From assembly GCA_016198415.1 (NCBI GenBank), contig JACQIO010000014.1, positions 1 through 51,258 on the forward strand: a stretch of 51,258 bases of DNA, read 5' to 3'. A program made the position numbers and the translations under genes. Below the pieces are notes generated by a model that was not told the origin of the DNA, made no database searches, and worked only from the letters and a program-made list of their open reading frames with translations. Positions 1 to 51,258 of this stretch are shown here, piece after piece (the first letter of the stretch is position 1; each line of letters starts with the position of its first letter). Source of the stretch: Candidatus Berkelbacteria bacterium. GTDB lineage: Bacteria > Patescibacteriota > UBA1384 > JACPKC01.

Positions 1-131
1 AGCTTGGGCAGCGTGACGGAGTTGAGATGGGGCTTCAGCATCTGGCGACGGGCCTCGATGAGCTCGAGCCAAGTGCGCTCGCTCAGCGGCTTGGTCCGCA
101 CGAGCAGTTTCAGTCCAGTGGTCGCGGGCAT
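1..131 (-). CDS. hypothetical protein, partial (runs off left edge)
   Basis: Reverse-strand ATG at 131 (MPATTGLKLLVRTKPLSERTWLELIEARRQMLKPHLNSVTLPK...) preceded by GAGGAGGTCAAGGGT; open to the window edge. Confidence 0.5.
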   Translation of the reverse strand, partial: MPATTGLKLLVRTKPLSERTWLELIEARRQMLKPHLNSVTLPK

Positions 132-227
132 ACCCTTGACCTCCTCATGTAAACTAGGGAGGCGTACCTCCCTGCACCTCTTCTCTACGGACAAACCACG
201 CCACGGTCAAGCGGCCAGCACAGTTTG

Positions 228-258
228 AAGGCCCGAGACAGTCACCGTCTCGGGCCTT
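228..258 (-). terminator. hairpin terminator downstream of 262-1059 gene
   Basis: AAGGCCCGAGAC-AGTCACC-GTCTCGGGCCTT, 12-bp perfect stem right after the stop codon at 262. Confidence 0.6.
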
Positions 259-261
259 CGC

Positions 262-1059
262 CTACTCGCGGACGATGAGACCGCTCGGGCGCTCGACCCA
301 AGCGGGCACATGTCCTGCCAACTGCTCAATTTGGGCCGCATCGGCTGCCACGACGCGCTCGACTGCCTCGTACTCGCCACCCGTCTTGCGCATCTGGGCC
401 AGTTGTCGGAGTTGGCCGGCATCGAAGAGGAAACGCTGCCGGACTGGGGCCGGCACCTCCTCGCAGCCCTCAATCCCATGGAACCATGGGGCGCAGGCGC
501 CGAAGGCGGCGTTGCCCCAACCGTAGGCCCAGTTGCCCAGACGTTCCAACGCTGCGTGCGTCTCGGCCTCCGGCAGATCGGCACAGAGCCTGAGCCGCCT
601 GCCCCGGTAGAAGCTGCGCAAGCAGCGCCGGCAGAGGAAGCCGAGGAACTGGAGATCGTAGAACCAAGCGGCCTCACCAAGACCGTCACGGAGCGTTAGC
701 ACGGACTGCCGCAACTGCGCCGAGGCCAGCCACCAGTGTCGAGCCTCTTCCAGCGGTCCCTCAATCTCCAGGCGTTCCAAGGTCAGGACCGCTCGGCCCT
801 CACCCCGAATCTGGCCGATGGCGTAGCCGAGGTACTCCCAGTACGCCCGGCACATCTCCCGGTGCCAGATGGAGCTTCTGAGATCGTGGAGGCTCATGCC
901 AACCCGATCGCAGTCGCGGCGGCGCTCGAGCGGGAAGACCCCGTCGGCGTAGGCGTAGCGAAGGAACTGCCACCGAGCCTCGGCATCGGTATCGAACCGT
1001 TCCAGAAGATCGGCCAACCGGACCCAGATCTCCGGTGCATCGCGGGGGAGCCGATCCAT
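262..1059 (-). CDS. hypothetical protein (265 aa)
   Basis: Long ORF, start preceded by GAAAGGGGGTGGTGCC, hairpin after stop. Confidence 0.7.
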   Translation of the reverse strand: MDRLPRDAPEIWVRLADLLERFDTDAEARWQFLRYAYADGVFPLERRRDCDRVGMSLHDLRSSIWHREMCRAYWEYLGYAIGQIRGEGRAVLTLERLEIEGPLEEARHWWLASAQLRQSVLTLRDGLGEAAWFYDLQFLGFLCRRCLRSFYRGRRLRLCADLPEAETHAALERLGNWAYGWGNAAFGACAPWFHGIEGCEEVPAPVRQRFLFDAGQLRQLAQMRKTGGEYEAVERVVAADAAQIEQLAGHVPAWVERPSGLIVRE

Positions 1060-1137
1060 GGCACCACCCCCTTTCGGAGTATTAGAGAGCCCCTTGGGAG
1101 TACCAAGTGGCTACGGGTTCGTCAAGGGAGCGAGGGG

Positions 1138-1863
1138 TTAGCGCGGCCCGGGCCGGAAACCGCCCATCCCCTCGCGCCGACCGTCATCATCGGGGCGGGC
1201 TCTGGTGTAGCCCTCACGTTGGAGCACCGACTCACGCTGAAAGACATTGGTGCCGTGCGCTTCCCAGAGCCGATGCTGCTCGTCCCAAGAGATGGCGTAC
1301 GGATTGCCGGTCTTGCCGGCTCGGTACTGCCGATCGATTTCCGGGGATGGGAACGGGAACCGCTCGCTCCGAAGATCGTACGACGGCTTCCAGCCGTACT
1401 CCCTGAGATTGCCCAGATGCGGGATGAGGCCTTCTCGAACCATTCGCTCAAGCAGCTCGCTGGGGATCTGGTTGTGGCTGCCGGCGTTGAAGAACCCCAG
1501 GCCCATCAGCTCGCCCTGGTCGAGCCGAAGACTCCCCTCGGCCTGAAGCAGGTAGACGTCGTGGATGAGCCGATGTCCCTCAAACGTGAAGAGCTTCGGC
1601 GCCCAGTCGTCGGGCGTCTTCGGATCATGTTTCCAAGGAGTGATCCTCAGGTGGCGGCCGTACTCCTCTTTGAGTTCACGCAGCGCGGCGTCCCGGGAGT
1701 CTCGGTCGCCCTTCCTGGGCTCGATGCCTCCGCCGGGGAGTGAGTATTTGCCACTGGCTCGCTCAAGGCTGAGAAGAATGCTTCCGTAAGTTTTGTGGGG
1801 CTTCTTCCGACTCGTGTAGGGATAGACGACGACGGCGCGCCCGGTCCGTGGTTTGGGTGGCAT
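1138..1863 (-). CDS. NUDIX hydrolase domain protein
   Basis: Start MPPKPRTGRAVVVYPY; Nudix box GGGIEPRKGDRDSRDAALRELKEEYG. Confidence 0.8.
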   Translation of the reverse strand: MPPKPRTGRAVVVYPYTSRKKPHKTYGSILLSLERASGKYSLPGGGIEPRKGDRDSRDAALRELKEEYGRHLRITPWKHDPKTPDDWAPKLFTFEGHRLIHDVYLLQAEGSLRLDQGELMGLGFFNAGSHNQIPSELLERMVREGLIPHLGNLREYGWKPSYDLRSERFPFPSPEIDRQYRAGKTGNPYAISWDEQHRLWEAHGTNVFQRESVLQREGYTRARPDDDGRREGMGGFRPGPR

Positions 1864-1894
1864 GGAAGCTCCTTGCAAGTTTGGATCTGGACGC

Positions 1895-1984
1895 TGGCGG
1901 TGGGGGAGGGATTCGAACCCTCGAGGAGCTTGCGCCCCTACCGCCTTTCCAAGGCGGCGCACTCGGCCACTATGCGACCCCACC
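1895..1984 (-). tRNA. tRNA-Ser(GGA), CCA encoded
   Basis: Acceptor stem GGTGGGG/CCCCACC, anticodon loop CTTGGAAAG, long variable arm, GGTTCGAATCC T-arm, encoded CCA. Confidence 0.93.
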
Positions 1985-1987
1985 ACG

Positions 1988-3493
1988 CTACGGGAGCAGA
2001 TCGGTGATCTTACCGAGTTCGCCAGCGTCGTACAAGGGATTGTGAGGAACCGGCCGGATGGTGTAGGAGAGACTCCGATACTGCACGAGTGCCTCGTCGA
2101 CTGCCTGCCGGCTGGCACGATCAAAGGCTGACGAGCGAAACAACTGGTCGAACTCCCGGAGTTGTTCAGGCAGCTTGGATGTCTGCCCGGGACCCAGGGC
2201 AGGTGGTCGATGGGCCTGTTCACCAGGATAGTACGGCACGTGGAGCAGCATCAACAGATCGGCCAAAGGGAGCTCGACGACCTCGCGCTCACCCGGCGCC
2301 CCGGCCCGCTCGAGCATCACGATCGTGAACCCGATCGGTGTGCTGGCTGATCGAGGTAGACCTGTCCCCGCACGGTGGGTGAGTGGGCTTCTCCCCGGCT
2401 CACTCCGCTGGTCTTCGAGCTGGGCCGCCAGACCAGCCAGCGATCCGCGCCAGAGCCGGTGCGACTTGGCAAGACCGAAGATCTCGTGCCAGAGTGGCTC
2501 GGTGTCTCGCGGTCCGGCTGAGAAGGCAACGCGCCTCAGCTCTTCGCGGGCTTTGGTCAACGGAGTGTGCTCCCGGGGCCTCTGACGCCGGGCATCGAGC
2601 GAGACCGGCTCCTCTGGCGTTCGCGGCGGGAGGCTCCGAGGTCCCTTTGACTCAATCGGATCCAGGTGGTACTGGAGCACCCGACGAAAGCTCTTGGGGA
2701 ATCCCAGATCCCGGGCCCTTGCCCGCGCATCGTTGGCGAGTTTCGTGAGCTCTCGCTCATCGGCGCCATAGGACCGGTAGCCCTGCCACTCAGCTGCAAA
2801 TTCCTGGATCCGGTTGAGGAACCGGCTGTCTCGGAGTGGGTGCTCGGGCGTGATCCGTTCCGCCGAGCCAGCGAGCGTGGCGAGCAGCGTGGCGAGCGGG
2901 AGCTCGGCGACGCGCGTCTCGGTCACCACGGAGACGACCACTTCCCCTAAGCGGCTGATGCTCTCCAGATCGACCGCCAACCGGGCGAACACCGTGTCCG
3001 GCGTCAATCGGTCCTGACGAGTCAGTTCACCACGGCTGAAGGCGGCGAGGTCGGCGAGTGGCACAACTCGAACTACCTTGATGGCCGTACCAATCTGCGG
3101 ATCAACGGAGAACGACTGTTGCCACGCCGCCGCAGTCTTCTCGGGTCGGGAAAACTTCTGTCCGTCAAAGCGCTCAAGGCGAAGTTCAGGCGGATCCTCC
3201 CACTCGTCCAACGCTGGAAGATCCGCAGCCTGCAGCGGCCGATGCTGGCGGCGAGCCTGTTCCTCCCAGACCGTGGTGGTTCGCCGCTCCTCCAATAGTG
3301 CTTGGGGCGGTTGCGGGACGGGCGTGGGCGTGCAGTCGACCCACGTCTCGGGCTGCAGTTCCTGGAGCGTGTCCATGACCACGTCCGACTCGTCCGTCTT
3401 GGCCTGTGCCTCAGGTTGAGATCGGGCACGCCAGGTGGCCAGGTCGATCACCTTCTGGGGCACCTCCGGCGTTGGCGAGAAGCCGTCAATCAT
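1988..3493 (-). CDS. hypothetical protein (501 aa) with internal ELPLA(D/T)LL repeats
   Basis: Long ORF filling the gap between two tRNA-Ser genes; stop codon TAG at 1988-1990. Confidence 0.75.
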   Translation of the reverse strand: MIDGFSPTPEVPQKVIDLATWRARSQPEAQAKTDESDVVMDTLQELQPETWVDCTPTPVPQPPQALLEERRTTTVWEEQARRQHRPLQAADLPALDEWEDPPELRLERFDGQKFSRPEKTAAAWQQSFSVDPQIGTAIKVVRVVPLADLAAFSRGELTRQDRLTPDTVFARLAVDLESISRLGEVVVSVVTETRVAELPLATLLATLAGSAERITPEHPLRDSRFLNRIQEFAAEWQGYRSYGADERELTKLANDARARARDLGFPKSFRRVLQYHLDPIESKGPRSLPPRTPEEPVSLDARRQRPREHTPLTKAREELRRVAFSAGPRDTEPLWHEIFGLAKSHRLWRGSLAGLAAQLEDQRSEPGRSPLTHRAGTGLPRSASTPIGFTIVMLERAGAPGEREVVELPLADLLMLLHVPYYPGEQAHRPPALGPGQTSKLPEQLREFDQLFRSSAFDRASRQAVDEALVQYRSLSYTIRPVPHNPLYDAGELGKITDLLP

Positions 3494-3557
3494 CGATGAA
3501 CCTCACGGAGTATCGCCAGCATCGACTCTTCGTGTCGAGGCTGGCGAGTCGATACTT

Positions 3558-3649
<92 letters not shown>

Positions 3650-3737
3650 GAGAACCAGCGATGGTAGCAAGATTGCGTCCGGATGTCGATCCCTGCTTCC
3701 ATCTGTTACGATACATGGAAGCAGCCAGGAGGGGAAT

Positions 3738-4274
3738 GTGGCCAAACGACGAACAGAGCGACAACCAGCCTCGGCCGTTGACGAACTCTCGGGCGCCGAC
3801 GCCAGTGCCGAGTGGATTGCCTGGGAGGCTCCGGCCTACCGTCCCGCCCAGCGGGGCTGGTGGTGGTATGTGATCTTAGCGGTTGTGGCGGCCGTGGCCG
3901 TGGCGTACTTCTACGTCTATGACGATCGGAACTACTCGGCGATGGCCGTGGTCCTGGCAGCGCTCGTCTTACTCATCCAGCAGTCACGGGAGACGCCGCC
4001 AACGCTCCGCTACGAGCTGGGAGCACGAGGCTTCCAGGTGGGGGATCGACGCTACGGCTGGGATGAGCTGAAGAGTTTCTGGCTCTCTGAGGCTCAGTCC
4101 GGGGCGCACCACCTCTACCTTGAGACAACCAGCCGCTGGAACCCGGTCCAGACGATCCACTTGGCCAACGTCGAACCCGGCGACCTCCGCACCCGCTTGA
4201 GCCAACACCTTCCCGAACACCCCACCCGCGGCGAACTCTTCACCGATACGCTGATCCGCTGGTTCAAGCTCTAG
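3738..4274 (+). CDS. small membrane protein, about 178 aa, two TM segments
   Basis: GTG start (MAKRRTERQPASAVDE...), GGAGGGGAAT upstream; hydrophobic WWWYVILAVVAAVAVAYFYVY and AMAVVLAALVLLI. Confidence 0.7.
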   Translation: MAKRRTERQPASAVDELSGADASAEWIAWEAPAYRPAQRGWWWYVILAVVAAVAVAYFYVYDDRNYSAMAVVLAALVLLIQQSRETPPTLRYELGARGFQVGDRRYGWDELKSFWLSEAQSGAHHLYLETTSRWNPVQTIHLANVEPGDLRTRLSQHLPEHPTRGELFTDTLIRWFKL

Positions 4275-4342
4275 GATCGAACCCGTGATCTAGCCACGCA
4301 CTCCGTTTCCAGTAGTATCCAAGCAAAGGAGAAGGAGTGCTT

Positions 4343-5602
4343 ATGGATCGTGAACTCAACAATCTGATCGAGCAGGAAGCCACCCGCCAGCGGGACGGTC
4401 TAGAGATGATCCCGTCAGAAAACTACGTCTCCCGGGACGTCCTGGCCGCCCTTGGCTCGATCCTGACCAACAAGTACTCGGAAGGCTACCCGGGCAAACG
4501 CTACTACGGCGGCTGCGAGTTTGTGGACGGGATCGAAAACCTGGCGCGAGAACGGGCTCAGGCGCTCTTTGGCGTCACCCACGCCAACGTCCAACCCTAC
4601 TCCGGCTCCCCGGCCAACCTGGCAGTCTGCTTTGCCCTCTTGCAACCGGGCGAGACGCTGATGGGCATGCAGCTGGCCTCCGGCGGCCACATGACCCACG
4701 GCCTGGCGGTCAACTTCTCCGGCATCTACTACCATTCTGTCCAGTACACCGCCCGCGCCGATGGCTACCTGGATCTGGACGAGATGCGGGCACTCGCCAA
4801 GGCGCACCGGCCCAAGTTGATCATCGTTGGCGGCACGGCCTACCCCCGCGTCTACGAATGGGCCAAGTACAAAGAGATTGCTGACGAGGTCGGGGCTTAC
4901 CTGATGGCCGATATCTCTCACATTGCTGGCTTAGTGGTGGGCGGCGTCCACCCCTCGCCAGTGGGCATCGCCGATGTCATCACCACGACCACGCATAAGA
5001 CGCTGCGCGGTCCACGCGGGGCGATGATTCTCTGCGACGGCGAGCCGAGCAACTTCCTCAAGGCACCACCGGAGCAATCACGCCAGTACCTGCCGACGAT
5101 GATTGATCGCGCGATTATTCCGGGCCTGCAAGGTGGGCCACATAACCACCAGACGGCGGCAATCGCGGTGGCGCTCCACGAGGCGGCTCAACCCGAGTTC
5201 AAGACCTACGCGGCTCAGATTGTGGCGAACGCTCAGGCCTTAGCGATCGCCCTCATGGAACGGGGTTACACGCTCGTGACGGGTGGCACGGATAACCACC
5301 TGATGGTCGTCGATCTCACCAATAAAGGTATCACCGGTAAGCAAGCTGAGAAGGCCCTCGATGCCGCTGGCATCACCGTCAACAAGAACACCGTCCCCCG
5401 CGATCCCCGCAAACCCTTCGATCCATCCGGCATTCGCCTCGGCACGCCAGCGCTCACGAGTCGGGGGATGAAAGAGGCGGAGATGACCCAGATTGCCGAG
5501 TGGATCGACGACACCCTTTCGCATCGCGACGACGCCGATCGGCTTGAGGCGATCAAGCGAGAAATCGCCGACTTCACCCGCGGCTTCCCACTGCCGGCCT
5601 GA
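4343..5602 (+). CDS. glyA: serine hydroxymethyltransferase
   Basis: [23 protein letters not shown], and PLP lysine region [28 protein letters not shown]. Confidence 0.96.
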
Positions 5603-5617
5603 GGTTCCACTCCCCAC

Positions 5618-5639
5618 CATTCCACTCGCGAGTGGAATG
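5618..5639. repeat. 22-bp perfect palindrome CATTCCACTCGCGAGTGGAATG
   Basis: Self-complementary, 3' of glyA. Confidence 0.8.
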
Positions 5640-5662
5640 TGAAATGTGAGGGCTCCGACCAG

Positions 5663-5714
5663 ACTTCCACCTCCCCAACATCCACTTCTCAAGTGGAAAT
5701 GGGGATGTGGAAGT
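5663..5714. repeat. nested inverted repeat (inner TCCACTT-CTC-AAGTGGA inside outer ACTTCCACCTCCCC/GGGGATGTGGAAGT)
   Basis: Read directly; outer arms match at 13 of 14 positions. Confidence 0.75.
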
Positions 5715-5735
5715 CGGTACGAACGGAGGCATGGT

Positions 5736-5759
5736 GAAGGCGGCCTTGCGGCCGCCTTC
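5736..5759 (-). terminator. GAAGGCGGCC-TTGC-GGCCGCCTTC hairpin, copy A
   Basis: 10-bp perfect stem, 3' of the minus-strand gene 5801-6313; no T-tract. Confidence 0.55.
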
Positions 5760-5800
5760 GATTGTGCCCTCCGGAACCCTCGGCTTCCCTCTCCAGACGC

Positions 5801-6313
5801 CTAGCGGGAATGGGGCGCGGTGCGCAGCATCCCGCGGATGTAGCGCTGCTCGTCCTCCGTCAACTGGTGGCTCAGGTCCTCGAGCAGTGCCACCGTCAAC
5901 TGGGACGGCGCATACCCCAGATCCCGAAGCTTGGTCTCCAAGTAGTGAGGGATGAAGTCGAGATGCCGGTAGATCCTTTGCCCAACGTGGCCAGGCGTCA
6001 GGACTACGTCCTCCCACCAGTCGACATCCCCCTTCAAGAAGTGGGTGTAGTGGATCGGGTGACGGAGTCTCCGAAACCCCTTCTCGACGACGGTCCGCAC
6101 CGCGGAACCGCTGATGCCGGCCGCTACACCGACCAAGCGCTGACTGAGGACGACGGCACCAGTCTCCACGTACAGCCCTCGGGCCAGGAAACGCTGCCTG
6201 GGCGTGAGCATCTTGAGCATCCGCTCCTCCACCTCGCCCATACCTTGATCACCGAGGAGTTCGAGAATCTCCTCCTCGGGGGACTCCCCGAAGACGGCTC
6301 TGAACAGCCGCAT
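5801..6313 (-). CDS. sigma-70 region-4-like / HTH protein, about 170 aa
   Basis: MRLFRAVFG...; LTPRQRFLARGLYVETGAVVLSQRLVGVAAGISGSAVRTVVEKGFRRLRHP resembles a sigma region-4 helix-turn-helix; GAAGGGAGG RBS. Confidence 0.6.
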   Translation of the reverse strand: MRLFRAVFGESPEEEILELLGDQGMGEVEERMLKMLTPRQRFLARGLYVETGAVVLSQRLVGVAAGISGSAVRTVVEKGFRRLRHPIHYTHFLKGDVDWWEDVVLTPGHVGQRIYRHLDFIPHYLETKLRDLGYAPSQLTVALLEDLSHQLTEDEQRYIRGMLRTAPHSR

Positions 6314-6452
6314 AATGCATCCTCCCTTCACGGGCAAGCAACCACAGGTGTTCTCACTGGATGCGCGTGATTGCTACCGAGATGTTATAGGACAAAGGGA
6401 AACCAGTGATTCTACCTGTCCTTCTTGGGTTGTCAAGTTGGACGTGGACGTA

Positions 6453-6477
6453 GAGAAGGCGGCCGGTTGGCCGCCTT
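6453..6477 (-). terminator. GAAGGCGGCC...GGCCGCCTTC hairpin, copy B (approximate ends)
   Basis: AGAAGGCGGCCGGTTGGCCGCCTTCGATTGTG, 3' of minus-strand gene 6507-7205. Confidence 0.5.
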
Positions 6478-6506
6478 CGATTGTGCTCTCCGCTCGCGCG
6501 CGGTCC

Positions 6507-7205
6507 TTAGCCCCTGGCGTCGGTCGGCCACCCGTTTCTCTCGTTGAGGCGTTCCCGCCACCGGACGACGTCCCGGACCTGGAAGACCGGGATTCCCGGG
6601 CAGGCCAGAGCGACCAGCTGGGCGTTCGACGGATTAGTCCAGATCTCGTTCACCATCTCCAGATCGTCCTGCTCCAAGCAGGTCTGGAAGCGGGTGTTGA
6701 CCAGGATGAGGCTGCCCTCGATCGCCCCCACGAGCTTGCCCACGCCCTGGACCTGCGCCGCCTCGAGATCGACGTACAGCTCTCCGGACTCTACGAGATT
6801 TCCACGTTGGATCTCGAGTAAGACGAGGTAGAGGTCGCCTTCGACGGACACGTTGCGGAGGTTGAGTCGTGCTCCCCGTCCGGCAAACGTCAGGTCGCGG
6901 ATGTCCAGGTCGCCTTCGACGGTCAAGCCCTCCAGATCGAGCGTGCCGAGGAAGACCTTCTGGCCGTTCGGCTCCATGTGCTCCGTACGGAACCTCGTGA
7001 GCCCCAGGTCGCCCTCGACGATCACCGAGCTTGGCAGACCCATGCTCTCGAGCGAGATGCGAATGACTATCTCTTTCCTTACGCTGCTCGCGCCCACTCG
7101 CGTGCCGAGCTCGTCCATCCTCGCCTTCTCCTCGTCGTAAGCGCGATCGAGCGCCGTGTCGAAGGCCTCCGTGAACGCTTCGGCCGAGATTCGCTGCTCC
7201 TCCAT
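6507..7205 (-). CDS. hypothetical strand-rich repeat protein (possible beta-solenoid)
   Basis: Repeating VEGDL / LDLEGLTVEGDLDIRDLTF / LNLRNVSVEGDLYLVLLEI / GELYVDLEAAQVQG; start MEEQRISAEAF. Confidence 0.55.
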   Translation of the reverse strand: MEEQRISAEAFTEAFDTALDRAYDEEKARMDELGTRVGASSVRKEIVIRISLESMGLPSSVIVEGDLGLTRFRTEHMEPNGQKVFLGTLDLEGLTVEGDLDIRDLTFAGRGARLNLRNVSVEGDLYLVLLEIQRGNLVESGELYVDLEAAQVQGVGKLVGAIEGSLILVNTRFQTCLEQDDLEMVNEIWTNPSNAQLVALACPGIPVFQVRDVVRWRERLNERNGWPTDARG

Positions 7206-7335
7206 GTGAGTATCCTCCTCCGTCAGATTCGAATAGGAAATGTACACCGTGCTCGGCTGTCGCCCGCACGGGACCAAAAAACGTACCTGAAGCGAACCTG
7301 GAAGTCAAGGGAACATGGATTGAGTGCGGACATGG

Positions 7336-7359
7336 TGAAGGCGGCCTTGCGGCCGCCTT
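7336..7359 (-). terminator. GAAGGCGGCC-TTGC-GGCCGCCTTC hairpin, copy C (approximate ends)
   Basis: Same hairpin as copy A, 3' of minus-strand sORF 7385-7558. Confidence 0.5.
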
Positions 7360-7384
7360 CGGTTGCGCCCTTCACCTCGCCCGG

Positions 7385-7558
7385 TTACTCCGGGCTGGAG
7401 AAGAGCTTGGGGAGGTTCTCGTCCGTCACATAGTGTTGGATGACCCGCAGGACGACCTCCTCCAGACTCAGGTCTGTGCGAGCAGCCACCCGTTCGAGCT
7501 GCTCCATGACCTCTGGACCTAGCTCATCCGGGCCAACGATGAGGATGATACCCGACAT
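7385..7558 (-). CDS. small hypothetical protein, 57 aa
   Basis: Not in the supplied ORF list; reads MSGIILIVGPDELGPEVMEQLERVAARTDLSLEEVVLRVIQHYVTDENLPKLFSSPE*. Confidence 0.5.
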   Translation of the reverse strand: MSGIILIVGPDELGPEVMEQLERVAARTDLSLEEVVLRVIQHYVTDENLPKLFSSPE

Positions 7559-7741
7559 GGCCCCTCCTCTGTTTCACCGCTTCCCTCGGTGCTCCGTACG
7601 GAGTCCTCCTCTGTCTACCAGAAACTCCCGGTGCTGGACAGGCTTGGGGTCTTCAAGTACGCTCGCCTGTCGATCTGAAGTGATGAGCTGGATCGGCATT
7701 AACATTCAGCATCCTATAGGTTCGAGGAGGAGGAAACGCGC

Positions 7742-8047
7742 ATGGCACGGTATAGCGTTGCCTGCCGAGGGGCCAATGGGGGCACGGTCGTCATCGCGGA
7801 AGCTCACTCTGAAGCCGGTCTGGATTTTCAGATTCGAGGCGCCATCGAGAAGGATCTTCGCAAAGGGTATCGGTGGAGCCGCAAAGAAGTGATCCTTGAG
7901 TTACGGCTCCGGTACGCTGCTCCTCAAGCCGAGATTCAGGCGGTCCACGTCGACGTCCACGCGCTACGAAAAGTCGATGGCTGCCTGCTCAAGGTCATGC
8001 ATTTCAACCTATTTGTGTACGATCGCGGCTTCAGAACAGACTGCTGA
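7742..8047 (+). CDS. hypothetical protein (101 aa)
   Basis: ATG preceded by GAGGAGGAGGAAACGCGC. Confidence 0.55.
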   Translation: MARYSVACRGANGGTVVIAEAHSEAGLDFQIRGAIEKDLRKGYRWSRKEVILELRLRYAAPQAEIQAVHVDVHALRKVDGCLLKVMHFNLFVYDRGFRTDC

Positions 8048-8116
8048 ACGCTCCTAACCGGAGCGTCACGAGCAACCCGCCTCAGTGGCGGGAGGAAAGG
8101 AGGTGGAGAGGTTATC

Positions 8117-8542
8117 ATGTTGATTCTCGAGAATCAAACCGTGCGTCACGCACGGCATTGGATGGATGTCATTGGGCAGCCAGACTGGGAGCCACTCGCG
8201 GCCGAACCCGACAACGTCGGCACCCTCACGCATGAGGTCAAGCCGATGCTCATAAAGCTGGTCTCTGCCAGGACCGACATCCCGGAGTGCGACCTGGAGT
8301 TGGGCGAGACCAAGGTCTCGCCCAAGAGTCGCCAGCTCATGATCACTGGGCCCGATCGGGTCCTGGCTCACTTCTGGGTCCTGAGCGAAACCCAACATAG
8401 ACTGGCGATGCACCTCGACATGGAGCAAGCAGAGCAGAAGCGCCGCGCCGCCGAATGGACCGAGACGGAGGCTACGGCCGGGCGAGAGCTCGCGCCGGGC
8501 ATCCAGCTTGGCGGGACCAACCCGCGCGCTCGGCACGGCTGA
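8117..8542 (+). CDS. hypothetical protein (141 aa)
   Basis: ATG preceded by AAAGGAGGTGG; palindrome downstream. Confidence 0.55.
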   Translation: MLILENQTVRHARHWMDVIGQPDWEPLAAEPDNVGTLTHEVKPMLIKLVSARTDIPECDLELGETKVSPKSRQLMITGPDRVLAHFWVLSETQHRLAMHLDMEQAEQKRRAAEWTETEATAGRELAPGIQLGGTNPRARHG

Positions 8543-8570
8543 GAGGACAACAGGGGGAAGGAACAGCAAG

Positions 8571-8596
8571 AGGCCCGGGGTGATCACCCCGGGCCT
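8571..8596 (+). terminator. 26-bp perfect palindrome AGGCCCGGGGTGATCACCCCGGGCCT
   Basis: Self-complementary, between convergent genes 8117-8542(+) and 8664-9731(-). Confidence 0.6.
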
Positions 8597-8615
8597 CCAC
8601 TCATGTCTCTAGTAT

Positions 8616-8636
8616 TTTCCACTTGACAAGTGGAAA
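8616..8636. repeat. TTTCCACTTG-A-CAAGTGGAAA palindrome
   Basis: 10-bp arms; same TTCCACTT core as the 5.6 kb palindromes. Confidence 0.7.
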
Positions 8637-8663
8637 GTGGGGGTCGTCGCTTGGCTGAGCGGC

Positions 8664-9734
<1,071 letters not shown>

Positions 9735-9845
9735 TCACCTCTTCATCGGCTCTGTCGATCCACACTCTACCACGACTGACGGGGTTTTTGTTCAAGCGCT
9801 TCCCACCCATGACAACTGACGCCGAACCAGGTATGATCCGGGCCG

Positions 9846-10712
9846 ATGGAACACATGGACGGCCGAGCCCTTGCCGAGGAGGTCGCAGGCACGCTCCGCA
9901 ACCGCGCGGCGGCGCTGCGTGAGCGCGGGATCGTGCCCACACTCGGCATTCTGGTGGTAGGGGACGATGAGCGGACGGCCAGCTACATCCGGGCCAAGGA
10001 GCGGATGGCGAGTGAGATTGGGATCGAGGTCCGGGTCCACCGCTTTGAGCAGTCCGAGCTGCCGGATCGCCTGCACGATCGCATCACGAAAGCCATGGCG
10101 CACTGGAACCGTGATCCGGCTGTCCATGGCCTGATCCTCCAGCTTCCGTTGCCGGCCGGCCTGGACGAGTCGGTCCTCTTGGATTGCATCGACCCGACCA
10201 AGGACGTTGACGGCCTAACGAGCACCAACCAGCACGCGCTCGAGGCGGGACAGCCCGGGATCGTCCCAGCCACCCCGCTGGGCATTCTGGCGCTCCTCCA
10301 AGCTTACGACGTGACCGTTGACGGCGCGACGGTCGCGATCGTGGGCACCGGTCGCTTAGTCGGTCAGCCCCTCGCCCACCTGCTCCAGGCCCGCGGCGCC
10401 TGCGTTCGGCTGGCTGATCGCGAGACGGCCGATCTGGCTGCGGTCACCCGCGGGGCCGAGATCGTGGTGGCCGCCGTTGGCCATCCCGGGCTCGTCACTG
10501 AGTCCATGATCGACCACGAGAGCGTCCTCATTGACGTGGGCTTGACCGAGCAGCATGGTATGCTCGTGGGAGATACCACCGAGGGCGCTCGGGCCAAAGC
10601 CCGCTTGAGCACGCCCGTTCCGGGTGGGGTGGGACCCATGACCGTGGTCTCGCTCTTGGGCAACGTGGTCCAAGCGGCCGAACAGTCCGCCCGGTCCCAG
10701 CCGTCAGCGTGA
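9846..10712 (+). CDS. folD: bifunctional methylenetetrahydrofolate dehydrogenase/methenyltetrahydrofolate cyclohydrolase
   Basis: ASYIRAKERMASEIGI; VHGLILQLPLPAGLDE; DPTKDVDGL; VPATPLGIL; VGTGRLVGQPLAHLL. Confidence 0.94.
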   Translation: MEHMDGRALAEEVAGTLRNRAAALRERGIVPTLGILVVGDDERTASYIRAKERMASEIGIEVRVHRFEQSELPDRLHDRITKAMAHWNRDPAVHGLILQLPLPAGLDESVLLDCIDPTKDVDGLTSTNQHALEAGQPGIVPATPLGILALLQAYDVTVDGATVAIVGTGRLVGQPLAHLLQARGACVRLADRETADLAAVTRGAEIVVAAVGHPGLVTESMIDHESVLIDVGLTEQHGMLVGDTTEGARAKARLSTPVPGGVGPMTVVSLLGNVVQAAEQSARSQPSA

Positions 10713-10728
10713 GAGGGGAGCGTCCACC

Positions 10729-11448
10729 GTGGCCAGTCCCACATCGTCCGCACCAACCACCGTCCTCGCCATCATTCTCCCGGCCTACAACGAGGCTGGT
10801 CAGATTGGGACGGTCCTCGACGACCTCCCTGACCGATTGCCGGGAGTCGACCGGATTGAGCGGATCGTCGTCGACGATGGCTCCCGGGATGCAACCGGGC
10901 CCATTGCTCGGACCCATGGGGCGATCGTCGTTCGCCACCGCCTCAACCGCGGCGTTGGCCTGGCCCGCCGCACCGGCCTGGCCGCCGCCCGGGCGATTGG
11001 CGCCACCGTCGCCGTGACCTTGGATGCCGATGGCCAGCACGACCCAGATGAGATTAGCACCGTGATCGCACCCGTCCTCGCCGGCCAGGCCGATTTGGTG
11101 GTGGGGTCCCGGCTCATGAACCCAGCCGGTATGCCGCCCATCAAGCGCCTCGTCAACCGAAGTGCCAACCTCTTCCTCCGGCTGGCGTGGGGGATTCACT
11201 CAACCGACTCCCAGTCCGGCTTCCGCGCCTACCGGGTGGTCAGCGTCAACCGCCTCCGTCTCCGGACCAGCGGCTACGAGGCCGACACCGAGATCCTGAT
11301 TGCCGCCCAGGAAGCCAAGTTCCGGGTGATTGAGGTGCCGATCCGAGCCATCTATACTGAGTACTCAACGGGGGCTGGCCGTGGCCAGTCGTTGCTCAAC
11401 AGCATCACGATTGTGCTCCGGCTGATCATCCGGACCATCACCGGCTAG
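10729..11448 (+). CDS. glycosyltransferase family 2
   Basis: AIILPAYNEAGQIGTVLDDL; VVDDGSRDAT; TLDADGQHDPDEI; GSRLM. Confidence 0.9.
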   Translation: MASPTSSAPTTVLAIILPAYNEAGQIGTVLDDLPDRLPGVDRIERIVVDDGSRDATGPIARTHGAIVVRHRLNRGVGLARRTGLAAARAIGATVAVTLDADGQHDPDEISTVIAPVLAGQADLVVGSRLMNPAGMPPIKRLVNRSANLFLRLAWGIHSTDSQSGFRAYRVVSVNRLRLRTSGYEADTEILIAAQEAKFRVIEVPIRAIYTEYSTGAGRGQSLLNSITIVLRLIIRTITG

Positions 11449-11455
11449 GAGGCGT

Positions 11456-11845
11456 ATGCTTGCCACCGCGATTGTTGGATTCTTTGCCGCCCTTGTCATC
11501 GCCAAGTCCTTTGACGAGTTTCGGCGGGGACGTGAGGCCTTCCCCGTCTTCCTCTTCTGGGTCATCACCTGGTTGGCCGTCCTGCTCGTCGCGGTCTTCC
11601 CAAGCGTCACCGTCTGGCTCCGCCAAGAGGTCTTTGGGCCAGCGGTTGGTTTGGGCACGTTCTTTGGGATTGCGCTGGTCTTCCTCCTCTTCCTCTCCTA
11701 CCGGCTCTACCTCAAGACGGATCGGGTCGAGCGGGACCTGAATGCCCTCATCACCCAGCTCGCCCTCCGAGACCTGCCGGGAGGGCAGGAGGAGAAGGCC
11801 CGATCGAACCAGGGCTCCCGCGACCAAGCCTCGCCCCATCCATGA
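11456..11845 (+). CDS. DUF2304-like membrane protein
   Basis: Three hydrophobic segments, basic/acidic tail (YRLYLKTDRVERDLNALITQLAL), directly after GT2, a common DUF2304 arrangement. Confidence 0.7.
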   Translation: MLATAIVGFFAALVIAKSFDEFRRGREAFPVFLFWVITWLAVLLVAVFPSVTVWLRQEVFGPAVGLGTFFGIALVFLLFLSYRLYLKTDRVERDLNALITQLALRDLPGGQEEKARSNQGSRDQASPHP

Positions 11846-12942
11846 CCATCCTCTTTGTCCTCGAGCACTTTCACCCCTACATTGGCGGGGCAGCCGTCCT
11901 CTTCTCCGAGTTGACGCGCGCGCTCGTTCAGCGCGGCCATGCCGTCACCGTCATCACCAGCCGTCTCCCCGGGACACACCCAGAGGAGGACTGGCACGGC
12001 GTGCAGGTGGTCCGGGTGGCAACGCCACTCAGAGGCGATCGCTACTGGTTCACCCTGGGTGCCGTTCCGGCCGTGGTCCGGGCCGCCAAGCGGGCTGACC
12101 TGGTCCACACCACCACCTACAACGCGACCGCCCCAGCCTGGCTGGCAGCCAAGTTGTGGCGCAAGCCGATCCTCCTCTCGGTCCTGGAGATCTTTGGCCC
12201 GCGTTGGCACACCTACCCGCTCGCCCGGCCCGTCGCTGCGCTCTACCGCGGCCTGGAGTGGCTGATTGGGTCGATGCCCTACCACGCCCTGGTGGCCATC
12301 TCAGAGGCAACTGCCCGCGATCTCGAGCGACTCCGTGGCTCGGACCGCAATATCCACGTCATCCACTGCGGGATCGACGAGGCCCTGTTTGCCCGGAGGG
12401 AGCGACCAACCCCGAGCGCGGACGCCTTCCGCTTCCTCTACTTTGGCCGGCCCGGGATCTCCAAGGGCGTTGAGTACCTTGTGGAGGCGATGGCGACCCT
12501 CGCCCAACGTGAGGCCCGCGCCCGACTCGATCTCATCCTCTCGGCCGATCCACCCGGGCGGCGGGCGGCGCTCATCGAGCAGATTGCGGCCGCCGGAATT
12601 GGACACCGAGTGACGGTCCGGGAGCCCGTCTCCCGCACTGAGCTACCCGGCGAGATTGCCGCCGCCGATGCGGTCGTTGTCCCGTCCCTGGCCGAGGGCT
12701 TTGGCTTCTCAGCGGCTGAGGCCTGCGCCGTTGGGACACCGGTGGTCGCCACGACCGCTGGTTCACTCCCTGAGGTCGTCTCTGGGAACGTCGTCCTCGT
12801 CCCGCCCGGCGATGCCACCGCCCTGGCCAGTGGGATGCAGCAGATGATGACCGGTCAGTCTCAACTCATGCCCGAGCGCTCCTTCCGCTGGGAGACCGCG
12901 GCCGCGCGGTACGAAACGCTCTACCAGGAGCTCGTGGCGTGA
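11842..12942 (+). CDS. glycosyltransferase family 4
   Basis: HFHPYIGGAAVLFSELTRALVQRGHAVTVIT; FLYFGRPGISKGVEYLVEAM; VVPSLAEGFGFSAAEACAVGTPVVAT. Confidence 0.9.
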   Translation: MTILFVLEHFHPYIGGAAVLFSELTRALVQRGHAVTVITSRLPGTHPEEDWHGVQVVRVATPLRGDRYWFTLGAVPAVVRAAKRADLVHTTTYNATAPAWLAAKLWRKPILLSVLEIFGPRWHTYPLARPVAALYRGLEWLIGSMPYHALVAISEATARDLERLRGSDRNIHVIHCGIDEALFARRERPTPSADAFRFLYFGRPGISKGVEYLVEAMATLAQREARARLDLILSADPPGRRAALIEQIAAAGIGHRVTVREPVSRTELPGEIAAADAVVVPSLAEGFGFSAAEACAVGTPVVATTAGSLPEVVSGNVVLVPPGDATALASGMQQMMTGQSQLMPERSFRWETAAARYETLYQELVA

Positions 12943-14120
12943 GAATCCTCCACGTCGTGCACCGGATCCCACCGTCTGTTGGTGGCTCCCAGCAGTACGC
13001 CTACCGCTTAGCCGTCGAGCAGGCCAAGCTCGGGCACGCCGTGACGATCGCCACCACCAGCTCAATCCACCCCACCGATGACGTCCCGGGCCTTTCGGTG
13101 ACCGGTCTGCACTGGCGTGCCACCAACGCCGACGCACCGGCCCATGAGCGGCGAGACGGGATCGAGATCTACCGGTTTCGGCCGCGCGCCCTCGTCTTTA
13201 CCTGGCTCTCTACCCCGCCCTTGGCGACCTGGCTTCGGCAGCATGTGACCGACTACGACGCGGTCCACACCCACGGCTACACCTTTGCCGAACCCTACTA
13301 TGCCGTCCGGGCCCGAGGCCGGCGGCGAGGGCCGCGGCTCGTCCTCTCTGGCCTTGATCTCACCCAACCCCACGCCTCGCCGCTCTTCCGGGCCATGATG
13401 TGGCTCTACGATCACACCCACGGCCGGCGCATCCTCGCCGGCCACGACCGCTTCATCGCGCTCACCCGCGACAACGCGCGCGACTACCAACGGCTCGGGG
13501 TGCCCGCGAGTCGGATCGAGGTGATCCCTGTTGGCATCAATCCCAACGAGTTTGCCTGGCCGCCTGCCAAGAAGCCAAAGGCACTCCGCCTCCTTTGCGT
13601 CGGCCGTCTCGTCGCCTACAAGGGATTCCAGTCCGCGATCGCGGCCATGCCCAAGCTCTTGCAGTCAGAGCCACGAGCAACGCTCGCGATTGTGGGCCAG
13701 GATCAAGGCTATGCAGCCAGCCTCAAGGCCCAAGCCACGGCCTTGGGAGTCGAGCGGTCCGTCGAGTTCCTCGGCTCACTGCCCCTCGATCGACTGGTGG
13801 CCGAGTTTCGCCGGGCCCACTACTTCGTCTTCCCGTCTATCAATGAGGGCTTTGGGATCGTCGTCTTGGAAGCAATCGCGGCCGGCTGCTACCCACTCTT
13901 GGCAACGGTCAAGTCACTCCGCCACCTCTTGCGTGAGATTGGGGGCAGTCCCGTGCGGATAAGCTCACTCGCCGCGGGCGCTCGTGACATTGCCCGGGTA
14001 GTGACGACGCGTTCGAACGCGGAGCGCGTCCGGGCCGTTCAAGGCATGCAGACGACGGTCGCCGAGCGCTACGCCTGGCCAGCCGTTGCCCGGCAGGTCT
14101 TGGCAACGTACCATAGGTAG
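12939..14120 (+). CDS. glycosyltransferase family 4
   Basis: VHRIPPSVGGSQQYAYRLAVEQAKLGHAVTIAT; LLCVGRLVAYKGFQSAI; VFPSINEGFGIVVLEAIAAGCYPLLAT. Confidence 0.9.
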   Translation: MRILHVVHRIPPSVGGSQQYAYRLAVEQAKLGHAVTIATTSSIHPTDDVPGLSVTGLHWRATNADAPAHERRDGIEIYRFRPRALVFTWLSTPPLATWLRQHVTDYDAVHTHGYTFAEPYYAVRARGRRRGPRLVLSGLDLTQPHASPLFRAMMWLYDHTHGRRILAGHDRFIALTRDNARDYQRLGVPASRIEVIPVGINPNEFAWPPAKKPKALRLLCVGRLVAYKGFQSAIAAMPKLLQSEPRATLAIVGQDQGYAASLKAQATALGVERSVEFLGSLPLDRLVAEFRRAHYFVFPSINEGFGIVVLEAIAAGCYPLLATVKSLRHLLREIGGSPVRISSLAAGARDIARVVTTRSNAERVRAVQGMQTTVAERYAWPAVARQVLATYHR

Positions 14121-14121
14121 C

Positions 14122-15654
14122 ATGTCAGCCCGGGAGGTCCAGCCAGGGATGTGGGCACACCTCGGTCCCGTCCTCATCGGACTGGCCCTCTTTGTCATCT
14201 GCCTCCCGCTCAATCTCTCCTACTTTGAGTCGTCCTCGCCCCTCTTTTCCGGCGATGACCCAGCCGTCCACCTGACGGTCGTCAAAAGCCTGGTCAACGG
14301 GACCCCGATCGACGCCTCCATCTTCCCGGGCGAACACTACCGACTGCCGATCTCGCTCACCCACCGAGCGGCGGCCAGTCTCGCCACCACGCTGGGGACC
14401 GACCCGATCCAGACGTTCAAGGTCATGCTGGTGGTCATCTACACGACGGTCTCGCTCCTGGCCTTCTTCCTCCTCGTCCGACCACTCGGTCTCCACTGGG
14501 CGTTCGTGGCCAGCGCCTTTCTCAACTTCCTCTTCCTCTTCCAGGAACTCTTCTGGGGCGGCAACTTCAACCAGATCGTCGGTCTCGCCCTCGTCTTTGG
14601 AACGCTCCTCACGCTTGATGGCCTCGTCCGGGCGCCCACGTGGCGGAGTCGACTCGGATACCTCATCGGAACCCTCCTCCTCCTCGCCCTGACCGCCCGC
14701 GTCCATGACCTGACGTTTTTCCTCTTGGGCGTGATCGTGGCGGTGGTGACCATTGGGCGGCTGATCATCACCGCCCAACGGCCCTGGGTCGCTGGGGGTG
14801 CCCTGGCTGCCCTCTTGGTGGGACTGCCCCTCGCCTTCACCAGGGCACCGGGGAACTTTGGCCTCATGCAAGAGCAGATCTCACTCCTCCAGTTCCCAAT
14901 CCCGCCGGTCTTTGGGACCGCCGAGGCAGGCGCGGCGCTCCTGACCACGCTCATGCTGACTGGGCTGGTGTACCTGGCCAACCGGCGCGCCTGGCCACTG
15001 GTCGTCGCGCTCGTGGTCACGATGCTCTTAGCCACCGCTGGGAACAGCACCGAGGCCTTCTTCCCGTACCGGATCCTGGGCTACGCAGCGCCGCTCCTCA
15101 TCCTGGCACTGGTCGCTGGCGGGGCGGCCCTGGCTTCCTTCCTCCGCCCCCCTGGCCAGGTGGCGATCGCGTTCTTTGTCCTGATCTTTGGCCTCCTCTA
15201 CTTCCGCCAGACCTCGCTCATCTACCGAGCGACCTACCAAGGTGAGTCGTCGTTGCCAGCGCGAATCCCCGAGGCCGACGTCTCGGCCATGAGCTGGATT
15301 CGTGACCATACCCCTCCGGACGCGATTGTGGGGGGCGCCTTCAAGTGGGGAGCCTACATTCCCGTCTACGCAGATCGCCCCGTCTACTACTACCCCGATG
15401 CCGTGATTGGGTTTACCAGCCGCCCGGCCCTCCAGGAAGATATTCGTACCATGATGGCGGGCGAGTCGGCCAAGGAGCAAGCGGAGGCCAGCCAGCGGCT
15501 CGGCGTTGACTACATCCTGTGGGGGAAGCAACTGGCCGAGGATCGCCACCCCTACTTCAAGCGTATCGAGTACCAGAACCACTTCACGGATCCCGAGTAC
15601 TTTGAAGAGGTCTATCACCATGTCGATGGCACGACGGTCTACCGTGTTCGCTAG
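14122..15654 (+). CDS. polytopic membrane protein (GT-C-like)
   Basis: About 10 hydrophobic segments, GDDPAVHLTVVKSLVNG near N-terminus, soluble C-terminal domain. Confidence 0.7.
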   Translation: MSAREVQPGMWAHLGPVLIGLALFVICLPLNLSYFESSSPLFSGDDPAVHLTVVKSLVNGTPIDASIFPGEHYRLPISLTHRAAASLATTLGTDPIQTFKVMLVVIYTTVSLLAFFLLVRPLGLHWAFVASAFLNFLFLFQELFWGGNFNQIVGLALVFGTLLTLDGLVRAPTWRSRLGYLIGTLLLLALTARVHDLTFFLLGVIVAVVTIGRLIITAQRPWVAGGALAALLVGLPLAFTRAPGNFGLMQEQISLLQFPIPPVFGTAEAGAALLTTLMLTGLVYLANRRAWPLVVALVVTMLLATAGNSTEAFFPYRILGYAAPLLILALVAGGAALASFLRPPGQVAIAFFVLIFGLLYFRQTSLIYRATYQGESSLPARIPEADVSAMSWIRDHTPPDAIVGGAFKWGAYIPVYADRPVYYYPDAVIGFTSRPALQEDIRTMMAGESAKEQAEASQRLGVDYILWGKQLAEDRHPYFKRIEYQNHFTDPEYFEEVYHHVDGTTVYRVR

Positions 15655-16030
15655 CCAACTGGCCAGGATCCTCGTGGGTGCGTGGCTCGTCTGGCTCGGG
15701 TACCAGCTCCTGGCTGGCCGGACTGGCTTCTCGGCCATCGTCCCCTTCTCGTGGATCGATCAGGTCGTCACTGCCTACGCCCACTGGGTCGCTGGTCTCA
15801 TCGACTACCCGTACGCCCCGATGGCCGCCTTGATGGGCTTCACGCTCCGGACCGTGATGGCAAGTCTCGCCCTGGGGCTGATCGTGTGGTGGGTGGGAGC
15901 GAGTCCAGGATCGTCGCCAGCTGACCGGTCAGTGTCTGGCGGGAAAACGGCAGGCCCCGAGCCTCGAGCCGCCGCTTCCCAAGGACGATCCGCACGCCCC
16001 GGGCGACCGATCGTGGTGCGGGGCGAGTGA
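15620..16030 (+). CDS. small membrane protein, convergent overlap with next gene
   Basis: MSMARRSTVFASQLARILVGAWLVWLGYQLLAG... two or three TM segments; start inside previous gene. Confidence 0.5.
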   Translation: MSMARRSTVFASQLARILVGAWLVWLGYQLLAGRTGFSAIVPFSWIDQVVTAYAHWVAGLIDYPYAPMAALMGFTLRTVMASLALGLIVWWVGASPGSSPADRSVSGGKTAGPEPRAAASQGRSARPGRPIVVRGE

Positions 16031-17132
16031 CGACCACTACGTTCTTCCCGTACCGGCGCAACAGCGTGGCATTGTCGCCCGCTGGCATGAGGCCGAGGAT
16101 CGGCAGCCCAAGCCTCAGGTACTCATACGTCTTGCCGGCAATGGGGCTGACCGTGGTGGCACCCCAAAACTCTTGGGTCAGGACCAGCGCCCGCAGACGT
16201 TGGAGCTCACTGAGGAGCTCCCGCCTGGGCAAGAAGCCGTGGTAGACAATGCGCGGTCGTAGATTGTATCGATCAGCCAGGGCCCAGAGCGCCTCGGGTG
16301 CAAAGATTCGTCCGTAGAGATGGAGGGTGAGATCTGGGACGAGCGCGAGGCCGCGCAGGAGTGGTTCGAACCGCTCGGGGTAGATCGTGCCGGCATAACC
16401 GAGGGTCCGGCCCGGATACGGATCAGTCGGCTTGGGCAGATTGGCAAAGAAGGCTTCGTCGTAGCCGTTGGGCAGGCAGTGGCAGCGGCCGTGCAGGAAC
16501 GGATAGCGCTTGAGGTAGGCAGTCCGAGCCGATGGACTGGTCAGCAGGAGACGGTCAGTGAATCGCAGGATGACTGACTCCCAGAGCCAGCTCCACGTCC
16601 GGCCGACCGGCCCAAACCGGCCGTAGGGGTCGAGTGACCAGGCGTCGCGGAAGTCGAGGACCAGGGGCCGGTGAAGGAGCAGTTTGGCGACCAGACCGGT
16701 CAGGGTGGGACCAAAGGGACCGCAGTTGACGTAGATGGCACAGATGTGGCGCGATCGGCCCAGCCGGAGCGCGGTCGGAATCGCGTGGACGGCCCACCAG
16801 CCGCGGAGCCAGACCATCGCCATCCGACCGAGCGCGAGGCCGAGCCGGCTCGAAGACTGAACGGTGCCGGTGGCTTCTGAGAATCGGTACGGGCCAAGCG
16901 ACCGACCGGATCGCCGGAACCAACCGATCAGATGCTCAAAGATGGTCGGAGGGGTGCGAGTGGCATAGGACGGATCGGACCAGGCCACGTCTAGCCCATC
17001 CCGACTGGTCACAACCACCGGTTGCCAGCCAAACTCGGGGAGATACCTCGCGAACTCTGAGACTCGCATCGCGCCGACCTCGGGACTCGGAGGATACAGA
17101 TAGGAGAGCATGAGCACGACGGGCCGTTTCAT
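15840..17132 (-). CDS. glycosyltransferase (GT4-like)
   Basis: VLMLSYLYPPSPEVGAMRVSEFARYLPEFGWQPVVVT; TLGYAGTIYPERFEPLLRGLALVPDLTLHLYG; GKTYEYLRLGLPILGL. Confidence 0.85.
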   Translation of the reverse strand: MKRPVVLMLSYLYPPSPEVGAMRVSEFARYLPEFGWQPVVVTSRDGLDVAWSDPSYATRTPPTIFEHLIGWFRRSGRSLGPYRFSEATGTVQSSSRLGLALGRMAMVWLRGWWAVHAIPTALRLGRSRHICAIYVNCGPFGPTLTGLVAKLLLHRPLVLDFRDAWSLDPYGRFGPVGRTWSWLWESVILRFTDRLLLTSPSARTAYLKRYPFLHGRCHCLPNGYDEAFFANLPKPTDPYPGRTLGYAGTIYPERFEPLLRGLALVPDLTLHLYGRIFAPEALWALADRYNLRPRIVYHGFLPRRELLSELQRLRALVLTQEFWGATTVSPIAGKTYEYLRLGLPILGLMPAGDNATLLRRYGKNVVVVTRPAPRSVARGVRIVLGKRRLEARGLPFSRQTLTGQLATILDSLPPTTRSAPGRDLPSRSGA

Positions 17133-17159
17133 ACAAGAGACATCCGCTGAATTGCTGCG

Positions 17160-19373
17160 TCACTGAGCGAACAATGTTGTGGGTGTGTCACGGTATGACG
17201 TCGGCAGCCAGTCGCCCTCGATCACCGTCCCGGTCTTGGCCGAGTCGAGGACGTGGAAGGAACCGATAGTCGCCCGAACGGACTCCTCAAGCGAGATCGG
17301 GAAGAGGCCACCGGACGTCAGGGCAGCGCGGACGAGCTCAAGCTCAGCGCGGTGACCCTTGTCCTGGGTGGGCAATATCTCGGTCTGCTTGACACTTCCC
17401 ACGATCGTGAGCGATTTGAAGTCCTCGAGGATTGCCACGGTGTGGTCCCGGTAGACCTCAATCCGCTCCTTGGGCGCCTCGGCACTGCCAAGGGCGGTGT
17501 AGATGAGCTGAGCAAGACTGCCGTCGTCAAGCTCGATCGTGGCCGAGACGTTATCCCGTGGCATCGTGTCGTGCGTGATCCCCTCGGTGCCAATCTGACG
17601 GGCCCAGAGCCGGACTGGCTTGGCACCGGTCAGCCAGAGGACGTAGTCAAGGAAGTGGCAGGCCTCACCGATGACCCGGCCACCGCCCTCATAGGGGTCA
17701 ACGGTCCAGTGGGAGCGGGGCAGCGGTCCGGCGTTGGCCCGGATCAGGATCTGAGCTGGACCCGCCAGCCCACCGAGCGCTCTCTTCATGGCCACGGAGA
17801 GCGGTGAGAAACGGCGATTGAAGCCAACCATCACCTGGCGCTTACTCCGTCGAGCGGCAGCGATGACAGCCGCGGTTTCTTCCAGATTCATCGCCAGGGG
17901 CTTCTCAACAAAGACGTCTTTCTTCGCCTTGAGCGCCTCGATCGCCATCGACGCATGGAGGTTGTGCCGCGTGGTAATCACGACCAAGTCAACGTCCGGC
18001 CGCTTGAGGAGTTCGCGGTAGTCGGTTGTGACGACGGCTGCACCGTAGGTTCGACCCAGTCGCTGAATCTCCGACCCAAGTCGATCGGCGATCCCAACCA
18101 ATCGGAAGTCAGCAATCTCTTTGAGGTTGGGGAGGTGCATCGCCCGGGCAAAGTTGCCAGCGCCCACGAGCGCCACGCCAATGGAGCCACCAACCGGGCG
18201 TGGAGCCGTATCCAAGATGAAGACCGGGGAGGTCGTCTGGCGCGTTCGTTCGGACGGCGGGTACGCCAGCACCACCCCGGGCAGATTCGCTAGATCTTTC
18301 AGCGTGCCATACGCAGCCGGCGCCTCATCGATGGAGAAGATGCGACTCGTCAGACTCGCCACATCAATCCGGCCCATGGCAAGCAGGTCAAGGAAGGCCT
18401 GCATGTTCCGGTTCTCGGTCCAGCGGACGTAGGCAATTGGGTAGTCGTGCCCACCAACTTCGTAGTCGAGGTCGTAGCGGCCTGGGCCATAGGAGGTGGA
18501 GATCAAGAAGTCGGCCTCACGCTGGTAGAAGTCCGGCCGCTCAAGGTCCATACCAACCGCGCCGACCACGACCACCCTCCCTTTGCGCCGGATCATCTGC
18601 ATCGCTTCGTTGGCGGGTGCGCTCGATGACGTGCCGGCGGTGATGATCACCGCATCCGCCCCAACGCCGCTGGACCAGTCGAGGACCCGGGCCACGGACC
18701 TGTCCTTCCCCGCGATCGCCGATCCCGACAGTCCAAAGGACCGCGCCAACTTGACCCGAGCCGGGTTGGTGTCAATCCCGAACACCTGGCAACCGGCCGC
18801 ACGGAGCAGTTGGACGGTCAACTGACCAATGAGGCCGAGGCCGGTCACGACGACGCGCTCGCCAAGGCGAACGTCGGCCCGGCGAACTCCCTGAAGCGCA
18901 ATCGCGCCGACGGTCGTGTAGCAGGCCTGCTCGGTGGGGACACCGTCCGGGATCTTCGTGACGAGGTTGACTGGCACGTTATTGACCTCGGCGTGCGCGG
19001 CGATCGCTGCCCCAGCGGCCGCCACCCGGTCACCGGGTCGGAAGGTCGTGACCCGATCCCCAACCGCCACCACCTCACCCGCCGCCGAGTAGCCGAGGGC
19101 GAGGAGTTCGGCGTTCTCCTGGGCTTCTTTCACGATCTGCCGGGTTCGACTCACCCCGTGCTTGGCAACCATCGCCAACCCTTGCTTGACAAGGGCAGGG
19201 TTGCGGAGCGCCCGCACCAAGAGCGAGTCGGCCGTGGACTGAATCGCACCACTCTCCGTCCCGGCTGAGATGAGCGAGTGGGCGGTCCGGATCAGGACGC
19301 TGCCAGGGTCAACGGTGGGAGCCGGCACCTCCTCCACCACAATCGCGCCTACCTTCGAGAAGACCTGCTTCAT
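17160..19373 (-). CDS. bi-domain oxidoreductase: Zn-alcohol dehydrogenase-like N-terminus fused to Gfo/Idh/MocA-like C-terminus
   Basis: GYSAAGEVVAVGDRV, VVVTGLGLIGQLTVQLLRAAG (MDR) and IGVALVGAGNFARAMHLPNL, DVFVEKPLAMNLEE (Gfo/Idh) in one ORF. Confidence 0.88.
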   Translation of the reverse strand: MKQVFSKVGAIVVEEVPAPTVDPGSVLIRTAHSLISAGTESGAIQSTADSLLVRALRNPALVKQGLAMVAKHGVSRTRQIVKEAQENAELLALGYSAAGEVVAVGDRVTTFRPGDRVAAAGAAIAAHAEVNNVPVNLVTKIPDGVPTEQACYTTVGAIALQGVRRADVRLGERVVVTGLGLIGQLTVQLLRAAGCQVFGIDTNPARVKLARSFGLSGSAIAGKDRSVARVLDWSSGVGADAVIITAGTSSSAPANEAMQMIRRKGRVVVVGAVGMDLERPDFYQREADFLISTSYGPGRYDLDYEVGGHDYPIAYVRWTENRNMQAFLDLLAMGRIDVASLTSRIFSIDEAPAAYGTLKDLANLPGVVLAYPPSERTRQTTSPVFILDTAPRPVGGSIGVALVGAGNFARAMHLPNLKEIADFRLVGIADRLGSEIQRLGRTYGAAVVTTDYRELLKRPDVDLVVITTRHNLHASMAIEALKAKKDVFVEKPLAMNLEETAAVIAAARRSKRQVMVGFNRRFSPLSVAMKRALGGLAGPAQILIRANAGPLPRSHWTVDPYEGGGRVIGEACHFLDYVLWLTGAKPVRLWARQIGTEGITHDTMPRDNVSATIELDDGSLAQLIYTALGSAEAPKERIEVYRDHTVAILEDFKSLTIVGSVKQTEILPTQDKGHRAELELVRAALTSGGLFPISLEESVRATIGSFHVLDSAKTGTVIEGDWLPTSYRDTPTTLFAQ

Positions 19374-21370
19374 GGGAGTTCCTCCACGGTCGTGAGAATG
19401 CTGGCGGTACCAAGAAACTTCAGGGAGACGATGAGCGTGATGGTCATCTGCCACCGGCCATACCCCTCTGAGTACCAGCCCCTGGCCTTCGTCATCGGCC
19501 CCATGCTAGCAGCCGTCCCCGTCGAGGACAAGCGGAGGGATCGTTGGCAATCCGAGCGACGGAGCACCACGTCAGTCGCCGTCTGCTCAACCCGAACGGC
19601 CGGATCCAAGACAAAGCGGACCGTCGCAGTGTGCTCACGGTCGTCAGAAGCATCGACTCGGTCGACAATCTTAAGGCCGTGCGGACCGATGGCAATCGTC
19701 CGACGACACGTGACCGGACCAGTCTCGTTGAACCTGGCGTCGATCTGCCACTGCTGACGCTTGGGCTGCCACGCGCCGAGGACAGGCATCCCGTCACTCC
19801 GCAGCGTGAATAGGCCATGATCCTTCAGGGATCGTGGTTCGCGCCCGTCAATCTCAATCGTACTGTGGGATCTGACCGAGCGAAATCGATTGCGGACCTC
19901 GGGTTCAGCCGTATAGGTCCCGGTGCCTGGATCAACGATCCAAGCCTGCTCGGAAAAGTAGGCCAGGCTTCCCAGATCGTTGTGGCTGTGGCCGCCCCAG
20001 CCAGCGCGCCCCACCCCACCGCACCGGAGCAGAAGGGAGCGGTTGCCCTGCCGCCAGCTGGCGAATCCTCCGTTGGGAAAGTGCTGCGTGGCTGGGAGGG
20101 GTAAGGCCGTGATCTCGTCCCAGACTGTGGCGGGGAGACCACCGAGCAGCCAAAACGCCTCCGGCTGAGACTGGCTGGCTCCCGTCTTGAGCGATCCGTC
20201 ACCGAACTTGAGTGCCCCGAGGGCGAGGAGATACCGATGATCATTCAGGGACTGCCAGGTCCGATCATCAAAGATGAGGAAGCGCCCGTTGTCGTTATCG
20301 CCCACCTGAACGATTGACCCGTCTGGCTGGGTGTAGCTCATGACGAACCCCAGCATCCGGCGGATGACCTGCCGCTGGTTGGCAGTGACCGCGTGTCCGT
20401 GCCGCTCGAGCAAGAGCAGTGGGTAGGCAAAGAGCTCGAGCATCAAGCGGTGGTAACTGGTGCTCATCTCGTAGTCCACGCCATCGGGGAGAATCTGGCG
20501 GTCAAGCTGCGTGGTCAGGATCTCGAGGCCGGTCTTGAGCCACTGACGCGATTCGACAAACTCGGGCAGGAGGAGGCCGAGGAAGACCAGGCCGGCGCCG
20601 TTGCTGACGTAGTGGTTGCCCGGCGCCTCGGACACCTCCAAGTTGGCCATGATGTGACGAGCGTGGGCCAGGAGCGAGGTGCCGAACCGATCCAGGAAGT
20701 CCTGCGTGACCGCCGACGAGTCTTTGATGAAAGCGTAGCCGACGAGCCAGTTGGTCGCCCGAATGGCCACCTCCATGGAGACGCACCAGTTGGGCCCCAA
20801 CTCAGGCGGATTGTCAGCGATCCAGTCCTCGATGAGCTCAATCATCTCACGGGCGTAGCGCTCATCGCCGGTCAGCCAGTAGGCCTGGCCAAGGGTGGGA
20901 AACCACTGGCAACGAGACAGCTCCCATGGGACCTTGACGTCGTAGGGAACGGCCTTCGTCTCTTCCCAGTAGATGATCTCCGGCCAGTACGTTCGGTCCC
21001 AGATGTAGCCGGTCTTGACGTCCTCCCGCCAGCGGAGTTGCCGGCCATGGTCAACCGGCCCCGAGCCAAGCAGATCGAAGGTATGTGTCAGGTACCGATC
21101 GGCCGCCGCAATCACCTCACGATCGTGAGTTGGGAACTGGCGGCGGAGTGCCTGCACGAGCCGGGTACGATCGGTCACATCGAACAGAAACGGAGGATGG
21201 ACCCGGTCAACGAGCAGGGGGCGGGCCAAGGAGCGCCGGTAGGCATGAGCGGAGATGGCGGTCCCAAACCAGCGGATCCGGAGCCGTGTCAGGGCACGGC
21301 TGAGCCGTCCTCGACCGCCATGCCAGAGGTACGAGGCAAACCGCAGGCCGCGGCGAACAAGCGTTGCCAT
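19370..21370 (-). CDS. heparinase II/III family protein
   Basis: GNHYVSNGAGLVFLGLLLPE, DGVDYEMSTSYHRLMLELF, GGHSHNDLGSLAYF, YTAEPEVRNRFRSVRSHSTIEIDG. Confidence 0.88.
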   Translation of the reverse strand: MATLVRRGLRFASYLWHGGRGRLSRALTRLRIRWFGTAISAHAYRRSLARPLLVDRVHPPFLFDVTDRTRLVQALRRQFPTHDREVIAAADRYLTHTFDLLGSGPVDHGRQLRWREDVKTGYIWDRTYWPEIIYWEETKAVPYDVKVPWELSRCQWFPTLGQAYWLTGDERYAREMIELIEDWIADNPPELGPNWCVSMEVAIRATNWLVGYAFIKDSSAVTQDFLDRFGTSLLAHARHIMANLEVSEAPGNHYVSNGAGLVFLGLLLPEFVESRQWLKTGLEILTTQLDRQILPDGVDYEMSTSYHRLMLELFAYPLLLLERHGHAVTANQRQVIRRMLGFVMSYTQPDGSIVQVGDNDNGRFLIFDDRTWQSLNDHRYLLALGALKFGDGSLKTGASQSQPEAFWLLGGLPATVWDEITALPLPATQHFPNGGFASWRQGNRSLLLRCGGVGRAGWGGHSHNDLGSLAYFSEQAWIVDPGTGTYTAEPEVRNRFRSVRSHSTIEIDGREPRSLKDHGLFTLRSDGMPVLGAWQPKRQQWQIDARFNETGPVTCRRTIAIGPHGLKIVDRVDASDDREHTATVRFVLDPAVRVEQTATDVVLRRSDCQRSLRLSSTGTAASMGPMTKARGWYSEGYGRWQMTITLIVSLKFLGTASILTTVEELP

Positions 21371-21373
21371 ACG

Positions 21374-23011
21374 CTAGCCTTGACGACCGAGCGATCGGTA
21401 CGCAGCAATCACCCGATCGGCGTTCACCTTCCAGGTGTGACGATCAACCGCCGCCTGCCTCGCCTGCCGGCCAAGGCGACGCCGGAGCGGCTCGTTGCCA
21501 GCCACCTCCACGAGGGCCGCGGCGAGGGCCGGCGCATCGCCGGGAGCAACCAAGCGAGCGGTCTGGCCGTCAGTGAGAACCTGCCCGATCTGCTCCAGGT
21601 CCGAGGCGACGATCGCCCGACCCATCGCCATGTACTCAAACAGCTTGGTGGGGGAACCAAAGAACTTGGTGCCATCGGCATTTTGAATGTGTGGGGAGAC
21701 CAAAACATCGCACGCCGCCAGGTAGCTGGGGACGCGCTCGTGGGGCACGAGCCCGGCAAAAGTGACTCGATCAGCCACGCCGGCCCGCTCAACGGCTTGC
21801 TGGACATCCGGCTTGAGCAGGCCTTCGCCGATCATGAGGAAACGGAGACGCTTGAAGGCCTTGAGCGCCTGGGGAATCGCCTCGGCGAGGACGAGGACAC
21901 CGTGCCAAACCCCAAAGGTGCCCAGGAAGCCCACGAGAATCTCATCCTTGCGGACCTTGAGTTCTCGTCGAATCGGATGGCCGTCGACCTCAGGCGAGAA
22001 AACGGCCGGACTGACGCCGTTGGGATTGACGATGATCTTGGCCGGATCCGCGCCCAGACGAACGAGATCATCCTTGAGGACCTCGGAGACCACGAAGAGC
22101 CGGTGCGCCGCTCGGAACTGGACCTGCTCAAAGAGCCAGAGGAGCCAGCGGAAACCGGCCGAGTCCCACTGGGTGCGGAGCCAGTACTCAGAGTTATTGA
22201 CCTCCAAGAAGAGCGGGATGTGGAGGAGACGAGCCAGGATGGCCGTCGCCACGTGGTAGCCGCTGTGCCGGTGGTAGAGGAAGTCCGGTCGCTCGCGCCG
22301 CAAGATCGGCAGCGCCTTCGCGATCAGCGTCAGATTGTAGGCCATCTCGGTGCTTTCTGGGAAGAAGTCGAAGGCCCTCGGGTACCCGAACCGGTAGAGG
22401 GGCGTCGTCGTCTCGTCGAGCGTGGCCGGCACGACCGAGGCGACGAAGAACTGGCGATGACCACCCTCAAGCACGCCATCGGTGAAGCCGCGGATGTGGG
22501 TAAAGGAACCACCGAGCTGCTTGCCCAAGTAGTAGTCGGTCCGGAAGAAGGCGATCGTGAGTGGACGGCGCCGGGTGGGCGTCACTGGGATCGGCCGGAG
22601 CGTGAGCCAGAGTGCCGGCAGGGCCATCAGCCAAGCGACGGCGAGGAGGTAGCTCGCGAGAATGTCGAGCGCGATTCTCGGCAGGTCGGCGAGAACGAAC
22701 GCGGTGCGCGAGAAGACAATCCGATTGCCCTGGTCGTCACGCAGCTCACGATGTCTCACGTTCGTGAGGATCCCAATCGCCTTGAAGATGAAGAGGCGGC
22801 GACGCTGCCGGAGATCTTCGGAGGCAATGATCAGCCGATTGCCGCGGATTCCCCAGAGCGCACGGACTGCACCGAGCACGCCGCGGGCGCGGAGGGCGGT
22901 AGCTTGGTGATCGACAAGCTCGTCGGCGGCGTACGCCCGCTCGAGTCCCTCCCGGATACGGCGGTAGGTCTCGTCCGTCGTGTCCGACAGACGAAGGAGG
23001 TGGATTGTCAT
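21374..23011 (-). CDS. glycosyltransferase family 4
   Basis: MTIHLLRLSDTTDETY start; VNPNGVSPAVFSPEVDG; GTFGVWHGVLVLAEAI; SPTKLFEYMAMGRAIVASDLEQIGQVL. Confidence 0.88.
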   Translation of the reverse strand: MTIHLLRLSDTTDETYRRIREGLERAYAADELVDHQATALRARGVLGAVRALWGIRGNRLIIASEDLRQRRRLFIFKAIGILTNVRHRELRDDQGNRIVFSRTAFVLADLPRIALDILASYLLAVAWLMALPALWLTLRPIPVTPTRRRPLTIAFFRTDYYLGKQLGGSFTHIRGFTDGVLEGGHRQFFVASVVPATLDETTTPLYRFGYPRAFDFFPESTEMAYNLTLIAKALPILRRERPDFLYHRHSGYHVATAILARLLHIPLFLEVNNSEYWLRTQWDSAGFRWLLWLFEQVQFRAAHRLFVVSEVLKDDLVRLGADPAKIIVNPNGVSPAVFSPEVDGHPIRRELKVRKDEILVGFLGTFGVWHGVLVLAEAIPQALKAFKRLRFLMIGEGLLKPDVQQAVERAGVADRVTFAGLVPHERVPSYLAACDVLVSPHIQNADGTKFFGSPTKLFEYMAMGRAIVASDLEQIGQVLTDGQTARLVAPGDAPALAAALVEVAGNEPLRRRLGRQARQAAVDRHTWKVNADRVIAAYRSLGRQG

Positions 23012-23015
23012 ACCA

Positions 23016-23762
23016 CTACGGCTTCTTGGCGAGGTACCCGATCCGTTCGCCGAGGTAGACGAACGGCACTGCCAATCGCTCCACCCAGAGTGGGACGGTC
23101 CCAACCGGCCGATTCTCTGAGGTGAACTCGAGGATCTCCAGGCCGGCCCGTTGCAGGAACCGCTTCAGCTCCCAAGGGGTGAAGAAGTACGAGTACCCGT
23201 AGTCCGTTCGGTCACCCCGCCGCTGGTTGGCTCGGTGGCGCAGGTAAAAGAGGCTGTAGCGATTCGGCTCCGTGAGGATCACGTGACCACCTCGCTTGGT
23301 CACCCGAACCATCTCGGCCAGCGCTGCCTGACGGCCGTCGTGGGTTGGGATGTGCTCAATCGTTGAGAACGAGACGCTGATGTCGAACGACTCGTCGGCA
23401 AACGGGAGTCGCTTCGTGGCGTCGGCAACTTGGAAGGTCACCCGCTTCTGGCCTGTGTCACTCATCTCACGTTCGAGAATCTTCTGCGCTACGTCGAGGC
23501 TCTGCTTGTGGAGATCAATCGCCACCCACTCTTTCGCCAGACGTGAGAAGATGAGCTCGTCGATTGGTTCCGAGCAGCCAACGTTGAGGACCCGTTTCCC
23601 TCGCGGATTAGCCTGCATGAGGAGCGTCCAGTCGGAGAGCGCTTTCCGGGCCAAGTAGCCTGGATTGACCCGATGGCCTTCCCTGAGAAAGAAGCGCTCG
23701 GCCAGGTAGTCGTACGCATCCATGACCTTCGTCACATCAACGGTTGTTCCGGCATCAACCAT
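23016..23762 (-). CDS. class I SAM-dependent methyltransferase
   Basis: KRVLNVGCSEPIDELIFSRL; LPFADESFDISVSFSTIEHI. Confidence 0.85.
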   Translation of the reverse strand: MVDAGTTVDVTKVMDAYDYLAERFFLREGHRVNPGYLARKALSDWTLLMQANPRGKRVLNVGCSEPIDELIFSRLAKEWVAIDLHKQSLDVAQKILEREMSDTGQKRVTFQVADATKRLPFADESFDISVSFSTIEHIPTHDGRQAALAEMVRVTKRGGHVILTEPNRYSLFYLRHRANQRRGDRTDYGYSYFFTPWELKRFLQRAGLEILEFTSENRPVGTVPLWVERLAVPFVYLGERIGYLAKKP

Positions 23763-23765
23763 GGG

Positions 23766-25049
23766 TTACTCCTGAGATCTGCTGACTTGGCGCCACAATT
23801 GTACCAAATCAGACCGTCTTGGCACGAGGACTGCCGCGAGTGGCGTGGCGCTGAGACTCCGGAAGTAGAGGAGGGACAGAGCCAACATCACACCGTAGGC
23901 CGCCACGGAGGCAAGGGCTGCGCCACCGATCCCGAGCGTGGGAATGAAGGCGAGGTTGAGGAGGAGGTTGACTCCCAGGCCGAGGCCAACGATGCCCACG
24001 GCGGTGATGGGAAGACCGCGAGCCGCGAAGTTGTTCATAAGGATCGTCTCGAGTGAGAGAAAGTAGATACCCGGCAGCAGGATCAGCGTTGGAGCGACGG
24101 CGCCGGCGAAGGCGGTCCCGTAGAGGAGTGGGATGAGCCAGTAGGCAGCCAAGCCGCCCACCAAGAGAATCGCGGCCATGATGACAACGAGCGTGCGGAC
24201 AACCTGCGCAGTGAGCAGATCACGCCGCTCGGGCTCGGCGGTGGCGATTGGGAAAAAGAGCGTGCCAGTCGTAATCGCGACAAGGTACAGGGCATCAACA
24301 GCGAAGGCGGCGATTGAGTAGACCCCGGTTGCCTCGTTCCCCAAGAAGTGGGTGACGAGTAAGAGATCGGAGCGGATGACGAGGTAGGCGAGCAGGGTCG
24401 CGGCGTAGGCTCGGAGACCATAGCGAAACATCAACCGAAACAGGCTTGGATCTGGGCGGCGGGCGGGAAGCGCCCGAACTGCTCGAAAGTGGGCCAGAGT
24501 CACGCCAACCGCGATCACTGTGCCGGCCACGATGAGCGCGTCCGCTCCAACCTGCCACAGAACCACCAGGAGGATGCTCACCCCGGTTGCCACGACGTTA
24601 CTCCCAACATCCAGGAGGTTATAGGTGCGAATCCGCCTGAGCGCGAGAAGGATATTCTGAGCCAGGGAGGTGAAGAACATGAACGGGACGCTCGCCAGGC
24701 CGATGAGAAGGATGGGTCTCGGCACGTCACCCACGATCGATGGCCAAGCCCAAGCCGCCACGGACGCGGCGCCGGCCATGATGCCACCCAGGACCATCGA
24801 TGCCCAAACCGAGTGGCCCAGGATCTTGGGCAGGAGCGACCGATCTTTGGCCAGGAAGTACGTGTTGGCGTTCGGTAGGCCAAGGTTGCCAACTTGGAGC
24901 GCAATCCCCGCCAGGGCCGTCACCGCCGCCAGGACGCCCTTGTCATGGGGCCCAAGAAAACGGGCCACGATGATGCTCGAGAGCACCCCGAGGAAAAAGA
25001 CCGTGCCCTTCGCCAAAAACGTCCAGCCAACCGAGCGGACAAAGCTCAC
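23766..25049 (-). CDS. polysaccharide flippase (Wzx/MATE-like)
   Basis: SVGWTFLAKGTVFFLGVLSSIIVARFLGPHDKGVLAAV; about 12 TM segments; GTG start. Confidence 0.85.
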   Translation of the reverse strand: MSFVRSVGWTFLAKGTVFFLGVLSSIIVARFLGPHDKGVLAAVTALAGIALQVGNLGLPNANTYFLAKDRSLLPKILGHSVWASMVLGGIMAGAASVAAWAWPSIVGDVPRPILLIGLASVPFMFFTSLAQNILLALRRIRTYNLLDVGSNVVATGVSILLVVLWQVGADALIVAGTVIAVGVTLAHFRAVRALPARRPDPSLFRLMFRYGLRAYAATLLAYLVIRSDLLLVTHFLGNEATGVYSIAAFAVDALYLVAITTGTLFFPIATAEPERRDLLTAQVVRTLVVIMAAILLVGGLAAYWLIPLLYGTAFAGAVAPTLILLPGIYFLSLETILMNNFAARGLPITAVGIVGLGLGVNLLLNLAFIPTLGIGGAALASVAAYGVMLALSLLYFRSLSATPLAAVLVPRRSDLVQLWRQVSRSQE

Positions 25050-26989
25050 CGCGCCCCCGCGATCCAGTGATCGTACCAGAGGGAGAGATTGAAGAGCGTC
25101 CAAAGCTGGAAGCTCGTATCCCCTCGCCCCGACCGGTGCCGATCAATCAGTTCACGAACGTGATCGTAGTCAAAGTAGCCGCGCTCCCGAATCCCTGAGG
25201 TGAGGAGCGTCTCCTCGAGCGTCTCGCCGAGTTCCTTGAGGAACCACTCGCGAATCGGTGCCCCAAAGCCCATCTTCTTCCGGTAGATGATCTCGTGCGG
25301 GATGAGGCCCTCAACCGCCTTCTTTAAGATGTACTTGGGCGTCCGTCCCTTGATCTTCATCTGCCAGGGGATGTTCATTGCCAACTCGACCAACTGGTGA
25401 TCCAGGAAGGGGGTCCGGGACTCAATCGAGACCGATGCGGTGATCTTGTCAACCCGCATGAGCAGAAGCTCGGCCAGACGGAGCTTGAGCTCCACGTAGA
25501 TCATCCGCTCCAGGAAGTCCGACTCGGGTTTCTGCTGGGCGATCGCGTCGTAGTACGGCTGGATCACCTCGAGCGAGGACCGGGTGGTCAGACGGGCGCG
25601 AAAGGCTGGGTCAATCAGACGGGCCTTGTCCCACTCCGTGAAGGTGACCGCCCCGCCCCAGAAGATCGGCTCGTCGTGGGCCAAGCGACGCAGGTACTCG
25701 ATGCCCAAGTCCGTGCCGCGCCTCCCAAACCACCAGCGCCCGCCGCGGTAGAGGAGCTGGCGGAGCAACGCGGGGATCTGCTGGAGATAGCGCCACCGAT
25801 CCAAGTAGAGGTTGGCAATCTGGAGGTAGCCTGAATAGCCCGAGAAGAGCTCATCCGAGCCCTCGCCCACTTGAGCGACGATTACCCCGGAGTCGCGGAT
25901 CAGCTTGGAGACGAAGTAGAGCGGGATGTTGACCGGATCAGAGATCGGCTCGTCTTGACTCTGGACCATCTTTGGCAGGTAAGCCGCGCAGTCGTGCTGA
26001 TTGATCAGGATCTCATGGTGCTCGGTGCCGTAGCGCTTGGCGACCAACCGGGCGTACTCAAACTCGTTGTACTGTTGGTGATCCTCAAACCCCACGCAGA
26101 AGGTCTTGACTGGACCGGTCGCAAACTCCTTGAAGTAGTGGACGTTCGTCGACGAGTCGATCCCACCGGATAGAAACACGCCGATCGGGACATCGCTCAT
26201 CATCCGGCGCTGCACCGAGTCACTCAGGTGGCGCCGAATCTGCTCGATGAGCCAGCCTTCGTCAAAGTAGTCCCGCCGCCAGTGCTCGGGCCGTTGGACA
26301 ATCGCGTCCCAGTACTGCCAGGTGGTCAGCTTCCCAGTTTTCTGATCGAGCGTCCCGGCCCAACCAGCCGGGAGCTTACTAATGCCGGCAAAGAGGGTCT
26401 GCGGCGCCGGGGTGACCAGGAACGACAGGTAGTGGTAGAGGGCCTCCTCGTTGACGTCCCGCCTGACCCGCGGATCGGCCAGAATCGCCTTGATCTCCGA
26501 GGCAAAGCGGAAGGTGTCACCGGTGGTCGTGTAGTAGAACGGTTTCTTGCCCAGGCGATCTCGAGCAAAGAAGAGCTGCTGCTTCCGCTCATCCCAGATG
26601 GCAAAGGCGAACATGCCATGGAGGCGATCGAGGCAGTCCAGTCCGTACTCCTCGTAGGCGTGGAGAATTGTTTCGGTGTCGCTCTGTGATCGGTACCGGT
26701 GGCCGCGCCGCTCGAGCTCGGGTCGAAGGTCTCGATGGTTGTAGATCTCACCATTGAAGACGATCCAGACCGTCCCATCCTCGTTGCTCATCGGCTGATG
26801 GCCGGCTGGCGAGAGGTCGACGATCGAGAGGCGCCGGAAACCAAGGCCGACGGTCTTGCGCTCATTGAGGTAGAGTCCGTCATCGTCCGGACCACGGTGG
26901 GTCATCGTGTCCCGCATGCACGACAAGAGCGCCGGGTCAACCCGCTCGCGCGATCGACGGAGCTGAACGACGCCAGTGATCCCGCACAT
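25046..26989 (-). CDS. asnB: asparagine synthase (glutamine-hydrolyzing)
   Basis: MCGITGVVQ N-terminal Cys, MTHRGPDDDGLY, FNGEIYNH, GVFLSGGIDSS, GEGSDELFSGY. Confidence 0.95.
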   Translation of the reverse strand: MCGITGVVQLRRSRERVDPALLSCMRDTMTHRGPDDDGLYLNERKTVGLGFRRLSIVDLSPAGHQPMSNEDGTVWIVFNGEIYNHRDLRPELERRGHRYRSQSDTETILHAYEEYGLDCLDRLHGMFAFAIWDERKQQLFFARDRLGKKPFYYTTTGDTFRFASEIKAILADPRVRRDVNEEALYHYLSFLVTPAPQTLFAGISKLPAGWAGTLDQKTGKLTTWQYWDAIVQRPEHWRRDYFDEGWLIEQIRRHLSDSVQRRMMSDVPIGVFLSGGIDSSTNVHYFKEFATGPVKTFCVGFEDHQQYNEFEYARLVAKRYGTEHHEILINQHDCAAYLPKMVQSQDEPISDPVNIPLYFVSKLIRDSGVIVAQVGEGSDELFSGYSGYLQIANLYLDRWRYLQQIPALLRQLLYRGGRWWFGRRGTDLGIEYLRRLAHDEPIFWGGAVTFTEWDKARLIDPAFRARLTTRSSLEVIQPYYDAIAQQKPESDFLERMIYVELKLRLAELLLMRVDKITASVSIESRTPFLDHQLVELAMNIPWQMKIKGRTPKYILKKAVEGLIPHEIIYRKKMGFGAPIREWFLKELGETLEETLLTSGIRERGYFDYDHVRELIDRHRSGRGDTSFQLWTLFNLSLWYDHWIAGAR

Positions 26990-26992
26990 CCG

Positions 26993-28168
26993 TTACGCCC
27001 TCGCCCGAACCAGCCCCAACCATCCCTTGGCAAGCGCGGCATTGATACTGGAGAGTCCATAGAGCGTTGCCAGCGCGAGGAAACTCAGGAGGTAGTGAGG
27101 CGTGGGTATGACCAGGAGCCCGGGCAGGGCCCCAAAGGCCATGGCTGCCCAGAACGCCCACTCCTGCCACGCCGGCAGCCGGGTGATGAGTTTGGCCACG
27201 AGGCCGAGATTAGCAAACTTGAGGAGGAAGAAGAACACGATCCCGAGCTTGGCGAAGATGGTGTCAAAGAAGAAGCGGGGCTCGGTTCGCAGGATCTCAA
27301 ACACTTGCTGCTTGAGGATGGCTTCGTACTCGGCCGAGACGTAGTCAACGTCCGGATTGACACTGCGGGCCGCCTGGTCGGCGACCGTGTCGGAGTAGGT
27401 GATCCCAAACGGGTTGAAGGGAGGGGCGAGGTAGCCGAAGCCGATGTACAGGTTGTGCCAGATGGGATGAACATCTTCGACTGGCAGGTAGCCTGGTTGA
27501 TGAGCGACCAAGTAGGCATCCCGATTGGCAATGAGGCCCGTGAAGACGAGCTGGATAACGGCCAGTCCGGCAACGAGAAAGAGCGCGAACGCCACCCGGG
27601 TTTTCAGGGCCAAGGTGGGCACGCTGCCGAGCGCGACCACCATGAAGATGAGGACGACCGTCCCCGAGTGACTTCGGATCAAGTTGCTGCTCGCCATCAG
27701 TAGGCCAGCCAGGAAGAAGAAGCCAGCATGCCAGCGCGAGACCTTCCCACCGTCTAGGAACGCCAGGAAGGCCGGGATGAGGAGCAGTGGCGCGATGGCC
27801 GAGATGACGTAGACATCCCAGATGAAGAGGCCGTAGGTTGCCAGGAGGCCCAGAGCAATCGTGGCAACCAATCGCTCAGGCCACGAACGAAAGAGTCGCC
27901 AGGTGGCGATGAGACCGACCACCAACGCACTCACCATGAGACCCCAGAAGAAGACAACCTGGGCTTGGTCCACAGGAATATCGAGCCAGCGGGCCAAGGC
28001 GGGGATGAACCAGTAGATCCCGACGTCGTCCGTGAATCCAGCTGGCGCCAACTGACCATCTGGCAGCTCCGACACGAGTGGGGTGCCGGTTCGCTCAAGA
28101 CCATGCAACGCCTGCTCGAGGCTGTCCTGGCGGGACTGCATGAACGGCCGGACGAGTGACTCCAACAT
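26993..28168 (-). CDS. polytopic membrane protein (paralog of 28271-29473)
   Basis: Multiple TM; FTDDVGIYWFIPALARWLDIPVDQA parallels YSDDLGSYAFIPLIARLLDVSLDQA in the next gene. Confidence 0.7.
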   Translation of the reverse strand: MLESLVRPFMQSRQDSLEQALHGLERTGTPLVSELPDGQLAPAGFTDDVGIYWFIPALARWLDIPVDQAQVVFFWGLMVSALVVGLIATWRLFRSWPERLVATIALGLLATYGLFIWDVYVISAIAPLLLIPAFLAFLDGGKVSRWHAGFFFLAGLLMASSNLIRSHSGTVVLIFMVVALGSVPTLALKTRVAFALFLVAGLAVIQLVFTGLIANRDAYLVAHQPGYLPVEDVHPIWHNLYIGFGYLAPPFNPFGITYSDTVADQAARSVNPDVDYVSAEYEAILKQQVFEILRTEPRFFFDTIFAKLGIVFFFLLKFANLGLVAKLITRLPAWQEWAFWAAMAFGALPGLLVIPTPHYLLSFLALATLYGLSSINAALAKGWLGLVRARA

Positions 28169-28193
28169 ACTCGCGCTCCTCTCAGGCTATCGG

Positions 28194-28237
28194 AGATCGC
28201 AGATTGCATCGTCGATCGACGACTTGATCTGCGATCT
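28194..28237. repeat. nested palindrome/terminator-like inverted repeat
   Basis: AGATCGCAGAT...ATCTGCGATCT enclosing TCGTCGATCGACGA. Confidence 0.6.
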
Positions 28238-28270
28238 TGGCTCGACCCTACCAGGGGTGATCGGCAAATG

Positions 28271-29473
28271 CTAGAGGGTCACCGAACGTGACTGGTACCT
28301 CGGCCACTGGGGCCGTCCACCCGTGCGCCAGACGCTCACCGCGTGGGCGAGACTGAGCGCACCATAGAGGACAGCCAGGGCCGCGAGACCCATGAAGTAG
28401 GGCGCGACTGGTAAGGCAACGAGGGCGGGCAGGGCTGCAAAGCCGATCGCCGGCCAGAACGCCCACTCGACCGCAATCGGCTTGGGAAAGAGGAGGCTTG
28501 CGAGAAGACCAAGGTTGGCCAGGAGGAGGAAGTAGAGGCCGAGGACCCCGAGTTTGGCCGCCAGCGTGGTCAGGATGAAGAGCGGGTCGGTACGGACAAG
28601 GGTCAGGACCGCCTGCTTGAGGGCAGCGTCGTAGCGAGCCGAAAGGTAGGGAGCCTCAGGGTCAATTCGCTTGGCCGCCTCAGCCGCGACCGAGTCATCC
28701 CAACGGATGTCATACCGGTTGTCGAGGAATCCAAGCCCCACGTAGGCCGGGTGCCAGAGCGGGTGGCTCGCCCCCCGCTCTTCGTAGCGTGGCTCGTGCG
28801 CGTGCAGATACCGATCCCGTTGTGCAACCAGAAGCTGCATGGCGAGGAGCGGAATGAGGACGCCAACCGCGAGGCTCGCCATGAGGCCCAGGCGCTGCGT
28901 CCACCGAAACTCTCTGGCCAGGAGGACGAGCACGAGGATAAAGAGGATGACTGGCGTCGCGGCGTGCGCTCGGATAAGCTGACTCGCCCCAAGCCCAACC
29001 CCGGCAACTAGCAGGAAGAGCGGGAGGGCGGGGCTCCGAGCCCAGCGTGTCACGAGGACGAGGAAGAGCGGGAGGACCGCAACGACCGCCATCGCCGGTA
29101 CGACGTACACGTCACCAATTCGGAGAGACCGGTAGACTAGGAAGGCGATGCCGAAGGCCAGCATGAGCCGTTCCGGCCAGCGTCGGAAGAGGAGCCAGCT
29201 GCCCACCAAGCCAAGGAGCGTACTCAACCCGATGATGCCGACGAAGAAGATCGTGATCGCTTGATCAAGTGAGACATCGAGAAGTCGCGCGATCAGTGGG
29301 ATGAAGGCATAGCTGCCGAGATCATCGGAGTAGCCGGCGGCAAAAAGCGTCCCGGCAAAGCCCGGGCTGGGTTCGCCCGGCGCCAGACCCACCAGCGGCT
29401 GGCCGGTCGCTGCGTACCCGTCGACCGCCCGGACGAGGTCTTGGTAGCGGCTGTCCATGATGACCATGCGAGA
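28271..29473 (-). CDS. polytopic membrane protein (paralog of 26993-28168)
   Basis: Multiple TM ORF; start approximate (within the 28271-29530 ORF). Confidence 0.65.
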   Translation of the reverse strand, partial: SRMVIMDSRYQDLVRAVDGYAATGQPLVGLAPGEPSPGFAGTLFAAGYSDDLGSYAFIPLIARLLDVSLDQAITIFFVGIIGLSTLLGLVGSWLLFRRWPERLMLAFGIAFLVYRSLRIGDVYVVPAMAVVAVLPLFLVLVTRWARSPALPLFLLVAGVGLGASQLIRAHAATPVILFILVLVLLAREFRWTQRLGLMASLAVGVLIPLLAMQLLVAQRDRYLHAHEPRYEERGASHPLWHPAYVGLGFLDNRYDIRWDDSVAAEAAKRIDPEAPYLSARYDAALKQAVLTLVRTDPLFILTTLAAKLGVLGLYFLLLANLGLLASLLFPKPIAVEWAFWPAIGFAALPALVALPVAPYFMGLAALAVLYGALSLAHAVSVWRTGGRPQWPRYQSRSVTL

Positions 29474-29477
29474 CTCC

Positions 29478-29861
29478 CTACGATCGTGAGATGTGTCGGG
29501 GACGGAATACCCACAGCTTGTAGAGTACAAACGAGACCGTCAAGTAGACAACGCCGGCGGCCAGCTGCGCGAGGTACGGGTTGACACCGGCATTCAAGAC
29601 CGCTTGGAGGGTGGCGAGGTTGGCAGCGTACGCCAAGATGAAGGTGGTCAGGAATGGCCCGATCTCGTGACCAACCGCGTTCTGACTCCGGAAGTTCCAG
29701 GTCCGGTTGAGGCCAAAGGAGACGATCAGCCCAACCGCGTAGCCCAGGGCGTTGGCCGGCGCGGGCGCGACATCGGCGAGCGCCATCGCCCCAAAAATCA
29801 CCAGGTACCCAACGGCGCTATTGAGGATGCCGATCAGGCCGAACTTGATCAGATGGATCAT
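29478..29861 (-). CDS. GtrA-like membrane protein
   Basis: FGLIGILNSAVGYLVIFGAMAL, NALGYAVGLIVSFGLNRTWNF, VYLTVSFVLYKLWVF. Confidence 0.85.
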   Translation of the reverse strand: MIHLIKFGLIGILNSAVGYLVIFGAMALADVAPAPANALGYAVGLIVSFGLNRTWNFRSQNAVGHEIGPFLTTFILAYAANLATLQAVLNAGVNPYLAQLAAGVVYLTVSFVLYKLWVFRPRHISRS

Positions 29862-30547
29862 TGTGCTTTGACCGCTCGGACCACGTACTGCCCACCGAGT
29901 GGCAACCAGCCGAGGAACCGCTCGAGCGGCGCGAGGACCTTGAGCGCGGCTGGGAAGAAGAGCGTCGACTGGCGGTGCGTCACGGTCAGGCCCCGGGTCT
30001 CGAGCCGTTCGATCAGTTCACGCGGCGGCAGCAAGATGGCGTCACTGTCAAAGGCACAGGTCCTGACCAAGCGGCGAGTGACTGGGTTGAGTGGATTGTG
30101 TTCAAAGATCACGACCTGCCCGCCTGGCGCCAGGAGCGCTTTGAGTTGCTCGATCGCGCCTGCGCGCAGCCCAGGAGCGATGTGGTGGAAGACTCCGGCC
30201 ACAAAGATCGCGTCGTACGGCTTGCGCCGCTTCGCCTCCGGCTTACCCAGCACAAAGAACTCGCCATCTGGCACGACCTGCTGGGCAATCGCCACGCTCT
30301 TGGCAGAGATGTCGCAGCCACCAATCGTTGAGCCCGGAAACTGGGCGCGGAGGTAGGGTAAGTTCCGGCCGGTCCCCACCCCGTACTCAAGGACCCGCGC
30401 TGGTGGCGTTGACCGGTCCCAGAGACGGGCAAAGAGTCTGATCTTGTACTCGGCGTAGTAGGCGGTGTCCTTGCCAAAAGCCGCCATGTTATGGCCCAGG
30501 TGTTCCTCGTAGTCGGCGGCGTACGCATCAAAGTCAACCTTTTTCAT
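29858..30547 (-). CDS. class I SAM-dependent methyltransferase
   Basis: RVLEYGVGTGRNLPYLRAQFPGSTIGGCDIS; VAGVFHHI; start approximate (MKKVDFDAYAADYEEHLG). Confidence 0.85.
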   Translation of the reverse strand: MKKVDFDAYAADYEEHLGHNMAAFGKDTAYYAEYKIRLFARLWDRSTPPARVLEYGVGTGRNLPYLRAQFPGSTIGGCDISAKSVAIAQQVVPDGEFFVLGKPEAKRRKPYDAIFVAGVFHHIAPGLRAGAIEQLKALLAPGGQVVIFEHNPLNPVTRRLVRTCAFDSDAILLPPRELIERLETRGLTVTHRQSTLFFPAALKVLAPLERFLGWLPLGGQYVVRAVKAQ

Positions 30548-31580
30548 GTCCCACCTCCTGCTCAATAATGAAGCGTGGTCGGCGCTTCACCTCCCGGTAG
30601 ATCTTCCCAATATACTCGCCCAAGAGCCCGACGCACAGGATCTGGACCCCGCCCAGGAAGTAGATTGGCAGCGTCGTCGAGGCCCACCCGGGAACCGTGT
30701 TGTTGCCGACGAGACTCGAGGCCAGGATGAAGAGGCTCATCCCGAGCGAGAGGAAGAAGACGAGGAAGCCCGTCACCGTCACCAGGCGGAGCGGAACGAC
30801 GCTGAAGGAGGTGATCCCTTCCCAGGCGAACGAGACCATCTTGAGCGGCGAGTACTTGCTCGAGCCGGCCCGACGCTCGGTCACGGTGAAGTGGACCACG
30901 GCCGTGGGGAAACCCATCTGCGAGAAGATCCCGCGTAGGAAGAGGTTGACTTCCTCGTACTCAGCCAGGGCTTGGAGGACCGCCTGGCTGGTCAGACGAT
31001 AGTCGGCGTGATTCGGGATGACCCTGACCCCCAGAAAGGACATCAACCGGTAGAAGGCGAGCGCGGTCCATTTCTTGAAGAGGCGATCGGCACCCCGATC
31101 CTGGCGGACTCCAAAAACGATGTCGGCGCCGGCTCGATACTGGGCAACAAACTCTGGGATCGCCGCCGGATCCTGTTGGAGATCAACGTCGAGTGAGATG
31201 GCACAGTCAACCCTGTCCCGGACACTTAAGAGCCCGGCCAAGACCGCGTGTTGGTGACCAACGTTGCGCGCCAGCTTGATGCCTCGGACACGTGAATCAC
31301 GATCGTGAGATGACTGGATGAGTGACCAGGTCCGATCGCGGCTGCCGTCATCAACGAAGCACAGGAAACTCCCCCGCGTCATCACCTGATCACGAACAAA
31401 CCGATCGAGGAGGGCGAGGAGTCGCGTCACCGAACTCTCGATCACCGCCTCTTCGTTGTAGGCCGGTAGGACAATGGCGACGGTTGGCACGGGCCGCGAG
31501 GCCGAGCCGCCCTGTTGAGGGTTGAGGGTTGAGCCTGCCTGCCGGCGAGGCAGGGGTTGAGGGTGACGCCTCGGCATCAT
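30534..31580 (-). CDS. glycosyltransferase family 2 (GtrB/DPM1-like)
   Basis: IVLPAYNEEAVIESSV; FVDDGSRDRTW; ISLDVDLQQDP; two C-terminal TM; true start uncertain because of REP-like sequence at the N-terminus. Confidence 0.85.
   Translation of the reverse strand: MMPRRHPQPLPRRQAGSTLNPQQGGSASRPVPTVAIVLPAYNEEAVIESSVTRLLALLDRFVRDQVMTRGSFLCFVDDGSRDRTWSLIQSSHDRDSRVRGIKLARNVGHQHAVLAGLLSVRDRVDCAISLDVDLQQDPAAIPEFVAQYRAGADIVFGVRQDRGADRLFKKWTALAFYRLMSFLGVRVIPNHADYRLTSQAVLQALAEYEEVNLFLRGIFSQMGFPTAVVHFTVTERRAGSSKYSPLKMVSFAWEGITSFSVVPLRLVTVTGFLVFFLSLGMSLFILASSLVGNNTVPGWASTTLPIYFLGGVQILCVGLLGEYIGKIYREVKRRPRFIIEQEVGHEKG
31515..31563. repeat. REP-like element: (GTTGAGG)n flanking CCTGCCT-GCCGGCG-AGGCAGG
   Basis: TTGAGGGTTGAGGGTTGAGCCTGCCTGCCGGCGAGGCAGGGGTTGAGGG. 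Confidence 0.6.
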
Positions 31581-32590
31581 CGCGCTCGATCGTGGATTGG
31601 TGCCGGTGCGCCTGCCGGCGGCGTCACCACCGCTCTCGGAACCGAGAGCAGGGTGTCGAACGAGCCGTGGAGATCCGAAACGATGTAGAGGGGGCGGGCC
31701 TTGACCTGTTCGTAGATCCGTCCGAGGTACTCACCCATGACACCCAAGATGAAGAGCTGGACACCTCCCACGAACGTGACCCCAACCACAATCGACACCC
31801 AGCCTGGAATTGTGAAGGCGCCGGCCAGCTTGAGGCCGATCGCGAGCAAGCCGCCGAGGAACGAGAGCGCGGCAAAAACAAAACCAATGTTGAGCGCAAA
31901 CCGGAGCGGGACGTTGGAGAAGCTGATCAGGGCATCCGTGGCAAAGCGGAGCATCTTGCGCAGGGGATACTTGGTGGTGCCGGCGAAGCGCTCCTCGCGG
32001 ACATACTCCACGGTCGTTTGCCGGAATCCCAGCCAGCTCACCATGCCCCGCACGTACCGGTTGGACTCCCGGAGCGACCGGAGGGCTTCGAGCGCCTGTC
32101 GATCGATGAGCCGGAAGTCGCCCGCGTCGGCAATGAGGTCAACGTTCGCCATCGACTGGAGAAAACGATAAAAGAGATGGGCCGTCCAGCGCTTGAACCA
32201 CGTCTCGCCCCGTCGTTCGCGGCGAACCGCATGAACAATTTGGTAGCCTTCGCGCCAGCGTCTGACGAGTTGGGTGACCACCTCGGGGGGGTCTTGAAGG
32301 TCGGCATCCATGACGATGACGGCCTCACCACTGGCCAGATCCATGCCGGCGGTGATCGCCAGCTGATGACCAAAGTTCCGCGAGAGGTTGACGACCTTGA
32401 ATCGAGGGTCGCGACGGTTGAGGTCCACCAGGAGCGGCAGGGAGTCATCGTGACTGCCGTCGTTGACCAAGATCACCTCCGTTGGCTCCTTGAGACGCTT
32501 GAGGAGCGCTTTGAGCCGTCGGCCGAGCTCAGGGATCGTCTCAGCCTCGTTGTAGATGGGAATGACGAGCGAGAGCGTTGGGGCGGTCAT
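31577..32590 (-). CDS. glycosyltransferase family 2 (GtrB/DPM1-like), tandem paralog
   Basis: LVIPIYNEAETIPELGRRL; VNDGSHDDSL; VMDADLQDPPEVV; two C-terminal TM. Confidence 0.88.
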   Translation of the reverse strand: MTAPTLSLVIPIYNEAETIPELGRRLKALLKRLKEPTEVILVNDGSHDDSLPLLVDLNRRDPRFKVVNLSRNFGHQLAITAGMDLASGEAVIVMDADLQDPPEVVTQLVRRWREGYQIVHAVRRERRGETWFKRWTAHLFYRFLQSMANVDLIADAGDFRLIDRQALEALRSLRESNRYVRGMVSWLGFRQTTVEYVREERFAGTTKYPLRKMLRFATDALISFSNVPLRFALNIGFVFAALSFLGGLLAIGLKLAGAFTIPGWVSIVVGVTFVGGVQLFILGVMGEYLGRIYEQVKARPLYIVSDLHGSFDTLLSVPRAVVTPPAGAPAPIHDRAR

Positions 32591-33591
32591 ACGCGGGCTC
32601 CCTGCCCGATTCGAGTCTGGGCCGGGTGAGCAGCCCAGGCTGAGGCGACGATGGATCGGAGATCGGGGTAGGCCGGTGTCCACCCCAGCGTCCGCCGGGC
32701 AGCCGACGGGTCGGCCACCAGGCTGGCGGGATCGCCGGCTCGACGGGCCACCCGCTTGACCTCAACCGGCCTGCCGGTCACCGCCTCGACGGTCTCGATG
32801 ACCGTCCGAACTGAGGCACCGTGGCCACTGCCCAGGTTGAAGGCGTGGGCTCCAGGGTGCTCGGTCACGTAGTCGAGGGCAGCCAGGTGAGCCTGCGCAA
32901 TATCGACGACGTGCACGTAGTCACGGACGGCCGTCCCGTCGTCCGTTGGGTAGTCAGTGCCAAAGAGCTGGAATGGTCCGGGACGCTGGCCCGAACCGTG
33001 GTCGAGGAGGAGCGGGATGAGGTGAGTCTCGGGTTGGTGGGCCTCCACCAGCGTCCCATCGGCAATCGCCCCAGCGGCGTTGAAGTAGCGGAGGGAGACC
33101 GAGTCCAAACCGTAGGCGTGGTGGAAGTCGCCGAGCATTTCCTCGATGGCCCGCTTGGTCCGCCCGTACGGATTGATCGGCCGGCAGGGGTGTGACTCAG
33201 GGATCGGCGTCGTCTCGGGAGTACCGTAGACGGCGGCGGTCGAGGAGAAGATCAGGCGCGTGACTCCTGCGCCACGCATCGCCGAGAGGAGGTTGGCGGT
33301 TGCAACCAGGTTGTCTTGATAGTAGAGGCTGGGGTCGGCGACTGACTCGCCAACAGCAATCCGGCCGGCCAAGTGGCAGACGGCCGTGATGGTGTGCGCG
33401 GCCAAGACGCGCTCGAGGGCCGGTCGATCGAGGAGATCGGCCGGGACGAACTGACACCGGCCGTCGAGGCCGGCGGGCAGCGGCACTCGATCGAGACCAA
33501 TGACCACCTCGCCCCGGTCAGCCAGGGCCCGAACCACGTGACTCCCGATGTAACCAGCCGCCCCAGTGACCAAGTGTACGTCAGCCATCAC
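32587..33591 (-). CDS. galE: UDP-glucose 4-epimerase
   Basis: LVTGAAGYIGSHVVRALADRG; SSTAAVYG; NPYGRTKRAIEEML; RYFNAAGA; DGTAVRDYVHVVDIAQAHLAAL. Confidence 0.93.
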   Translation of the reverse strand: MMADVHLVTGAAGYIGSHVVRALADRGEVVIGLDRVPLPAGLDGRCQFVPADLLDRPALERVLAAHTITAVCHLAGRIAVGESVADPSLYYQDNLVATANLLSAMRGAGVTRLIFSSTAAVYGTPETTPIPESHPCRPINPYGRTKRAIEEMLGDFHHAYGLDSVSLRYFNAAGAIADGTLVEAHQPETHLIPLLLDHGSGQRPGPFQLFGTDYPTDDGTAVRDYVHVVDIAQAHLAALDYVTEHPGAHAFNLGSGHGASVRTVIETVEAVTGRPVEVKRVARRAGDPASLVADPSAARRTLGWTPAYPDLRSIVASAWAAHPAQTRIGQGARV

Positions 33592-33595
33592 TGCC

Positions 33596-33943
33596 TCAGA
33601 GACTACTCGGCCGATAGGTGACGAGCGTTATCCCGCCCATGATGAAGAGGAGGCCAAGGAGCTGCGACCAGCCGAACGGCTCTTTCCAGATGAGATGGGC
33701 CAGGTAGGCAACGAGCACGTAGCTGAGCGACGCGCTCGGGAACGCCACGGACAGCGGGAGTGTCCGAATGGCGACCATGTAGAGGAGGGCCGCGCCAAAG
33801 TAGGCCACCAGGCCGCCGAGTGAGGCGGGGTGGAGGAACTGGGCCCAACCAGGGGCAGCGCCCGAGCCAACTTTGAGGGCGATCTGGCCGGTCACCGCCA
33901 GGAGAATCGACAGTCCCAGGAGCCACGGTGCGCCGAGCGTCAT
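33596..33943 (-). CDS. EamA/SMR-like small membrane transporter
   Basis: Four TM segments; ATGQIALKVGS, FGWSQLLGLLFIMGGITLV. Confidence 0.75.
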   Translation of the reverse strand: MTLGAPWLLGLSILLAVTGQIALKVGSGAAPGWAQFLHPASLGGLVAYFGAALLYMVAIRTLPLSVAFPSASLSYVLVAYLAHLIWKEPFGWSQLLGLLFIMGGITLVTYRPSSL

Positions 33944-35289
33944 TGCCCAACCTGCGTTGGCTCACGTTCGCTGACGGTTGGCCGGTGGGCAGTGAGCACC
34001 TCCGGCGTGGGCTCGGTCTGACCAACGCCATGGATGTGGACCTGGAAGCCGGCCTGCCGCCAGGCCGCGTGATCGAACCAGTTCCGGGTATCGAGGAGCT
34101 GCGGGGTCCGCATGAGCGAGGCGGCGTGCGTGGGACTGAGCACACGGTAGTCCTCGTGATTCGTCACGAGGACTACCAGATCGCTGCCGGCCAGGGCCGC
34201 GTCCAGTGGCACGAGCGGGAGTTCAAAGGCGGTGACGTGCGGATCGTGCAGCCGGACGGTCCAGCCACGACTGAGGGCCTGCTCAGCAATCGCCCGAGCC
34301 GGCGTTTCGCGGGCATCGTCGACGTTCGCCTTGTACGCCACCCCCAGGATCGAAATGGTCGGATTGGGCAGGTGGACGAGGAGAGACGCCGCGCGTCGAA
34401 TCACGTGCTCCGGCATCGAGTCGTTGATCTCGCGGGCAGTTTTGATGAGGTGGGTGTGATCGGTTTCCTCAGTGAGAAACCAGGGATCGATGGCGATGCA
34501 GTGCCCCCCCACGCCCGGCCCAGGACTCAAGATGTTGACGCGGGGATGACGGTTGGCCAGCTCGATCGCCTCCCAGGCGTTGATCCCAATCTGCTCGGCC
34601 ACGCGCGCGAACTCATTGGCTAGGGCAATGTTGATGTCCCGGAACGTGTTCTCCATGAGCTTGACCGACTCGGCGGTGGTCAGCGTGGTCAGGAAGAGCT
34701 TCCCCTTGGAGAAGGACCGGTAGAGCGCGCTCGTCGCTGTTGCCGACGGCTCATCCAGGGCCCCCACAATTCGATCATTGTGAACGAGCTCGTGGAGGGT
34801 GTTGCCGGGAATCGCCCGCTCTGGGCAGTGGGCAACCTGGAAGTCCCGGCCCGCCTTGAGGCCGGATGACTCGAGCGAGGGGATGAAGAGGCGCTCGCAG
34901 GTCTTGGGGGGGACGGTCGACTCCAGGATGACGAGGTTGTCGGGCTTGAGGACACCCGCCACCGAGCCCGCGGCCAGGATGACGTAGCGGAGCTCAGAGC
35001 GCTTGGCGCGCTCGTTGAGTGGGGTCGGCACCGCCACAATGAAGGTATCCGCCGGCTCAATCTTGGTGGTAGCGCGAAGATTCCCGCTCCGGTGAGCCCG
35101 CGCAACCAGGTCAGACAGACCGGGTTCCTCAAAGGTCACCTGACCAGCATTGACCGCGTCGACCTTGCGCGCATCGATGTCGTACCCCACCACCATATAG
35201 CCGGCGTTGGCCAGGAGGGCAGCCGTCGGCAGTCCCATGTAGCCGAGGCCAACGACACAGACCGTCTCCCGGTGGACCCGTCTCTTCAT
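33940..35289 (-). CDS. wecC: nucleotide-sugar dehydrogenase (UDP-N-acetyl-D-mannosamine dehydrogenase-like)
   Basis: VCVVGLGYMGLPTAALLANAGY; ESTVPPKTCERL; GPGVGGHCIAIDPWFL; LGVAYKANVDDARETPA. Confidence 0.9.
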   Translation of the reverse strand: MKRRVHRETVCVVGLGYMGLPTAALLANAGYMVVGYDIDARKVDAVNAGQVTFEEPGLSDLVARAHRSGNLRATTKIEPADTFIVAVPTPLNERAKRSELRYVILAAGSVAGVLKPDNLVILESTVPPKTCERLFIPSLESSGLKAGRDFQVAHCPERAIPGNTLHELVHNDRIVGALDEPSATATSALYRSFSKGKLFLTTLTTAESVKLMENTFRDINIALANEFARVAEQIGINAWEAIELANRHPRVNILSPGPGVGGHCIAIDPWFLTEETDHTHLIKTAREINDSMPEHVIRRAASLLVHLPNPTISILGVAYKANVDDARETPARAIAEQALSRGWTVRLHDPHVTAFELPLVPLDAALAGSDLVVLVTNHEDYRVLSPTHAASLMRTPQLLDTRNWFDHAAWRQAGFQVHIHGVGQTEPTPEVLTAHRPTVSEREPTQVGQ

Positions 35290-36404
35290 GCGACGACTCC
35301 TTGTTCGATGGGAGTGGTGAGAGGCTGGACCGGCGTTCCGCTGACGATCGCGACGATCCGCTCAGCCGCGTGTCCATCGCCAAATGGATTCGACCAGCCG
35401 CGGGGGCGGGCCAGCATCGTGGCGACCGCCGGTCCGATCTCCTCGGGTGTCCCGGCCAAGAGGCTCGCCCCAACCTCAACCGTCTCCGGCCGCTCGGTGG
35501 TGTCCCGGAGCGTTACCGCTGGCACACCCAAGATGCACGCCTCCTCTTGGATCCCACCGGAGTCGGTCAGGATCAGGCGTGCGTACTCCTGGAGGCTCAG
35601 GAAGTCGAGGTAGCCGCCCGGCTCAATCACCCGGATCCCCTCGGGAACCGTCAGGCTGAACTCGGTTAATCGGGCCAGTGTGCGCGGGTGCGCCGGGAAG
35701 ACAATCGGGCAGGCCTGCGCTTGGGCGACGTCAGCCAAGGCCACGAGCAACGCCGCCAGCCGATCCGCGGTATCAACGTTGCTCGGGCGATGGAGGGTGA
35801 GGAGGAGGTACTGCTCCTGGGTGAGACCCAAGTCACCAAGAACCGTCGAGCGCTCGGCGGCCAGAGCACGGTGCTGGAGAACGGTGTCCACAACGGTGTT
35901 GCCAGTGATGAAGCGCCGCTCACTCGGCAGACCCTCCTGGGCGAGGATCGCATCGGCGTGGGCGGTTGGGGCAAAGAGGTAGTCAGCGAGGTGATCGACG
36001 ACGATCCGGTTGAGCTCCTCAGGCATCGATCGATCGTAGCTCCGCAAGCCAGCCTCAACGTGCCCGAGCTTGATGCCGAGCTTGGCAGCCGCGAGCCCTC
36101 CGGCCACCACGGTATTGGTGTCCCCCTGGACGAGGACGGCGTCGGGTCGGCGTGCCAGCAACTCGGCCTCGATCGCCTCGAGCATCCGGCCGGTCTGGGC
36201 GCCATGGGAGCCGGAGCCGATCCCAAGGTTAACCGTCGGGGCCGGCAACTCGAGATCCTCAAAAAAGACTCGGTCCATCCGCTCCGAGTAGTGCTGGTTG
36301 GTGTGGATGAGCTGGACCGTGAGGTTCGCGGCCTCGGCAGCCCGAATGACTGGAGCCAGCTTGATGACCTCCGGGCGGGTACCCAGAATGATCGCGAGCG
36401 TCAT
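35286..36404 (-). CDS. wecB: UDP-N-acetylglucosamine 2-epimerase (non-hydrolyzing)
   Basis: ILGTRPEVIKLAPVI; TNQHYSERMDRVFFEDL; VQGDTNTVVAGGLAA; LTDSGGIQEEACILGVPAVTLRDTTERPE. Confidence 0.94.
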   Translation of the reverse strand: MTLAIILGTRPEVIKLAPVIRAAEAANLTVQLIHTNQHYSERMDRVFFEDLELPAPTVNLGIGSGSHGAQTGRMLEAIEAELLARRPDAVLVQGDTNTVVAGGLAAAKLGIKLGHVEAGLRSYDRSMPEELNRIVVDHLADYLFAPTAHADAILAQEGLPSERRFITGNTVVDTVLQHRALAAERSTVLGDLGLTQEQYLLLTLHRPSNVDTADRLAALLVALADVAQAQACPIVFPAHPRTLARLTEFSLTVPEGIRVIEPGGYLDFLSLQEYARLILTDSGGIQEEACILGVPAVTLRDTTERPETVEVGASLLAGTPEEIGPAVATMLARPRGWSNPFGDGHAAERIVAIVSGTPVQPLTTPIEQGVVA

Positions 36405-36537
36405 GGAGCTCCTTCGCTCGCTCTAGTTAGCCATAACTGGTTCGGCGACGCAAGCGACGCACCTTGACAGCGAGGGATGGCCCTGCCACAATGCGCTGTC
36501 CGATGCTCACGCATCGGCCTCTCAATCATCCTTTAAT

Positions 36538-36837
36538 ATGAGGTGGATAGGTATGCACCGACTCAAGCAGCACGCGGCCCTCATCGCCTACCCCGTCTGG
36601 GCCGGGGGCTGGTGGTGGTACGGCCTGAACGGACACCAGGAGGCGAGGGTCGCGGCCTTCATGGCCGCGCTTGCCGCCTTCTTCACCCTCCCGCTCCTGG
36701 TCTTCGCGCCAGCGATGGCGCCGGGTGAGGTCAGCCTGGCCCCCAAGACCAGGGCGGAGTGGTGCAGCCTCGGCGGCTGCCTGGCCTACGTGGCGACGGT
36801 CATCGTCACGCTCTGGCTGACCGGCACCCGACTCTAG
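36538..36837 (+). CDS. small membrane protein (99 aa)
   Basis: Two or three hydrophobic segments; followed by a terminator hairpin at 36867-36890. Confidence 0.55.
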   Translation: MRWIGMHRLKQHAALIAYPVWAGGWWWYGLNGHQEARVAAFMAALAAFFTLPLLVFAPAMAPGEVSLAPKTRAEWCSLGGCLAYVATVIVTLWLTGTRL

Positions 36838-36866
36838 TGAGGGGGAGGGGAGCACGGAGGCACACT

Positions 36867-36890
36867 GAACCGGCCCGCCTGGGCCGGTTC
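36867..36890 (+). terminator. hairpin GAACCGGCCC-GCCT-GGGCCGGTTC
   Basis: 10-bp perfect stem 3' of 36538-36837. Confidence 0.7.
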
Positions 36891-36943
36891 TCACGTCTCT
36901 GGCAATGGAACCGATTTGGAAGCCGATCTCCCGCGCATCTTAC

Positions 36944-36981
36944 ACAACGCATTTGCCTACGATCGTAGGCAAATGCGTTGT
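36944..36981. repeat. 38-bp perfect palindrome, left copy
   Basis: ACAACGCATTTGCCTACGA|TCGTAGGCAAATGCGTTGT. Confidence 0.95.
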
Positions 36982-37001
36982 TTGATGGAGGGAGGGAGAA
37001 C

Positions 37002-37591
37002 TCAGAGCTGAAATCGTACCCGAAGGTTCTCATCACCATCGATCCGAGCCGTCTCAAAGAACAGGACACGCTGCTCGAGCTTGTACCGCTCTCGGAGCCA
37101 ATCGATCTCGTCGCGACATGGCCACGGACAGATCCAGGCCGAGTGCTGGATATGGACGAAGCCAAGTCGGGTCAGCGTAGCGCGCAACCGATCGCGATCC
37201 TCCCGCCGCTTCTCTGGGACGTCCCAGATCACCACCCGCCAGCGCCCGTCCCACCGCTTGGGCCGTTCGAGCTCGAGCGACTCCTCTTCAAAGGCTGGAA
37301 GAAAGAGGCGCGTCTTTGAGGTCACCGTCACGTGGTGCCTAAGCACCTGCAGGTACTCTTGGCGGCGAAGACGAGCGAGCGAGTCGCGGAGCGGAACTGT
37401 CGTTCGGACAGCCAAGGCATCTTCCCGTGCGCGTAGTCCCAAAGACGACGTTGGTCGAAGGCGACCGAACCCACCTCCTCCATGAACCGTGCGCATTCGA
37501 CGAGGATGAGTTTAGCGGTTCGTCCGAGCCCGCGCACTCGCTGCTTCAATCTCTGCCCTTTCCAATGCTGCTGATCTCGATCCCGCTCCAT
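37002..37591 (-). CDS. wHTH + PaaX-C/Cas2-like domain protein, reading frame broken at (CGAG)3
   Basis: C-terminal frame: KRWDGRWRVVIWDVPEKRREDRDRLRATLTRLGFVHIQHSAWICPWPCRDEIDWLRERY...NLRVRFQL. N-terminal frame (37328-37591): LKQRVRGLGRTAKLILVECARFMEEVGSVAFDQRRLWDYAHGKMPWLSERQFRSATRSL. One extra CGAG unit joins the two; GGGAGGG RBS before ATG 37591. Confidence 0.7.
37372..37383. repeat. tetranucleotide tandem repeat (CGAG)3 at the frame break
   Basis: A-CGAG-CGAG-CGAG-TCG read directly on + strand. Confidence 0.85.
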
Positions 37592-37632
37592 CGAGCCCTC
37601 CCACCAAAGCGTCCAGAGTTGCTACAGGGATC

Positions 37633-37670
37633 ATAACGCATTTGCCTACGATCGTAGGCAAATGCGTTAT
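37633..37670. repeat. 38-bp perfect palindrome, right copy
   Basis: ATAACGCATTTGCCTACGA|TCGTAGGCAAATGCGTTAT; 34-bp core identical to the left copy. Confidence 0.95.
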
Positions 37671-37839
37671 CAGACCTGATCGCGTGCTGGTGCACGTACC
37701 GTGCCAAAGAGTTTCGGGAAGCCTGCCCCTTCATGCCAATCCAGCCGATCGCCTGAGCGGTGCACTGAGTTTAGAACGTACGCACCATGCGGTGGGTCTT
37801 GCCATATCCGAATTGAATCCTCTCACTTTCTCAAGAAAG

Positions 37840-39366
37840 TCAGAGTCCCAGTTGGGCGCGGTCGATGACGAAGAGTTGGCTGCCATCGGCAAAGCCGGCG
37901 ATTCGGTTGACACCGCCAATGGCACTGAGTGACTGACGGATTGCCTCGTGGTCGGCAAAGAACGGGTAGGTGTCGAGCGTTGACTGCCCGGCTGGGAGTT
38001 GGCCGTAGAAAATGTGCGTCGCGCCGGTGTCGGCCAGATACTGACCGAGCCGAGCCTGGGTGTTGACGTCGGTCAGGGTGGGGACGCCAGCCACCCGATC
38101 ACCTAGGAGTGCCTGGTAGTAGGGCGAGCTGGGCGTGAGGACAATCCGACTCTCCGGCGGGAGGGCCTGCATCGCCCGGGCCGCCGCAAAGCCGCTCGAG
38201 TTGAACCAGACGAGGTTGCGGAAACCGTAGGGGAGCTCGAACGGACTGGTGGTGAGCATGACGGTTGCTAGGACAACCACGGCGGCGGCCAGACCCCCGA
38301 TCACGAGCTGGCGGAGCCGCGTCCGGCCCAGGGCGACGAGCCAGGCGAGGAACGCCCCACCGGCCACCGAGAGCGGGATGGCGAGCTCGCGAGCGAGCCG
38401 GCCGGGCAGGAAGCCCTCGATTCGCGAGAGGAGGAAGAGGGTGATGATCCAGCTGACCAGGAAGAGCTGTTCTGCCGCCCGGCCCGGGACGCGGCCGGTC
38501 AGGATGAGCGCCAGGCCAGCGATGCCGAGCGTCCAGACGGTCGGCCCGATCGTCTCGGCGTAGTCTCCCAGCGGGAGCGGCTGGGACCAGGCTGGGCCGA
38601 GGAACGAACCGGCACCGGCGGTGAGTGACGCAAGTGCCGGCAGGAGGACCGCCGGGCCGTAGTAGAGCCAAGCGAGGCCAGCGGCGACCAGGAATGCAAC
38701 CGCGAGGAACTGGCCGACGGAGGCCAGGTGGCGAAGTTCGGCGGCCTGGGTGAGCGCGAGGATGCCAATGCCAACGGCCAGGACGATGAGCGTCACCACG
38801 AGCGAGAGGTGATGGGTGAGCGCAAGGATAGCCAGCGAGCCGACGATACCGGTCGCTCCGAGCCACGGCCGGTGGCGGAGCGCAGCGAGCGTGGCAGCAA
38901 AGACGAGCGGTGCCAGGAGGCCCGAGCCGATGAGGTTAGGGTAGTTACCATCCGCGTAGCCGGTCACCAAGCTGACGCTCGCGAGTCCCACCAGCCCGGC
39001 CGCGAACCAGCTCGCAAGCACCCCAAACCAGGCGCGCGTCAGGAGATAGACACCGATGATCGGCGCGAGGGCGGCGAGGAGACCGAGAGCGGTGACCGCC
39101 TCAAGCGAGGTGAGGCCCAAGAGCGCGCTCACCCCCCAGCTGGCGAGGTGGAAGAGTGGCGGGTAGTTGGTGACGGCCAGGACCCCGTTGGCTCGGAGCC
39201 GCTCGACCAGCTCCAGGTGCACAGCCGGGTCGCCACCAGGTGGCACGAGGAATCCGTCGACCAGGAACCCCCAGCCGAGGAGGACGAGCCGCAGGCCGAG
39301 GATGCCAGCCAAGATGGCGGCGGTCCAGAGGAGCGTGGCGGTCGTTGGACGCTCGGGCGCGGTCAT
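37840..39366 (-). CDS. polytopic membrane protein (GT-C-like)
   Basis: About 10 TM; PPGGDPAVHLELVERLRANG similar to the N-terminal motif of 14122-15654. Confidence 0.7.
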   Translation of the reverse strand: MTAPERPTTATLLWTAAILAGILGLRLVLLGWGFLVDGFLVPPGGDPAVHLELVERLRANGVLAVTNYPPLFHLASWGVSALLGLTSLEAVTALGLLAALAPIIGVYLLTRAWFGVLASWFAAGLVGLASVSLVTGYADGNYPNLIGSGLLAPLVFAATLAALRHRPWLGATGIVGSLAILALTHHLSLVVTLIVLAVGIGILALTQAAELRHLASVGQFLAVAFLVAAGLAWLYYGPAVLLPALASLTAGAGSFLGPAWSQPLPLGDYAETIGPTVWTLGIAGLALILTGRVPGRAAEQLFLVSWIITLFLLSRIEGFLPGRLARELAIPLSVAGGAFLAWLVALGRTRLRQLVIGGLAAAVVVLATVMLTTSPFELPYGFRNLVWFNSSGFAAARAMQALPPESRIVLTPSSPYYQALLGDRVAGVPTLTDVNTQARLGQYLADTGATHIFYGQLPAGQSTLDTYPFFADHEAIRQSLSAIGGVNRIAGFADGSQLFVIDRAQLGL

Positions 39367-40301
39367 GACTGCCCCTGCCCGCTTGCGGTCGACTTGGCAA
39401 AGAGCCAGAAGACGCCGTCGGACAGGCCGAGGAGGCGCCAGGGCAGATCCACCAGCGTGGTCAGTCCAGCGACGACGGCGAGCCAGCGCCGGTAGAGTCG
39501 GAAGCGCCAGCTCGGCCGGACGGGTCGATCACCGGCCGCGGCCAAGGCCATGGTCCTCGAGTCTTCGACCCGGCGCGGCTGGACCGCGAGGAGGAGCTGT
39601 GAGAGCGCGTGCATGACCACCTCATCGTAGAGGATCGTGAAGAAGCTGTGGAAGGGAGCGCGGCCGAGTTGGACCAAGCCAAGCTCCCTCGCGGCGCCAT
39701 TGATCACCTCCGGCCTGACGAGGAGCTCCGGCTGGTGGTCGCCAAGTGCGCCGCAACCGAGCCGACCGCCGGAGAGCTTCATGAGCCACCAGTGCCAGGT
39801 CAGGGCGTTCCGCCGGCTAATCGCGTAGACGAGGAGCCGACCCCCCGGCCGGACGATCCGCGCCATCTCAGCGAGGACCCGGGCCGGATCCGGGACGTGC
39901 TCGAAGGTCTCAAAGCTGATCGCGGCATCGAAGGTCGCGTCCGGGAAGGGGAGCGCCTCGGCATCGCCCGTCTGGAGAGAGAGGGCGGGGAAGCGCCGCT
40001 GCCCCGCGGCAATGCTGGCCGGTGAGAGGTCAATCCCCGTTCCGACCGTCTGGAACTCACGCCGGAGCTGCTCGAGCCGAGCACCGGCATTGCAGCCCAC
40101 GTCCAGGACCGTCTGCCCGGGCTGGAGCTCGAGCCGGCGGAGCCAACGCTCAAACGCGAGATCGCGGATCAGCTTGGGCTTGGCAAAGCCAAAGGTCCCG
40201 GCACCAGCAGCGAGATCGTCGAGCAGGTGATCATCGTAGAGCCGGGCCTGGGCGGCCTTGTGCGCGGTCGCATCAAGGGTAGGTGGGTGGGTCATCGTCA
40301 C
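39363..40301 (-). CDS. class I SAM-dependent methyltransferase
   Basis: GQTVLDVGCNAGARLEQLRREF; LPFPDATFDAAISFETFEHVPDPARVLAEMARIVRPGGRLLV. Confidence 0.88.
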   Translation of the reverse strand: MTMTHPPTLDATAHKAAQARLYDDHLLDDLAAGAGTFGFAKPKLIRDLAFERWLRRLELQPGQTVLDVGCNAGARLEQLRREFQTVGTGIDLSPASIAAGQRRFPALSLQTGDAEALPFPDATFDAAISFETFEHVPDPARVLAEMARIVRPGGRLLVYAISRRNALTWHWWLMKLSGGRLGCGALGDHQPELLVRPEVINGAARELGLVQLGRAPFHSFFTILYDEVVMHALSQLLLAVQPRRVEDSRTMALAAAGDRPVRPSWRFRLYRRWLAVVAGLTTLVDLPWRLLGLSDGVFWLFAKSTASGQGQS

Positions 40302-40304
40302 TCC

Positions 40305-42383
40305 CTAGCTCCCGGCAATGTCCCAGTAGGCATGAGTGGTCCGGGGAAACCAAGCGATACCATCGGCCACCAGGCCGACATCGAGTCGTTGGGTGCCACT
40401 ACTGGTGCCGCTGTTCCGAATCTGAAAGGTGAAGGTGCCGGTCTCGCCGGGCGCAACGCTCGCTTCGGTCAACGTCGCTGGCCGATTGGCCGAGACCCAA
40501 TTGGAGGCGAGCGGGAAGGTACTGAAGCTAAAGTTGTAGTCCCGGTCGACGGTCCCCAGGTTCACGGCTCCGCGACGCCAGGTGGCGGTCCCAGTGTTCC
40601 GGTAGCGGATCGTCATCGTTGAGGACTGCCCCACCGCGAGCGTGGGGTAGCGGAAGTCACCGGCCGAACTCGACCACGCGACAACCTGAGCGTCGTAGGC
40701 CGGGGAAACGGTGATGTCCCAGTACGCGTGCGTCTTGGCTGGGAACCACGCGATGCCGTCGGCAACGAGGCCGACGTCAAGGCGATAGCTCCCGCCAGCG
40801 ACGGTCCCCGGGTTCGCCAGCTGGAAGGTGAAGGTCCCGATCTCACTGGGAGCGACACTCGCCTCAGTCAACGTCGCCGGTCGATTCGTTGAGAGCCAAC
40901 CCGAGGCAAGGGGTTCGCTGTCGAGGCGGAAGTTGAAGTCCCGGTCAACGGTCCCGAGATTGACAACGTTCCGGAACCAGCGCGTTCGGCCGGTGTTCCG
41001 GTAGCGGATGGTGATGGTGACCGGATCGGTCCCGGAGAGACGCGGGTAGGCCCCCTCCTGACCCGAGCTCGACCAAGACACCACCTCGCCGGCGTAGTTG
41101 CCGGCATTCCGAATGGCGGCCTGAAGGTTGAGGATACCCCAGCCGGTCTCGTCAGTCCGCCCGCTCCCGCCCGACACCTGCCGAGCGGTGGAGAGGAGGA
41201 TATCGACAATCTCCTGGTTGCCCGCGCTCGAGTGAAAGTCTTTGACGACCATGACACCACCGGCCACGAACGGCGTCGCCAACGACGTGCCCGAGAGCGT
41301 CGTGTAGCCACCGCCATCCTTGGTAGTGTAGATCGACTCACCCGGGGCCATGAGGTCAAGGTTGGCACCGTAGTTTGAGAAGCTCGACCGCGCGTCGCTA
41401 CTCCCCACGGATCCAACGGCGAGGACGTGCTCGCTCGCGGCTGGGTAGCTGACCGTATTAGTGCTGTCGTTGCCACTCGCCGCAACCAGCACAATCCCCC
41501 TGGACCAGGCTTGGTCAAGGGCCGAGGTGAGGGCGGCCGACTCGGTCCCGCGGCCAAAACTCATGGAGATGACGTGGACTCCGGCATCAATCGCGTAGGT
41601 GAGTGCCTCAACGACATCGCTCGTCGTTGCCATGCCGGAACTATCAAAGGCCTTGACTGGGACGAGTTTGGCCCGCCAGTCAACCCCCGCCACGCCGAGA
41701 CTATTGTTACCGGAGGCGGCCGCCACCCCAGCCACGCTCGTGCCGTGACCGTTGTCGTCGGAGTCGGTGTTGGCGGCCAGATCGGCATCGGTCATCACGT
41801 TCCGGCCGGCCAGGATCTTTCCGGATAAGTCTTCATGGGTGCCGTCGATGCCGGTGTCGATGATCGCAATCTTGGCGGTCGTCTTGCCCTGGACGTAGTC
41901 CCAGGCCTCAGGGGCCCGAATCTGCTCGAGCGCCGTCCGCTGGCTGGCGTAGTTGGCATCGTTCGGCGTGGCGGTGATCGCAAGGAGCGCGTCGTCCTCA
42001 ATGCTCTCCACCTCGGCGAGCGCCAGACTCCGTTCACGCACCTGGTTGCGCAGCTCGGGATCCCAGACGGTCACTGTCACCACCCCGGTCCCCGGATGGA
42101 GGGCCAGATCGTCAGGGCTGATCCCGAGCTCAGCCGCCAGGCCGTCCAGCGACGGGGGGTCAGCCTGGAAGGTGATGAGGAGTTGCCGAGCGGCCCGTTG
42201 ATCAGCCGGCGTGATCGGCCCGGCTCTCCCCAGCTCAGCGGGCGACGCCTGAGAGGCCTCGGCCGCCGGTTCCGCCCCTACCGGGCGGCTCCCGATTCGG
42301 AGCCCCAGCCCAATTAGCCCGCCCACGACAAGGAACCCAAGGAGCACTCGGACCTGGACGGGGAGCTCGGCCAGTCCAGTCAT
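40305..42383 (-). CDS. S8 (subtilisin-like) peptidase with two C-terminal about 120-aa repeats
   Basis: Triad motifs AIIDTGIDGTHED, NGHGTSVAGVAAA, SGTSLATPFVAGG; C-terminal repeats W(S)SS..Y.TL..G...T..IRYRNTG...W. Confidence 0.92.
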   Translation of the reverse strand: MTGLAELPVQVRVLLGFLVVGGLIGLGLRIGSRPVGAEPAAEASQASPAELGRAGPITPADQRAARQLLITFQADPPSLDGLAAELGISPDDLALHPGTGVVTVTVWDPELRNQVRERSLALAEVESIEDDALLAITATPNDANYASQRTALEQIRAPEAWDYVQGKTTAKIAIIDTGIDGTHEDLSGKILAGRNVMTDADLAANTDSDDNGHGTSVAGVAAASGNNSLGVAGVDWRAKLVPVKAFDSSGMATTSDVVEALTYAIDAGVHVISMSFGRGTESAALTSALDQAWSRGIVLVAASGNDSTNTVSYPAASEHVLAVGSVGSSDARSSFSNYGANLDLMAPGESIYTTKDGGGYTTLSGTSLATPFVAGGVMVVKDFHSSAGNQEIVDILLSTARQVSGGSGRTDETGWGILNLQAAIRNAGNYAGEVVSWSSSGQEGAYPRLSGTDPVTITIRYRNTGRTRWFRNVVNLGTVDRDFNFRLDSEPLASGWLSTNRPATLTEASVAPSEIGTFTFQLANPGTVAGGSYRLDVGLVADGIAWFPAKTHAYWDITVSPAYDAQVVAWSSSAGDFRYPTLAVGQSSTMTIRYRNTGTATWRRGAVNLGTVDRDYNFSFSTFPLASNWVSANRPATLTEASVAPGETGTFTFQIRNSGTSSGTQRLDVGLVADGIAWFPRTTHAYWDIAGS

Positions 42384-43135
42384 GCGCCCCCTCCTGGCTG
42401 TTGGGCCACCAGCCAGATCCGCGTCTGGAAGGCTCCAAAGATGAACCGTGCGAGCACGGGGTAGGTGAGCATCCGAACCGTCTCAAGGAGGCCCTCGTGT
42501 CGCGGCTGAAAGGCCTGGCCGCTCGCGTGATAGCGCCAGACCTGGGCAAACCCAACCTGGCGACAGCTGCGCGCGAGCGCCGCGGCATCCAGGCCGCGTT
42601 CGGTCACGCCAAACCGCTTGGTCGCAGCTACGGCGGCCGGATCAGAGGCGTGAGCCCGGTTCGGTTCGGCCAGGATGAGAACCCCGCCGGGTCGAAGACG
42701 TTGGGCGGCACTCCTGAGAGCCGGCTCGTCGGCTTGACAGTGGTGGAGGGCGTCATAGATGAGGACAACGTCCACGCGATCCGCTGGCTCGAGCGCGATC
42801 GGTGCCTCCATATCGGCGACCACAAAGGTCACCGCGACCCCGGCCTGCTTGGCCTTCTCCTTGGCAACCGCAATCATCTGGGGCGAAAGGTCAAAGCCGG
42901 TCACGGTGTAGCCCAGCTGAGCCAGGAAGAGCGAGAGCCAGCCTGGACCACAGCCCAGTTCGACGATCCGCTCGGCGTCCGGGGCGTGTCGAGCCAGGAG
43001 TGCCAGGAACGTGGCCACGTCAGCCAAGTTGCGCTGCGACTCGGCCCGATCGAACGTGCCAAATGGCTTAGACCGTAACCAAGCCTGCTCAGCTGGTGAC
43101 AGCTTGGTGGGAAAAGCGATCTCGTGCTCTTTCAT
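42380..43135 (-). CDS. class I SAM-dependent methyltransferase
   Basis: RIVELGCGPGWLSLFLAQLGYTVTGFDLSPQMI; VDVVLIYDALHHC. Confidence 0.88.
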   Translation of the reverse strand: MKEHEIAFPTKLSPAEQAWLRSKPFGTFDRAESQRNLADVATFLALLARHAPDAERIVELGCGPGWLSLFLAQLGYTVTGFDLSPQMIAVAKEKAKQAGVAVTFVVADMEAPIALEPADRVDVVLIYDALHHCQADEPALRSAAQRLRPGGVLILAEPNRAHASDPAAVAATKRFGVTERGLDAAALARSCRQVGFAQVWRYHASGQAFQPRHEGLLETVRMLTYPVLARFIFGAFQTRIWLVAQQPGGGA

Positions 43136-43168
43136 AGGGCGTATATCCTTGGCACAGGCGATCCGTTC

Positions 43169-44704
43169 CTAGGCTCCCACGTCCCAGTAGGCATGGGTGG
43201 TTCGGGGGAACCAAGTAATGCCGTCGGCCACCAGGCCAACATCAAGACGATAGGTCCCGCCAGTGACACCCCCAGGATTCGTCACCTGGAACGTGAACGT
43301 CCCCGTTTCGCCCGGGGCCACGCTCGCCTCGGTCAAGGTGGCCGGGCGGTTGGTGGAGAGCCAGTTGGAGGCGAGGGCGTAGCTCCCAAACCGGAAGCCA
43401 AAGTTCTCATCGACGGTGCCGAGGTTGACGGTGCCACGCGCCCAAGAAGCCGTCCCCGTATTCAGGTACCGAATCGATAGGGTCGACGTCTGACCACTAC
43501 TCAAGGTGGGGTAGCGGAAGTCCCCGGCCGAGGTGGACCAGGAAACCACTTGGCCATCGTACGCCGGTAAGGTCCGGACTTCCCAGAAGGCATGGGTGGT
43601 TCGGGGGAACCAAGTGACGCCGTCGGCCACTAACCCGACGTCGAGGCGGTACGTATCGGCGTGGATCCCACCGTGTCTGACCTGGAATGTAAAGGTGCCG
43701 GTTTCGCCGGGGGCCACGCTCGCCTCGGTCAAGGTGGCCGGGCGGTTGGTGGAGAGCCAGTTGGAGGCGAGGGCGTAGCTCCCAAACCGGAAGCCAAAGT
43801 TCTCATCGACGGTGCCCAGGTTGACCGTGCCACGGCGCCAAGTGGCGGTTCCGATGTTCCGGTAGGTAATCGTGAGCGTTGCGGTCTGCCCGGACGCGAG
43901 GGTGGGGTAGCGGAAGTCCCCGGCCGAAGTGGACCAGGAAACCACCTGGCCGTCAAAGGCTGGGCTTGTGAACCGATAGGTGTTGTAGAAGAGGTTCCAG
44001 AAGTTGTAGTTCCCGTTGTAGACGTGCGGGGTGTAGCGGTAGAGCGAGGCGGCGGCTCGGTTATCGTACGAGCCACAGTTGGTGCCGTTGTGATCGGAGA
44101 AACAGAAGCTCTGACCAACTTGGTAGTCGGCAAAGTCGTGGCCTGAGGCACGCTCGTAGTTGTAGCGGAGCTGCCAGGCCCCATTCTCCACCTGCTTGGT
44201 GAATCCCGCGTAGGTGGCGTTACAGCCACCACCGTCCGGACAGGCGTAGCCCATGGCCGCCCGGAGCGCCCCCTCGCTGTACTCGGACCGGGTGATGAGG
44301 CTCTGCTCTTTCTGGAGGGTGGCCAGAATCACGCCGGGGTGGACGGTCCCCGTTGCCTCGGTGATGGCGATCCCGTTGATGCTGCCGGAGGCCTCGCCTA
44401 CCCCATGCGCCGCATCGACGATGATCTGGGCAGCCGATCGTCCGCCCTCAGAGAAGCCGGCCAGGTAACTACCTCGATCCACGAGGAAACGTTGGACGTC
44501 GTCCACGCTCAGTGCATTCACGCTCGTGAACTCACCATCGGAGATGAGGTTGGAGGGGTTGAACTCAGCGGCCTGGACGACCGGCGCGAACAGGCTGAAG
44601 CCAAGCCCCAGGAATCCGAGTCCAACGAGCCTTTGGATAGATCGACGGGCATCGTCAACAGTCGACACGAGGTCTCCCTCCGTTCTTACGACGGAGTATA
44701 ACAT
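43169..44704 (-). CDS. secreted protein with two C-terminal repeats shared with the neighbouring S8 protease
   Basis: Signal-like N-terminus (LVGLGFLGLGFSLFAPVVQAAEFNPSNLISDGEF), hydrolase-like region (HPGVILATLQKEQSLI...AMGYACPDGG), two near-identical repeats; start approximate. Confidence 0.75.
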   Translation of the reverse strand: MLYSVVRTEGDLVSTVDDARRSIQRLVGLGFLGLGFSLFAPVVQAAEFNPSNLISDGEFTSVNALSVDDVQRFLVDRGSYLAGFSEGGRSAAQIIVDAAHGVGEASGSINGIAITEATGTVHPGVILATLQKEQSLITRSEYSEGALRAAMGYACPDGGGCNATYAGFTKQVENGAWQLRYNYERASGHDFADYQVGQSFCFSDHNGTNCGSYDNRAAASLYRYTPHVYNGNYNFWNLFYNTYRFTSPAFDGQVVSWSTSAGDFRYPTLASGQTATLTITYRNIGTATWRRGTVNLGTVDENFGFRFGSYALASNWLSTNRPATLTEASVAPGETGTFTFQVRHGGIHADTYRLDVGLVADGVTWFPRTTHAFWEVRTLPAYDGQVVSWSTSAGDFRYPTLSSGQTSTLSIRYLNTGTASWARGTVNLGTVDENFGFRFGSYALASNWLSTNRPATLTEASVAPGETGTFTFQVTNPGGVTGGTYRLDVGLVADGITWFPRTTHAYWDVGA

Positions 44705-44826
44705 AGCCGAGTCTCCCAGACCTCTGGAGGATCAGATCACCAGTGAAATCCCAGTTCCTCAGACTGCCAGATGCTGCTGGGCTATCTGACCGACTCACTG
44801 GTCTCTGGTTCGCCTGGTGGTCTGAA

Positions 44827-45438
44827 TCACCGAAAGGTGATCAGGTAGAGGGCGTAGGTCAGGCCAATTCCAAAGAGGCCACCGAGGACCCCCTGCGCGA
44901 TGGTGTGACGGTGTCGGTACGTCCGGGCCCAAATCACGAGTGGCAGGCCCAAGAGTAACCACCAGCCCCACGGCGCCTCGGCCAAGAGGGCAAAGGCCGC
45001 CGCGGCCCCGGCGTAGACCCAGCTGTGGATACTGACCTTCCACAGGAGGGTGATCAAGGCCGCCACCAGGCCGTTGGCAAAGGCGACCAAGGCGAGGAGG
45101 AAGATGGTGGTTGGGGCATCGAGGAGCCAGAGCGTGATGATCCCCAGGCCGGCCGAGACAAGGAAGATGAGGAAGACGGTCGCGCGTTGCTCGCGGACCA
45201 TGATGTGGATATCCGTGATGCGGCCAACCCGAACCCCCCAGATGACGTAGCAGGCCGGGATCAGACCGGTGAAGAGCAGCATCGTCCCCGCCCAGGTGAG
45301 GAACTCCGCTGTGGTATCGGCCACTCCCCAGGTAGCCCCCAGGACCAGGAGCGGGAAGATCACAAACGGACTCGCCACCGCTGAGATGAGGTAGGCAAGG
45401 CGACCCCGCTTGGATGAGGAGGCAACCGACGGACGCAT
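44827..45438 (-). CDS. PAP2-like membrane phosphatase
   Basis: About 6 TM; KVSIHSWVYAG ... WARTYRHRHTIAQGVLGG. Confidence 0.6.
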   Translation of the reverse strand: MRPSVASSSKRGRLAYLISAVASPFVIFPLLVLGATWGVADTTAEFLTWAGTMLLFTGLIPACYVIWGVRVGRITDIHIMVREQRATVFLIFLVSAGLGIITLWLLDAPTTIFLLALVAFANGLVAALITLLWKVSIHSWVYAGAAAAFALLAEAPWGWWLLLGLPLVIWARTYRHRHTIAQGVLGGLFGIGLTYALYLITFR

Positions 45439-45491
45439 GGAGCCATCATCCCGGAGCGCTCCAGGAGCGTCAATTCTGCTAGGCTGATCCT

Positions 45492-46196
45492 ATGGTCTCT
45501 CTGCTAGAGGCTGCTCGAGACGCGGTGCTCGACCTCGTCTTCCCCACCCGCTGCCTCGGCTGCGATGCACCGGGTCAGTGGTTCTGTGAGACCTGCCTGA
45601 CCGCCAGTCGACTGACGCGCTCCCTCACCCACTGCCAACGTTGCAACCGGTTTACCAGACGGCCCGGTCGGCTCTGTGGAGCGCACCGCCAGGCACTCGG
45701 GCTCCACGGTCTGGCCAGCCTGGGTGACTTCCACGCCCCACCGCTCCGCCGGGCCATCCACCTGGGTAAGTACGAGGCCGTCGGTACCGGCCTCACGGCC
45801 CTGACGACGCATCTCCTGGAACGAGTCGAACCGGTCTTGGCGGCCGTGCCGGTGGGCGTCCTGGTCCCCCTACCCCTCTCGGCGCCGCGGCTCCGGACCC
45901 GCGGCTACAACCAGAGCCTGATCATCGCCCGAGAGCTCGAGCGGCGGACTGGCCACGCGCTCTCGCTGGGCCTGACGCGACGCCAAGACGCCGGCCAGCA
46001 GGTGGGTCGCTCGCGGGCCGAGCGTCTCGATGCCATGGACGGCGTCTTTGCCTGGCGAGGTGAGCACGCCCCGCGCTCGGTCATCCTCGTCGACGACGTC
46101 ATCACCACCGGTGCGACCCTCCGGGCGGCCGCCCAGGCACTGCGCACCGCTGGCGCCCGCGAGATCTACGCCCTGACGCTGGCGGATGAGGTCTGA
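45492..46196 (+). CDS. comF: ComF family phosphoribosyltransferase-like protein
   Basis: CLGCDAPGQWFCETCL zinc-finger-like; RTRGYNQSLIIAREL; SVILVDDVITTGATLRAAAQAL. Confidence 0.92.
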   Translation: MVSLLEAARDAVLDLVFPTRCLGCDAPGQWFCETCLTASRLTRSLTHCQRCNRFTRRPGRLCGAHRQALGLHGLASLGDFHAPPLRRAIHLGKYEAVGTGLTALTTHLLERVEPVLAAVPVGVLVPLPLSAPRLRTRGYNQSLIIARELERRTGHALSLGLTRRQDAGQQVGRSRAERLDAMDGVFAWRGEHAPRSVILVDDVITTGATLRAAAQALRTAGAREIYALTLADEV

Positions 46197-46258
46197 CCCT
46201 GCTCGATTGAAAATTCTGGCATCCGCGGGTAGGATGAATGTGACAGAGGAGGAGGACT

Positions 46259-46648
46259 ATGGCGACGCAAGCTGCGACGAGCGATCTCACCAACGACGAC
46301 TGGATGGATGAGGATGCGGGTGGCCAGCTGGCCATTGACGCCTACCAGACCGATGACACGGTGGTCATCAAGGCGCCGATTGCCGGCGTCAATCCGGAAG
46401 ACCTCGAGGTCAACATCACCGAGGACACGGTCATGATCAAGGGCGAACGGCACGCCGGCGAGAGCGTCCAGCGCGAGCACTACTTTATGCAAGAGTGCTA
46501 CTGGGGCGCCTTCTCCCGCTCCTACGTCCTGCCGACGGCCGTTGACGCCGACAACGCCGACGCCCAGCTCAAGAACGGCATCCTGACGATTACGATCCCC
46601 AAGCTCTCCAAGACCCGCGCCCGCCGCTTGGCTGTCAAGACGCGGTGA
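46259..46648 (+). CDS. Hsp20/alpha-crystallin family protein
   Basis: IDAYQTDDTVVIKAPIAGVNPEDLEVNITEDTVMIKGER; YWGAFSRSYVLPTAVDADNADAQLKNGILTITIPK. Confidence 0.93.
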   Translation: MATQAATSDLTNDDWMDEDAGGQLAIDAYQTDDTVVIKAPIAGVNPEDLEVNITEDTVMIKGERHAGESVQREHYFMQECYWGAFSRSYVLPTAVDADNADAQLKNGILTITIPKLSKTRARRLAVKTR

Positions 46649-48068
46649 ATCGCGACGGCTCTGAGAACTCGATCGTCTCGTCCTTGAGCACGGCGTGGGT
46701 GATCGTGTGCTGAACGTCTGATCGATTGACGATGGTCACCTCGCCCCCCAGGTGGACGTTCGGTCCAAACTGGACATCGCCCTCCACCGTCAGGCGCTCA
46801 CAGGCCACCAGCGAAGGCAGCATCGGGAAGCGGGCCTCAAAGTCCGCCAGGAGACCGTAGTACTTGGGATCGAGGCGAATGATCGGTCCAGTCGAGCGCG
46901 ACGGGTGGAGCCGGAGCTGACCGGCGTGGAGTTCGTAGGCATCGGACCGAACCGCCAAGAGATCGGTGGTTTTTTTGACCGGCACAAAGCGGGCCCGGGG
47001 GACTTGGACGGCCACGGCACCCGGGAACTCATGAATGGCCGAGCCCATCGCCGTCTCCAGCTGAACGACCGCCAGCGAGGTTGGGTCCGTAGGATCGACG
47101 GTCTTTCGATTGACGATCACGGGCAGGTTGAGCGGACCGGCCGCGAGCCGCTCCTTGACTGCGCTCAGATCAAGCCAGAGGCTGTTGGTGTTGAAGGCGC
47201 GGTGCCGAGTGATGTCTTGGAAAGCCGGCTCGTCCGCCGGCAGACACTGGGCGACCTCGCGCAGGAGGAGCCGGCCGTCCAGCCCGCGGGCCAGGTGACC
47301 GCCCTTGCGGTCCGCTTCGGTCCGCTCTGCCACCTCCATGAGGAATGGGTGCTGACCTTGGATGAGGGCGCCAAGGAGCGTTGGGTCGACGGTGGCGCCG
47401 AGGTTGTCAGCGTTCGAGACAAACAGGTAGCGAATCTCATCAGTCAAGAAGGTCTCGAGGAGCCCGCTCGAGAGGAGCGTCAGGTAGAGATCCCCGTGGC
47501 CCGGTGGCGCCCAAGCCAGCTCAGGCTCGGCCGGCCAGTCGACGGGCCCCAAGCGCTCAGCCGAAAGCTTGGGGAGCCGGTGCTGGAGGACGGTCAGGGG
47601 GACGGCCTGGTCAGGGTCCGCCTCGGCCCGACGCGCCAGGAACGCTCCCGTGGCCTCGTCCGTGGCGGTGCTATTCATGAGAACCAGCGGCAGCGAGGCA
47701 CCGGTGCTCCGCCGCAGCGAGACGAGCTGATCGAGTATGAGATCCAGGAAGCTGGCGCTGCCCCGGATAGGCAGGAGCGACTTTGGCCCCCGCAGGCCCA
47801 TGTTCGTCCCCAGGCCACCGTTCAGCTTGAGGACCGCCAGTTGGCCGAGGGCCGCCTGTCCAAGCGGCGTCACCTCGTCGATGGCGTCGTAGGCCGGAAG
47901 GTCGGTGACCGGCGTGATGTCCGCCTCCCGAATGAAACCCGCCTGACCGGCCACCAAGGATTGGTACTGACGCGCGACCTCGGTGATGAAAACCTCTGGC
48001 GCACCGTCAGCCACCAGCCGCGATGCCACAGCTGGCCACTGGTCCTGGGGGGTTCGCACACCGGTCAT
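46635..48068 (-). CDS. UTP--glucose-1-phosphate uridylyltransferase, UDPGP (eukaryotic-type) family
   Basis: LAVLKLNGGLGTNMGLRGPKSLLPIRG; FVSNADNLGATVDPTLLG; NTNSLWLDL. Confidence 0.87.
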   Translation of the reverse strand: MTGVRTPQDQWPAVASRLVADGAPEVFITEVARQYQSLVAGQAGFIREADITPVTDLPAYDAIDEVTPLGQAALGQLAVLKLNGGLGTNMGLRGPKSLLPIRGSASFLDLILDQLVSLRRSTGASLPLVLMNSTATDEATGAFLARRAEADPDQAVPLTVLQHRLPKLSAERLGPVDWPAEPELAWAPPGHGDLYLTLLSSGLLETFLTDEIRYLFVSNADNLGATVDPTLLGALIQGQHPFLMEVAERTEADRKGGHLARGLDGRLLLREVAQCLPADEPAFQDITRHRAFNTNSLWLDLSAVKERLAAGPLNLPVIVNRKTVDPTDPTSLAVVQLETAMGSAIHEFPGAVAVQVPRARFVPVKKTTDLLAVRSDAYELHAGQLRLHPSRSTGPIIRLDPKYYGLLADFEARFPMLPSLVACERLTVEGDVQFGPNVHLGGEVTIVNRSDVQHTITHAVLKDETIEFSEPSRFTAS

Positions 48069-48157
48069 GATGCCTTGAGTCTAGCGGGGGAGGGGAGTCT
48101 CCGGCAACTCGCGACGCGGGCGTGCTACAATATGAGCAGCAGGGGAGGGTCCTCGAC

Positions 48158-49564
48158 ATGAGACCGATTCGTCGGTGGCTGGGATTACTCATCATCACCC
48201 CACTCGTCTTGACGGGCTGTTTTGGTGGTGGCACCACACCAACCCCCACTGACTCAACCGAGCCAGCGGCGAATACCATCGAGATCTGGCGACCCTTTGA
48301 GAGCGAGGAGGTCTTCAATCCCATCCTCGCTTCTATGGAAGCGAGCAACGAGGGCCTGGACCTCGTCTACCGCCAGATCCCGATTGAGGAGTACGATCTC
48401 CGAATCAACGAGGCCCTCGCCTCAGAAGCCGGGCCGGACATCATCTCGATCCCCTCAGACGCCCTTGATCGATACAAGGACCGCCTCGTCCCAGCCCCGG
48501 AGGGCGTGATCCCCTCGAATACCCGGACGGCAGTCACCACCAATACCGATGCCCTGGCGGCGTTCTTTGCGCCGGTCGTCAGACAAGACGTGATGCGCGA
48601 CGATCAGATCTACGGCCTGCCGCTCTACGTCGACACCCTCGCGATTTACGTCAACCCCGCTCTCGTCCGGGCCCGGGCCCAACAATTTGACCGAGCCGAG
48701 CGACGGGAGGAGGCGGAGTTCCTCAAGTCCTTCGGCTTCAACACGTACGATCGACTGATCACGGCCATCGAACTCCTCACGGAACGAAGAACCGACGGGA
48801 GTTTTGAGGTCGCGGGGCTTGCTGCCGGCACGTCAAGTAACGTTCGGGCTGCCGCTGATATCGTCAGCGCGATGATGCTCCAGAACGGAACCCAGATGCT
48901 CGCTCCGGATGACCAGAACGCCACCTTCCACCTGGCGATTGACGGGCCGGCCGGCGCTAAGATTTTCCGGGGCACTGAGGCGCTCACCCGTTACACTAGC
49001 TTTGCAGATCCTGCCAACAGCTTCTATACCTGGAACGCCAGCATGCCGGATGACGTCCAAGCCTTCCTGGATGGGAAGGTAGCAATGATCTTTGGCTACC
49101 AGTACTACGAGCTTCTCTTCCGCCAACTCGCCCCAACGTTTAGCTATGCCGTCGTTCCTTTTCCTCAGATTGCTGATACCGAACGGCCGGTCGACTACGG
49201 CTCCTACTGGGTGGAGGTGGTCACCAAGAGCGCCGAGAATCCTGGGTTGACTTGGGGCGTCCTGGCCAAGCTCGGCGGGGACTTCAACCAAAGCTTCCTG
49301 GACAGCACCGGCCGGCCGTCACCCAGACCCACAACCGATGCGATCCCGAGTACGATCGGGCGAGCGAGCGAGACCAAGTCGCCCTTCAGCTACCAGCCCC
49401 AGACCGCCACCAGTTGGCGGAAAGGGAAGCGGCCAGACCGCGTCGACAACCTGTTCCGAGACATGATTCGGCGCGTCTCTCAAGATGGTGAGCCAGCCCA
49501 GACGGCCATTGAGGCGACTGCTAAGCTCGTCACGGAGCAGAGCCTCCAGACAGAGTGGCCGTGA
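48158..49564 (+). CDS. extracellular solute-binding lipoprotein
   Basis: Lipobox LVLTGC after MRPIRRWLGLLIITP; IEIWRPFESEEVFNPILASME; ALASEAGPDIISIPSDAL. Confidence 0.82.
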   Translation: MRPIRRWLGLLIITPLVLTGCFGGGTTPTPTDSTEPAANTIEIWRPFESEEVFNPILASMEASNEGLDLVYRQIPIEEYDLRINEALASEAGPDIISIPSDALDRYKDRLVPAPEGVIPSNTRTAVTTNTDALAAFFAPVVRQDVMRDDQIYGLPLYVDTLAIYVNPALVRARAQQFDRAERREEAEFLKSFGFNTYDRLITAIELLTERRTDGSFEVAGLAAGTSSNVRAAADIVSAMMLQNGTQMLAPDDQNATFHLAIDGPAGAKIFRGTEALTRYTSFADPANSFYTWNASMPDDVQAFLDGKVAMIFGYQYYELLFRQLAPTFSYAVVPFPQIADTERPVDYGSYWVEVVTKSAENPGLTWGVLAKLGGDFNQSFLDSTGRPSPRPTTDAIPSTIGRASETKSPFSYQPQTATSWRKGKRPDRVDNLFRDMIRRVSQDGEPAQTAIEATAKLVTEQSLQTEWP

Positions 49565-49890
49565 TGAACACGGCTATGTTGCGGGTGGCGGCCAACACCA
49601 CCGGCGAGCTCGGTGGAATCCAGCTGGAGCCAGTCATTGATCCCAAGTACGGCGGGACCCTCGTGGAGTTCTTCACCAAGGGGGTGCCGGACTTCCTCTT
49701 AGGTTTTGCCGGTCTGATTGCCCTGGTCATGCTCTTGATCGGCGGCCTCTGGTACCTCTTCAACGCCGGGAACTCGGATGCCACCGGTCAGGCCAGGAAC
49801 ACGATGCTCTGGTCCCTGATTGGACTCTTGGTGGTCCTGCTCTCCTACGCGGCCCTCAACTTCATTCGCCAGGCGCTGGGGTCCGGATGA
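49564..49890 (+). CDS. small membrane protein, VirB2/TrbC pilin-like
   Basis: Two TM segments separated by NAGNSDATGQARNTMLWSLIG; start approximate. Confidence 0.65.
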   Translation: MNTAMLRVAANTTGELGGIQLEPVIDPKYGGTLVEFFTKGVPDFLLGFAGLIALVMLLIGGLWYLFNAGNSDATGQARNTMLWSLIGLLVVLLSYAALNFIRQALGSG

Positions 49891-50219
49891 ATCGTCTCGC
49901 GTTCCTCCTTCTGACTCTCCTCCCTGGGCTCGCGAGCGCCGAGGGCTTGCTCCCAGAGAACTTTGGCGACCCAGAAAACCAAACCTACGCCTACGTGCTG
50001 TACTCATTGAAACACCTCGGCAACGTTGCCATCCAGATTGTCTTTGCTGTCGCCCTCGTCTTCCTCATCCTGACCGGCTACCGAATGATCACCTCGCTCG
50101 GCAACGACAAGGCGGTCCAGCAGTCCAAGATGAGCATCCTCTACATCATCATTGGGATTCTGGTGGTCATCGGCGCCTACGTGATTGTGAACACCCTCGG
50201 CCAACAGATCCTCCGGTGA
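49887..50219 (+). CDS. small membrane protein, VirB2/TrbC pilin-like
   Basis: Signal peptide (MNRLAFLLLTLLPGLASAEG) plus two TM segments. Confidence 0.65.
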   Translation: MNRLAFLLLTLLPGLASAEGLLPENFGDPENQTYAYVLYSLKHLGNVAIQIVFAVALVFLILTGYRMITSLGNDKAVQQSKMSILYIIIGILVVIGAYVIVNTLGQQILR

Positions 50220-50392
50220 GAGACTTCCAGATGACCAGGGGGCCAGACTGCCAGTACATTTCCCAGGAGGATCCGGTCGGCTGACGGTCTGGATGTCTGA
50301 TGGTCTGCCTGCTACGGGCAGGCATGTGGATAAGCTCAGCAAGCAAGTCGGCAGAAGATAGGGTAGTATCGGTACGTACACAGGAGGGATCA

Positions 50393-50884
50393 ATGATGCA
50401 CTCCGTCCGAGGGTGGTATATCAGGAATCGAGAACGAATCTATCGTATCGCAGGAACCGGCGCGGGCGTGGGGAGTCTCTTAGTCCCCACCACGGCGATC
50501 GGTGCAAGCGCTGCGGGCACAACGACAACTGGTGGAACAATCACGCAGCCGACTCTGCCACCTGGCTTTCAGAACCTTGGGGCGCTGATCTCCCGGATCT
50601 TCACGATTGCGGCTGGGATCGCAGGCATCGTCTTCTTGATCCTCTTCCTGATTGGGGCCATCCAGTATCTGACCGCCGCCGGCAATGAAGACAACACTAA
50701 GAAGGCCCGGACGCTCATGCTCGATGCCTTCGTTGGCCTCATCTTGGTCCTCGCCGCCTGGGCCATCGGGACCTTCGTGCTCAGTATTCTGGGCATCTCA
50801 ACAACCAGCGAATTCTTCTCGATTCAGAACAGTAGTACTGGAACAGTTACCCCCGGGGCGTCGACAGCGCCGCTGACCCCGTAG
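50393..50884 (+). CDS. small membrane protein, VirB2/TrbC pilin-like
   Basis: Two TM segments separated by TAAGNEDNTKKARTLMLDAFVG; ATG within ATGATG cluster at 50393-50398. Confidence 0.7.
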   Translation: MMHSVRGWYIRNRERIYRIAGTGAGVGSLLVPTTAIGASAAGTTTTGGTITQPTLPPGFQNLGALISRIFTIAAGIAGIVFLILFLIGAIQYLTAAGNEDNTKKARTLMLDAFVGLILVLAAWAIGTFVLSILGISTTSEFFSIQNSSTGTVTPGASTAPLTP

Positions 50885-50899
50885 AGTTGGTGCTTCGAT

Positions 50900-50935
50900 C
50901 ACCAAAGAGACGCGCTCAAGCGCGTCTCTTTGGTG
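50900..50935 (+). terminator. hairpin CACCAAAGAGACGCGC-TCAA-GCGCGTCTCTTTGGTG
   Basis: 16-bp perfect stem directly after the stop at 50884. Confidence 0.85.
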
Positions 50936-50973
50936 CCGGGCGTGGTAGAATATACGCAAGCATAGGGAGGGAG

Positions 50974-51258
50974 ATGCGTCACCGTTTCCTGATGACTGGA
51001 GCCATGCTGGCAACGCTCATCGCCGTCGCGCCGAGTTTGGCTGGGGCCGCCGATGAGTTCCTCTTCAACGCCCCCTCGGCCGTGCCGGAGGGCTTGCGGA
51101 CGCTGGGACCGGCGCTGGGCAAGATCTGGTCTATCATCGCCGCCATTGCCGGGATCGTCTTCCTGGTCATGATCCTCATTGGCGGGATCTCGTACCTCTC
51201 CTCCGCCGGCAACGAGGATGGGACCAAGAAGGCCCGGACGCTCATGCTCGATGCCTTC
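50974..51258 (+). CDS. small membrane protein, pilin-like, truncated by window end
   Basis: MRHRFLMTGAMLATLIAVAPSLAGAADEF...SSAGNEDGTKKARTLMLDAF; GGGAGGGAG RBS. Confidence 0.75.
   Translation, partial: MRHRFLMTGAMLATLIAVAPSLAGAADEFLFNAPSAVPEGLRTLGPALGKIWSIIAAIAGIVFLVMILIGGISYLSSAGNEDGTKKARTLMLDAF

Follow-up and report, generated by a model that had tools for sequence, protein, structure and literature searches.

Two perfect 38-bp palindromes enclosing a gene for a winged-helix protein with a Cas2-type fold probably represent one copy, itself probably dead, of a family of mobile elements of the ultra-small Patescibacteria, each about 700 bp long. We consider it likely that this family is a REP/RAYT- or IS200-like mobile element, the enzyme of which is the winged-helix and Cas2-fold protein instead of an HUH transposase. 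We also lean slightly towards the view that the family constitutes a new class of mobile DNA, i.e., an independently evolved REP/RAYT-like system in which a winged-helix and Cas2-fold nuclease, unrelated to the HUH, DDE, serine, and tyrosine recombinases, recognizes and spreads perfect palindromes.

The palindrome-flanked unit in the window

The window, i.e., the whole 51,258-nt stretch of DNA analyzed here, is contig 34 of a Patescibacteria genome (738 kb, 83% complete), and its closest named relatives, judged by the window protein, are Patescibacteria assemblies. The first-pass annotation had described one minus-strand gene bracketed by two 38-bp perfect palindromes that share a 34-bp core, and a reverse-complement check bore this out, each palindrome being its own reverse complement (Table 1). 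A single arm base differs between the two and is compensated (T-A for C-G). The left site lies 20 bp from the gene end (37002) and the right site 41 bp from the start of the N-terminal frame (37591). At the same base composition, perfect loopless arms of at least 17 bp are expected about 1e-5 times per window, and a chance origin of the palindromes was therefore rejected. The gene is split by an indel over 37328-37591 and 37002-37496; this copy is therefore probably inactive, or the assembly is in error.

Table 1. Coordinates of the palindrome-flanked unit and its parts in the window
Feature	Position	Strand	Evidence or remark
Whole element (palindrome, gene, palindrome)	36944..37670	-	727 bp
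Perfect 38-bp palindrome, downstream side, centre CGATCG, ACAACGCATTTGCCTACGATCGTAGGCAAATGCGTTGT	36944..36981	.	Covariance-model match, 41.7 bits
Perfect 38-bp palindrome, upstream side, ATAACGCATTTGCCTACGATCGTAGGCAAATGCGTTAT; 34-bp core common to both	37633..37670	.	
C-terminal frame: remainder of the winged helix and PaaX_M/Cas2-fold domain (domain 37026-37259)	37002..37496	-	Pfam PF20803, 3e-25; NCBIfam cas2, 3e-4; short clade in tree
N-terminal frame: winged-helix region, out of frame with the C-terminal part	37328..37591	-	Alone, no Pfam match
Frameshift between the two frames (approximate place)	37380..37420	-	Frame comparison; decay or sequencing error

The claim that the palindrome core occurs nowhere else holds within the window and fails in the genome, which contains an exact copy of the 34-bp core (C9:3793), a 22-bp copy (C22:2141), and a copy with three mismatches (C1:3725), all with unrelated flanks. 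Although the core does occur at other loci, these are copies of one site family, as in REP systems. The same genome encodes two more PaaX_M genes. The first is followed, 104 bp past its stop codon, by a perfect 34-bp palindrome of another sequence; the second is a long form (defined below) without a palindrome. Elsewhere in the window (50900-50935), there is a further perfect palindrome of 36 bp, CACCAAAGAGACGCGCTCAAGCGCGTCTCTTTGGTG, which is intergenic, lacks the CGATCG centre, and is possibly a terminator.

Linkage of sites to short-class genes

Of 55 genomes of the class, 38 were found to contain PaaX_M genes in a class-level search (up to 11 copies per genome), and 106 loci were examined. 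The proteins have a short (about 165–225 aa) or a long form (about 235–260 aa), and the two clades are split in the tree with 100/98 support, with one long protein placed among the short ones. Using a criterion of at most 5 mismatches in 18-bp arms and a distance of at most 200 bp from the gene, a quasi-palindromic site was found beside 73 of 79 short genes (on both sides of 51), beside 3 of 27 long genes, and in 17 of 461 background windows. Even though these counts ignore shared ancestry, short and long genes contrast strongly, and members of the short clade come from many families. Flanking of homologs by palindromes, which the first-pass annotation had put forward as a check, is thus true of the short class.

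Within 100 bp of short genes there are 2.9 near-perfect palindromes per kb, compared with about zero beyond 200 bp; such palindromes are missing from about half of the short genes (42/79), which have imperfect dyads only. Independent of palindromy, the similarity of the upstream to the downstream repeat exceeded the 99% null for 61 of 76 short genes and for 0 of 25 long genes, the repeats being mostly in direct orientation. Paired sites of one gene are alike and sites vary from gene to gene, with site and protein divergence being weakly correlated (Mantel 0.14). The 17 two-sided members, including the window element, range from 642–888 bp (median 708).

Short-class proteins were also found in named Patescibacteria, Microgenomates, and Daviesbacteria records (L010-L013). 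Direct repeats that occur in pairs and have a core similar to TCCGATCGTGG are seen in L013 and, less clearly, in L012, and therefore the family probably extends beyond the window's class.

Presence, relocation, and dispersal

Comparisons among relatives revealed elements that are present in one genome and absent from the same place in another. In G048, an element sits between radA and a penicillin-binding-protein gene; G049 and G051 lack it at this place, where G050 carries a different element. DNA on either side of the L111 element is conserved in relatives, with matches that leave out the element itself, and the G044 element (L077) is absent from the equivalent place in G045, a member of the same genus, where the neighbours are 160 bp apart. 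Empty sites, anticipated in the first-pass annotation, therefore exist in relatives. Between two species of one genus (L092 vs L104), the match is confined to the element; long-class genes keep matching flanks, and the short pair L082/L088 has a locus common to both. Presence/absence at conserved loci is thus accompanied by one element at different loci, both below nucleotide resolution: sister genomes are about 70–80% identical, so that exact junctions and target duplications are unreadable, and neither an excision nor a circle nor an insertion was observed at the nucleotide level. No consistent target duplications were found. As judged from these sequence comparisons, mobility and site specificity of the elements are well supported. 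In G045 (C51), a different inverted-repeat element, ACTAGTGTTGTATAATT...AATTATACAACACTAGT, fills an otherwise empty site (L201, about 1341-1500), and further short repeats of this genome are also multi-copy.

Solo copies of the site, without a gene, are scattered in genomes that carry the gene. A covariance model of the site has matches in 19 of the 55 class genomes and in 39/334 genomes of a phylum sample, and within the class the palindromes found by the model track short genes (17/8/2/28; Fisher p 2e-6). Solo sites are far more similar to gene sites from the same genome (0.76) than to size-matched foreign sets (0.50; p 3e-10). Exact site families comprise 4 copies in G284 and 8 in G161, where a repeat of about 100 bp (L207-L214) consists of a 38-bp palindrome, a spacer of about 50 bp, and a second hairpin (GGCTCAACCG...CGGTTGAGCC); this repeat is a REPIN/MITE-like non-autonomous unit. 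The notion that only the palindrome moves fits the examined copies in G284, G043, G044, and G000 and fails generally because of the units with a second hairpin shared in G161; the mobile unit is therefore not always the bare site. A separate arrangement is found directly 3' of a short gene in G043 (L058, C33; gene-oriented 639-1260), in which 7 copies of the element's own imperfect dyad, GTGTCACTAGTTGGCCGCTATAGCGGATAGGTCGTTACG, recur with a period of about 96 bp. The spacers of this array are G/T-rich and diverged, and its CRISPR-like layout is unexplained.

The distribution of the sites bears on three other explanations. According to the first, the unit is an autoregulated repressor of the PaaX type, the palindromic operators of which would lie both beside its own gene and, in the form of solo sites, at the genes of a regulon. 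PaaX proteins are repressors, the element protein combines a winged helix with the PaaX fold, and one site does lie upstream of the start codon. In most cases, however, the second site lies past the stop codon, the mainly intergenic solo sites are flanked by tandem (19) and convergent (9) genes more often than by divergent ones (4) when genes are called by a simple ORF rule, and elements are absent or relocated, thus differing in position, between sister species, for which reasons the operator reading fits poorly. The invariant Cas2 Asp is, moreover, limited to the flanked class, and an operator is not expected to show compensated drift of whole arms. We consider an autoregulator unlikely, and its regulon part was rejected because the site positions, under the same gene calls, have no promoter preference. 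Of the two possibilities initially raised for a self-contained unit, mobile or autoregulated, the checks thus favour the mobile one.

A second explanation is that the palindromes are REP elements spread by Y1/RAYT (HUH) transposases, the PaaX/Cas2-like gene being merely among them. Y1_Tnp genes are present in 29/55 genomes, and Y1 and palindrome numbers are correlated (rho 0.52), but in partial rank correlations with palindromes short genes reach 0.61 and Y1 genes 0.11. Furthermore, G017 has these palindromes and short genes and lacks a Y1 gene, the model has no match in G032 or G033 despite their 10 and 8 Y1 genes, and 20 Y1 loci are without a loopless palindrome. Because the number of Y1 genes adds little beyond short genes and their own loci are without such palindromes, this origin is largely refuted and we regard it as highly improbable. 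Y1/RAYT genes of these genomes can be bounded at both ends by 3-nt-loop hairpins of their own (L195, L197), so that two different palindrome systems coexist.

Third, a host defence or toxin-like gene may merely have been inserted at, or recombined between, palindromic sites that are moved by another factor. Direct repeats permit deletion or spread via recombination, and Cas2/VapD relatives are nucleases (PMC10491678), but the site sequence is gene-specific on both sides and recurs in solo copies of the same genome, which speaks for a joint action of gene and site and leaves this explanation quite unlikely.

The protein, known systems, and a proposed mechanism

The resemblance of the C-terminal part to the PaaX C-terminal/Cas2 fold, suggested in the first-pass annotation, was confirmed: the matching domain is PaaX_M, the central Cas2-like domain of PaaX, and the predicted fold matches both PaaX and Cas2. 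The best PDB match is E. coli PaaX (8a39, E 1e-4), followed by regulators and then by Cas2 and Cas1-Cas2 entries (probability about 1.00, with weak E-values). An Asp occupies the Cas2 catalytic position in 79/79 short and 9/26 long proteins, and the family conserves D, Q, and S, the Q and S being placed on the Sso Cas2 stretch from a reading of the profile alignment alone. We infer a catalytic role of the short-class protein; alternatively, it may be purely DNA-binding, its PaaX relatives being repressors. The Asp pair has a central role in catalysis by Cas2/VapD proteins, and mutation of Q33, Y34, or S35 slightly reduced the activity of Sso Cas2 (PMC10491678).

Several short proteins pass the NCBIfam cas2 cut-off, and some are therefore probably called orphan Cas2 in public annotation, whereas scores against the NCBIfam PaaX equivalog (TIGR02277) are 16–43 bits vs a cut-off of 264.55. 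An HUH motif was found in 1/79 short proteins, and neither a Pfam Y1 match nor an invariant Tyr was found in family proteins. Cas1, already reported missing around the window gene, is absent from the class genomes (0/55); membership in a CRISPR-Cas system was rejected on this basis despite the Cas2 fold and the catalytic-type Asp. A phmmer search of one protein against the PDB returned nothing useful and a fold search of viral structures nothing significant. A viral or plasmid origin was rejected, given that IMG/VR (three single-protein queries) and phage records (one query) contained no relatives and that plasmid matches are distant (23–35% identity; 6/8 annotated as PaaX-family regulators).

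The elements look like a second, independent invention of REP palindrome/transposase systems, in which the RAYT domain shares a ferredoxin-like fold with Cas2. Features in common with REP/RAYT systems (REPtrons, TnpA_REP) and REPINs are a palindrome-bordered gene whose palindromes are also dispersed in the genome as gene-less intergenic copies, lineage-specific sites, and the pairing of some palindromes about 60–100 bp apart (PMC8266576, PMC3116915). The element protein, however, is of winged-helix and PaaX_M/Cas2 fold with an invariant Asp in place of the HUH motif and Tyr, and the sites are loopless dyads with a CGATCG-like centre. The conserved tetranucleotide (mostly GTAG) beside REP/RAYT palindromes was not found on inspection of the flanks of exact copies.

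IS200 is about 700 bp long with one small gene, as are the present elements. The ends of IS200/IS605 elements are palindromic, and perfectly so in some members such as IS200 (PMC8266576); the elements described here also have palindromic ends, their repeats mostly share one orientation, and no target duplication was observed. Unlike IS200/IS605, they encode no Y1 TnpA transposase or other Y1/HUH enzyme, their palindrome also stands alone in many places, and it has no hairpin loop. Because the anatomy is REP/RAYT- or IS200-like and the defining HUH/Tyr test failed, the family is apparently a separate, undescribed kind; no description was found in the literature covered, which did not extend to preprints and most subscription papers.

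PaaX regulators (PF20803 PaaX_M) have the same succession of winged helix and Cas2-like domain and provide the best structural match, but the element protein lacks the PaaX C-terminal part, falls far below the equivalog cut-off, and has an invariant Cas2 Asp and a palindrome-flanked, multi-copy gene. Cas2/VapD proteins share the Asp at the catalytic position, followed by conserved Q and S, and differ in having neither the N-terminal winged helix nor the palindromic sites, nor is the element protein accompanied by Cas1. Telomere resolvases (protelomerases) likewise have a palindromic DNA target, which is turned into hairpin ends (PMC3558466); no related enzyme was recognized and no linear replicon seen, and the analogy would be mechanistic only.

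We propose that each element encodes one winged-helix and PaaX_M/Cas2-fold protein, expected to be a dimer, between two dyad sites of about 38 bp. The dimer would recognize its own dyad, with the winged helices reading the outer arms and the CGATCG-like centre positioned at the Cas2-type Asp pair, and would nick or cut it. Triggered by cleavage, either the site alone or the gene enclosed by two sites could be copied into new intergenic places. If one arm were copied via a hairpin or fold-back, the palindromes would remain perfect during sequence drift. If this is right, a Cas2-fold protein would be the mobilizing enzyme of its own element, adding one more enzyme type to the short list of those moving DNA in bacteria and explaining some 'orphan Cas2' and 'PaaX' annotations in Patescibacteria. 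The family would also be a test case for Cas2 folds without Cas1, with a bearing on the origin of Cas2, and a model for how perfect long palindromes are made and kept in cells. That the element is a living relative of the supplier of Cas2 and dyad repeats to early CRISPR adaptation is speculation to which we assign a low probability.

The structure of the sites fits a dyad read at the centre and outer arms: in imperfect sites, mismatches avoid the centre and positions 14-17. Among the near-perfect gene-side sites, 35 have a CGATCG centre, and A/T predominates at positions 9-11. Differences within a site pair are compensated (7/7 in L066, 5/5 in L098), such that each site stays self-complementary. 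Such changes would also be explained by an RNA-level system, in which the repeats would form long hairpins at the ends of the transcript and the Cas2-fold protein would act, in a Cas2/VapD-like manner, as an RNase or binder of its own mRNA; some Cas2/VapD folds are RNases (PMC10491678). Against this, gene-less copies occur in many contexts, including convergent intergenic regions, and mismatches on the sense strand have no bias (57 G.T vs 66 A.C). The RNA hairpin reading was rejected on the latter ground, and we consider an RNA-level system very unlikely. Paired sites that differ yet stay self-complementary, together with solo sites that in some cases reach 80 or 120 bp by taking in flanking DNA, suggest that one arm is copied from the other. 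The extended sites, both in G038, are perfect palindromes of 120 bp (L155, 1458-1577) and 80 bp (L137, 1478-1557) made of the site core and flanking DNA, which suggests that one arm was copied outward or that they are assembly artefacts.
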